A stretch of DNA of 64,000 nt from positions 1,612,001 through 1,676,000 of the forward strand of contig NC_089460.1 in assembly GCF_026210795.1 (NCBI RefSeq), read 5' to 3'. Both the position numbers and the translations under genes were made by a program. Below, one piece after another: positions 1 through 64,000 of this stretch. Below the pieces are notes generated by a model, which saw only the letters and a list, made by a program, of their open reading frames with translations, had not been told where the DNA came from and did no database searches. Source of the DNA: Rhizophagus irregularis. Taxonomy: Eukaryota; Glomeromycota; Glomeromycetes; Glomerales; Glomeraceae. Numbering within the stretch: the stretch's first letter is position 1; every line of letters starts with the position of its first letter.

Positions 1-1298
1 AATGGTAAATTTTCCATATAATAAAATACATATAACATATATTCTTATAAAACTTATTATTATTAGTAAATTTTATTCATATATTATTACTATTTCTACA
101 TAAATATTAGTTATAGATCAAACTGTTACCAATTTTTTTAAACTGAATGATAATCTGTTATTACAGATTGTAATGATAATAATAAATTTAATAGCATTCT
201 TATTAATTTCTTTTTTAATTTTTACTTTTTCAAAATATTTTTCCTTATTCAAATAATTTGTTTTTTTTATTTAATTCTTCAAATTATTAAGTTAATTTTT
301 AATTTTCTTATTTTTAAAAATAGGTTTAAAACTTTATCAAATTTTAAAAATCTATTTAAAACTCAATATTGCATTTTATTTTTGTATTTAAAAATAATTT
401 TAAATAGTTAATAACTATTAGGCCATAATCCAAAATTTTAGTATTCTATTATATAATATTTTATAATGAAATATAATAATAAAATAATTTATTTACTTTA
501 AAAAGCATCTTTAAAGTATTACTAATAGTTGTTTTTATTTAGCAATAATAATAACTAATAAGTTATATTTTATAAATCCTTCTATATTTTTACAATGTAA
601 AAAAAATACATTTAAAATATAATTCTAATGATATTTTAAAATATATTTTTATATTACAGTTAAATAATAACAAATAATATGTAATAAGTTATACAGTATA
701 AATCATATAATTAGTTGTTATTATTATAATTAGTATTTCAAATTTGGCTTGCATAAGACTAAAGATTTATATAAATCCATATAATATATATAATATAGTT
801 TAAACAATTGATAGGATATACCCTACTGTATAAATAATACTTTAAAATTAACTCAAACTCAACTTAACTTATTAGAAATATTAATTATAGTAAACATCCA
901 TCTTATTGGAAAATGAACTTATTATCCTTTGAAATCAAAAATGTAACAATCATTGAAATTAATTTAGTTGATTACTTTAGCACTTTTGGAAATATTTGTT
1001 TATTATTTTATCCAGTTAGTTTTTTTGTTAAGTAAATTCAGAAAACTGATAAAAAGAAATATGGCCAAAAGATTTTGGTAAGCAATTTGAAATAGTATTA
1101 TTTTTCTTTATATAATAGTAAATACATATGATGAATAGTTTCACCTATTTTTTGGCTATTTAACATTTTTTCTTTTTTTTATTAAAACCAAAATAAATGA
1201 AAATGAAAACCCTAACAGTTATTTGCCTTCTGCATCAAAATATAATACCAATATAAATTATAATAAACTTGTATGAAAGGCATATTACAAAAGGCATA

Positions 1299-1589
1299 CA
1301 GTCAACTCTCTATAAATGCACCCTCTATAAATGCACACCCTCTATAAATGCACCTTTTATCTAGTCCCAACTTGGGCCTTAATGCTAAATGCATGGTTTA
1401 TATATATATATATTCTGTAAATGCACCCTTTATAAAAAAATTTTATATAGTTTACTTATAAAAACTTTGTATTACCTTAATTTTAGATTAATATCATATA
1501 GATTTATATGTATTCTATAAATGCACACTCTCTTTAAATGCACTCTTATACCTGGTCCCAAGGGGGATGCATTTATAGAGAGTTGACTG
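1299..1589. mobile_element. TA-flanked MITE (pogo/Tc1-like termini)
   Basis: A 291-bp element has near-perfect terminal inverted repeats. The left end reads CAGTCAACTCTCTATAAATG and the right end is its reverse complement, finishing in GAGAGTTGACTG. TA dinucleotides at 1297-1298 and 1590-1591 fit a TA target-site duplication. Internally the left side carries three head-to-tail copies of the motif CTCTATAAATGCA, and further copies lie near 1510-1545. There is no coding capacity. TA duplication with CAGT-type ends is typical of pogo/Tigger-related Tc1-mariner elements; the family assignment is inference. Confidence 0.85.
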
Positions 1590-2395
1590 TATTACAAATT
1601 GCATAAGAAAAAAGAATTTGCTGAAGAAGCAAACAAAATAATTGAGTCACTTAATTAGCTCAGTTTATAAATAAAACTTAATTTGTGAATTTTTTTGTAT
1701 GAGAATTAAATATATAAATAATAATAATTAAATCATATGAATTATAGCTCAGATTTGTTTTATTTAATTACAATTAAATTTGTTTTTTGAATTAGTTATA
1801 CAAATAATTAGCACATTCTCTAAGTGCTGGAATTAATAATTCCTTTTGTGCAATAGTAATATATGCATTGGTACTTAAGAGTGATTGGATTTCTTTTTTT
1901 TTTTGTGTGCATACCGTTCTGAATGTTCCTATAAACAACTATTTTACTTTATCAAAGGTAATATTGTGCTGTGATTTTTCATGTTATTATTACCCTTCTT
2001 ACTAAGTTCAAATGCATTATAATAAAGATGTGTGAATACATTATATTGCCTATCATAACTTGTACATGGCCAGGACTTTTACTTACCACTTTTCCATTAT
2101 CTAACAAGAATTTGCCTGCATTCCCTTTATTAATAGATCCAGCAAGGATAAACAAATTTTAAAAGGAATACAAATTTATGTTATTATATCGAACTTCAGT
2201 GTTATCTTAATTTTATTTTTCGAACGAATGGCGCAGTAAAATTAAATTAACAAAAAAAAAAAATATTAGTTTAATTATTTGGTCAGTTGACTGACCTAAA
2301 AAGGAAATATTCTTGATTATTTTAATTCCTTTTATGGCTGATATTGCTGAGCTGAGCTAACAAGCGCGTCATATTTGTGAAACTTTAAACTTTAG

Positions 2396-2422
2396 CGCGT
2401 ATCGCGTGATGCGCGATACGCG
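2396..2422. repeat. GC-rich perfect hairpin upstream of the C2H2 gene
   Basis: Two 11-bp arms, CGCGTATCGCG and CGCGATACGCG, are separated by TGATG. It lies about 215 bp before the start codon of the nine-finger gene and stands out in AT-rich DNA. Its role is unknown; a palindromic protein-binding site is possible. Confidence 0.6.
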
Positions 2423-2636
2423 ATTGTTCTTTGTTTTCTTTTTTATTTATGTTGTCATGTGAATCTAATGCCACAATATATATAAATTAATAAATTAAGA
2501 TTTGGTTAAATTAAATCTCTTTCTTTTCAAGTTCATGTTTATTTTTTTCAAAACAAAAAAAAAACAAAAAAATCATAAAACTTATAAAACTTTTACTTCT
2601 TTAAAAAAAGTTTTTAAAAAAAAGCCTACCATCGAA

Positions 2637-3915
2637 ATGAATAGATTTATTGCACCCACTTCATTTAACAATTTTTACACATCAACATTTACGAAATTTG
2701 GTTTGCCTACCTTTCCAAGCTTTGAATACAATGAAGGAGATCCAAATTTCAAAGTAATAATTTACGATTATAAAAATAATTTATTTCGAAATCGAATAAA
2801 TCAAATTCTATAACGTTTTATTTTCTTGTTATTGGACTGACTAGCCAAACAGCAATAAATTCAGTGATGGTGGCATTAATGATAATTTTATGTCTAACGA
2901 GAAAGAAGAAAAACCCGATAAAACTCATTTTGACAATATTGTGGATATCGTTAATCCCTCTAAAGGTGATAAAATTCGCGATGATATTACCTTATACCAA
3001 AGACTAAGGGTCCGTAAACCCAAAACTCAGGATACAGATGCATCAAACCTCGAAATAAAAGAAGAGAAGAAAGAGTTCATTTGTAATGAACCTAATTGCA
3101 AGAGAGTATTTCCAACAAGTCGAGGATTTAATGTACACAAAAGAGTACATTATATTGTATGTGGTGAAGCAGGATGTGGTAAAAAGGTTACAAACAAAAT
3201 GGGCTTACAGAGACACATGAGAATCCACAACAACGTGAAAAAAGTAATTAACGTAAAAAAAGGAATTTATAACATGGAAAGACCAAGGCCGTATAAATGT
3301 GATTGGCCAGGTTGTGGAAGTAGGTTTGAAAAGCGATATACTTTAAAAATGCACATGAGAACTCATACTGGTGAAAAACCATACGATTGTAATTGGCCCA
3401 ATTGTGGAAAGAAATTTTCGCAATTGTATAATCTAAAATGCCACGAAAGGACACACACAGGAGAAAAGCCGTACCAATGTAATTGGGAGCAATGTGGAAA
3501 GAGATTTTCTCAAAAACATACCTTAACTGTTCATATGAGAATTCATACTGGCGAGAAACCTTACGATTGTAATTGGTCTGACTGCGAAAAGAAATTTGCG
3601 CGTTTGTACAGTTTAAAATGTCATATGAGAACTCACACTGGAGAAAGACCTTATAAATGTGATTGGGTGCATTGTAATAAAATGTTTTCCCAATTATATA
3701 CATTAAAATGCCACAAGAGGACTCATTCAGGAGAAAAGTTATATAGCTGTAAATGGTTAGGTTGCGGAAAACAATTTTCCCACCTAAGTAATTGTAAAGT
3801 TCATTATAGACTTCATACTGGTGAAAAGCCGTACAAATGCACTATAAAGAACTGCAGTAAAAGATTTTCCCGAGTGGATTTATGCAAATCGCACATAAAG
3901 ACTCACTGTTTGTGA
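2637..3915 (+). CDS. Nine-finger C2H2 zinc-finger protein
   Basis: Predicted join is 2637..2753 and 2845..3915, giving 395 residues. The intron (GTAATA...CTAG) is inferred: it links the short ORF coding MNRFIAPTSF to the finger ORF in frame, and the upstream in-frame codons around 2845-2889 look coding. If the intron is wrong, the start would be the ATG at 2890. A charged, Lys-rich N-terminus precedes nine consecutive fingers at about residues 117-395. Fingers have C-x4-C spacing, most with a Trp after the first Cys as in DWPGC, and HTGEKPY-type linkers in the second half. C-x4-C fingers with C-terminal H-x3-H are typical of TFIIIA/GLI/ZIC-like families that bind DNA in the nucleus. The first two fingers lack the canonical linker. 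No specific target can be assigned. It is convergent with the S1/P1 nuclease gene. Confidence 0.8.
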
Positions 3916-4248
3916 AAATGTTTTTATATTTATTACTTTTTGGCGTTTATTAATAATTTTCGCAACTATAAAGAATTAATTTAATTTTAAATTAAATTGT
4001 TCAACTTAAATAGATTTGTCTTTTAATTCCTAGATATTATCGCGAGTAGATTATGTTTGTTGTGGGTTTACAATCACATTTACAAATAATAAAGATAAAT
4101 TAATCTTAAATATTTTGACCTTAACAGTTTATATCTAACATATCTCGTTTTAAAAATTACTATGAATTTTATTATAATAACATTATTTATGTCAGAAAGA
4201 TATATAAAAATAACAAATTGGAAATTTGCCTGTAAAACAGTACCATTC

Positions 4249-5592
4249 CTATCCTAATAAACTATTTAATACAGCAGCAATTCTAATACCAGTAATAGCT
4301 AATAATTTTTCAACAATCCTAGTTCGTTTAATTCTTTCATAATATATTCCTTCACTTAATTCCGTATCAGGTATATAATCTTTCCAAACTATTTGACAAT
4401 TTAATCTGTTTAACGGAACGGCCCAAAATTCTGGACAAGAAACTGAAGTTTGTTTTTTATTTAAAGAATATTTTTCTTTTTCTCGTCGTGAATTTACTTC
4501 AAAATGAGTTTGTTTATTATTATCCTCAAATAATATTGAATTAGGCTTAAGTAATTCTTGTGTTTCTTTTTCAAAAATGTACTCTACTTCTTCATTACAA
4601 ACAGCCCATTCGGCTACTTCTTGTTTCCATACAGTTTTCATTAAGTTTATAATATACTTAACATATGGTTCAAAAAACGGTCCATCGTAAAAGTTATTTG
4701 CATTATCATCAGAAAATGTAAAGTTATACCCAAGTTCTCTTATATGTTTCTATAAAAAAGATTAGCATATGCAATGCAACGTAAAATAATTATAATAATT
4801 AAATTATTTTAATAACTCACATTGATTAATCTTGAATCCCATATGTAATGTAATGTTGTATTATGACCTTCAAATATTGCTATTGTATTTTAATAATAAA
4901 TTCAGTTATTAAAAAATCTTAAAATATATACATATATAGAATTATTTAAATTATTATTTACCCTTTGCTCCATTTCCACCTCTAAACTTTGCCGCTACTA
5001 CAATAATAATAATAATTATTATTTATTAAGTTTTATAATTGTATATTTATATACACACATATTTTTCCTATCTTTTCTCTTTATTTATATTTACCATGCA
5101 AAGGCTGATGTAAATCTCCAAGAAAATGTACAAGAAATCTTAACGCTTCAGCTCTAGACCAAAAATCCAAATTGCTTTTTGGATCCAAACGATTAGTATA
5201 ATTATGTATAGCATTTAATACATCAATCTTTCCTGGTGTATATATAACAGTACAACTATCTGGGGGATTATTACGTGGAGCATTAATATAATGCATCCTA
5301 GAAGTGAATCTATACTTTGGTGTAAATTTTACTCGATCAGCCCATGACGCAATGCTAAAAAAAAAAAAATTCATGAGGTTAAAAATAATTTTATTTAATT
5401 TATTCCAAAGCTAACTTACGGATATAGATTTCCGTTTGCATTTTTAGGAAGTAGTTCTCGCACGTGTTCTCTCACTTTTGGTAAGAGAAATCTTTGAGCA
5501 ATAGATGCAGTAATTTGATGACCTACATATCCGTAAGATAAAACATTATTAATAAATAAAAGTAAAATAATGAATAAATAAGAAAAGTTCAT
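4249..5592 (-). CDS. Secreted S1/P1-type nuclease
   Basis: Five exons on the minus strand: 5420-5592, 5095-5354, 4962-4997, 4821-4879, 4249-4749; 342 residues. All introns are GT-AG and all junctions keep frame. An N-terminal signal peptide runs to about residue 19 and cleavage after VLS would expose YGYVGH. Family zinc ligands are visible: His in GHQ near the mature N-terminus, SWAD, the His of MHYIN, VHFLGDLHQPLH, and GHNTTLHYIWD. A C-terminal CPEFWA segment and an LN-rich tail complete the fold. S1/P1 enzymes are trinuclear-zinc nucleases that cleave single-stranded DNA and RNA to 5'-nucleotides, usually outside the cell or in the vacuole, for nucleotide and phosphate scavenging. The usual mature N-terminal Trp, which helps ligate zinc through its backbone, is Tyr here. 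The length is close to family norms once the C-terminal extension is allowed for. Confidence 0.93.
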
Positions 5593-5859
5593 TATGAATT
5601 AAACCAAGGTAGAAGTACAATATTTAAGACTATATTTATATTTGGGAGTTTAAGGGGAAAATCAAATTTAAAATTGTACCTGTACCACGAAGATTATCAA
5701 GAAAAGGTTTTAATTTAATTGGGTAAATTCATAGGCTTGATTATGATCTTTGATTTAATCTTTGATCTTTGTTCCAGATAGCGCTTTAAAGTTTGAAATT
5801 AATCAGTTAGACTATAAATCAATAAGCAATTCTTTTTTTGTTTTATAAAATTCGGTTTA

Positions 5860-6036
5860 TTAACCATTTACAGCCGTTTCAAAAAAGTTGTGACACAAGC
5901 GCGGATCTTTTTCAAGAGCTTGACGATCTGATTTTTCGATTTCTGATTCCCTATATATAGTATTACAAACCTTTTTTAATTTACGCCAAACACTTCTTTT
6001 TTCCGTAAAAATAAGATGTTCATGCCTTTTTTTGAT
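5860..6036 (-). pseudogene. Orphan coding fragment, possibly Helitron-like
   Basis: One minus-strand frame stays open for about 58 codons and reads like protein, ending ...EKDPRLCHNFFETAVNG before a TAA at 5860-5862. It has no start codon and no flanking gene. The DP-L-C...F pattern recalls the N-terminal domain of Helitron helicase-like proteins, but that is a guess from memory. It lies 270 bases upstream of the S1/P1 nuclease start, in TE-like debris. Confidence 0.3.
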
Positions 6037-6059
6037 AGCAATAATACATCAGATCTATA

Positions 6060-7300
6060 ATTATCCATCATTACTTTTTAAGATTTCAACCATTAATACA
6101 TGGTACCATCAGTACATTTAAAATAGAGTTTTACTCTATTTGCTGATTAAGGTTTAAACCTAATCAAATGACATTTCCTTTAAAAAAAAGAATTCTTCCT
6201 CTTCATAATTATCAGAATAATTACCAATTTACTTGCTGGTAGATCAATAAAATTAGCAATTTCTCTAATTCTTTGAATTTAAATTAAGCAATTATATTAT
6301 TATTTGATGTATATTATTTGTCAGTAAATAATAAAATTAAGATAAACCAGTTATAATTACGTCTATAAAAAACCACTAATTTTACATGACATTAGGAAAA
6401 GTTTTATACAAATCCAAGTAATTTGCTAATTTAGCACAGCTGATCCAATAGCATTCAGTTTGATTGAAGAATTGCACAAGCACTCACATGCTGCAAATGA
6501 ACCCGCTGCATCAAATCCTTGTGCTTGAATTGTTTTCTGCTATGATTAATGGCGAAATCAGTGTAGTTGCGACAATCCCAGTTACAACTCTTCTTCAATG
6601 ATGGGTGATTTGTCATTTTTGAAGATTTAAAGGAAATGAATTTTTTTTTTTTAGGATTTTTATAATTTCTATTTATATGTAATATTATAAACTGTCACTC
6701 GAAGCTTGACTAACGGAACAAGCCAAGCCCCAAAAAAAGAGTTGATATTTCGATCCTAATTTTTGTGGCGAAGCAGGCTAAAGATATAATCTGAACAAAA
6801 AAAAATAAAAATGATTAGCGATTTCTTGACTTTAACAAAACTATCGGGTTTCCGGTCCTGTAATCCGACATTCATCTTTAAGCCATGATCGACCAAATCG
6901 TCAAAATGATATCATTATTATTATTGAGGTCTTTTGATGATTGAGTTCGGTTTTGCCCTAAATTTATCCACTTACAGTTCTTGCAATTGGACAATTAAAC
7001 CTTTTAAATTAGCTTCCAAGTTTGAATAATTATATTTCCGATTTTTGCATTTAATTACGATGGATATCTCATGGAATTTATCCGATCATAGCAAAAAGAC
7101 ATCCACATTCTATCCATAAAAGTCAAGTTTGAAGATCAAATATTTAAGTAAATATTTTTCTTTTTAAAAAAATGAGTAAACCAATATTTTTTATTCTTGC
7201 AAAACACGCAGATGATTATAATTCCGGTATTTCATTAATTTGTTAATTTCCTTTTTTAATTATATTCTAGTATATACTAAAAAACTAGGAGTTTTTTTAT
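6060..7300. other. TE debris, no intact gene
   Basis: Short protein-like stretches occur without starts. One plus-strand run at about 6461-6510 reads IEELHKHSHAANEPAAS, which recalls FLYWCH-associated transposon proteins of Glomeromycotina. A minus-strand run near 6230-6280 is also Ile/Glu-rich. Both are too short to classify. The remainder is AT-rich. Confidence 0.3.
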
Positions 7301-7305
7301 TAAGA

Positions 7306-8575
7306 TGCAGAAGTCCTTGATTCAGATGTTGAAATGCATGATGAAGATGATAATAACTTAAATGGAGAAGATATTCTAATGCAGCGTAATGAAGATAGCT
7401 TGATGATTCCGGAAAGTTCGGATCCTTCTTTGGATAATTCTTCAGAGAGTTCATCATCATTGACGATAGTGATGAATCAATTGATCCTTCTCATTTTAGA
7501 GAGGATTATTCATCTAATTTTGTAAGAAAATAATGAATTTTTCTTCTTTTTATTCTTTACCATTTTCCTAATTAAAGTCAATTAAAAGGATAAAACCCAA
7601 AAATTAACACATCCAGAAAGTCGGCAAAGTGTTCAGTTTGTTTACAAAAAATTCGGATGCGGTAAGATTTTTGAGAAATCATTCAACCTTAAAAGACATA
7701 TTATGGTTCATTCTGATGAAAAACCATACATTTGTAAAATAATTAATTGTGAAAGTAAATTTAATCGAATTGATAATTTGAAAAAGCATGCAAAATCTCA
7801 TCAGGATGAAAGATCTTTTAATGATAATTTTTCAAGAAGGACAACACTCGTATAATTGACATGCCATTTAAGTGCAATAAAATAGGATGTGATAAAAAGT
7901 ATTCAACAAATTATAATTTAACAAGACATATGAGGATTCATAACGGTGAAAAACCTTTTATATGTGGTCAATTAGGATGTAATAAGAAGTTCTGTTACTC
8001 TAATGAATTAAAGAGGCATTTAGCAGTTCATACAGGTGAAAACCCTACAAATGTAACGGGTTGTGACAAAAAGTATTACTGGTCTAGTGATTTATTAAAG
8101 CACGTTAAATCCAATCAATCTTACAGCTGTAATGAACCAGGGTGTGACAAGAAGTATCATAGGTCCAGTGATTTATCACAACATATTAAATCTCATTCGG
8201 GTGGGACAACCATACGTTTGTAATTATCCTAGATGTGAAAAAAATTTTGTTAGTTTCAGTGGTTACAAGAGACATATTAGGAGACATACTGGTGATCAGC
8301 CATTTCAGTGTAATCAAACAGGATGCCAAAGAAAGTTTTCTGATTCTAGTGAGCTTCGAATACATATTAGAACACATACCGGAAAAAGACCCTATAAATG
8401 TCATGAATCAGGATGTGAGAAATCATTTACACGAGTAGGTGATTTAAAAAGGCATAATAAAATTTATATTGGTGAAAAACCTTTTGTTTGTGCAATAAAT
8501 AATTGTGGAAAAAGTTTCGTTCGATCCGATACTTTAAAATCACACGTGAATAGAGTACACAAAGGTGAAAGATAA
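7306..8575 (+). pseudogene. Frameshifted C2H2 zinc-finger pseudogene
   Basis: An acidic, Asp/Ser-rich N-terminal segment (about 7335-7521) ends at a plausible donor GTAAGA (7522). It is followed by about nine C-x4-C type fingers up to a stop at 8575. The finger array is broken at least three times. One frame ends at TAA 7853-7855 and the next starts in a different frame at 7861. Near 8045 the linker and first Cys codons are read out of frame (ENPTNV in place of an expected EKPYKC-type stretch). Near 8205 an extra base turns the HSG linker into GGTTIRL and a stop, while the next frame resumes QPYVC. The first finger near 7650 also lacks its first Cys. The finger type matches the intact gene at 2637-3915, so a decayed family member is likely. 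Short introns could explain one break but not all. Confidence 0.7.
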
Positions 8576-9540
8576 CTTGATAGCATAGGGTGACTTATTT
8601 ACTTGAGTTCTTTAGTTCTTTCCGATAATTGAAATTAGAATATTAGATATTAAAAAGCAATTTAAATAAATAGAATTTTCATTGTAAATATTGGAGCATA
8701 TAAAAGTATGGTTGACCGGATATAAGGTTCTGCAAATGGACAAGTGTCGTGCTATAAGTGTTTATCATGCCGGCACCTCTCCATCTCTAGTGGCTTTTTT
8801 AATAGAGCATTATAAATTGAGATTTATCAATTTGAAAATAAAATTTTCACATTTAACCAAAAATATTTTACAATAGTTTAACAGTAATATATGAAATACT
8901 TTGATAAAATAATCATTATAATGTATAGATAATTCTAATTAACAAAAGATCCTGTATTTATGTATTTAAATAGATTTAAAAAGAATAATACATATTTTAT
9001 AGGATTTCAGAAATTTAGTTACACTTTTAGGTTTAAATTTTTTAGTATAGATATAACTTATTAGATTACTAAATCAATCCAATATCAGGTAGGCCCAATA
9101 TCAAATAACTTTTATTACTACAAACCCTTCTAGGTTAAGATTGCTGAAGAAATTAAAGGGTTTTAGCAAGTTGGTGAAATGCCAAAATAGTGAAATTTTG
9201 GCAAAACTATATAAAAGTTTTATTAAAAAGTTGGCAAAAAAGCAAAATCTAATAAAACTTATTATAAATGCTAAAACTGTTAAAATCTTACTGAAATAAT
9301 AATAAAACTATAGTAAAATTTTAGAGAAACTAATTGTAAGATTTTGATTTTTAGCTTTTATTAAGCTTTACAATTTAAAAAAAAATTCAACAAAATTAAA
9401 TTACTAAATACTAAAAAAATCACAAAAAAAGATTTTTTAAATTTTAATAAAAAGGACAATAATGTTTATAATTTATAGTATATTCTTATTTTATATATAA
9501 TAAATAAAATTAATAAAATATTTTAAATACTAATTTTTTA

Positions 9541-10654
9541 ATATTAATAAAATTAAAATTATTAATTGCTGATTTGTCTAAAAATGACATTGCATTACTA
9601 ATAAAATTTGGGTTAAATTTGCCAATTTTGTGCTAAAATACAATTTTCAAAAAAAGGATATTTTTATAAATGATATGATACTGGAAGTTTATACTTGACA
9701 ATCACATGATTTTATTTCAATTTTTTGAGCTGATTTTATATCATGTGATCCAGAATTCAGCCAATAAAAAACTGGAATTTCTTGTATTAAATATTAATAA
9801 AATGCAGTTTTTGAAAATTTTTATTACAAAACATAAGAAAAAGTAAATTTCAGCAACAAATCACAACTACATTTCACAAAAGTCATACATTAATAAAAAA
9901 TTTTTTTTAAAAAAAAATACATTTGATTCATATTATGATAATTCAGGCTGGTATTATCATAATATATGGAGTCAGCCCAAATTATCATAAGTTCTAGCCA
10001 ACATATTTTGTTTCAAATTTGGGCCAATTATATGAAAATCATGCAATTTCAAATGCTTATAACTTTTTATGTAAATCTTCTTTTAAAAATCTGACTAGTA
10101 ATTTAATAGAACTTATCTCAAAAAATAAAGTTATCAGTTTATTTTTTCTAAATTGTATTTTTTTTAAGAAGTTAAAAGATTTTTAATAGTTGCATTTTTA
10201 TTGTCAAGTATAGACTTTTAGCACTATATATTAATTATAAATAAAAGTTATATAATAGATTAAAATACTTGAAAAAAAAAATTTTGCAAAAAAAATTATA
10301 TGTTCATATCAGATATGCAAAATAATGAGTTTACTATGTACACACATCAGATTTACACTTTAATAAAATATAGGAAATTTTAATATTTTATTTTGCTATA
10401 TTGCATTATTTATATTAAAAACATATAATTTTTAGCTTTTAAAGTTGTTTCTAAAGAGTAAAGACTTTTTTAAAATATTTTTATTATTAGAACCAGGTAA
10501 AAGTTTATAGTACTTCTGTTTATTATTTTACGCATAAAATGTAAAACTGCTTTTTTTGTTATCATTATTATTTCTGAATTTTATTAGTAATGCAATGCTA
10601 ATTTTAAATAAATCAGCAATTAAATTATTTTAATTTATTAATAATATAACAAAC
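9541..10654. mobile_element. Nested inverted-repeat element (non-autonomous)
   Basis: An outer inverted repeat of about 70 bp (9541-9608 versus about 10577-10654) shares the core TTGCATTACTAATAAAATT (one or two mismatches) and AATTGCTGATTT. Inside it, an inner pair at 9681-9702 and 10200-10221 shares the perfect core TATACTTGACAAT. Next to the left inner arm, ATCACATGAT and ATCATGTGAT form a further 10-bp inverted pair. No coding sequence is visible. The layered structure suggests one element inserted into another, or a long foldback element. I could not identify target-site duplications. Confidence 0.6.
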
Positions 10655-12641
10655 TATTTGGATTTTCAAATAAATATAATAATATAATTTATTTTATTCT
10701 ATTTTAAATAAATTATATTTGAAATTATAAGCAATGCAAACCTATTATATATATATAAGTAAATATTTTATTAATAAATTATATTTTAAAATTAATTATT
10801 ATCAATAAAATAATATTTATTTATTTTTTTTAAGAGTTGACACTTATTTTATTATTTAATATATAGATAAAGATATATAATATCATTAATTAAATTATAA
10901 TAAAACTTTACATCTAAAGGTCAATTCAGTTATTCTTTAACTTAACTAATTATAAAATAGATATAAAAAAAAAAAAATTGTTAGTAGCTCTTAAACCAAA
11001 AAACTCAATCAAGAAAAAATATTAGTTAATTATAAGAAAAATTATCTGTAAAAATAAATAAAAGGAATTAAAAAGCTAATTTATCATAAAATAAAAATAA
11101 AATTATTTAATCTTCAATTTATTTTATAGCTTATTTATTAGTTTTTTTATAATCTCACTCAATTTTATTACTTTTTTATATAATTTCATTTAAAGATCTT
11201 AAGATTTTTTTTGCCTTATTTTTTTATTATTTGACTTGCATTTTTAATTGAAAGGTTCTTTAGTAATATTTTTTTCTTCAGTTTATAAATCTTATATAAT
11301 TGTATGTATTTCTTTTATATCTTAATTTTTACATAACAAAATATCAAACTGAGATTAGGTAAAAAAGATATTATAAATAGTAATTTTACAGATTTATTTC
11401 CTAATTGATAATTTATATTTGATTATAACTGAAAAAATATTCTTTTTAGATATGTGTTATATTTTCTTTACAAATTTAATCTACTGAATTTTAGTATTAA
11501 ATAGGTACTTTAATAGGTTATTTTAAGAACCAAATAATTTAAAAGATAATTCATTGCTTAAAATATATCTATGTTAATATATCCTGCATTTAAATTGATT
11601 GATAATTGCATAAGAAGGAAAATAATTGACACAAAAAAAGTGAATAATTATCTTTAATTCTTTTCTTTTCCATAAATTGCATAATATTAAAGACAAATAA
11701 TAACCTTTGCAGAAAACTTTGTAAAGCAAAATCATGTACTTCTATAATCTGTTATTTCAAAATTTATTTTCATTATCATGAACCTATTGTATTATTAAAA
11801 TAAATTTATTTACTTTTTCTTATTTTTAGAAGAAAATGGTGATTATATTGATTAATCTTAATGAAATGGCTATAAGACTATAGAATAAAGGAGTCCAAAT
11901 AATTTTTTTTAAAGGTATTTCTATTAGATAGGTTTTAGTATCTTAAAATCTGAAACAATAAAAGAAATAAGAATGATTTCAAGTTGTGATAATAGATATT
12001 TCTGCCACTAATATCACAAGTATTTTATATTTAGATAATTCTGTTTATTCATCATTTACACCTATAGATGCAAAGTATTTAAAATTATTCAAAATAAATA
12101 AAAATACAAGTTAATTACATATTATAAATCATAGGCAGACTTGAATTAAATTATTAAAATAGAATTCACCTTGCAAGAATTTACCAGTACTTGAAAAAGT
12201 TATTATTCATCTAATAATTTAAATAAGTCTTATTCAAGATCACTAAAAATAGATAATTAATAAGAAAAACTAAAATGATAATTTCAAGAACTTGCAAAAT
12301 ACTAACTAACAACAATATTAAAAAAAATGACAAATCCTTAAGTGGTATTAGTAAATTTATAGTTTTATCAATCAATATTTAGAAAACTAGAAGAATTTTA
12401 AAAAGTTTAGAAGGATAGATCTGATTTTTTTAATTTTAAAAGTGTAGATATTTTTGTAAAGAGGTTTCTGTTGCAACTATTTCCTTTTATTTTACATTTT
12501 ATTTTTTGTTTTGTTTTTTTTATTTTTTATTTTTTTTTCTTTTAATTCATAAGTACCTTTGACTATTGCACTATATTGAGTAGAGTAATATTAGTTATAT
12601 GTAGGTTTAAAGTAGATTTGTGTAGTTTTACTTTTTAACTA

Positions 12642-12837
12642 CAGTCAAAGCTCGTTATAGTGAACTTTCCATTTCGCTATGTGATTTTTTCCCTTTTTTT
12701 TCACTATAACGAGATTTATTAAGAAAATTCACTATATTGAGAGAAATTAATTATAAGGAAAAAAATCAATAGGTCACTATAACATGATTTTACTTAATAT
12801 TTACTATAACGAGATTCACTATAATGAGCTTTGACTG
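12642..12837. mobile_element. TA-flanked MITE (pogo/Tc1-like termini)
   Basis: A 196-bp element begins CAGTCAAAGCTCGTTATAGT and ends with the reverse complement of that sequence, with one mismatch over 23 bp. TA flanks both ends (12640-12641 and 12838-12839). Internal sequence is filled with variants of CACTATAACGAGA in both orientations, so it could fold extensively. The CAGTCAA terminus is shared with the MITE at 1299-1589, suggesting mobilisation by related transposases. Confidence 0.85.
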
Positions 12838-13228
12838 TATATGTACTGCTTTCTTAATAATGATAATAAAAATTAATTTATAAATTATTTTTTTTGGTTA
12901 CCTAGAAATTTTAGTTGCATTATTATTTAACTATATAGGTGCCAGGTTGACTTTTTCTTTGAGGGAGTAGTCATATTTTATAATGCTTATTTTTAGATCT
13001 TATACATATTTGTTTTTCTTATTTTGTATAAGTTAAATGTAAGTAAGTTAGCAATGTTATAATAATAAGACTGCATCTATAAAAATAAATAAAAAATAAA
13101 AAAAAATAAAAAAAATTTTTTCTAGTAGTTAAAATAAGATATGATGTACTGTATATGATGTGATTGTATCATATTTATATTTTATGAAAATATTTTTTTT
13201 TTAAGAATTAGTAACTTTTACATTTATT

Positions 13229-13261
13229 AAAGAAATAAAGAAATTATTTCTTTATTTCTTT
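13229..13261. repeat. 33-bp near-perfect palindrome upstream of tRNA
   Basis: Arms AAAGAAATAAAGAAAT and its exact reverse complement surround a single central base. It sits 78 bp upstream of the tRNA-Arg gene. It could extrude as a cruciform; no function is known. Confidence 0.7.
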
Positions 13262-13338
13262 GTGATACAATTTCTTTTAACAAGAAAGTAATTTTTTAAA
13301 TATCCATAAAACAATAATTAAAAATATAACAGTATCAT

Positions 13339-13424
13339 GGCCGTGTAGATCAGTGGATAGATCGTCTGCCTCCGGTTGTATTTGGGTTAGCAGAAGGTCG
13401 TAGGTTCAAACCCTACCACGGTCG
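13339..13424 (+). tRNA. tRNA-Arg(CCG), intron-containing
   Basis: A full cloverleaf can be drawn. The acceptor stem GGCCGTG pairs with CACGGTC (one G-T), and the D stem is GATC/GATC. The anticodon stem is TCTGC/GCAGA; the T stem GTAGG/CCTAC has loop TTCAAAC. The discriminator base is G at 13424. The anticodon loop is 20 nt, explained by a 13-nt intron (13376-13388) in the canonical position one base after the anticodon. That leaves CT-CCG-G-A and anticodon CCG (13372-13374), which reads the arginine codon CGG. Confidence 0.93.
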
Positions 13425-13605
13425 TTTAGAAATAAAAATTTATTTACGAGAGTTGAAGTAAAGTTGATTGTAATATATGTGATGGTTTTTGCTTTTTTCC
13501 AAATGTATTTATTTTAGTTTAATGAAAAGTAGCGGCTATTTTTCTTTTTATCAATTATTCAATTTATTAATATGAAACAACAAATATTTGATTTTTAAAC
13601 ATAAA

Positions 13606-15896
13606 TTAAGTCATAAACATAATTCCTGACCCTTCGTAAACATTTGCTATTTTCTGGATAGCATTTACAAATGCTGCGGTTCTGAAGTCTATATTCTGTT
13701 ATAATATAAAATACTTCAATGTTAAAACAATATTCTGGAAAACATATGAAACTTTGAACATACCTTAGAAGCAGCGGTACTTTTTGTTTCCTGGCAAGCT
13801 GCTACCATCGTGTCTTCCAGTCCAGAATAAACTAAATCTCGTTCCTCTGCTCCCTGTACAATACTTTTTCTTTCTGATTCAGTTAATTGTCTACCAGCGT
13901 TATTCTCAACCAGTTCTACTAATTTAGATTTTCCAAGTTCATCCCATTTTTTAGTCATACGACCAAATCTCATGTGTGATAAATTCTTTAACCATTCAAA
14001 ATATGACACCTATAGAAACCAAATAATAATGATGAATTAACATAGCTCGCTATTCGGCTATTATCGAAACTTATTTATCCAATTACTTACAGTTACACCA
14101 CCAGCATTAAGTAGCAAGTCGGGCAAAATTATTATCCCTTTCTCGATAAGAATATCGTTTGCTGCTGGAGTTATAGGACCATTTGCAGCCTCGCCTATTA
14201 TTTTTGCATTTATTTTCGTTGCATTCCCTAAGTTGATTTGTCTTTCTAAAGCTGCTGGTATAAGAATGTCGCAATCCAATTCAAGAATCTGAAATTTGTC
14301 ATAATTGAAAAGCCACGAAACTGTGTGAATATTAGAAGCATGAAAAATTCTCTCACATTATACCTTTAAAGTATCATCAATAATGTCTACATTGGGAGCA
14401 CCTTGAAAAGTTCCGGCCTTTACGAGATAAGTGAATAAATCTTCAATATTGATGCCATTAGGATTATAAGCACCACAATCCTTTTCTCCAATACCAATAA
14501 TCTTTGCACTAAATATTTTAAAACCATAAAAACATTAATAATTCCGGGGCAAAATATAGTTAACAATGACATATAATACAGACCCATTCTTTTCAAAAAA
14601 TTTTGCAGCCCAATAGCCAACTTTACCAAATCCTTGTATGACAATTCTTTTACCCTCAATCTTTTCGCTAAGTCCAGTTGCTTTTTGAACTACAGGATAG
14701 GAGAGAAATTCCCTTACACCATAATACACACCTAATCCAGTAGCTTCGTTTCTTCCCCTAACACCACCTAACGATATTGGTTTGCCAGTAACGCAACCAA
14801 TGGAATTTACATCATTGGGATGAAATTGTCTAAACGTATCCATAATCCAAGCCATTTCACGAGCTCCAGTACCCATATCTGGCGCAGGAACATCAACACC
14901 TGGCCCAATAAATGCCTTGGCAAGGGAGAAAAAATTTAATTTATGATGTAAAATGAAGAAGAAAAGAAATTATTACCTTTTGACACAGTTCTACAGTATA
15001 ACGACGCGTAATTCTTTCCAATTGTGCTAAAGTAAATTTTTTGGGATCAATTGAAATTCCACCTTTTGCTCCTCCAAACTATTAATATTGAACATTTATT
15101 AATATGAACAGATGCTGATTTGGAAAAAGACCTTAACCAACTTACAGGAACATCGACAATAGCACACTTGTAAGTCATAAGTGCAGCTAATGCTGCAACT
15201 TCTTGTTCATCAACTCCGGGTGAAAATCTGATTGCAATCAAATTATCAAGTCAAAATTATAATAGTCACGTGATACATTTTTCTGCTTACCGTATACCAC
15301 CTTTTACTGGAAGCAAGTGACGCGAATGATGAACTCGATAACCCGTCAATATTTCAACCTTATCATCATCGACCTTAAAATATAGGAAGATTAAAAAATT
15401 TATATTAAATAATATTATAATAATTTATATTTACCTCGATTGGGAATGTGACTTGAAGCGAACAATCAGGAGCTTTGATATGAGATAGAGTCTTTTCAGA
15501 TACTCCACTAATCTTCGCCGCCTTCGCAAAATCAAAATATTCATTAATATAATATATATAAAGGTAAACCTATTATGAATAATTTACTACCTTGTTAAAA
15601 TAAATTTGAACAGAATCCAAAAAAGAAGGTTCATTGTCTCCGGAAGTAATGGCTAAATTGATAAAAAAAACAATTTATTAATTCATCCAAATTAAACTCT
15701 ATGTATTAGCCATTTAGTCATATGAACCTGTGCTATAACTACGGCCATTAATTACTGGACAGAAGTAGGGCTGAGAACGCTTAAAAATTATTTTAGCAAC
15801 ACGAAATGTTCTTCCAAAACAATAATAAATTTGTAAGCAACATAAATAGCAACAATATTATGCTTTAAAACACATGAAGTCATACTTTGATGCCAT
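13606..15896 (-). CDS. Mitochondrial glutamate dehydrogenase, GLUD1 type
   Basis: Twelve exons on the minus strand give 506 residues: 15886-15896, 15728-15810, 15591-15652, 15435-15521, 15291-15373, 15146-15227, 14977-15078, 14584-14915, 14364-14508, 14091-14288, 13764-14009, 13606-13695. The first coding exon is only 11 nt. Splicing yields a basic, Ser/Tyr-rich presequence ending RSYST, a good mitochondrial targeting signal. Conserved segments: [12 protein letters not shown] (substrate Lys about 105), CAIVDVPFGGAKGG (catalytic Lys about 141), [14 protein letters not shown], nucleotide-binding GFGKVG (265-270), [22 protein letters not shown], and a C-terminus [11 protein letters not shown]. 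This is the hexameric animal/plant-type enzyme, interconverting glutamate with 2-oxoglutarate and ammonia. A stretch of about 50 residues after [10 protein letters not shown] corresponds to where animal enzymes carry the antenna. Intron 8 uses an atypical GTCTGT donor, chosen because it restores the conserved NGAKIIGIG. It is divergent from the G-gamma gene. Confidence 0.95.
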
Positions 15897-16454
15897 ATTG
15901 TTACTGAAAAATGATAATGAGAGCATTTTCCTTTTTAATATGAATTCGAAAACGTAAAACGAAAAATGAAACGAAGATGAAACGCGAATTCATTAGCATT
16001 ATATTATTTAACACGGATGGGAAAAATCTATAATAGAATGTAACAAACATTTACAAAAGATCGTCATCAACGGATAATACTTAAAAAATTTATTTACTTG
16101 GTACTGTAATGTAACTAAAAAAAGAAAGGATGTTAAAATAAAATTATTTGATCTACAAACAAACAACATTTATATTTATACAGCTTTTTCACTTTAAAGC
16201 GGAACTCAACCTCATCGTTCTTTAAATTGGTAGGTTGAATTAACGTGCAAGAGAAACCTCGACATTTGTACATTTAAATACTTTTACTTAATTTCTTCCT
16301 TCAAGAACTTTTTTTGCTTAAGAATATCGCGTATTTTATTTCCCTAATTTTGATGAAACTTGGCTAACGGTTTAACTGTCATTTACTTTTCTGTATATAA
16401 CTAAACATTTGATAATCAAATAGTTTAGTTTACGTTCCAGGGATTATAAATATA

Positions 16455-16775
16455 ATGTCTTCAAAAAAAAACGTAGATTATAAACTTCAAAGAATTCTTG
16501 ATCATAATCAACGTCTTCGTGAACAGTTGGATTTACCAAGAGTCAGAGTGTCCCAAGCAAGTTCAATGTAGGTTCAAGACTAATGTATTTATCTATAATT
16601 TCGCATTTTTTTGATTTTTTTTTTAATTTCAATTCTTCTAAATTAATAAAGGCTCATTAAATACGTTCAATCTACCAAAGATTATCTTGTTCCCTCAGTA
16701 TGGGGACCAGCTGGACCAGCTGATCCTTTTGTAACTAAAGGTGGTATTAGTTGCGGTGGTTGTCTTATATCATAA
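16455..16775 (+). CDS. Heterotrimeric G-protein gamma subunit
   Basis: Two exons, 16455-16567 and 16652-16775, with a GTAGGT...AAAG intron, give 78 residues. The protein has an amphipathic helix rich in charged residues ([15 protein letters not shown]), then [19 protein letters not shown], a Pro/Gly-rich linker and the C-terminal CaaX box CLIS. The terminal Ser predicts farnesylation. A second Cys three residues upstream (CGGC) could be palmitoylated, as in fungal gamma subunits. Gamma subunits hold G-beta at the plasma membrane for pheromone and nutrient signalling. The KYVQSTKD and VPSVWGP segments are typical of fungal proteins. Both coding exons are short. Confidence 0.92.
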
Positions 16776-19700
16776 AAATTTTTTATTATTATATGTAGTA
16801 TAGGATAATTTTAATATATCATATTATTGTATTATTGTTTTATTATTTTAATTTATATAATTCTGATTATTTGATTAATTAATCCAATTGATCATATTTT
16901 CACTTAAAATAAATTGTTTTTTACGATATTATTATTATTTTTTAGAATTGAAATTAACAAGTATATTAATATAATCACTAATAAATTAATTATTTTACTA
17001 ATAGTTTTTATATATTATAAATTTATTTTAGAATTTAATATTATATAACCTAAGATTTTAATTTTTTGCATAAGTTTTAAAATTTAAGAAAATTCAAATT
17101 ACAATTTTTGCATAGATTATATATTTTATATATTGATTGGATTAAAGAAATTATTTAATTTATAGTTAGTTAAAATCTAATTTCTTTTATTGATTATTAT
17201 AAATTTAATCTAGAAATTATTAGATTTATATTAACCTAAATATAAAGAAATTGCTAATATTTTTGTATTAAATTTCCTTTTTTTTTGTTTTTTACTTTAT
17301 GAAAAGCATCCTTTCTGGCTAGTAAATGTATTTAATAAACATATTAGATTTTCTTTTATTCAAATATAAGTAAAAATTAAAGCAATTTAATATTATAATA
17401 AATTTAACTGGTATTATACAAAAAAGTTTTTATTTTTATTTATAAGTAAATATTAAATATATAGTATATATATATATAATTCCATTTAAATAATAAAAAT
17501 TATTTAAAAATAAATTATATTTAAATAAAAATATTTAACTAAAGTATATTTAATTATATTTTTAACTTTAAATATAAACCATTTTCAAAAAAAAAAACAT
17601 TTTACAAATGTATCTAATAAATATATAAATATTAAACTTTATTAGCAAATATAATAAATTATAATAAAATTATAATAAAATAAAACAAATATTAATTATT
17701 TTTTTTTTTACAAATTATTAATATAATAAATAAATAATTTATTATTATATAAACATGAAATATAGTGGTTCTGTAATCATTTGATATGGAAAATAGAGCC
17801 AATTAGCTAAAACAATATATTTCAAATATTGAATACCTATTAAGTTAAATAGATCACTTGATAGTAATATAGATAAACAATTCTAATTTTGTAATTTTTT
17901 CTATTATTTTTATTTTAATAAAATTGTAAAATATAAAGAATATTTATATATGTATATCTACCAACTATTTATTCTGTTAATAACAATTAATTAAATATAA
18001 TTTGTTAGTAAAATATTTGTCTATATATATATAAGTTTACATTACTTATCACTTAGTAAAAATCATATAATCTTAGACAATTAATTATTTTTTATATAAC
18101 TGAATAGTAATATAATTATAAAATAAAGCAATTTTTAAATATTATTAAATTATTTTATATAAATATAATTTAATTTAACTTTGATAAATCTATAACAAAA
18201 TAAATAAATAGATGAAATTTATTTTTATAGTTATTTTTTTTAAAAAAAAGCAAAATAATATTCTTTATTTTTGTATTTATATTATAAATTATTTTTTGAT
18301 TTTAATTGTAAAAAAATAATTTTCTTTTAAATTTTTTTTTTATTTTTTTAAGTTATTACTTTCAATTTTATTTATTTACAATATATTATATAAAAATAAA
18401 GTTGTTTTATTAATTATAAATTATTATTAAAGGTTGGAATCAGTTATTAAAATTAGATTTATAACTGGGTTAGAATTTTATTAAAATGATAAATCAATTT
18501 TAATATATTAATTAAAAAGTTAAAATATAAAATAAAACTATATAAAGTAAACTTTTTATGGTAATTCTAATAAAATTAACCTATAAATCACTTGTTATTT
18601 ACCAGCAAACCTTACTTGTGTACTTGTGTACTTGTGTACTGTTGAGTAGTCATTGTAACTCTGTAGGTATGCCACATATGAAATGGGCAATCTTAGCATT
18701 AACATTTTACTATTTGTACTTAATAGACTATAAGACCCAAATTACATGACTTCCAATAATTAAGCTTTTAAATTATATACGAATTATTAATTAACAGTTA
18801 ATTAACTAAAATTATAATTAACCATTAAATTATTATGTCTAATCAAACTATTAGAATTAATAAATTCATTTTAATAACAATATAATTTTTATATTGATAT
18901 TTACTATTTTATTATATTTTAATTTATAAACCAAATATAAAAAAAAAATATTGAAAAATCCTATATTTTAAATTATTTAATTTGTGATGATCAGTGAAAA
19001 TTCGTAAATAATAAGAATCTGCTGTTAATATAAAGACAAGTCATTTTTTAATTTTTATTAGAAGGGGAATTAATAATGCATTTGAAAGCTGTGGTTTTTC
19101 TGTTATAAAATACTGCGTAACATTTCCATTTTGTTGCACTGGATGCAGTGATACCTTACCCACAAAAATGTTAATTAAATAAATTTCACCCGTTTTTTGA
19201 TAGTAAGAAATTCTATTATTATTCTAAAGATAATTTACCCAACAATTTTATAATTAAAATTAAATTCTACCCTACGTGTCCAGTGACATTTAAGGTCAGA
19301 TAATGTAAACAGTGAAAATGCGGTGGGTGTGATGCCGGGGATGCAAAAGTATCGATCTTGATAGGTCAGGGGATAGTTCTTGATATATCAATAATAAAAA
19401 TAAATATGTCTATCAAGAAGCATACCGCATCTATATCAAGATCGATACGGTGATGAATTTTTAGATCACGTGGTGTTTAATAATGAAAACTTGCAGTTTT
19501 AAATATAAAAGAATTATTTTATAATTATATTAGACTAAACTTTTCTCTATAAACTTGGCTTAAAAATAATATTGGTTACCTTCAATAGATTGTCTATTAC
19601 ATTTCATTATTAACTAGTCTCATCATAGTAAAATACAAAGAAAAAGAAAGCATTTACGCATTAGGAAAAATACCAACATTTATTGGCATGTGATTTACGT

Positions 19701-20452
19701 GAAAAACAATTCAATTGTAAGTTAAAAGTTGTCTTAATAGAGTTAAAAAACAGGTTATTGGTAAATAAACAGATTAACCAGGTTCTGATCGTTCGGAATT
19801 TTTTAGTTGATAATTATTGGCTGATGAAATTGTGACCTGATCAACAACCTTAACGTGTCTAGTAATATGCGCCCTTTGTGGTATTGCTTCTTTACCTTAT
19901 ACCAAGGTTAACCGTTCAAAATTTTGTAGGATTTGTTAATGGATTTTCGATCAAAAAACCCGAACGACAATTGAACAGGCCTACTAAATCATCTTAATTA
20001 ATCAGTCAAGAGGTGATGAGATTATTCAATATATTATGAGACTTTGACTCACTTTTAGGATGTTTTATTTTTATGAAATCTATAAAATAAAATTTTACCC
20101 ATAGTAAAGACAAATACAAATAATAAAATTGCGAAACATATCCCTATTTAGTAGAGGGAGTTTTATTTGAATGGACATACTTTATAATTGGTTGAATATA
20201 TTGGATTTATATGTCATGAAACATATTATTATTGATGGAAAAGAAAGATAGGGAAATTTGTATTATCGTGCGTCGACGCTTATGTTAGGTTTTTACAATT
20301 AATTAAATTACTCAAAATGTAACCAATTTATAGAGGTTTCGTTGATACATAGTTGATAAAAACTGACAAAGTGTTTATTTAACCTTTATTGTTTCATATG
20401 AGCTACTCTTGTAGAAATTACAAAAATGTAAACAGTATACAAAGAAATAAAA
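16776..20452. other. Gene-free AT-rich interval
   Basis: No supported gene. Minor features: an 8-bp tandem repeat (ACTTGTGT, three units) near 18613-18637; a foldback with 15-bp arms at 19349-19448; and a short possible CxxC...CxxC coding relic near 19868-19940 that ends in a stop. The rest is low-complexity AT sequence. Confidence 0.6.
19349..19448. repeat. Foldback with perfect 15-bp arms
   Basis: GTATCGATCTTGATA at 19349-19363 and its exact reverse complement at 19434-19448 enclose about 70 bp. That interior also contains TCTTGATATATCAA and CTATCAAGAAG, so the same motif recurs internally. Flanks contain GATGC/GCATC-like complementary bits. It is probably a small non-autonomous element or the remains of one. 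Confidence 0.6.
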
Positions 20453-20780
20453 TTATTTATTTTCATGTTTTAGCCCAACAATTTGATTCTCGTGAATGTC
20501 TAAAAAAGCAAATACATATGGGTCATAAAAAAGTTCCAAAAAATTATATACGTATATTTTAAAAAATTCAAAATACCAATCCGTTCAGATTCGCCATTTG
20601 GAAGAATAGAATAAATTTGATTCGGTTTTACTTCTTGAATAACTGCAACTTTTGTGTGTTGGTGGTTGCTGGAATTTGGATAGTATTGAATGCGATCTAA
20701 AAAAATAATAAATTAGTTCATTTTCATAATTTTTTTTTTAAAAAAATAAAAAAATACTCACTTCCTTTTTCATACGCCAT
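20453..20780 (-). CDS. 61-residue conserved-looking small protein, three exons
   Basis: Minus-strand exons 20762-20780 (19 nt), 20577-20696 and 20453-20499 are joined by GT-AG introns of 65 and 77 bases; all junctions keep frame. The protein starts MAYEKGNRIQYYPNS, continues with a Gln/His/Val-rich middle (VAVIQEV...YSILPNGESERI) and ends IHENQIVGLKHENK. The layout, a short basic start with a YxKG-R-QY-P motif, one small beta-rich body, then an ENxIVG ending, resembles a family of roughly 60-80-residue fungal proteins of unknown function that I recall only loosely. No signal peptide or membrane segment is visible. Splicing of exon 3 is supported because reading through the second intron gives a hydrophobic tail unlike the rest, whereas the spliced form restores a family-like C-terminus. 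The triplicated repeat starts about 140 bp upstream of its start codon. Confidence 0.7.
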
Positions 20781-20918
20781 TTTTTATTTTTTTTTTGATC
20801 TAAATTAATTATTTCAGATATTTAACAGAGTATTTATAATTAAAAACACCCTGATAATCAATTATTCCATCTATTCCATCTATTCAAAATAATATTAACG
20901 GATTAAGCGCGCACTAAT

Positions 20919-21910
20919 CAACAAAAATGCGATGACTAATTTTGATGTGTGATAATTGTCTAAAATTTTAGAGTTTCATAACAAAACATCCCCATTCTTC
21001 TTTGGCTCAGTCTCTTTCCTTTTATAGCTTTATTCAAATTTCATTTGTTTTTAATTCTTATTGAAAAGCATCTGGCGTTTCTTTAAACGAGGCAAACAGG
21101 GGCCGCCATATTGCATAGATTTCGGCAAAATTCATCTTATTTCAGGTAAAATACAAGCTATTTCATCCATCCTATCCTGAAGAAGATTTATAAACTTCTT
21201 ATGATCAATCATACTTGGTGTTTGATTGTATTCTCGCATATGTTACACAACAAAAACGCGATGACTAATTTTTGTCGTGTGATAATTGTCTGAAATTGAT
21301 GAGTTATCATAACAAGAACAGTGTCTTTTTGACTCGGACTCTTTCCTTTATAGCTTAATTCGAGCTTCATTTGTTATTAATTATTATTGAAAAGCATTTG
21401 GCGTTTATAAACAAGGCTAGCATATCCATCATGTTGCGTAGATTTCGGCAAAATTCATCTTATTTCAGGTAAAAATACAAGCTATTTCATCCATCCTATT
21501 CTGAAGAAAGATTTACAAACTTCTTATGATCAATCATACTTGGTGTTGGTGTTAGATGGAATTCTCGCATATGTTACACAACAAAAACGCGATGACTAAT
21601 TGTTGTCGTGTGATAATTGTCTGAAATTGATGAGTTATCATAACAAGATACCCTTACAGTGTTTTTTTTGACTCGGACTCTTTCCTTTATAGTTTAATTC
21701 GAGCTTCATTTGTTATTAATTATTATTGAAAAGCATTTGGCGTTTCTTTAAACGAGATAAACAAGGCTAGCATATCCATCATATTGCGTAGATTTCGGCA
21801 AAATTCATCTTATTTCATATCATGCAGATAATCCTTGAGACTATTTCATCCATCTTACTCTGAAAGAAGATTTATTCAAACTGCTTATGATCATACTTAG
21901 CGTTTAGATG
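20919..21910. repeat. Three tandem copies of a ~330-bp unit
   Basis: Three head-to-tail copies start at 20919, 21248 and 21579 with unit lengths of about 329, 331 and 330 bp. Each begins CAACAAAAA-GCGATGACTAA and contains GTGATAATTGTCT, TCTTTCCTTTATAG, GAAAAGCATNTGGCGTTT, TAGATTTCGGCAAAATTCATC and ends near CTTATGATCA. Copies 2 and 3 are more alike than either is to copy 1. No unit encodes a protein. The array lies upstream of the 61-residue gene. Confidence 0.88.
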
Positions 21911-22260
21911 GAATCCTGAAGAGTTATTTAAGATAGGTTTGATCTAAATAATAAAGAACTAATTTTGTGAATATAATATTGGCGCATATGATGTCAGCTG
22001 GACTCTATGTATCTTAAACCCGCACTGGAAAAGACATATGCTGATAGAAGGTATGAAAATCGGAACTGTTAGCAATCGTTTATACTATTTCTTTATTTGG
22101 TTTTAAAGTTATAAAACACCAGCACTATGCATTTTGCCGATCTGCCGGCACGAAATTTTTATTCAAGTAAAGAGACATTAATTAAACTTCCGGTATTCAT
22201 GTGACTAATTATTTATCTTCAAAGGGATTTTTAGACCTAAACCCGAAAAAGCACCCCTGA

Positions 22261-23940
22261 TTGGTTATAAGTATCGTGATAGGCAACAAATGTCTCGTTA
22301 ATTGTGAAGGTCGTATTAAAATTAGCATTCACGAGGATCTTACATTATCTGATATAGAAATGCAGCATGTTTTACATCCTAACCGAGCAGATATATCAAT
22401 CCCACCTGAAATCAAAGATTTTATATCAGATAATATTAGTTTACTTCCACGCGAAATCTATATACAACTTGTTGAGCGTGGTTTGAACGGCAAAAACAGA
22501 TCCACTTTTGCTTGGACAGAACTTAGTAAAAAAGATATAACCGAGATGACCCTTATTTCTGCGCAAAAATGGAAATGCTCTTGGATTTAACTAAATTATG
22601 AGATATATTACAAGATTCTCAATTCAATTACGTGAAAATTTGGTTTGGATGCTATATGTAAGTGATTATTTTTTAAAAAATATATTTAATTAAAAAATAG
22701 AATAGTTATAATTTCAATTCTTGCACATAAAATTTAAAATAAATTTTTAATGAAATGTAATTTTTTTTTATAATAAATGTTTATTTCTGCAATTTAATAT
22801 TTTTTAAAAAAATATTTAGATAATACCAAAAATTTGAACTATATGCCGCTAGCTGAAGTAGATGGAGTTTGCTTCCCGTTAGCCTACTTATTTTTGGGAA
22901 AAGTGGATTGTGGTGATGGAATTCGAACTGGTGTTATCATTAATTTTTTATTACAATTAAAATGCGCGGTCTTCAACCTGAATTTTTCCTGTCTGACAAA
23001 GATTTCACAGAAAGCCGTGGAATCAAGATGATCAAATAACAAATTTTCTCAACAAATCAATTGGTGTGGTGGCACAACACTTTTCTTTTATAAACCTGTC
23101 TTTTAAACCAGTTTTAATCAAAATAAAGTAAGTTTTTGTCCACAAGAACTACGCCCTTTGGTATGGGAATTTATGAGCAAACATTTTCAATATCCGTTGA
23201 TTCAAATAGTTGATGGGCAATTCCTTTCTTCAAATTCTATTTGGATAATGGCAGTAGAGGAAGCTTATAATGTAAACAACATTCTTTACCTTGGCTCTGG
23301 GCATATCTATGGAATTGATGGTATTGGTTCTTATGGTTTCGAGCAGGATGTGATATAAAAATTCAATGTTTAAAACAAATATGTTTGTGAAGGCGCATTG
23401 GAAGGTATTGAAGCGTGATTTTTTATACAAATTCTTTCATCCACGTTTGGACTTAGTAGTGTTTATCATTATGGAACAAGTTATTCCACATAATCAAAGA
23501 AAGTTTGAGCAAATATTTGTAGTAAACCGTGAAAGGCAGATTGGCGAAAAAACATTCAAAAAAGAGTGGAAAGATAAAATTTGGCAAAGCGACCACTTAA
23601 TAATGCGTATTTAACAGATGTTTTACATTAGATATATGATGTCCTGCTTTCTTACTAGCTGTTTTTTTAATTTGTAAACATCTTGTGCAGAAAAAAGGAG
23701 TTATAGATGTTCAGTTTTTTAACCAAGTTCATCGTCATCACCAATATCCTTTTCTCAATATTACATTCACAGAAGCTAATGATTTTAAACAATCAATTGT
23801 TTAAATATCATATTTTGAAGGAGATGATGATGAAAATTCAACAATTTATAAAGAGATTTATAATCGACTTATAAACGTAATGGAAAGATCTTTTGAGATA
23901 CTTAAAAGATCAGCAAAGCAAAAAAAGGGTTAAGAAATTT
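22261..23940 (+). pseudogene. Decayed MULE-like transposase
   Basis: Several plus-strand frames carry successive pieces of one transposon protein, broken by frameshifts and stops. At 22261-22590 an N-terminal part contains LPREIYIQLVERGLNGKN. At 22834-23030 a DDE-type core contains AEVDGVCFPLAYLFL and CGDGIRTGV; in a shifted frame it continues RGLQPEFFLSDKDF. At 23158-23360 there is LVWEFMSKHFQY and SNSIWIMAVEEAYN. At 23366-23614 comes HWKVLKRDFLYKFF and PHNQRKFEQIF. Fragments continue to about 23940. The order fits Mutator-like transposases common in Glomeromycotina. It has at least three disabling shifts and cannot be functional. Confidence 0.72.
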
Positions 23941-26805
23941 CTGTTTATAAAAGGAGGAAAACAGTGCCACTGACATTTAAAGACCATTCTCATAACTATT
24001 TTTTTAATTAAATTATTAACTCTCTATTTAGTAATTATAGGTGTCGTACAGTATATTTTTTTAACTTATCAAATTTGTTTATTAATTTAGCACGGTTTGT
24101 TTTATTTTTTACGATATTAATTGATCCTATAATTATGACTTACTTATTAGGCAATATTAGGCGATATTAATGCAATACAATGGTGGTTAGTATTACGATG
24201 ATTTTTTATGTTTTATTGAAATAACTAAAATATCTAATTGTCTGATGTTTTTTAACAGGATTATGACAACATCTTTAATAGGTGCATTTATAATAACTGT
24301 AATATTTTTGAAAATATACGATTGCAGAATTTAGATGAAGGAATTGAAAAATTATATAATAGAAGCGGAGACTCTTGAAATTCAAATGCAATTTTTTTTA
24401 TTAAATCTTTTTTTTTTTCATAAAAAAGAATTTTTTTTAACACGCGTCATTATATAATTATTTTGTAAATTATGAAATTCAAAATTTCATTTTCACAAAA
24501 CGTTATATCTTAATATATGCTTCTCTATTTGCCGATCTTACCGTACTAAACTTACAGGTAGTTAATATCTAATAAATATCATGATACTAATAATATTTTT
24601 TTTCTTCTTTTAATTTAATTTTTAAATTTACCATGCACTTTAATTATGTTATTACTAATAAATTTTTTGCTCTTTATGAAATTAATTTTATTCTTATTTA
24701 CTAATATGTAACCCATTTTATTTGCTATTATTATTTATTTCTATTTCCATTTTTTTTATATCATAAAAAGGAACTATAGAACCTGTTTTTTTTCAATAAT
24801 GGTATTATTTTCAGAGGTCTCTAAACATTTGATTGGAACTAAAGAATGCTTAACATTTTTAATTCTAGTATCAGTAAATACAGCTACTTTACATCATTCC
24901 GATTTTTCTTTCAATATTTAAATTGAATTCTATTACCAAATAGAAGAATTTAATTATTCTTTAATTCTTTAAAAACCCTTTTTCATAATTTATGAATTTC
25001 ATTTATATTATTTAATTTTTTTACTATATTAAAAAGATCAAAGTTTAGTGGTTTATTAAATTATTTAAATCAATATATTTATTAGATAATATAGATATCA
25101 TTATAGAATAATAAAAAATATTATTAAGAAAAAAAAAATAGTAAATAATAATATATTACTGGTACTTAAATAATATATTTTCACACAAACTATAGTTTAA
25201 ATCAAAGAAGTTGTTCTAATTAAAATTGCCCAGTACTTTTAAAAATAATCAAAAAATAGTTTAATTACTATTATAATATAAAATAATTATTAATCAATAG
25301 AGGATTCTAAACATTTCTAAAATAAGTTATAAATTATATTTTTAGGTCTAGAATTTGCTAGTATTCTAAATATGATACTGTTTAATATGATATCACCAGT
25401 TCTTATGAATTAAAAGGAAAAGCACCTTTGAATTGATTATATATCTTTCAAGATATATTTAACTAAAATAGTTGATCAGTACTATTGCTCTTAATTGCAT
25501 ACTTTAAAGTTAGTGGACTCAAGTATATTTATTGATATAACTTTTCAAATTTATGGTAGTAAGCAAGTTGTTATTAGTTAAAGTAATAACTTATATTGAA
25601 ATTAAACTATTTAGATATGTTAAAATAATAACTATCTAGCACTTTTTTTTAAAAAGTTACAGTTAAAGGGATAATATAATAAAAATTATTTCAAGTGAAT
25701 TTTATTTGGAATGATTTTTATTCTTTAATAATTTATCTTTAGTAAATATTAAAATCATTTACCATGTTCATCTAAATCTATAAAAAAAAGAAAAATACTT
25801 CTATATAATACTTCTCAAAAAAAAAGTTACATTCTTTATTGATTTTATTATTTAAATAATCTAACAAATATTTTAGATGTGATATATAATAATACTCTAA
25901 TTTTAAACACTTTCAATTAATAGTAAAAATTTGTATAATAGAAGGTATAGAATTAAATCTTTAAAATTTACAAGATATCTGGAGTACTATGATTTATAAT
26001 ATATGGTAATATATAAATATATTTTTAATTTAATTTATTTATTATAGTATTTTTTCTTAAAGCTAAGACTCAGTATAAATCTTAAAACTATTAGCAGTTA
26101 AAAAATGCTCATGAAAGTCTCAGACAAATCTGGCGAGCCAGAATACTTATGATTAATAAGCCTGATTTATCTATTTATTATCCTATCCTTTTATATGCAA
26201 ATATAGGCTTAAACTTAGATCTAATAGAATTTCTACTCTACATGGTTTAGTTGTTTTATTTTTTTTTTTAGAAAAATATTTTTCCATTCATCCTTTATTT
26301 ATGTTTTGATAAAGATGTCTTAGTATTTATTTTACTTATTTTGCTATCTAAATATAAGAACTTTCATTAGTTTGTAATGGATTATTATCTAAAATCCTTT
26401 CATACTATCATATTAGATACAAGGTCTTATTTAAAAGCTATTACAGTTTACAGTAGCCTACAATTACCAAGTATTAATAATATAGTTATAAATTCCCAAG
26501 TGGTGTAAAAATGGCCATTTGGACAGAAAATATTAAAAAAGTACAGACTTGTTCTTTAATATGATTACCAACTATTAGAACTGCTATCTGGTACTCAACT
26601 TAACTGAAAGTTAAAATTGGTTCCTACTGGCATTTCAGAAATATTATAGTTATTCTAAGACTTATTTCAAAAGATCTATTATTATAAAGATATTGCACCT
26701 TTAATTTTACTATCTAGATAGATCATCTAATATGTTATGCCTTCATAGTAAAGCATACTACACCTTTAGTGATATTGTAAAGCGATCATCAAGATAAGAC
26801 CATTC

Positions 26806-26930
26806 TTCTAAAATATAGTAGTGATTCAAGAACAGAATTCTAAAACTTCTAATAACTTCTTAAAAAATTCTAAGGTATAGTAGTAATTTTAAGAACAGAA
26901 TTTCAAAACTCCTAATGACATCTTAGAAAA
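26806..26930. repeat. Tandem duplication of a 62-bp unit
   Basis: Two adjacent copies start at 26806 and 26868, each reading TTCTAAnnTATAGTAGTnATT, then AAGAACAGAATT, then AAAACT-CTAATnAC and TCTTAnAAAA. They are about 80% identical by eye. Confidence 0.75.
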
Positions 26931-26999
26931 TGTTAGGAGGATATCATAATTTTTTATTAAAAATATGCAACTTAACTGTACATACTAATTTACTATGGT

Positions 27000-27780
27000 T
27001 AGAGATGATTATAGTTCAGTGAATTACAGTTTGAACTGAGTCAACTCAACTTATAGTTTAGTTTGCTTATACTCTGAACTGAACTGCTAAACTACAATTC
27101 ATTTTAAGTTAACTTAGTTTAAACTGAACTAAACTTATAAGTAAAATATAAAATTTTCATCAAATAAATTTAAATTACTTATTTTGATGATTGCATTCTA
27201 CTGGATGGGACATAAGCTTTATGATAATTTGTTTGTATGGTATATAAACTACATATTAATAAAGCATATATAAATCATTAAAAAAAAAAAAAATTCAAAT
27301 TACTTATGTAATTTAATATTTTCTTTATTTATTAAATTTAATATTGTTTTAGTTATACTATTGAATTATATTTAATGATTATATAATATCACTATACTAC
27401 CTCTTTAAAAGTAGTAATATTCATATTTATAAACTGTATACTATATAAAATTAAAAGTTTTTATATTTATATATAAAATTAAAATTCTTGTATTTAATAT
27501 TCTAATAAAAATAAAAAATTGAAAATTAATATGATTAGCATATTTTTTACTATGATTTTTTATAAATTTTAATTTATTATATGATTTAATAATATGAATA
27601 TTCAATAGTATTCTGTTCAAATTACTCAAATTAAACCTTTAAAATGAACCAGTTTAGTTCAGCTTACTAAACTGAACTTTTGAATTGAATTATGATTCAG
27701 TCTACTTAAGATGTAAACTGAATTGAACTGGATCAGTTCAGTTTAAGTTATAATCAACTTTAATTATGGTAATTATGGTG
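27000..27780. mobile_element. Possible non-autonomous element with subterminal repeats
   Basis: Both ends are packed with degenerate copies of GAACTGAACT/AGTTCAGTTTA in both orientations (27015-27135 and 27645-27750), separated by plain AT-rich sequence. The outermost sequences (GATTATA-GTT at the left; AACTTATAATC in the opposite sense at the right) are weakly complementary. Multiple short subterminal repeats at both ends are typical of several DNA transposon families. I could not define exact termini. Confidence 0.4.
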
Positions 27781-28484
27781 CAATCCAACTTATACTAATT
27801 CCTGTACTTACATGCTATTGGTAGTAGCATCTGTAGTAAAATTCTTTAATTTTTATGATTGGTAGAATTAAACCTGTAATCTCTTTATAATCAAACTTAA
27901 TGAGAAAGTGCTGTCTTAACAATTAATTTAATTTATTTATAATAATCTTATTATATTAAATATTAATTAAATTTTGCTTTAAAAAATATATTAAAAATAT
28001 ACTGAAATAAAATTATATATGTAAAATATAAAGAAAATTTATATATAGCTAATTTATTATTAATATATTTGTTTACATATATAGGTAATAGGTTGTATTG
28101 TTTATCATTTAACACAAATATAAAATAAGACTATTACTAATCTTAAAATTACTAATAAGAATAATAAGAATTACATTTAATGCTGGTAATAATTAAAATA
28201 CGTTGATTTAAATATAAAGTATAGCTTTAATTCTATAAATACTAAAACTATTCAATTTATGATAAAATTGGAAGAATATAATACTAAATTATTCTTAATG
28301 ACATTATAGCAATATACTAAATTATAATAAATTTTTAAACAAAAAAAAACAATTTTAATTAGTTGCTCTATTGGTTGTTCTATTTGCTTTCTTCTAAATG
28401 ATGAGTGGTTAGTAAATTAAACAGTCTAAACTATATAGATCTCTTTGTTATACATTAAATACTAAATTAATTTATGCCAATATT

Positions 28485-31400
28485 TCAACTGTTTCCTTGT
28501 AAATAACACGGTATACCATAAACCACAGGAGCCGAACCAATTAGATACTTAAGATTACAAACTTTTCTTGCTAATGTGACAGCTTGAACTAATGATACAT
28601 TACTTTTTTGTTTCGTTGGGGTTTCTTCATTAGAGGTTAATCCCCAATTCTTAAACATGGATTTACTGAATCTATCAAAATCCACATCAGTGACATCCCA
28701 TAAATTTGCGACAATTGCTGGGCTGTCACAATAAAATTTGATATAAAATAGTTAACGTTTGTAATGAGTCAAATATATTGAGTTTTATCTTTGCAATTTA
28801 CCTTCCAGCCAATAAATAACTTAGGATTATGCCAGAGGGATCAAATTCCCCTCCTAGCTTTAATCGTCCACTACTACAACCGAATAAAAGTGTTACAGCG
28901 CAACGATCTAAATTTTTAATTTTATTTCTCTTACAATATGTTTCACCAGCACCATGTCCGAAATACCTAACAATATAATTATAATTATTCGATATCATCA
29001 GTAGAAAATATAAATGTAATATAAACTTACATAAAAAGTTCTTTATTTGTTAAACCATCTACCCATTCTTGATCAGTAGGGATCCGTCCAATAATTCCGT
29101 CCGAACCTTTAATACTTTTGCAATAGTTCATTTATTTTGGTTCTTTGACTTTTTGTTTTAAAAAAAAAAGAAATACTTACTTTTTTACAAAATCTTCAAA
29201 TTTATTTTGTGTGTGCTTCAGATTTTGACTTGGATTAAGAACATAAAATATTTTATTCACATCAATGACATAGTCTGACCATTCCGTTTTTTCGCCCCTT
29301 TTATTTTCACCCTTTTTGTTCACATGATTCGTTAGCATGATTCTATCTCTCAAGAACGAAAGAGACGGTAATCTTGAAACGGCTTGAAATCGTAAACATG
29401 GCAAACTTTCCCATGGTAACATTTGCACATTTTTATCAAGAATTAATATAACGTGTTGATTATCATGATTATCGAAATTAGAGTTCATATAATTATCATC
29501 ATCAGATAACGCCTCTTGAACATCCATTATAAGCTTAAAAATTAGAATATAATAATTACTTTAATCATTACTTTTAATTAAAAATGGCGAGTAATTTTAA
29601 AACAAACCTGATCCAAGTCTATTTCATCATATCCGATCTGTTGATCATTGTATTTATTATACGCGTCAACAAGGAAATAAAGAATATCTTCAACATCTTG
29701 ATCTTGTGCATTTGACCCTAGTCGAAGAAATGATTTATAAAGCTCTGTTTCAATATCAAGCTTTCTCATTTTTGAATGCTTTCCAGATAATTTGTTATTT
29801 TCGCATCTGAATAATAAATTATCCATTTTTTCTTTGAATTTTAATATCCTACTGGGAGATTCCTGCCTATCCGCCATTAATATTCCCTGTTTTATAATAA
29901 ATGTTTAAATGCATCATTCTACGAATTTTTTTATATAAGAAAAGCCAATTAAATGAATTTACCTTAAAACCACCAAGCCACCAATTCTCAATATTGAATA
30001 ACAGATCTTTTAGTTTTACATCTAATTCCTTTCTTGCTTTCCACCATGCTTTTGATGTTGAAGGATTTTTGTTAATTTGTTCGGATGAATCTAAAATACC
30101 ATTAAATTCTTTAAGTGCGTCTTCATAACTTAATCCATCGTTTTCTCCATCTCTACATGATTGACGTTTCAATGGCAATCGAAGTAGGAGTGGGGTCGTC
30201 TTCTGTCGATATCGGCAAATGTACATTTCGTCTGTTTCGATGTCAATGGAAATAGAACAAACTGCCCAATTAGGAGGCAAAATATCCAAAAACTCTTTTT
30301 GAAATTCATTATAAGTTAAGGATGATTCATTTTTATATCTCTGAGTTAAATCCATTAAGAAACTTCTACGAGATTCAGTTTCGTCATCATATAAATCATT
30401 ATCTTCATTCTGTAAAATATTAGACTCAGAAGGAAACATAGCAATTTTTTGTGGCCATTGGTTGTCGTCATACAATAAAGGAAAACTTAATTTCTTATCT
30501 AATGCCGCAGACATTTCTCTCTTTGCTGTAAGAGCTTTTGTCATTTCTAAATACCAAATATTTAAATAAAGATACGTTTACTAAATTGAGAAACTAAGGC
30601 CTAAAAAAAATTTGATATATTACCCAGATAAAATGAACAAATAACAGCCATATCACTTTGGATAATGTTTAATTGACTGGCCTTGGTCATGACTACCATC
30701 GAAATGCACAAAGAAGCTTCTTGTAACAAGTGTGTTGGTCCACACTCATATGCTAACTCGTAAACTTCCATCAAATATTCAAGCATCTTGTCAATTTCTT
30801 CGGTTGTAGCTGACGTTGTTAATTTCATGGATTGTTTCGACTTTTTATTAACAACATTATTCATCATTGGTAACGAAAATACTGCAACGTAATAACGTGA
30901 TTTAAAATTAATTCACATTATTAAATTATATACGTATAAAAAATTAAAATTATAATAATTATAATATACCAGAGTCACGGATATTTTCATATAACAAGCG
31001 GTTCTGACTCATTAATTTGGTGGTAATTTCCATTATTTTGACTTTACTCAAAATAAAAATATGTTCAGCCTATAAAAAAAAAAAAACTTTCTTATTCACG
31101 CAATATATGTAAGTTATATATGTCACTCGTTGTTTTAAACATCCAACCTTTTCAAGACATGATTGATTCGAAAGTTTTTCGTGTTCAATCAATCTAAGTC
31201 CCTCTTCGATCTTGCCTCGTTTACTTAAGATCAACCCTGAAAACAAAATTTCTTTACGTTTAGAAGTATACCCATTAATGAAATATCTCAAAAGGTAAAT
31301 ATCAAACAAACCTTGGCGGCGAAAAAGTTCACTTTTAAGATATGAAAGTAAAAAACATTCGTTACTGCCTAACCATTTAATTTATCATATGTTTAATCAT

Positions 31401-34400
31401 CTTTAAAAAGATCTAAATTTCATTAAAAATCACAGACAGTTACCGTCTCTTGTAAGCTTGATTTTTGGCGGCGTGTCCGAGTGTGAAACAAATTTTTTAC
31501 TCCTTGGCGTTTGTAATACACTAATTTTGAATAATTGAAATTTAAAATTTGCTAAATTTATCAAAAAAAAAGATTTTTCCTACGAGACTTTTGTTTTAAA
31601 CAAAACCTTGCGTCCAGGTATTCAATTTTAGAAATATATTCTTCTTTCATGATATTGGTCAGAATATCAACAGCCTTACGATAATAATCCAATGCAAAGT
31701 CATAACATTGCATCTGATTATCGAAATCCCCTTGTCTAAATTTGAAATCACCTTCTCGATACTTGAAGTCACCGAAACATAACTTTACGAGAGCTGTTTC
31801 TTTTCGAAAGATAACAGACTTAAACGATAAAAGGTAATTAACAAATTAAAATAATTTAAATCTGTTTAAAGGAAATAACTAATATGAACCTTTTGTTGAT
31901 ACTCAATGGCTTGATTAATCTTTTCTTCACTTTCTTTCCAGCAATTTTTTCGAAATTCCAATTCGGCTAAATTTAATAAAACACGACTTATGCTCGCATT
32001 TGCTTTAATAGGTTGAATTAATTCCAGTGCCTGTTGAAAACAATAATCTGCTTCTTTTATGCTTCCTCGTAAGATGTGTAATTGTCCGAGATGGTGATTA
32101 CATTCAAAAAGCATCTATGATAAAAATAAGGAAACTAATGATCAGGCTGATCACTACTTTACATGTAAGTAATAGATAAATATACCTGTAAAACGCTCCA
32201 TTTCCATCTTTGTGCAGTTAAATTCAAAAAGCCACCAAAAATTTCCTTATTTATCTTAGTTAAGCATTTATTATCCACTTGATTTTCAACGAGAAAAGGA
32301 TTAACTTCTGTGTCCGTTTGATCTTGATGTCTTCCGTGAAAATTAACATTCCTCATCATTCTGTTAAGTAAATGAATAGCCTGCGTGACATTACTAATGG
32401 CTTCTTCTAAACGACCCTTTAAAATAAACTAAATAAGTTAAACATATAAACTTAAATACAATAAAGTGTGATAAATTTTTACCAAATGTATTAAAATACG
32501 CGATCGCGTGAAAGCAGCATCCACGAATAACATCCGATCATTTTTTCTTCGTCTAGCAGTCGCAACTACAGAATTCTGTCTGATATTTGCAACCAAAGTT
32601 GATTGGTCAAAAAATGAGATACTAAAGGGAGGAATTATTATTTAATACTCTGATTGTTAAAAGATAGACTACGTAAAAAAAAAACAATGTACCTTTTATC
32701 AACATTACCAATTGCACATAGATAATGACTATATCCTAGCATCCACGATAATTTAACTTCACTCGTACAAATATTTGAATCAAGGATATCTTTAGCTTTT
32801 TCGAAAGCTATTCCAGCTCTACCAGTATAACCGAGATTTAAATATGTCTGACCAATCTGAGTATATAAATTTACCGAATCTAAATTTTAAGCTCAAGTAA
32901 ATTAATCATATTTTGGTATACCTAAATAAGCATAATTATACTACCTGAATATCGATCAGTTGCGTCTTTAACTCCATTATTTAAACTTAACATAAGATTC
33001 AACGTTTTGATTTTGTTCCTTGGTTCATTCATGACTCCAAAAAAATCCACAAGTAACACTTAATAATTAATTACTGTCAAGAATATGGTTGTTTGAATTA
33101 TTTGGGGAGAGTGAATATTTGAAAAATATTAAGGATACGAAGATAGCCATAAAACCTTTCAATGTCATCAATGTTTTTCTTAGTGCTCTCTATGTGCTTA
33201 CTCATAACAGTGCTTCCAGGGAAATAAGGAGGAATTTTTTTTAAAATACTTTCCCATATTACAAATGCACTCTCAAATGATTTGTTAGAACGATGTTCCC
33301 ACTCAAGTGTGAGAATACCAATCAAAGAATAAGCAGTCGCTAGATAATAAGAACAAAGATGTCTAAGATTGTCATCCTTGCCAAAGTTCTATAAGGCAAA
33401 TTAGGAGAAGTTGGTATAAATTCGTATCAACAAAATCAAAATAATAAATAATTTTACATCTGTTTTTAGTAAATCAACGGCTTCTTCAATATACTTCAAT
33501 GTAGAATTTTGATCTGAATCACCTTCAATATATATCATAAATTTAACTTTTTCAGTTAATATCCTATAAGTTGATATAAAATATCCGGAAATAAAAAAAC
33601 AACAATTAAAAACAAATAATTTAAGATAATTATTGAATGTAAGTTGAACACTGACCTTGCACGTCGAATAGGATAATTCTCAGGAAGATAGCAAGTCAAC
33701 AAAGTATCAATTAGTGTCTTTTCTACATTTAAAAAATCAAATTGAATATTATGTGAGTCTAATACACGCTCCTTAAATACGCGCAATTCGTATTCCAACA
33801 ACCCTGCAAAATCAATAAAGTTATATCCTGCTTCTAAGAAAATATCCTGAATTGGTGTGAATCCACTATCTGGACAATTAAAATAAGTTGAATAGATATA
33901 ACGATAAATTATGTTAGGAATTGATGGTGATTCTTGAGATGCGGATAAAACCGTTTGTGATGAAACCAATTCCGAAAACTGAAGGAAATCTCGTTTAGGA
34001 AGATATTTTAGAGATTGTTCTAAAGCTTTGCTGGCTTCCTTTAAATGTATGATACAATTTAGTACACAATATTCACGTATTCTATAAAAATATATATTAA
34101 ATACAAACCTCATATTCATTCATTTTAATTAAACAGCTTCCCAACATATTATATCTCTCACTCAAACGAGATTTAAATTCTTCTAATTCATTCATTGAAG
34201 CTTTATTCTTTCCTTTGGTCTCATCTGAGTCCTTATTTTCATTTAAATACCGTATCAAGATTGTACACGCACTGTATATAGGTTTCTTGGCAATATGATA
34301 CTGATTCTTTATGTAATAAAAGTTGCCAATGCGACAATACGCTCTAAAAATAGAATGAAGCCCTTCTCTGCATGTTGTATGCTGAACAATCTGGTACGCT

Positions 34401-36809
34401 TGATCGATGTAAGACATACAGTTTTCGTAGGCATTCATTTGATATATATTAAGTTCTAACCGAGAAAGAATATCGTATATATCAATCGTAATCAGCACAA
34501 TATTCTCAGGATTTAAATAAGATGAATCGCTTCCGCGTAAATAGTTAGACTTTAAAAATTATATATTGGAGATTAGTCAAAATAATTTGTTTTTCTAGTC
34601 AAATATTACTAATCAGTTTAATAACTTTCGTACCTTATATTCACCAAAATAATTTTTACAAATGAAATTAAAATAGAGAACAATAATATGAATTAATTCC
34701 TTAAGACATTTGTAGACGCTTTCTTCATTAGATTCTTGTGAAAATGATTGTCCTTGTATCAAAACTTGAGCCTGCTCTTTTTCAAATAATCGTTTCGAAT
34801 CTGTTACAGCAGAATGTCCTTTTTTGGAGGCATCTTCTACGAATTCAACAATTTTCATGATAGGTTGTTTAATTAATTCGACAACCTTGAAAAGCTGCGA
34901 AAGTGCATTGATCTCTTTCATGGACAACTTTTCCTTTATATTGCTTTGTGATAATTCATTAAAAGCATCTCGAGCTTCTTTAATTCGTTTTATCGCATCT
35001 CCATCTATTATAAAATTAATAATGCATTAAATAAATGTTTATTAAATTAAAAAATGTAAAGCCAAATCTTACTTTGTAGTGTGTACAACAGATTTTCTAA
35101 CGCAAAATGCGTAATTTCGATCCTTAAATCTGCGATTTGTAATAACTTCTCCAAATCTTGTGCTGAACCCTTAGACTGAGATGAATCCTGTAACGAACAA
35201 ATAATTGACTCATGAAATTCGATCAATTTCTTGGAATTTTTGTTCTTAAATAATTAATCCCATAAACAATTAGTATAAGTAATAGACAAGATAACAATTC
35301 ATAAGCGCCACAATTATTATACCTTTCGAGCAACGTATGAATAGTGATTACGCCAAACAAGGAATTGTGGGTACTCAGTAGCATCTTGAATATACATTTT
35401 CACCAATATCGACATTTCATTGTAATATGCATTTAATTCCTGATATAATGAAGCTGATTGTTCTGAATTTTGGTTCATTATTAATTAAACGTCTTTTGTT
35501 TCGTTTAAATGCTTATTTCATTTTTTTTTTAATTAACTCACCACTTTTATATTTTCTCTCAAACCCAAGAGAAAATCTTAAACTAGTTTCGAAAAATGTA
35601 GATAAATTAGGTCGTTTAGTTAAGACAAATGCGTACATGTAAAAGTAACATAATTTTAAGAATGTATTCGAAGCATTCTCCGCTAAAATCATAAAATGAA
35701 AAATAAATAAATAAAATGTTAATCTTATAAAATATACTTGAAAAAATGTTAATTTAAAGATACCTGCTAAATTATGAAGTCTACTAATTGCTTTTGAGAT
35801 GATACGCATTAGGTGTTCTAATTGAGTTTTAGATTGTATCGGGTCCACTGATTCCAATACTTGTCCCCAATATATTGGGTTCCCTTTATGTCTTAAATAT
35901 TTGGGCAATAACTATAAAAAAACAGATGATTGGATATCAATTGCAGAATATTATAAAAATCTCATTAATAACAAAAATTAATAATACGTGACGCACCTTA
36001 ATATATTTTCCTTCTTCTAACACTATTATGCATTGAATCGCATAGATTAAACTTGTCAAAATCAATGAAACTATTTCAATATGTGGAATTTTATTATTTT
36101 CTGGAATCGGAAAATAAGACAATTCCAATAATTTCACAATATCTGCCGTGTCTTCGTAAGATTTTATGGCTGCGGTATTTATCACAGGTTGACGCGTAAG
36201 ACTTTCATTAGAGGATATTGCATTGGTCGCTTCAGAAATAGTTGTAGATTCGAAATAAACCAAAAGTCGCGATCGCAATTTCTGTAACAGGTCAATTGTC
36301 TTGGTATACTAATCATGAAAAATTTTGCAAGCTTTTAATTATTGAAATTTTAATTAAATAAAAGAATAAATCAAGGTAAATTAAACTTTATTAACCAATC
36401 CAAAATCTATCAATTTTAAAATTAAGGTACAAATCGCCTTATCAATTTTTAATTGCTTTACTATCAACTTTTCAATCTTTTCCAGCTCATAAATTGCGGA
36501 TAAGGTTTCATCTACTAGAGTCTGAAAGTTAGTATCAGGTATTATAGGTTCATTGTGTACAAATGTATTGCTTTTTTCAGAACGCGTTTTTATTATATCA
36601 GTCATTGCTTGTAAGTTCTCGTTTATGATATCCTTAAGTTTATACGATCTTGAAACATTAGAATGTGAAACTCGTGTTGTCTTTTTTTCTGTTACATTAG
36701 AAACTGACATAGTCGCATTTTCTGTCCGCTCTGACAAGGCTGACTTGACTGGTCTTGATTTGACAGATGGGTTAGAACTGGTATTTGAGTTTGAGCCAGA
36801 AGTGGACAT
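28485..36809 (-). CDS. ESP1: Separase (caspase-like cohesin protease)
   Basis: A large minus-strand gene of about 27 exons starts at 36809 (MSTSGSNSNTSS...) and stops with TGA at 28485-28487. I estimate roughly 1,900-2,100 residues, the usual size for separases. A Ser-rich N-terminus is followed by long helical, TPR-like repeats, the expected superhelical securin-binding region, encoded from about 36.4 kb down to 30 kb. The C-terminal peptidase C50 domain is unmistakable. It carries VILILDKNVQMLPWESLPCLR and VSRLPSLSFLRDRI (29.3-29.5 kb); YFGHGAGE with the catalytic His codon at 28954-28956; LLFGCSSG with the catalytic Cys codon at 28876-28878; then FDPSG, YLLAGR and DFDRFS. Separase cleaves the kleisin of cohesin at anaphase onset. 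Every catalytic residue I can place is intact. Exact boundaries of all middle exons were not worked out. It is divergent from the Rab5 gene. Confidence 0.95.
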
Positions 36810-38396
36810 GGCGATTAAATCTCAATTTTTGAAATACAAATGGTACTTTATCTTCCACGCGTTTATTGTGCGATAAACGCGCGCGACAAAACATTATATT
36901 TATGCATTTATGCACAACGCCGATCTTATTATAATAGTAATGATCGACATGATGCGTAGAAAAAAATAATTGCTTCAGTTCGAAATTCAGTTAGATTCTA
37001 TTGTTCAATCTGTACGAGAACCTCGCAATAAAACAGTCTTGTTTCAAAAATTCGATAAAAGGACTTCACAGATAATGTACTTTTTTGTTTATCGAATTGT
37101 GTTTCGTTGACACGGATCCTTAAAAATAAAAAAATTATAATTCTTATTTATTAATGACTTTTATTGTTAATAATAATAATGATAGTAATGAAAGTTAAAA
37201 GTCTCAAAAAAATTTAATAAACGGATGGCCGTGGCCGTCAACGGTTATTAATAGCATAAACAATCATGGTAGAGTGTTGTATTGAAGCAAATGTTTAGAT
37301 ATATGGCTTGCGTTTCCCGCCTCTGAGTGGAAAGAGCGTCAGTATCGACACCTACATTGCAGCGACTCTGCGCTTCGATCTAAGGTTTAAAGTTCAACAC
37401 TGATCAATGCGTTTGTAACGTGAGGGATTATTTTTGAAGGTGCAATTAATGTTACAATGGTGAATCCGAATATCACGTAGGGTACTCTTTGCGCAGTGTA
37501 ATTGAACGCATGAGCATGTTATTGGGCACAATGAAAATAACTTGTACTTTAATGTAATGAAATAGTATTTTCTGTAGAAAGACATTTTCTAGATCAAAAC
37601 AATGCTGAGAATAATAAACTTTAATGGCGGGCTGAGTTATTGATAAATATTACTTTTCCAAATCTTTTTTATGAATTTTATTTTTAATTATTTAATTGTT
37701 GTCCGTCATTGCTTCCCTTCTTGTCGATAAACTGGGATAAGGGTTCTCAGAACATTGGTGAACAAGAGGAAAGGACCTTGACCTTTGCCTTTTATCAGTT
37801 ATTCAAAGAGAGAAATGTATAGATGGATTGTTTCAAGTCTTTGTGAGTATTTGGTGGCATTAAATAAAGAGATAGTCATTTCCAGAACAAAAATTGAGAA
37901 ATTATTGAGATATCCATTGTTGATAACAAATTCTCCGTTACTGTTTAGGATCAGGCAAATATCTAAGCGTAATAGATCTTTAATTTGAAAACGCTTATAA
38001 TGTCAAAACTGTACACAATCCTGAACAAAAAAAAAATATACTAGAATTTATACTTTTGGATTTCCTATATAATAAATAGAATAAATAGAAAATTTTGGCA
38101 TTATTACAATTTTAACCCCTGTAATTTTTCGCTTTGTTTATCAGACCTAATCAGGGGTACATTTTATAATCACTATCGGGCGTTGTGATGTGATACTTGC
38201 CGATTTTCTCTATAGTTTATTGAGTAAGCAGAGTGAAATCATTTTAATATTCAACCTCAAACTTTTTTTTCGGTTCTTGCATTGTATCATTATTTTCCAT
38301 CTTTTTTTTTCTTTTCTCGGCTCAAGCCAACAAACTTTTGAATATATTTCAATTACAAACAAAAAGAAGACAAATACCAGCACATAATTATTGAAT
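36810..38396. other. Divergent intergenic region, separase/Rab5
   Basis: No gene. It serves as the 5' side of both neighbours. It is less AT-rich than most intergenic DNA here near 37300-37390. It contains the hairpin at 36858-36881 and an E2F-like TTTCCCGC at 37313-37320. Confidence 0.6.
36857..36881. promoter_or_regulatory. Palindrome with MCB-like core upstream of separase
   Basis: CGCGTTTAT (36858-36866) and ATAAACGCG (36873-36881) form a perfect 9-bp inverted repeat about 50 bp before the separase start codon. The left arm overlaps ACGCGT (36857-36862), the MluI cell-cycle box bound by MBF in yeasts. Separase is a mitotic gene, so periodic control is plausible, but ACGCGT also occurs in gene-free parts of this window. 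Confidence 0.4.
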
Positions 38397-39614
38397 ATGT
38401 CAAATACTTCACGTCAGAGCACTTTGTCTTCTGAATCACCCGCTCGTGCTGGTGGGGAAGGTACCAACCAACAGCCAAACCTAAAACCTGTTCAAGTTAA
38501 ACTAGTCCTTCTTGGTGGGTTTTTTTTTACCATCGTGTGAAACTTGTTAATATTTATCCAAACTGTCCTCATCACGTAACCTGAGCCAAAGAGCTGAAAT
38601 TAACAGGCTTTCTTTATATCTTGTACTTTATATAGGTGAAGCTGCAGTGGGTAAATCTAGCTTAGTACTCAGGTTTGTCAATAACGAATTTCAAGAAAAT
38701 AAAGAACCAACTATTGGTGGTAAGTGAAACATTTGTTGATCCCATAAAATGTATATTTAAAAAATAAATTCTCATTTTTTAAATATATAAAATAGCATTA
38801 TTTTTTTTGTCTTCGTTATTTTTTAATTTATATAATACCAAATTTATATAATTATTTAGCTGCCTTTTTAACGCAAAAATGCCGTTTGGAAGACAAAGTA
38901 ATTAAGTTTGAGATTTGGGATACAGCCGGTCAAGAAAGATTTCATTCTTTAGCTCCAATGTATTATCGAAATGCTCAGGCAGCTGTTGTTGTTTATGATG
39001 TCACAAAAGCTGTAAGTTTTTATACAGTAATATATGCAGATTTACCTTATGAATTTATTATATCAAAAATATAATAAAAGTGATCTGATCACATATTAAA
39101 AATAATTTATAAATGGAATTGGTGGATGGCTACAATTAGGCATCGCTTGACAAAGCTAAATCTTGGGTGAAAGAGCTTCAGCGTCAAGCGAACCCTAATA
39201 TTGTCATTGCACTCGCAGGTAATAAAATAGATCTTGTCCAACCTATTGAAGAGAGTGAAGATGAGTCTACGGAAAGCGGAAGACAAGTTCCTACTGAGGA
39301 AGCTAAAGCCTATGCTAATGAATTCGGCCTGCTATTTTTTGAAACCAGTGCAAAGAAAGGGGATGGTGTTAGGGACGTTTTCACCGAGATTGGTATGAAT
39401 GATTTAATCAAAATTTAATAATATTATATATATGAGAAGAAAAAGCAAACCATTTACTTAAAAATAATTTCTCACAGCAAAGAAAATTCCGCTTGAACTC
39501 ATGATGTCCCCTCGCCCACGTCAAATTGTTAACGGAGGGCCAAGCCCGCTTCCCGGCTTACCAAGGGGGAACGGACCAATTGCTGGTGGTACAAATGGAG
39601 GGTGTAATTGTTAA
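38397..39614 (+). CDS. YPT5: Rab5-family small GTPase (Vps21/Ypt5)
   Basis: Five exons: 38397-38514, 38636-38719, 38860-39011, 39140-39392, 39478-39614; 247 residues. G motifs are all present: P-loop GEAAVGKSS, switch I with [33 protein letters not shown] and ETSAK. PTIGAAF and [19 protein letters not shown] are diagnostic of Rab5, which drives homotypic fusion and tethering at early endosomes. The C-terminus CNC is a CxC geranylgeranylation signal. Two oddities are visible: a Ser-rich N-terminal extension of about 30 residues, and an acidic insert ([11 protein letters not shown]) between GNKIDL and the next helix. Reading into introns gives short spurious ORFs, which the spliced form removes. 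It is divergent from separase. Confidence 0.96.
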
Positions 39615-41946
39615 TTTCCCTACCTTACACATAAGTTATGATTTTATAGATACATTATTTTTGGGTCATTTCTTCATGTATAGGGAGACCTATAATTATG
39701 CTTTAAGCGGATATAATTTACATTACATTTTTTTCTTCTTTTTGTTTAATTATATTCATATTTCTATATTGGTTGTGCCGGGAATAATATTATTTGTTCC
39801 GAAATTATATAATATCGGAGAATTTTTGTTGAATGATTTGTATTAATGAAGGGGGCGCATTACGATGTTATTGTATTATTGAATATATGACATTTTATAT
39901 AAAATCCAAGTTTCTTTATTAACATATCCGCGCCCTCACCTTTTACACCAAATATTGAAGAAAAAATAAGCATTTATTGCAGATTTAAGTTCTTTTTTCT
40001 GGTTACTTTTATATCATAAACTTTATTATTCCATTACTTTTATGCAGCCCTTCTATATATATATGTGTGTCCCTTAAGAAAAATAATTTCTTTGTTTTTC
40101 CTCATGGGAAATTAGTTTTATTATTATATTATTATTATTTTGTATAACAGTTAAGATTATTTTTTTTTCTCCTTCAAAATATCTCTTACAATATGAACAG
40201 GTTGTAAATAAAAAAAAAAGATGACTTTTTAATTATTTTAATATTATGATTAAATCTCTTCGTAAATCGGACGACAATTACGATCATTGATTGGCTAAAC
40301 GAAAGATGTCGTATATAAAGTTCGGAAAAGTGTAACTTTACAGTTCTGCAAGCCACATTAGTTATATTGTGGTGCAATGTACGTAGTTTTACGTCATAAC
40401 AAATCATTCTTTTTTTTTTAATGACAACAGAATAAAAAAAAAAGCCTGGAAAATCTTGACCTACAAAAAATTAGTGATAAAATTAGAATTGGCTGGATTA
40501 TCAGGCCAAACGCCATATTCTGAATGGATGAAAAATACAATATGAATAGAAAAATGGATTATATAAATCTAGAACAATGGCATAATGCAAGATGCCAAAC
40601 TATTATGTTATTTATGCTGGTTAAAACCTGTATTCATAATGACAAAACTTTCGTTACAAATACAATAAAGTAAAAAAAATGTTAGTGCCCTTTCAAACTT
40701 TCATTAAAAAAAAAAAAACTTGTTTACTTATAAATTTGGGTTTATTATAAATAATCATGTGAGATATGCGCCAATTTAAGAAACTGACGCGAAAAAGTAT
40801 ATTCGTCCCCGAATTTTAAATTTGAATATTTGTTACATTTGTTTATACGTGAGAGATTTCGTTAAAACATAAAGCCTATATATTTTTGACAGAAAAATAG
40901 AGTATAATGTTAGTTGATCGTATAATATGATTTCAAGTTAGTACCACGAGGTCTCGATCTGCTGATATGAGATCATAGGTTTGTTGTTTCCTCAAGAGTC
41001 AAGTTACTAACTACTGTATATTACAATTATTTAGATGAATTGGGATCTACTTTGTTTTTCTCGCTTTCAAATTCACAACACTGAATCAACAATCTGACCA
41101 TTTCCCCTAGTTATTACAATGAAACAATGACATATAACCTGATCAGCCTATATATGAATGTAGTTTTTCCTAAAATTCAAAAAGAATGGATTAATTTATC
41201 ATTTTATTATTATTATTCATTATTAAAATTCAGATCTGATAAATTGTTAAGTGTTCAAATTCAAATTTTTGTATTTATAATTCTTAAATACAATTCTTTC
41301 TTTCTTAACACTAATTAACTTTTGAAATTCTGAGATTTTAAAATATTTTATAATACAAAATAAACTTAATAATACTTTTGAAATTTACAACTATTATCTC
41401 AAAATATTCACTTTTTAAACTAAAGGAATTATAAATTTTACCAACAGCAACTCTGATTTCTTAAAGAATTTTAGTTAACAGTCAAAATTACAACTTTGAA
41501 AGAATTTAATTAAAATATAATAGATTAGTCTTAACAGATTGCAGAATAAAGTTATCAGATTTTTATATTATTGAAATATTAAAATCATGTTCCTAAAATT
41601 TATGTATTAAGTAAAGATAATGACTTCAAAATGAAACTTTTATTAATATAAAAAAAAAACCAGGAAATATTACACAATTGAAAATATACATTAAAGAAAT
41701 ATATCAAAAATTTAAGTTACAAGCAATACATCATTGCACTGATAAAAATGCAGATACATGCATAATGTTTGTGGAACCGTATAGAAGAAATCTTGTCTTT
41801 GCATTTCGTTCTGATCAGAGAGTTCTTTGACCATCGGGTGTTACATTTATCTGTGCCTGTACTTATTAGATATCACATGAAATTTGATCAACGCGCAAAT
41901 TGGATCAAGAACGTTAATATATGCGGTAAAACGGTTAATATATAAA
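39615..41946. other. Gene-free interval between Rab5 and methyltransferase
   Basis: I see no coding sequence or clear repeat. Long T and A runs follow the Rab5 stop codon and probably include its 3' UTR. The last 150 bp are likely promoter and leader for the next gene. Confidence 0.5.
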
Positions 41947-43911
41947 ATGCAACTCGATTCAGTGACCGAATTATGTAATTTGACACGTATAGTTGATCAA
42001 AACGAATCTGGTACGCGTCTAGAAAAGTTTGTCTGTCAAAATTTTAGATCTGTAATTATTTCTAAGAAACTCTGTAGAGACTGCTTTAAACGAGGCGAGA
42101 TCTTCGTTAATGGAAAGCCCGCTGAAAGTTCACGTTTACTCCATGAAGGAGATATAATAGATTTACAGATTGACAAACTTGCTTTGAAGAAGGATAAGTT
42201 AGAAATGCCTGTTGCAATAATTTTGGAAGATGAATATTTAGCTGTTATCTGTAAGAATGCAGGTGTATCTATTAGAAACTTGCAAGAAGCTTTGTCATTC
42301 GTACTGGATGGAGGAAGTGGTCTTGTCAAAGAAGGAAAGGAATACACTTGCATTAATCAAACACAAAGAGCAGTTAATGGTTTGGTAAGTTTTTATAATC
42401 AAATATATTGATTAACAATGTCTTAATTTATCTTTAAACTTTATATTTGAAGATCATTGTTTCCAAAACTCGTGAGATAAAAACTAAACTTATGACCTTA
42501 CTTAAAAGTGGTTCTATTCGACAAAGTTATCGGGTACTTTGTCATGGTAAATTTCCTTTGGATGATGAAACTTTTTTTCATAATCACACACCACCTTTCG
42601 CATTACAAAATGTCACTTTCACTCGTAGTACATCCGGTAAAGAAAAGTATATCACAACATTGGATATTATTTTAAATAATTCATCTGCAATTTCAAGTGC
42701 TGGTATTCAAGAATATTTTATTCAAGTACATCATCCTATCGTTGGTTCCAATTCCCGTTCAAAAGAATTGAAGTCGTGCAAAGATAAAAGTTTAATGATG
42801 GCTTTATTAGAAGTCACTTTTAGTCATCCTATAACAAGTGAAGAAATCAAAGTAACTATCAATGAACCGAAAAAATTTGAGGTAGAAAAATAGTTTGCGG
42901 AATTTGGAATTTCAATTAATGCATTTATAAATATTAAATGATTGAATGATTTTTAATCAGAAAGTACGGCAACGCGAGCTAAAGTTTTTTGAGCAAAAGA
43001 AAAATGAAACTATTAAAGAATTGCAACGATATGGAATTGAAATAACTGATCAATTAGATTCAGAAATTATACCAACAGCGTATATTACTGGAGAAAAGGT
43101 ATTCAACTAAAAGTTCATTTGACTTATCCGAATTATGTTTCAATATATTTATTTATAACAAATTTATAATAATTAGGAATTTTTTAAATTAAGATTTTTT
43201 GTTAGTAAAGATACAATGGTTCCTAGACCATCAACAGAATATCTGGTACGAGAAATCATAGACTTATATTTGAATAAATTAGATTCTGGATTCTGGAAAG
43301 ATCGGGGAAATGATGATGATAATATGTTTTCAATATTAGATTGTGGAACAGGATCGGGATGTATTCTTATTTCTGTATTACATTGTATTTTATCTCAGAA
43401 GGTTCAGACAATTTCACCTCATGTTTTTGGATTAGGATTAGATATAAATTCTTCTGCTTTAGAGATTGCTCGTAAAAATGCAGAACGACACTTGAAACTC
43501 TTTGTTTCCGACAACAATAATTATGATTTTCAAAAAGGTGATTTCACAAGTCTACACAATTATGGATTAGTCCATAACAAACATTTTGATATACTTGTAT
43601 GCAATCCACCATATCTGGATATTGCTCGATCACTTCCAAATGATGATGTACGTAATTTTGAACCACCTGAAGCACTTTTTGCCGAAGAAAGTGGTTATAA
43701 ATTTTACCGTCTGTTATATGAATCTTTAGAACATTCATACATAAAAAAGCTTGATATTTTGAAAGAGGATTCTTTAATTATTTTGGAAGTAGGAAATAAA
43801 ATGGCGGAAAAAGTTAAAAAAATTTTCACTGGATGGGAATGTATAAAAGCTATCAGAGATCATCAAGGATTTGAAAGATGTCTGATATTTATCCGAAATT
43901 CGAGCAAGTGA
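41947..43911 (+). CDS. S4 + degenerate RluA-like + HemK methyltransferase fusion
   Basis: Four exons: 41947-42384, 42453-42881, 42961-43098, 43177-43911; 579 residues, every junction in frame. Residues about 24-76 form an S4 RNA-binding domain (RLEKFVCQNF...RGEIFVNGKPAESSRLLHEGD). Residues 89-270 align by eye to the RluA pseudouridine synthase core (ILEDEYLAVICKNAG, then NGLIIVSKTREIK and SYRVLCHGKF). The catalytic HRLDxxTSG signature is replaced by NQTQRAVNG, so the nucleophilic Asp is Gln. The C-terminal half is a PrmC/HemK-type methyltransferase: PTAYITGEKEFF, VPRPSTEYLV, SAM motif DCGTGSG (from D390), and the substrate motif NPPY (478-481). Such enzymes methylate glutamine, classically the GGQ of release factors. 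The start is the first ATG in frame with S4. Interpretation as an RNA- or ribosome-targeted glutamine methyltransferase, perhaps mitochondrial, is inference. Confidence 0.88.
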
Positions 43912-44459
43912 ATTAATTATATGTATAATTTGATGTTATATTATTTTACTAAAAAAGTTCAAATTTTAAATAAGCTGCTATATTAACACAAAATCGAGGT
44001 AGTTTTGATACCTAGTGATTAGTGATCATAATCTTGCTCATTTTTTTATGTTTTATTGATATTAATTAATACAACAATTATACGGTTTTGTAATTAATAA
44101 TTTATACAATAAAATTCATTATTCTTAATATATAATATATATATATATATATGATCCTATTGATCCTATTAGATATTTTAGATATTAAATAACATTGATC
44201 AATAATATCATAAATATCTATAATTTTTTTTTATTTACACTAAATTAAACTAAAATCTAGTTATATAAAAAAGGTTAACAAGATACATACATCTTGACAT
44301 TACCAAATATTTTTTTTTATATTTTATAATAGAAAAATCTCGTGAATTATTTGTTTTTGGTCTCATTACCGAACTAAAAAAAACCCGCAGCTAATGTGCA
44401 TTGTTTGATTTATAGATATGCGACTTATCACAGGTGAAATACCATTTCTGATCTACTGA
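43912..44459. other. Short gene-free interval
   Basis: AT-rich, with a TA microsatellite near 44130-44150. It probably holds the 3' UTR of the methyltransferase gene and the promoter of the next exon. Nothing else is seen. Confidence 0.5.
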
Positions 44460-44561
44460 ATGGCAGAAATTACTCCCATTTTTGATTTTGGGCTTGGATC
44501 TTCTTTGTTCGGCAAGCAGGATCCACAGGACTACAGAGAAAGCACGTCATCAAATAATCAG
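44460..44561 (+). other. Possible alternative first coding exon for the KH gene
   Basis: An ATG opens 34 clearly protein-like codons, MAEITPIFDFGLGSSLFGKQ followed by DPQDYRESTSSNNQ, then a plausible donor GTTTGT in phase 0. It cannot join the KH gene's first exon in frame through any acceptor I can find just upstream. It would splice in frame to the second exon at 45683, making an isoform without the first KH domain. It may instead belong to an unrecognised short transcript. Confidence 0.4.
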
Positions 44562-45121
44562 GTTTGTGCTCTGTTCGCGGCACAGGGGACATTAATCCTT
44601 CCCCAAAAGAAAAAACAAATTTAACGAACATTGAAAAAAAAAAATAATACCACCCTTTTCCCTCTCATAACACGCAACCCATCAACTCCCCTACCATCCT
44701 CACCTATATTATTAAAAAAAAAAAAAAAAATTTAAAAAAAATTTTTTTTACATATACCTCGATACCTCGATCTTTTCCCCACCTTTTTATTCCTTTATTA
44801 TTCCTGTGACTTGACCTACCTTACATCGGAACGCTCTCTTGTTCCTCACTCGGGTTTATCTTTGATAAACTCAAGAAGCCGAAAATAATAACTAGAGAAC
44901 CTTACCTTATTCCTTGTTACTAACGACTTTTTTTCCTTCAAAACGGAAAACGGGTTATTTCCGTTATTTTTCTTAGGTTAGGAAGTTTAAGGTAACTAAA
45001 ACAAAATTTATAATAAGAAGTTAGTTATTAAACACGGTTAATAATTAACGTATATTTATAACAATTTGATATACCGAAATTACGAATTATGTAGACTACC
45101 AACAAACTTGACGTGTAAAAA

Positions 45122-46447
45122 ATGGCAAACGACACTCGTACAGGTATTCAAGACCCAGCCGAAATTAATGGAACTAATGTTCCTGCGGTCGCAGCCACAA
45201 ATAACGGTACTACCTCCTCCACCTCCTCCTCTCCTGCCCCCACAGCTCATTCGCTTTTTGACACCCCTTTTGTTGCTTCAACCGATCAAACTGCTACTAC
45301 CGAGATTAGCAGTGTTGAAGAAGATAATAAAGAGTGTACTAATGAGGACGAGGCTGGAGATATATCAAATTCTCAACTTACCCTTAGGGCATTGGTTTCT
45401 ACAAAAGAAGCTGGAGTTATTATTGGCAAAGCTGGTAAAAATGTCGCCGAATTGAGAGAGAGTACTGGTGTTAAAGCCGGTGTATCTAAAGTTGTTCAAG
45501 GTGTTCACGACAGAGTTTTGTCTGTCGCAGGTACCCTTGATGGTGTAGCTAAGGTAAAAATTTTCAATTCTTAAAAACATGTTAAAAAACATTATAGACG
45601 ATATTTATTTTTGAAACTATTAGATTTTTATTAAATTTAGTTCATTACGTTGATCTATTTATAATTTAATTTTTTATCGTAGGCGTATTCTTTGATCGCA
45701 CAAACCCTCCTCGAGAATCCAGTGAATGCAAGCCCTAATTCAACTCCAATTACTCCTCCACCTAATGCATTTACTTCTGTTCGTTTGCTTATTTCCCATA
45801 ATTTGATGGGAACTATTATCGGTCGTCAAGGTGGTAAAATTAAACATATTCAAGATGTCTCTGGAGCTAGGATGGTTGCTTCAAAGGAAATGCTTCCTCA
45901 AAGCACGGAAAGAATTGTGGAAGTTCAAGGAACTGTCGAGGCCATCCGTGTCGCGGTATGGGAAATTGGCAAGTGTCTTATTGAAGATAACGAACGTGGT
46001 ATCGGGACGGTCCTATATAATCCTGCCATTAAAGTAACTTCAAGTTATTCTACCTCTCGTCGTAATGATTATACTACCCGTACTGGCAATGGGACCGATT
46101 TCATTCGCCAACGCAATGATTATCATAATAATAATCGTCGTCAATCCAACAGTAATAACAATTATGATAGTAACACCATTCGAACTCAAAATATTTCTAT
46201 TCCTGCTGATATGGTTGGGTGTATTATTGGCAAAGCTGGTTCCAAAATTTCCGAAATTCGCAGACTCTCTGGTTCTCGTATCAGCATTGCAAAGACGCCT
46301 CATGATGAAACTGGTGAGCGAATGTTTACAATCCAAGGATCTCCCGAAGCCAATGAAAAAGCCCTTTTCTTATTATATAATCAGTTAGAAAATGAGAAAG
46401 AACGTCGTTTGAGTGCAAATGCAAACGGAGGTGATTCTGATGCTTAA
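45122..46447 (+). CDS. Triple KH-domain RNA-binding protein (PCBP/Rnc1-like)
   Basis: Two exons, 45122-45553 and 45683-46447, give 398 residues. A Thr/Ser/Pro-rich N-terminus precedes three KH domains. KH1 has LRALVSTKEAGVIIGKAGKN, split by the intron inside its last helix. KH2 has RLLISHNLMGTIIGRQGGKI, and KH3 has ISIPADMVGCIIGKAGSKI. Each carries a GxxG loop (GKAG, GRQG, GKAG) contacting single-stranded nucleic acid. An Asn/Arg-rich linker lies between KH2 and KH3. The order and length match poly(C)-binding proteins and fission-yeast Rnc1, which stabilise or regulate mRNAs. Read-through of the intron would end six codons later. Several long frames overlap on both strands because of the repetitive Thr/Ala-rich sequence; they are not genes. 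A stop (45116-45118) immediately upstream in frame supports ATG 45122. Confidence 0.93.
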
Positions 46448-47343
46448 AACCACATATACTTGGCTGGTTGGTGGACGTTATCTTCAATATTATTACCATT
46501 TTTTAACTCTGTCTTTGTCACGGAAAAAACTAAGAGAAATTTGGAACGTATTGTGTGCGTGTTCATATATGGGGTGTGTGTGTATATGTATGTATATATA
46601 TTATTATAACGAGGATTTCGCAATATATATTTTTACGAACATTGGACTTTATATAGGAAATTTTTTTTTAAAAAAAAAACAAAACAAAAAAAAAAATTCC
46701 ATACAAAATTCTATCCCTAAAAAGAGAAACGATTGTATTTGTTTTCTCATGTTTTTTCCTCTAGGTTTATTCCACCTTATCCCGTCTTGTTAAATTTACA
46801 ACAGATCCGTATATATATTATTGATTTCATTTTATTTTAAAAATTAAATATTATTTTTTTTTTTTGATTGTTCGCTTTACCCACCTTTTCATTTCTTGAT
46901 CAACTTAGTGTATTATATAGTTGATTTCTTTATTCCTTTTACTATTGCTCCTTTCTTCCTTTTTCCTTTTTCTATTCTCCTTTGTTTCTTTATGTAGAAC
47001 GAACATGTAAAAAAATTTACTTATAAAAAAAAAAAAATTCTCAAAAAAAAAAAGTCAAAAACAAATCTGATCAGATTCAGGGGTTATAAAATTTTTTTTT
47101 AATGTGCGTTCCAAGTGAATGGAAATTTTGTGCTAACTCGGAAATTTTATTAATTAGACCGGGCCATTAAAGTGTCGATCAGAAATTTTGTAGATCTCTC
47201 TTTATAAAAGGAAAGAATTTCATAATATACAATCGAACCGAAACACATGATATTGTCACGCATCAGCATTGTTTCGCGAATGTATGGTCGCGCACAACAC
47301 CACCACCTTCTTTCACTCATTTTTTTTGCTAGCTTAATAAAAT
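46448..47343. other. Intergenic, KH gene to NSE1
   Basis: It probably contains the KH gene 3' UTR, with long A tracts near 46670-46700 and 47025-47055. The final 100 bp hold a TTTCGCGAA palindrome (47272-47280). No coding sequence is visible. Confidence 0.55.
47272..47280. promoter_or_regulatory. TTTCGCGAA, cell-cycle-box-like site before NSE1
   Basis: The site lies 64 bp upstream of the NSE1 start. TTTCGCG matches the SBF/SCB consensus (CRCGAAA reversed) and resembles E2F sites. Nse1 works in replication-coupled repair, so periodic expression would make sense. The match is short and untested. Confidence 0.35.
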
Positions 47344-48564
47344 ATGCTTATTAACGAATATACAGATGCTCATAGATTATTTTTACAAGCTTCTCTTTCT
47401 GAAAGGTTTTTCACTGAAGAAACGGCCATTGAAATATATCGTAAGGCATATGAAGCAACAGCTGGTATTTAATTAAATATTTAATTCAAATATTTTTATT
47501 TTAAATGTTCATTTCTATCCAAAAAAATATTGTTTAGTTCAAGATCAAGAGACTTTTACAGAATTTATGACGACGCTTAATGCGAAGCTAAATTCTATAG
47601 ATTTAGAGTTTCGAAAAAGTCATAACGAAGAAGATGGAAGTGCCGTTTGGGCACTGGTAATTTATATTAAAAGTTTTTCCTATAAACGGCTTAAAAAATA
47701 ATTTGTATTTCTTTTTCTCTCCCATTTTAATAGGTTAACACGAATGGAGATGAAATTGCTAAAATGGCCACTGAATATACACCCATAGAAATATCATTTT
47801 TCAGACGTTTGGTAAAAAATTATTTTTCATAATTAAAAACTCTTTAGATCCCATTTTCATAATTATTATCACATAAAAGATAGAACTTATTGTTACGGCA
47901 GATGATGAGTCGTTTTCAGTGTCTTCAATTACTGCATTAAAAGAAGTCGTGAAACTAAAAACTTCTATATCAAAAAGTAATGGAGAAATATTATTACAAC
48001 GATTTGTCGATGACAAATGGTTGAGTAGATCACGGTAATTATCAATTCAAAATTACATAAAACGTTTCACTTAAATTAAAATAAATTTCTATATTACAGG
48101 GGAGGAAGATATTCATTGAGTTTAAGATCTATTCTAGAATTACAATATTACCTTAAAAAGGAATTTGAAGATTATCTTTCAGAGTGCATTCTGTGTTATG
48201 ATATTGTTACAAAGGTAAGATTGATAAATTATTTTAATAGGTATATGTATAATACATATTTAATTTTAAAATGATATGTTAGGGACAACGATGTGAAATG
48301 GCACAATGTAAAGCACGTTTTCATCATCATTGTGCTCGTAGATATTTTGATTCAAAAAATAATAAAAAATGTCCAAATTGTGAAATAGTTTGGGATTCTT
48401 CTAATGTAATTGGTGATTGCGATAGTATTGATAGTGGATCAAGACCTAAAAGATCAAATAATCAAACAACAAAAAAAAATACAAGGTCCCAAAAGTTGGA
48501 AGTTGATTATGATCAAATGGACCAAGATGATGACGATGATCAAATGGAACAAAATGATGAATAG
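47344..48564 (+). CDS. NSE1: SMC5/6 complex subunit Nse1 (variant RING)
   Basis: Six exons: 47344-47464, 47538-47656, 47734-47811, 47880-48034, 48100-48214, 48283-48564; 289 residues, all junctions in frame. The N-terminal winged-helix region (DAHRLFLQASLSERFFTEE, LLQRFVDDKWL, GGRYSLSLRSILELQYYL) matches Nse1. A C-terminal zinc domain follows: CILCYDIVTKGQRCEMAQC, then FHHHC and CPNC, the cysteine/histidine-rich variant RING that supports the Nse1-Nse3-Nse4 subcomplex and ubiquitin ligase activity. The very C-terminus is an acidic Asp/Gln tail (QMDQDDDDDQMEQNDE). SMC5/6 acts in recombination repair and replication-fork stability. It is convergent with the PacC-type gene; the 600-bp gap has no convincing gene. 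Confidence 0.92.
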
Positions 48565-49172
48565 CTGTTTTAGTGTTCGTTTTTTTTTCATAAACAATTG
48601 AGATGTAACCGATTTAACTGTTGTAAACCTGTATGTATTTATTATAATTGCAGATGTTTTCAACATTAAATAATAAAATACATTCTCGGATGCACAATAT
48701 TTTTTTTTTTCAATCGATTTTTATTTATTATTTGTAAAATATCCATATCATAAGAAATGAAAATTTAACTATAAAAAAAATATGTAAATATTATCATACA
48801 AATAAAGGGTTATAAATATATCATAAATTATAAATCATAAAAAATTATATAATCTTATTCAATTCGGAATTTTATAAAGGGAAAATATATAAGAGAAAAT
48901 ATAAAAAGAGAAAATATAAAAAGTTCATAAAATGGTAATAATTTTCCTAACATATCCCAACACGAATTACTTTTTATTTGGTTTATTTTTTGTTTTCATT
49001 GTTTAATTTTTTTAATACAGTAAATAATAAAAAGTCCACTCCGATAAATAAGATCAAAAAATTGAAATATGATGTAGTCGCTAATCTATCTATAGACAAG
49101 AAACTAATATATGCTCTAACAAATAACCAACTTGACAAAGGACATGAGTTTTTTTTATCCTTGAATAATTAA
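48565..49172. other. Convergent intergenic gap
   Basis: A single frame at about 49022-49172 (SKKSTPINKIKKLKYDVVA-like, after a TACAG acceptor-like site) looks weakly coding but has no partner exon or start. Otherwise AT-rich; it carries the 3' ends of both neighbours. Confidence 0.4.
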
Positions 49173-50987
49173 TTAAATTTCTATTTTTACTTTAACATTA
49201 TCATTTTCTTGTTCATATCTCTTGGAAAGTTGGTCAATTTTTTTACTCAAAGTAGCAATGAGAGCAGCATGTTTAGCTCTTACATTGTCAGATTTGATCT
49301 TCTTATCTTCGTTCAAATCCATATTAAATAAATTCTTTGATAATAAATCCATCATATCATCAGATTTTTCTTGTTTAACTTTTACCGGCTCTACAACCTC
49401 TACTTGTTTCTTTTGAGTAACTTTTGAAAATATTTGTGTTGTAATTTTAGATGATTGTACATTTGACCCTTTATCCTTAGGTATTACATAACTTGTATCT
49501 TCCTCTTGTGATTCGTTCTTAACTTTATCTCTCAACGTTGTTGCTTCGGAAATTTCTTTAGTCAATGATAGACCAGTAGTTGGAGCATTACATTGAGGAT
49601 TATCAAGTTTTTTGCAAGGAATCAACGGTGGAGTCACATCGATATATTCATTAGTATGAGATAAAGTAAGAGGAACTTCATAATCAAAATATTGTGAAGC
49701 GGAGAACGCTTGAGAAGGTAAAGTAGGTGTAGTGGTAGTAGCAGTGGAAGTGGAAGGTGTAGTTGGATTAGCTACTTCAGGTACATCATAGATGAATAAA
49801 TCATTTGTAGTCCAATTGCTAGCTTCTTCAGGTGGAGATGGAAAATCATTGGAATTATAAAGAGCTGAAGTAGTTGTAGGGATATCTGATAAAACAGATG
49901 GATAAGCGCTTGAAGTTACAACAGGATATAAAACATTTGTATCGACACTATTACTATCATCTAAATTTAAATATGCGCTCGCATCAGCAGTTGAAAAAGT
50001 ATCAAGAGGAAGTGACATTAATTGAGAATTTGAGTCGAATGAATCCAAAAGATTAAATCCATTTTCATTCAATATGTTATCATTATTAATTTCTCTCATT
50101 GTACAAGCAAGAAAATCATTAATTTGATTAAAATCTTCTTTTGTGTTAAGAGATGGGAGTGAATCAAAATCCAATCCATCTTGATCAATAACTTTAGATA
50201 AATCCTCTAATTTTCTAAACAAGACTAAATTAATTAAAGAAATTTGTTAATAATTTATTAAAGTAAAATTCTTTTTTAATTTAAAAATTACAAATATCTT
50301 ACTTTCATTATATTGAGGGTCAATACGTTTTCTTTTGACATCTTGAACGAAACCATCAAACATATCAACGCTACGTTTATTACTAGTACGATTATTATAA
50401 TTTAGACTAGTTGTAGAATCAATTAGATAAGTAGGGCTTGTATAATTGCATATTTCAGCATTAGAGATTTGAGAAAAATCAAAGTTTGATGGTAAATAAT
50501 CATTAGTTAAGTCGGAGATAACGCTGTTACCAGGAGAAAGAGGAATATGATGAGGAGAAGAAGCAGAAGATATTGAGGGAGAATGTTCAGAGGAAGAAGA
50601 ACAATGAGGAGGAGTAGGAGGGTGAAGATTTTTCTTATTCATTCTTCCCATTATAATTTGTTGTTGATGTTGATCCGTATGAATTTTTTCATGTTTCTTT
50701 AAATCTTGAGGACGTTTAAAAGCTTTCTTACAACTTTCGCAAACATGTGGTTTAAGTGGAACATGAACTCTTAAATGACTAGTGATATGATCTCTTTTGG
50801 TAGTTACCACTTCACATTTATCCCAATGACAACTAAGGCATAAATTTCCAGTAGATTTACGGCCAACATGATCATGAGCTAAATGACCATAAAGTAATTC
50901 TGGATCTTCAAAAGTACGAAAACATTGATTCCAAAGACAAACTAATTCTTCACTTTTGACAGAAGGTGGTGGTGTTAATAAAGACAT
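49173..50987 (-). CDS. pacC: PacC/Rim101-type zinc-finger transcription factor
   Basis: Two exons, 50303-50987 and 49173-50224, give 578 residues; the intron restores frame (I-L-F-R-K-L-E). Three N-terminal C2H2 fingers are visible. Finger 1 is C17/C22/H35/H40 with LVCLWNQC. Finger 2 is C53/C58/H71/H75 with CHWDKCEV and [19 protein letters not shown]. Finger 3 is C83/C86/H99/H103 with [14 protein letters not shown]. The VPLKPHVC...[14 protein letters not shown] run is diagnostic of the PacC/Rim101 ambient-pH regulator, which binds GCCARG and in many fungi is activated by proteolysis at alkaline pH. The long low-complexity C-terminus is Ser/Thr/Pro/Asp-rich and ends in a short charged helix ([13 protein letters not shown]). 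I do not recognise a processing-signal box. Upstream DNA holds a cluster of PacC-type sites. Confidence 0.93.
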
Positions 50988-52504
50988 TCTTAAAAAAAAC
51001 TTTATATTTACAATAATTAAGAAGTTATTCTTGTTGGTAGGTAATAAATAATATATTTTTAAACGATTTAAACTTGAAATCTATTTTCCTCTCAGAGAAA
51101 AAACTGAATTCGATAAAAAAATTTATTTGACTCAAAAGGATATTTTTTTTTTTTCCTCAATTTGATGTAGTTCTTATAAATAGGAAAGTCCAAGACAAAT
51201 ACGGATAAGTTTAAAAAAATAGCAAACGTTTTATTTTCTTTAATAAGAAAAAGACCAAGGATTGTTGAGAGTTTCTAATTATAAATAGAAAATTAATGCA
51301 AGTGATTAAATATGGAATATATGTTTAATTTTTCTTGGCACGAGATCACGTTCACAGCTTTTAGCAAATCAATAGTCTTTGCCAAGAAAAATTACAGTAT
51401 CTTCAGTATTTTCCAGAATACCCATAACTGAATATATAATAATTATAAATTCACGTTTGGTTGATACGCCAAGAAACCAAGAACTCTATTTAAAGAAACT
51501 TATACCTTTTACTTGGCTTTGTAATTTTTTGTAATTTGAAACTTTGGCCGCCAAGATTAACGTCACATATTATTTTATTCTTAAGAAATTTTACAAAAAT
51601 TATGTAAAATAATATTTTTGATGTCGTCATATAATTAGCATGTGAATTGTATTTTTAGAATTTAAAATCAAAGAAATTCCATATGCTTTTCCTCTTTCGG
51701 CTTGGTAAAAAATGTTATTAATATAAAATAATAAAAACAATAATTTTTTCAAAATGCATCGTAGGTTCGTAATAATAAACATTCTTTGAAATATTTCCAT
51801 ATTTATTACTGTATTAAAAGAAAAAAGACATAACATTTTAATATGAAACCTATGCACTTCATGTAATTCTTGTACTTCAAAGTGTTCATAGTGATTCATG
51901 TAATTACAAATAAATGAAAATCTGACGTTAATTGGCTGATTATCTTCTCTTAAACTTTTGCTCCCCATGTTTTATTTTAAAATAGAATAAATATTTGCGG
52001 ATCTTTAGATTCATCCCCATGCTCTCACGATCTTTTTGTTTGGTTAATAATAATAATAAATATACTGTATATTAGTTTTTGAGTTTTGATAATGATCGAT
52101 TATCATGCATATCTTTAGTACATCCATTACATTCAAAGTTAAAGTTTTTAAAAAAAAAAATTAGATTAATAATATTCAAACAATTGATGATATCATTAAC
52201 TTTTTAAAAGTTTCGAGAAATCCAAAATTTTCGCTAAAATTTCGGCACTTTTCAAAAAGGTATTATTATGGGAATTATATTTTATCTTTATTGGTAAATT
52301 ACGTGGATTTTTTTTTTTTCATTTACTGAATGATTGATCTACCATACAGAATATTATTTTGGTTATTTTCATTTTTTAGCCATATTTAAATGGAGATAGG
52401 GCCGGTTTTTCTTGTTTCAGAGAAAGGATCCTTTTTCATATAATTGTAAATAAGACTTTTTTTTTCTTATATCTTTCTTCTTCTTCTTCTTTTTAATAAT
52501 CGTG
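50988..52504. other. Divergent promoter region, PacC gene and alginate-lyase gene
   Basis: It has no gene. It includes the GCCAAG cluster (51334-51555) and a CT-rich run just before the alginate-lyase start (52460-52500). A minus-strand frame at 51627-51968 is probably non-coding. Confidence 0.6.
51334..51555. promoter_or_regulatory. Cluster of five PacC-type GCCAAG sites
   Basis: GCCAAG occurs on the plus strand at 51381-51386, 51468-51473 and 51550-51555, and on the minus strand at 51334-51339 and 51512-51517. All five lie within 222 bp, about 350-570 bp upstream of the PacC-type start codon. The first two belong to a perfect 14-bp inverted repeat (51327-51340 with 51380-51393). GCCARG is the known core bound by Aspergillus PacC. 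Its position suggests self-control, and possibly control of the divergent lyase gene 950 bp further on. Confidence 0.6.
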
Positions 52505-53800
52505 ATGGGATTAAATAATCAAAAAATATTAGTTTTGATCATATTTGGAACTATATACTCTATTTTTATGTGGACATTTGCTCCCGGAGTTAAGGATGAT
52601 CATTTACATATATCTAATATAAATGATAAGTTTTATGCAAACTATCTTGATACTTTCCGTCAACAACATTATAATATGTTATCAAATCTTATCAATAAAG
52701 CAAATAAAGCATTAAAAAATGATTCAGTTTATTCAGTAACTTTAAAACCTCAACTTGCACCTTCAAATGATCCACATGATTACATGTCACTGGCAAGATA
52801 TTTTTGGCCAGACCCAAATAAACCGGATGGATTACCTTATATGAGAAAAGATGGTTATTCTAACCCTGAGATTGAAACTATTAAAGACTATTCTTTATTA
52901 AGAAAATTATTTGATGATGTTGAAAATTTAGGATTTGCTTATTATTTTACAAGAAATGATTCATACGTTGAGAAAGCTGTTTATAGAATTAAAGAATGGT
53001 TTATAAATCCAAAAACAAGGATGAATCCTAATCTTAATTATGCAAGTTTTATTAAAGGTCAAGATTTAGGAAGAAGAACTGGTATAATAGATATGCGACC
53101 TATTTATAGGATGTTACAGTCTATACCTTTAATGCGTTCATCTCGTAAATGGGATCATTCGGTAGAGAAAAAATTTAAAATTTGGTTATCAAAATATTAT
53201 TTTTGGTTAGAAAAAACTTCTATAGGAATAGATGAAAAGGAGTCAACAAATAATCATGGGACATATTATGATGTACAAGCGATTTATCTATTATCTTATC
53301 TAGGCAGAGAAGAGGAGGCACGTAAATATTCATATGAAGCACTAATAAATAGGGTAAATGAAGGAATTCTTCCTACAGGACAACAACCTCATGAAACAAA
53401 ACGCCCAACTTCATGGTATTATTCAACATTTAATTTACAAGCATTATTTCTTTTAGCCGAAAGATCACAATATTTTGGATTTGATGGATGGAATTATGTT
53501 GGACCTGAAGGTCAATCCATTAGAAAAGCTGTTGATTATTTATTATCTTTTGCCTTATCAAATGGGAAAGGTTGGCCTTTTAAAAATATTAATGGATTTG
53601 AAATGAATAATTTTGTTAAATTATTAGAATTAGCTTTTGTTATTTGGCCTGATGATAAATATCTTGAAGCTTTAGTTATTTTAAGACCTAAAGCTAAATT
53701 AGAACAAGCATTAGAATATAAAGATACTGAATGGGAAGACAATTACCTTTGTATTTGGTCTTTAATGACAAATAGGCAATTATGGACTTGTTTAAAATAA
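52505..53800 (+). CDS. Alginate-lyase-family protein, membrane-anchored, copy 1
   Basis: A single exon from ATG 52505 gives 431 residues; a GTG three bases upstream is not used as a start. An N-terminal segment (KILVLIIFGTIYSIFMWTF) is a type II signal-anchor or uncleaved signal peptide. The remainder matches the alginate-lyase fold: YFWPDPNKPDGLPYMRKDG, PNLNYASFIKGQDLGRRTG, and NNHGTYYDVQAIYLLSYLG with the Asn-His pair used in catalysis by related lyases. An aromatic GQQPHETKRPTSWYYSTFN segment and a final LWTC follow. These enzymes cleave mannuronate- or glucuronate-containing polysaccharides by beta-elimination. The natural substrate is unknown; fungal glucuronan or plant uronides are possible. 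No introns, unlike most neighbours. The next gene is a close tandem paralogue. Confidence 0.86.
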   Translation: MGLNNQKILVLIIFGTIYSIFMWTFAPGVKDDHLHISNINDKFYANYLDTFRQQHYNMLSNLINKANKALKNDSVYSVTLKPQLAPSNDPHDYMSLARYFWPDPNKPDGLPYMRKDGYSNPEIETIKDYSLLRKLFDDVENLGFAYYFTRNDSYVEKAVYRIKEWFINPKTRMNPNLNYASFIKGQDLGRRTGIIDMRPIYRMLQSIPLMRSSRKWDHSVEKKFKIWLSKYYFWLEKTSIGIDEKESTNNHGTYYDVQAIYLLSYLGREEEARKYSYEALINRVNEGILPTGQQPHETKRPTSWYYSTFNLQALFLLAERSQYFGFDGWNYVGPEGQSIRKAVDYLLSFALSNGKGWPFKNINGFEMNNFVKLLELAFVIWPDDKYLEALVILRPKAKLEQALEYKDTEWEDNYLCIWSLMTNRQLWTCLK

Positions 53801-54824
53801 TAATCTTTTTAAGGATAAGAAAGAATGATTTTAATAGATCTGTTCTTTATTAGTTTTTTTTGTTAATAAATGATGGGAAGATGAATTTGGTTATTGTTTT
53901 TGGATAATTATAAAAGTTTTTTTTTTTATTCTCTTGTGATCTTACTACCAACCCATTTTTGCTCCTTTTCTTTACAAATTTAGGAAAAAAAAGGTAATAA
54001 ATGTCTTGGCGTTACGGATTTTTTTGGGGGGCAAGAAAACAGGGTTAATGTTGAATTTGAATTAACTGGATTAATACTTAATAATATTTTTTTTAGTTTA
54101 CAAATAAAATTAATAAGAACGTATGATATTAAAATATGATATATATGTTGTACGTATGATAATCAATTAACAAGAGTAATAAAGATGTAATATAATAAAA
54201 ATGGTTAATAATCTACTTTACTAAAGACAGTTTAATAGACAAAAAAGATTTCTAATGTTAATCTCTTTCTTTACCAATTTTCTCTCTAACCTTCTCTCTT
54301 TCCCTTTACTGCCTAACTTCCCTTGCTTCACTCATGAATTGATTGGTTCAAACATCTACTTTCGAAAATACGATAATATAATGCTACATTTTGCTTTACC
54401 CCATTGTAGAATAATATATCCGATAATAATTCATATAAATTGGCTGAGAATGGCGAAAATACTATGATTTACCAATTTTGATAACTGAAGGAAGATCTAA
54501 GAATAAATTACACTGGTTATCGATTACTTAAATAGAAGTTTGACTTGACTGATATAGAAATTTGATACAAAACTTTATTGATGATCCCCGTTTAAATAGT
54601 GTTTGTTTCATTTACCGTTGTACAAAATTAATTTCGGGTTACGAGGTTTCTTAAAAAAAAAGAATAAGGGACAAATTTTTCGCTTAAAAAAAGGATATTT
54701 CTTTTGTTTGTTGTTAAATATAAATAATATATAACAAACTAAAGGGAATAATAAAAAAAAAAAGAAATATTTACGTATATAATAATCTATATTATTTTTT
54801 TTAAAAAAAAATAATTTTTTTCTA
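53801..54824. other. Intergenic between the two lyase genes
   Basis: About 1 kb, AT-rich with many T and A runs. No ORF with protein-like sequence is visible. It likely holds the 3' UTR of copy 1 and the promoter of copy 2. Confidence 0.55.
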
Positions 54825-56279
54825 ATGATTCTACAAAAAATTTTAACTCTATCAATATTTGGAACTTTATGTTTTATTTTTTTATGGACATTTTGGCCGG
54901 AAGATTCTAAACACTTACGTTTAGATGTCTCCTTTCCGGCATCTGTTATTCAACAACCTGAGATAGTTGAGCCGCCAAAACCACAAATAACATCAACAGA
55001 TAATAATAAGAAGATAAAAAATGAACCTATTGAAAAAACTTTACCTTCAAACAAATTATCAACAGTTTATGATGTAAATGGTAATCCTAAAGAGTATACA
55101 AATAGTAGATATTACGCAAATTATCTTTCTATTCTTCGACAACAACATCATCAAATGTTATCAACACTTCTCAATAAAGCGGATAATGCGTTAAGAAATA
55201 ATTCGGTTTATTCAGTAACTTTAAAACCTCAACTTGCGCCTTCAAATGATCCACATGATTTCATGTCGTTAGCAAGATATTTTTGGCCAAATCCAAAAAA
55301 AAAAAATGGGTTACCTTATATAGGACGAGATGGTTATGTTAATCCTGAGATTGAAACTGTTAAAGATTATTCCCTTTTGAGAAAATTATTTAAAGATGTT
55401 GAGAATTTAGGATTTGCTTATTATTTTACAAGAAATGATTCATATGTTGAGAAATCTGTTTATAGAATCAAAGAATGGTTTATAAATCCAAAGACAAAGA
55501 TGAATCCTAATCTTAATTATGCTAGTTTTATTAAAGGTCATAAATCAGGAAGAAGAACTGGTGTATTGGATATGCATCCTATTTATAGAATGTTACAATC
55601 TATACCTTTAATGCGTTCATCGCATAAATGGGATTTTTCAGTAGAGAAAGAATTAAAAGATTGGATATCAAAATATTATCAATGGTTGGAAACAACTTCT
55701 TTAGGAAAAGATGAAAAGTATTCAAAAAACAATCATGGAACATATTATGATGTACAAGCGGTTTATCTATTATCTTATTTAGATAGAGAAGAGGAGGCAC
55801 GTAAATATTCACGCGAAGCATTAATAAATAGAGTAAACAAAGGAATTCTTCCTACAGGACAACAACCTCATGAAACAAAGCGTCCAACTTCATGGTTTTA
55901 TTCAACATTTAATTTACAAGCATTATTTCTTTTAGCCGAAAGATCACAATATTTTGGATTTGATGGATGGAATTATGTTGGTCCTAAAGGTCAAACCATT
56001 AAAAAAGCTGTTGATTATTTATTACCTTTCGCCTTATCAAATGGGAAAGATTGGCCTTTTAAAAACATTAAAGAATTTGAAGTAAATAGTTTTGTTAGAT
56101 TATTAGAATTAGCTTTTGTTATTTGGCCTGATGATAAATATCTTGAAGCTTTAGTTATTTTAAGACCTAAAGCTAAATTAGAACAAGCATTAGAATATAG
56201 AAATGCTGATTGGGAAGATAATTACCTTTGTGTTTGGTCTTTAATGACAAATAGACAATTATGGACTTGTGTTGAATGA
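54825..56279 (+). CDS. Alginate-lyase-family protein, membrane-anchored, copy 2
   Basis: A single exon of 484 residues, tandem to copy 1 and very similar over the lyase domain (about 80% identical by eye from YYANYLS to LWTC). The main difference is an extra stem of about 50 residues after the membrane segment (ILTLSIFGTLCFIFLWTFWP). That stem is rich in Pro, Lys and Asn and probably spaces the enzyme from the membrane. All family motifs are kept: YFWPNPKKKNGLPYIGRDG, NNHGTYYDVQAVYLLSYLD, GQQPHETKRPTSWFYSTFN. It is intronless like copy 1, so duplication of an intronless gene is likely. Substrate and compartment are the same open questions. Confidence 0.87.
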   Translation: MILQKILTLSIFGTLCFIFLWTFWPEDSKHLRLDVSFPASVIQQPEIVEPPKPQITSTDNNKKIKNEPIEKTLPSNKLSTVYDVNGNPKEYTNSRYYANYLSILRQQHHQMLSTLLNKADNALRNNSVYSVTLKPQLAPSNDPHDFMSLARYFWPNPKKKNGLPYIGRDGYVNPEIETVKDYSLLRKLFKDVENLGFAYYFTRNDSYVEKSVYRIKEWFINPKTKMNPNLNYASFIKGHKSGRRTGVLDMHPIYRMLQSIPLMRSSHKWDFSVEKELKDWISKYYQWLETTSLGKDEKYSKNNHGTYYDVQAVYLLSYLDREEEARKYSREALINRVNKGILPTGQQPHETKRPTSWFYSTFNLQALFLLAERSQYFGFDGWNYVGPKGQTIKKAVDYLLPFALSNGKDWPFKNIKEFEVNSFVRLLELAFVIWPDDKYLEALVILRPKAKLEQALEYRNADWEDNYLCVWSLMTNRQLWTCVE

Positions 56280-57070
56280 TGATATCCTTTAGGGAGGGAC
56301 AATAGGAATGATAAAGAAGAATTATTTAAATATATATAAATGTACTGTAAAAAAGAATTATTTATTTAGATAATTTCGGAACTTTTTTTAATTTTTAATA
56401 CTTTAATATAATGTCAAATTGTTCTTAATGATTTATTAAATTCGTTAAAATTTTTACTCGTTTTTAATTTCAATTGTCATCGTGTTGCGGTTAAATATCA
56501 CCGTCATGTCTTTTTGGCTGGCGTTGTGCAGAGTTATGCAAAGGTGTGCCGTTTGCGTTGTGACGAATAGGATTTCATATAATGCACATCTTTGATCCCA
56601 GAAATGTTATATAAATGTGTATATTGGTTCGGACGTGTTGTTCTCATAAAAGCCGCATTAGTTTTCCTTTTCAAGATGTCATGTTTTTTGTTAATCTTTT
56701 CGATCATTTTATTTTTCTAGAGCCCTCCAGTAATGGCCTTTGAAATATTGGACTAATGAACATTGTTTAGTTCAATTCCAAATTTTATTGATTAATGTAA
56801 CATGTATATTTAATTCCAATCAGACAATCACTTTTAATTATTAATCTTATTGTTTGCTATTACAATTCAGATAGGTACATATCAACTACTAATTACAGTA
56901 ATTACAGTATGTATTGTTAGTATAATAAAATGTAATTCCTAAAAATATCTTGAGGGTTTTTAGCTTGACAACAAACATCAGTGCAGGAATAGCCGTACCA
57001 GTATGATCACCCGAAGTTACCATACTTCCCAGTGATATTTTGCAACCAAAGTAGAATCGCTATGTCGAAC

Positions 57071-57135
57071 GCCTGCTACCATCACATAGGTGTATATTTA
57101 TGATCGGACTTCGCAGTGATGGTGGGTAGTTAGGC
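57071..57135. other. GC-richer segment able to form a stable hairpin
   Basis: GCCTGCTACCATCAC (57071-57085) can pair with GTGATGGTGGGTAGTTAGGC (57116-57135): GTGATGGT with ACCATCAC, then GGTAG with CTACC and AGGC with GCCT after small bulges. It lies in an island (about 56960-57180) with more G+C than its surroundings. The nearby TGTCGAACGC on the reverse strand weakly resembles an RNA polymerase III B box. A SINE or small RNA is possible but unproven. Confidence 0.3.
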
Positions 57136-57292
57136 CACTACTATATGACCAATCATGAAGTACTGTACCTTCCATGGAAGGTTTTCATTTAGCATTTTTA
57201 TCTATAGAGAGAGATGGGGAAAATCAGAAATATTAGTTGGAATGTAAGTGGAAATTTACATTTGGACATAGGCAATTGGACAATATCCAAAA

Positions 57293-58130
57293 AGGCAGTG
57301 TTGTCATTAGAACGTGACATGTCTGTGGACAGGACGAGACGGAATACGTCTGGGACATGTCCAAGAATTTTTTAGCAACGTTCGAGATATTGGGACATTA
57401 AAAAAGTCAGGATGTTTAATATAATAATTGATTCAAATTTAATGGATGGACATTGGACAGGACAATCCGACAAGCCTGGGATATGTCATATGTCCAAGAA
57501 TTTTTAGCAACGTTCGGGATATTGGGACATTAAAAAAGTCAGGATGTTTAATATAATAATTGATTCAAATTTAATGGAATATATCTTATTAGATGAGATG
57601 AATCAAATGGTATTTATTTCATCTCTCTAACGTTAATATTGATGCTTGGATGGACATTGGACAGGACAAGTCTGGGACAAGTCCAGGACATTAAAATTTT
57701 GATGGAACAGTGTCATGTACAATACTGCCAAAAAGGTATTGGACAAAAATGAACTTTTGTCCCAAAATTTCTAATAATGGACAATCCAAATAACAATTTT
57801 TGAACTTGAGAGTGTCCCAATTGTCCCATGTAACAACACTGCCAAAAAGGTATTGGACAAAATGTGACTTTGTCCCAAAATTTCAAATAATGGGGAACCC
57901 AAATAACAATTGAACTTGAGAGTGTCCCAATTGTCTCATGTACAACACTGCCAAAAAGGTATTGGACAAAATGGACTTTTGTCCCAAAATTTCAAATAAT
58001 GGACAAACCAAATATAATTGAACTTGAGAGTGTCCCAATTGTCCCATGTAACAACACTGCCAAAAAGGTATTGGACAAAAAATGGACTTTGTCCCAAATT
58101 TCCAAACAATGGACAATCCAAATACAATTG
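57293..58130. repeat. Satellite-like arrays with GGACA/TGTCC motifs
   Basis: Two arrays adjoin. The first (about 57293-57580) repeats a ~130-bp block twice, with AGCAACGTTCGNGATATTGG and AAAAAAGTCAGGATGTTTAA nearly identical in both. The second has tandem copies starting at 57721, 57835, 57944 and 58053 (114, 109, 109 and about 80 bp), each containing ACTGCCAAAAAGGTATTGGA, then TTTGTCCCAAA and GAGAGTGTCCCAATTGTC. Both are filled with GGACA and its complement. Short ORFs across the second array on both strands are repeat artefacts. Confidence 0.85.
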
Positions 58131-58875
58131 AATATATCTGATTGGTCTAATTCCAATTGTCCAAAATTTTTTTTTTTTGTTTCCAATTCCAACATCGAGG
58201 ATTGCTTCATAAAAAACGTATCGTTGAGATTTGTGATGTTTTTTTTTATTTTACGTCGTTAAAAAATGTCATATATATCATGTGATCAATCAAAGCACTA
58301 TGAAAAAAATCATGTGCGAAATTTCTCGCACGTGATTTACTTCCGGGACAAAGTGTCTACGAACTTATTTTTTTTTTTATTAACCATAACACGTATCTAT
58401 GGTATTCTTAATTTATGGGGTCCCAAAAGATACTGTTTAAAAAAAAAAGTATACAATTAAAAAGAATCTGCCATACTTTTTAAGAATGGTTAACAAAGGG
58501 AATATCGGAATTACAATTAAGGCCCGGGATTATAACGTCCCGATGATAATTTTTATCCGTAAATCCCGTATTTAACATTAACATTTGAAAATACTCTTTT
58601 TAATTGTTTGTTCATTTAAAACCTTTATGTTAAATCATTAATTTCCGAAAGAGGAATTTATCAAAAAATTAAGTTGCGAACGTGGATCAGAAAAGAAAAT
58701 CACCACCGCCAAAATAAGATCATTTGTTTGTTACCTTTTTTAACAAAATAATAGGAAAAAATCCTTCCCCCACGTGTACAATTTATAGTACAAATCTGCG
58801 TTTCTTGTCTTTTTCAAGTTTCTTTTAATTATTATTAATGAAATTTAGATCAAATAAATCAGGATTTTTTTTTTT

Positions 58876-58888
58876 TAAAAAAAAAAAG

Positions 58889-58937
<49 letters not shown>
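58876..58937. repeat. Homopolymer A tract
   Basis: Sixty-two bases are all A apart from one G at 58888. It directly follows 11 T. Such tracts are prone to sequencing and assembly error, so its length should not be trusted. Confidence 0.9.
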
Positions 58938-58941
<4 letters not shown>

Positions 58942-61900
58942 GAAATAAAAGATGAAATTTTTTTTCTTACGATTCTAAAGTTGAAATGATCAATTGTTTT
59001 TTTTTTGAAACTGTACGGTAAATCTTACAATCTAGAATTTAGAATGACGTAATTCGGTAAAAAAACATACCGATAAAAAATATTTCGGATAAAATGGAAA
59101 ATTAATAGGTAAAATAAGGACCGAACAAGGATATTTTTCCACGGATTCTAGAATCTAGTTATAGAAAATATAATTACACAATTGATTATGTATTTTTGTA
59201 AAACCGAAACGTTGTAAAAAAAATTTCCATATTCTATACAAAAAACGGAGTTACTACACCGAAATTCTGCGTGTCAATATCAAATGTTACGTCACCTGCT
59301 CTTCGAGAAAAAAAAAAATATTATTAAATAAAAAAAAAAAGCTTGGGGCCTTTGCATTACATGAGGGGGAAGTTGCAGGAAATAATTTATAGATTAATAA
59401 TACAAAAATTGAATTAAAAAACCGATTATATACCTCAAAATCAACCAAATTTAGCAATATTTTTCTTTATTCTATATCCACTATCCACCATTCCCGCAAA
59501 GTTTGGGGGGAAACGAACTATTTTTTTTAAATTATATTAAACAGTTTTAATTAATTTAATTATAAATATATATATTTAATAATATAAACGGAATAATCAA
59601 TCGTAAATTTAGAAATTATTATAAGAACGTGAACGTATAAGAAGCAATAATAGAACCTAAATCTGTCAATCAACCGTGAAATTAAAATTTTTTGGTTGGT
59701 GCATTATCATATTTGACGCGTATAAAATATGAATAAACCTGTAAATAAGAGTAAATATGAATAAAATTGTTAAAAATATGAATAAATTTATCGATTAAGG
59801 TTCTCACATGAAACAAAATAAATTTTAAATTAGTTAAAAAAAGGGAATTTTGGAAACAAAGAATCCCTAACGCGTTATACGAATAGAATCGATTCTCATT
59901 TAATTAACCAATAAAGGTGAATTTTTTTTTTTTGTAAGATAGAATTAAATATTTAACTTCTTTTTCTTCACATATGTGATGAATTTTTTTATTATACCAG
60001 TTATAGTTATATCAGTTATTAGTTATACGTTATACAAGTTGATATACATATATATATTTATATATAATATAAATATATAATATATATTATATATAATAAT
60101 ATATAAATGTATTTTATGAAAATCAAATGAATCTGGTGAACCAGTACCTTGTTTTTATTTTCTTTCAAACACGTTTTATTCGTGTAATTCATAAAGTTAG
60201 ATTGGGCGCGTTTTATAATCTAAATTAGGGGTTTTATGCTACAATAATATGATAAAGGGCGAAAAGGGTGAAAGGGTACAAAGGCAAAGGGTACAAAGGC
60301 AAAGGGCGAAAGGGCGAAAAAAAAAAATAAAAAATAATAATAATAAATAAATTAAAATATCTTTTGATCTAAAAACAACAAAATAATAAAATAATATTGT
60401 TATCAAAACAAATGAAATAAAAACGCGTCTAAATATTTTTAGTAAAAGAAATATGTAATCATGATAAAAATCATTTTAAAAAAAAAAACAAAAAAGCAAT
60501 AGAATCTAAGAAGCCATTATACCGCAGTTTAAATTTTTTTAAATGCAAATTTAATTAAAGCCAGATCCAGATCCAAACATAATTGGTTCATGCACATTTT
60601 TGAATTTTACGCACACACAAAATTAAATTATTTATTTCGGAAAAGACCTTAACCGTACGATCACATTCACATTGATTTGATTGATTTACGTGAAGGTCTT
60701 ACATATTTGGAACCTATCTAACCTACATCTAGTTGATTTACAGCTGATTACAAGACCCTCTCCCTTATCTTAATTAAATATGGAATTATTACAACTCCGA
60801 TAATAAAAATCCTTTTTTAAAATAAATATTGTTGTAAATAAAATAATGAAATGCACAAATTCTTGTTCTCTACATTTTTCAAATAATAACATGTCTTACA
60901 TATCTTGGCATAAACGAATTGTTACAAAGGAAAATAAAAACAATATTTCCCTTAGAAGGATATCTAATCTTTTTAACAAATGAAGTTACAAATATATAAC
61001 TTTTGGGCGTTAATCTTAAAGAATAATATTGTGATTAGAGATCCGAATGTATAACATTCTAAAGCAGGAAGATTACCGTTATTGAGCAATACCTCCTTTT
61101 CATTGTGATAATAACGGTGACACTTTCTATAAAAAATGATATCAACGGTATCTAAAAGAAATTCCCAGAATTCCTTATGATTTTTATACACTTTAATAGT
61201 TCATTTTACATTTACATTAGATTTTTATGTGTAATCGTGGCGCAGTAACCCTTATAATATATACGCGAATGGAAACGCGTTTTTTTCACAAATGATCATC
61301 TTGTATCTCGGATCAAGATTTAACAAAATTAGAAGAAAATGACGTAAATGACGTATATTTAGAGATTTATTACGAATTTTTTTTTTATTATCAAATTATC
61401 AAATTATCAATTTTTTTTTATCATGAATTTTTTTTTTTTTGATCATTTTTTTTTTATAAATATTTTTTTTTACCAAACCATAATTAAAAACTAGTTTTTA
61501 CGCGATCGATCGCAGCGTGTGTAACAATAACAATTAGGTCTGTCATATGTTTTACGTAATACATTACGCTATACAGCTGAAACGTATCGGAATATCCGAT
61601 TCCATCAATAATTCTATAATGATCAACAAAATCGTTCCACATTTATTACCAAAGAAAAGAAAAAAAGAATTTTGTTCGCAATTTTTTTTTAAAAAAAAAT
61701 AAAAAACGAAAAAAAAAAAATAAAAAAAATATGAAAAAAAAAATAAAAAGACAGTAAGTCGGAGGACACATAACACAATGGTTTAAAGTTACATGATAAA
61801 AATAAACGTGATTGCTTGTGTATTGTTTGTTTATTTTACTTCAACTTCATTTACATATTTACATGTATGTGTATGTGTGTCATGTATGGCGTTCAAAAAG

Positions 61901-63929
61901 AGGCTTTTTTTTTTCATTTTCTTCCTTTCATCTTATTTTATTCTTATTTTATTTATTTATTTTTATTTTTTTTTTCCTATTTGATATTCTTTTGATATGG
62001 AAGATAGGGAGATAAGAATTTGATTCGATTTAAAGAAGACGAAGATCCAAACCCTAATCAAGATTTTAATATTTCTTATACATTGAGCTGCATAATCAAG
62101 TATTCAAACGAGGGTATTTGTTATCTTTTCATACATATTTATTTATTTATTTTATAATAAATTCTTGGAAAAAGAAAAATATAATAATAATTGTTTATTT
62201 TGTTTTTTTAAAAAAAAATTGAAATTTTGATCTTCATTTGATGCTTTTTTCTCCATCTCTAGAACTTGTAAAAAATCTAAATGAAAAAAAATTATCTTTT
62301 AAAAAATAATGATTTACAAAGTACATAAGTTGGTTTTTCTATGTTTTATATGAATCTTCATTGTTATTGGTTTTTTGATAACTCCGAAACAAAAATGATC
62401 TTGGTTTTTTTAGGTAAAATTTTACGCGTATATAGAAAAAAGTTGATCTTGTAAATATATGCGAAGATAAATACCGTATTACCTATTTTTTTTTGATTTA
62501 CCAGTAACGTAGTCACATTTCATGATACAAATAACTTTTTTGCATCAGCCGGTCCCTTTCTTTTTTTTGCACTGACCAATGCTATTTAAAGAAATACGAA
62601 TATTCCAGGTTCATGTTTTTGACGTGCTCCTTATTATTATAAAAATAGATTATAGAAATGATAGTTGTTTTCAATTAGACTTTCCCAAACTCTCAATGAC
62701 GTACAAATCCTTCTTTTTTTTCCCTTGCGCCACTTATTTAATGCACATTTGACGCCTTGTGTTATATATTTATAAATTGCCAAGATGTTGGATTAAAAAG
62801 GTGTAATTTCGGCGGAAATTCCTATAATATCTATATGTTACAAAGTCATTTATTGGTTCTTTTTTTTTTAAAAAAAAAAATGTACTTAATTTCTTTTTCT
62901 AGAATATATTATATATTATATATAATATACATATATATATATGTATTTATTTATTTTATATTTTATTTTATTCTATTCTATTCTATTTTATTTTATTTTA
63001 TTTTTTAAGAGAAAGAAGAAAAAAAAAAATATTCGGTACCAAATACAATTTTTTCCGTCAGATAATTTGATTGGTCTAAACTTTACTTTCATGTAAAACA
63101 CTTTTTTAATAATGTCCATAAAAAAAAATCATTTTAATTTTTTTTTTTTAATTCGTAAATGTGATAAATAATTCATCACTCCCTATTAAGCAAAAAAAAA
63201 AATGGTACGATCATTTGTTTTACATTATTTATGTAAACTATAAAATATATTATTTATTGAAACACAAATTATCTGGTTTTTTTTTGCCCAACTTGTATGA
63301 ATTGCATAATATAAATTCAATTAATGTAAAATTCAAGTATGTATATTTTTAAAGTTGGATTAAATTGAATTTTTTTTTTTATTATTATCACAATAAAAAA
63401 AAAAAAAAAATCATTTTAATTATTAATTAAATTATAATTATATTATTAATCATTTCTTATCGAAAAGAGAAGAGGTAAAAAAAAAAAAAAATTATATAAA
63501 TAGTCCCCATCAACCTTAAATTTTTTTCCATGCTTGTGCACTCTCATTTTTTTTTTAAATTATACGATTAACTAATACATAAATAGTTCGAACGTATTAT
63601 TTTTAGTCAAGTTATTAAAATCTTTTGAAAAACATATCGTTTTTTTTATTACATACATTTTATATATATAATATTTATATATTCCTTTTTTTTTTTACCG
63701 CAAAGAGAAAGAAAAAATTCAAAAAAAAAACAAAATAAATTATCATAAATTAAAACAAATTATTATTCTCATCTTTATTAAAACAAAGAAAAGTCGTAAA
63801 TTTTAAATTCATATTCTAAAAAAAAATTCGTCATATTTTAAAGTCATATTTTTTTTTTAAAAAAAAAACAATCCTTATATTTTTTTAAAAAAAGTCGTAT
63901 TTTTTTTTCTAAAAAAAATAAAATAAAAA

Positions 63930-64000
63930 ATGTCAAGTGAAGATTTAAATGGTATTAAGAGACGTAGAGTCGCAAGAGCTTGTGATACTTGTCGACGAAA
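63930..64000 (+). CDS. Zn2Cys6 transcription factor, N-terminus only
   Basis: An ATG at 63930 opens MSSEDLNGIKRRRVARACDT and continues CRR to the window edge. A basic patch followed by ARACDTCRR is the start of the fungal zinc-cluster (Zn2Cys6) motif, where CxxC and nearby basic residues bind DNA as a dimer. The rest of the gene lies outside the window. No regulated pathway can be named. A long AT- and pyrimidine-rich leader precedes it. Confidence 0.85.
   Translation, partial: MSSEDLNGIKRRRVARACDTCRR

What the first reader, a model, noticed from the sequence alone, without database searches (positions are those of the whole stretch)
41947..43911. Dead pseudouridine-synthase domain fused to a HemK-type glutamine methyltransferase
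One spliced reading frame joins S4, an RluA-like fold with its catalytic HRLDxxTSG replaced by NQTQRAVNG, and a PrmC/HemK methyltransferase with intact DCGTGSG and NPPY. S4 and RluA bind rRNA, so the dead synthase could act as an RNA-docking module for a methyltransferase. I do not recall this architecture being described, though that needs a domain search. Seen: motifs and frame. Known: functions of S4, RluA and PrmC families. Inferred: docking role.
Basis: partly seen in the sequence, partly recalled or inferred. Interest (0 to 1): 0.75.

Follow-up and report, generated by a model that had tools for sequence, protein, structure and literature searches.

The report
Dead pseudouridine synthase joined to methyltransferase
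A gene of a mycorrhizal fungus appears to join a worn-out RNA-modifying enzyme, which can probably only bind RNA, to an intact-looking enzyme of the kind that methylates translation-termination proteins, but RNA reads are still needed to prove that it is one gene.

Summary
The sequence observation holds. Window 41947-42893 encodes an S4 domain plus an RluA-type pseudouridine synthase fold (profile alignment over residues 8-288; fold match to RluC/RluD). The catalytic Asp (RluD D139) is Gln140 and RTHQIRVH is lost. Window 42961-43911 encodes a HemK/PrmC methyltransferase with intact SAM motif and NPPY.

The join is inferred. Splice scores favour the intron (above 19 of 21 reference introns; 9 of 1000 shuffles reach the best real bridge), and 52 nt is far below this species' mean UTRs.

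The genome (Rhizophagus irregularis, inferred from assembly statistics) also holds a HemK with the PrmC_N domain, which the window copy lacks, and three other RluA-type loci that keep the Asp. So the usual recruiting domain seems replaced by S4 plus dead RluA. RNA docking and the target are inference; transcripts and orthologues could not be examined. New variant of known kinds.

The parts
41947..42384 (+). Exon 1: S4 domain and first part of the RluA-type domain, ending in NQTQRAVNG where HRLDxxTSG is expected
   Evidence: predicted model matches RluD 2ist at E 2.9e-6
42385..42452 (+). Intron 1 (GTAAGT...GAAG, 68 nt)
   Evidence: splice score 9.2, above 7 of 21 reference introns; RluA homology continues across it
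42453..42881 (+). Exon 2: second part of the RluA-type domain; RTHQIRVH lost
42882..42960 (+). Inferred intron 2 (GTAGAA...TCAG, 79 nt), which holds TAG 42891-42893; an acceptor at 42993 is an alternative (568 residues)
   Evidence: score 12.4, above 19 of 21 reference introns; acceptor 42993 scores 13.6; GC 0.215
42961..43098 (+). Exon 3: linker and short helical lead-in of the methyltransferase; PrmC_N domain not detectable
43099..43176 (+). Intron 3 (GTATTC...TTAG, 78 nt)
   Evidence: score 9.3, above 7 of 21 reference introns; HemK homology continues across it
43177..43911 (+). Exon 4: HemK/PrmC methyltransferase domain with DCGTGSG and NPPY, stop included
44108..44113 (+). AATAAA, possible poly(A) signal of the whole gene
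   Evidence: weak: AATAAA occurs 3.3 times per kb in the window

Best explanation
One spliced gene of Rhizophagus irregularis encodes a 579-residue protein (or 568, with acceptor 42993): S4 domain, RluA-type pseudouridine synthase domain without catalytic residues, and a HemK/PrmC-type glutamine-N5 methyltransferase. Shown: the domains, the loss of the catalytic Asp and of RTHQIRVH, the intact methyltransferase motifs, no detectable PrmC_N domain, and a separate full-length HemK elsewhere in the genome. Inferred: that the halves share one mRNA; that S4 plus dead RluA still bind rRNA (or another structured RNA); and that this module takes over the recruiting role of the lost PrmC_N and brings the methyltransferase to a Gln of a GGQ protein on the ribosome, while the C14 HemK serves the ordinary mitochondrial release factors. 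My odds: one gene about 0.75; synthase dead 0.97; active SAM methyltransferase about 0.85; RNA/ribosome docking of a GGQ methyltransferase about 0.35.
For: Domains. Dead motif: 19 of 69 invariant RluD columns kept, D139 is Gln140. Join: intron score above 19 of 21 reference introns and 9 of 1000 shuffles reach the best real bridge; 52-nt gap against mean UTRs of 116 and 250 nt; ATG 42946 lacks a purine at -3 and follows two short upstream ATG frames; no AATAAA in 42891-43140 (weak). Domain swap: the C14 HemK has PrmC_N at E 1.1e-8, the window copy none at E up to 1. Possible targets: four RF-1-family loci with GGQ.
Against: No transcript and no orthologue was available. The intron matrix is small and its reference introns were themselves inferred. 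The best-scoring acceptor, 42993, is not the one in the 579-residue model. The first frame stops 3 codons past the domain end and the second has its own ATG, as two genes would. No targeting sequence follows Met1, so location is unknown. Binding of RNA, target and activity are untested; TIGR03534 is below its cut-off.
Confidence: 0.45

Rival explanations
1. Two proteins: a 292-residue dead S4-RluA protein (stop 42891-42893) and a 295-residue HemK-like protein (ATG 42946), from two tightly packed genes, a bicistronic mRNA, or retention of intron 2.
For: Both frames are complete on their own; the RluA homology ends at residue 288, right at the stop.
Against: 52 nt between them against mean UTRs of 116 and 250 nt; poor start context; intron score; a separate HemK would start without most of PrmC_N.
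Confidence: 0.25
2. One fused protein, but the dead S4-RluA half is mainly a structural factor of ribosome assembly (as reported for mt-LAF3), and the methyltransferase acts as usual; the fusion only co-delivers the two.
Against: The loss of PrmC_N from this copy suggests that the new N-terminus changed recruitment; no targeting sequence after Met1.
Confidence: 0.25
3. A decaying pseudogene.
For: Heavily diverged RluA domain.
Against: No stop in the spliced frame of 579 codons (chance about 5e-23 at this composition); coding-like GC by codon position in both halves.
Confidence: 0.03

Closest known systems
RluA-family pseudouridine synthases (TIGR00005; E. coli RluD, PDB 2ist)
   Same: S4 plus RluA fold in the same order over residues 8-288
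   Different: Catalytic Asp is Gln, RTHQIRVH lost, 19 of 69 invariant columns kept; apparently followed by a methyltransferase
HemK/PrmC glutamine methyltransferases (HEMK1, Mtq1)
   Same: TIGR00536 over its cut-off, SAM motif, NPPY
   Different: PrmC_N not detected; TIGR03534 below cut-off; N-terminus apparently S4-RluA
RPUSD3 and trypanosome mt-LAF3
   Same: RluA relatives whose catalysis is lost or not needed (passages)
   Different: No methyltransferase domain is mentioned in the passages read; RPUSD3 Asp is Gly, here Gln
PrmC-TrmB fusion (NF002421) and TlyA-type S4-methyltransferases (the latter recalled)
   Same: PrmC fused to an RNA-acting domain; S4 domain fused to a methyltransferase
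   Different: Neither has an RluA domain (recalled); NF002421 scored 92.5 against a cut-off of 567

Membership tests
RluA-family pseudouridine synthase | RluA fold and sequence homology | tested here: met
RluA-family pseudouridine synthase | Catalytic Asp in HRLDxxTSG | tested here: not met
   D139 of RluD aligns with Gln140
RluA-family pseudouridine synthase | Pseudouridine formation | not testable with these tools
   needs an assay
S4 RNA-binding domain | S4 sequence and fold | tested here: met
   Pfam S4 E 0.01, below cut-off; RluF model and RluD alignments cover it; exon 1 model matches RluD and S4 proteins
HemK family methyltransferase (TIGR00536) | Score over the curated cut-off | tested here: met
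   124.5 against 115.5 for the 295-residue form
HemK family methyltransferase (TIGR00536) | SAM motif and NPPY | tested here: met
   DCGTGSG and CNPPY read in the translation
PrmC proper (TIGR03534 equivalog) | Score over the curated cut-off | tested here: not met
   170.9 against 199.1; the C14 HemK is also below, 177.6
PrmC proper (TIGR03534 equivalog) | PrmC_N domain (PF17827) | tested here: not met
   no match at E up to 1 in the 295- or 579-residue form; C14 HemK E 1.1e-8
PrmC proper (TIGR03534 equivalog) | Methylation of a GGQ glutamine | not testable with these tools
   needs an assay
RPUSD3/mt-LAF3-type silent RluA protein | RluA fold without catalysis | tested here: met
   (sequence only; no assay)
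RPUSD3/mt-LAF3-type silent RluA protein | Orthology or mitochondrial location | tested here: inconclusive
   No targeting sequence after Met1; fold match to mt-LAF3 only

The most novel reading that the evidence does not exclude
A glutamine methyltransferase has swapped its release-factor-binding N-terminal domain for an S4 plus dead pseudouridine synthase module, which guides it by RNA contact to a GGQ protein or ribosomal protein on the ribosome: a retired RNA-modifying enzyme reused as the address tag of a protein-modifying one.
Probability: 0.25. Interest if true: 0.75.

Novelty: new variant of a known kind. Interest (0 to 1): 0.5.

Why it matters
If true, it shows a dead RNA-modifying enzyme kept as a targeting domain of a protein methyltransferase, and gives a way to test whether GGQ methylation can be tied to the ribosome. 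It would also give an arbuscular mycorrhizal fungus an extra release-factor-type methyltransferase beside its canonical-looking one.

Tried and rejected
The window gene as the fungus's only organelle-type RluA gene: rejected, since C18 (L148) has an S4-RluA gene with VHRLDK followed by an apparent intron and a targeting-like N-terminus, read by eye.

PrmB (ribosomal protein L3 methyltransferase) identity: TIGR03533 scores 72.8 against 170.9 for TIGR03534, so PrmC-like is preferred.

Paralogues of the fusion: own-genome protein searches returned only this locus for the S4-RluA half, and this locus, C14 and two weak hits (E 0.10 and 0.13) for the methyltransferase. TIGR00536 gave seven further weak partial matches (E 3.6e-5 to 0.9) that I did not follow up. 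These searches score only the best candidates.

Bacterial relatives of the methyltransferase: the genome-contig scan with exon 4 gave 46 pattern matches and no relative. Its patterns were not the conserved ones, so this says nothing about absence.

Exon 2 alone against the RluD profile is weak (Prob 5, E 0.007); the fold match rests on a model made with RluD rows.

Literature: I read listings only (titles, starts of abstracts) (4 of 4 papers listed; 6 of 6; 15 of 26; 12 of 254; 4 of 4); none of the listed titles or abstract starts describes this fusion. The library is open-access only, so this is no proof of novelty.

Dropped rows: of 33 adjacent exon pairs in nine PF00118 loci, 4 were skipped for wide gaps, 3 gave no candidate and 5 had no 50-150 nt candidate, leaving 21. 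L052 was fetched and not used. Of 80 RluD loci, 62 gave a protein of the wanted length, 21 went into the structure alignments and 39 rows into.

Full report
What organism. The window is G000:C32:1612001-1676000 of a genome of 146,748,485 bases in 32 contigs. Contig C13 is 5,085,394 bases long, exactly the scaffold N50 of the 32-scaffold Rhizophagus irregularis DAOM197198 assembly (PMC10234402, passages read; published size 146,773,001). I take it to be that assembly; this is inference.

The frame. Without it there are two complete frames, of 292 and 295 residues, with 52 nt between TAG 42891-42893 and ATG 42946.

One gene or two. I built a splice-site matrix from inferred introns of nine PF00118 (chaperonin) loci of the same genome; 21 of 33 adjacent exon pairs remained after filtering. 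The inferred intron 42882-42960 scores 12.4, higher than 19 of the 21 reference introns scored leave-one-out; introns 1 and 3 of the gene score 9.2 and 9.3. The best bridge overall is 42882-42993 (13.6), which gives 568 residues. Nine of 1000 dinucleotide shuffles of 42861-42985 gave a bridge at least as good as 13.6; every shuffle had some bridge, so an open frame alone means nothing here. The matrix is small and its introns are themselves inferred, so this is support, not proof. The region has GC 0.215, against 0.16-0.18 in introns 1 and 3 and 0.31-0.36 in the exons, but non-coding flanks are similar (0.19-0.21), so this does not separate intron from intergenic DNA. Mean 5' and 3' UTRs in this species are 116 and 250 nt, so 52 nt is very short for two UTRs and a promoter. 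ATG 42946 has T at -3 and follows two short upstream ATG frames. No AATAAA lies in 42891-43140, and one lies at 44108, about 200 nt after the last stop; at 3.3 per kb, and with 56.7% of poly(A) sites using it, this is weak. I put one gene at about 0.75.

It looks dead. Against 39 RluD rows, 19 of 69 invariant columns are kept; the catalytic Asp139 aligns with Gln140, HRLDKDTTG is NQTQRAVNG, and of RTHQIRVH only the Ile column is kept. The three other RluA-type loci found in this genome, C12, C13 and C18, keep the Asp by eye. C18 also has S4 and a targeting-like N-terminus, so the fungus has an active-looking organelle-type synthase and the window gene is an extra, silent relative.

The methyltransferase half. 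TIGR03534 E 3.4e-50 (below its cut-off) and TIGR00536 124.5 bits (above it), PDB HemK 1sg9 E 5.3e-22, with SAM motif and NPPY. The residue before NPPY is Cys, small like the Ser/Gly of PrmC, HEMK1 and Mtq1 and unlike the Phe of HEMK2 (rule from PMC8904536, passages read). The genome has a second, single-exon HemK on C14 with a PrmC_N domain (E 1.1e-8); the window copy shows none at E up to 1. That PrmC_N helps to bind the release factor is recalled, not tested.

How it may work. The parts suggest a domain swap: the recruiting domain of a PrmC-like enzyme replaced by S4 plus a synthase fold that may still bind RNA. Precedents for RluA relatives without catalysis are RPUSD3 (PMC12716993, passages read) and mt-LAF3 (review PMC11469412, passages read; its primary paper was not held). 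The same review passages credit a complex that includes RPUSD3 with mt-mRNA pseudouridines, so the two sources differ on RPUSD3. Possible targets are four RF-1-family loci with GGQ (C15, C26, C8, C1), C1 being a weak match (E 0.03-0.04). Which target, which RNA and which compartment are unknown. No targeting sequence follows Met1; the in-frame 22 codons before it are basic and lack acidic residues but have no ATG.

Verdict. Observation confirmed; fusion likely but unproven; docking a plausible inference. New variant of known kinds, interest 0.5.

Noticed in passing
window 41881-41946: The 22 in-frame codons before Met1 (no ATG) read as a basic stretch without acidic residues, like a mitochondrial targeting sequence; a non-AUG start or an upstream exon could add it. 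A short upstream ATG frame starts at 41877.
   Followed up: partly
L007 1402-2367 (C14): A single-exon, full-length HemK with PrmC_N; a HEMK2/Mtq2-looking NPPY frame lies beside it on the other strand (by eye).
   Followed up: partly
L148 about 972-3060 (C18): A multi-exon S4-RluA gene that keeps HRLD and has a targeting-like N-terminus, probably the active organelle-type synthase.
   Followed up: partly
window 52454-53800 and 54786-56279: Two neighbouring, similar frames matching the Alginate_lyase family (PF05426, E 1.1e-69 and 2.5e-71), both with a hydrophobic N-terminus: a tandem duplicate.
   Followed up: no
window 45119-46447: A KH-domain RNA-binding gene just downstream on the same strand (three KH_1 stretches in two frames).
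   Followed up: no
window 29867-30577 (- strand): A frame matching Peptidase_C50 (separase), E 1.1e-22.
   Followed up: no
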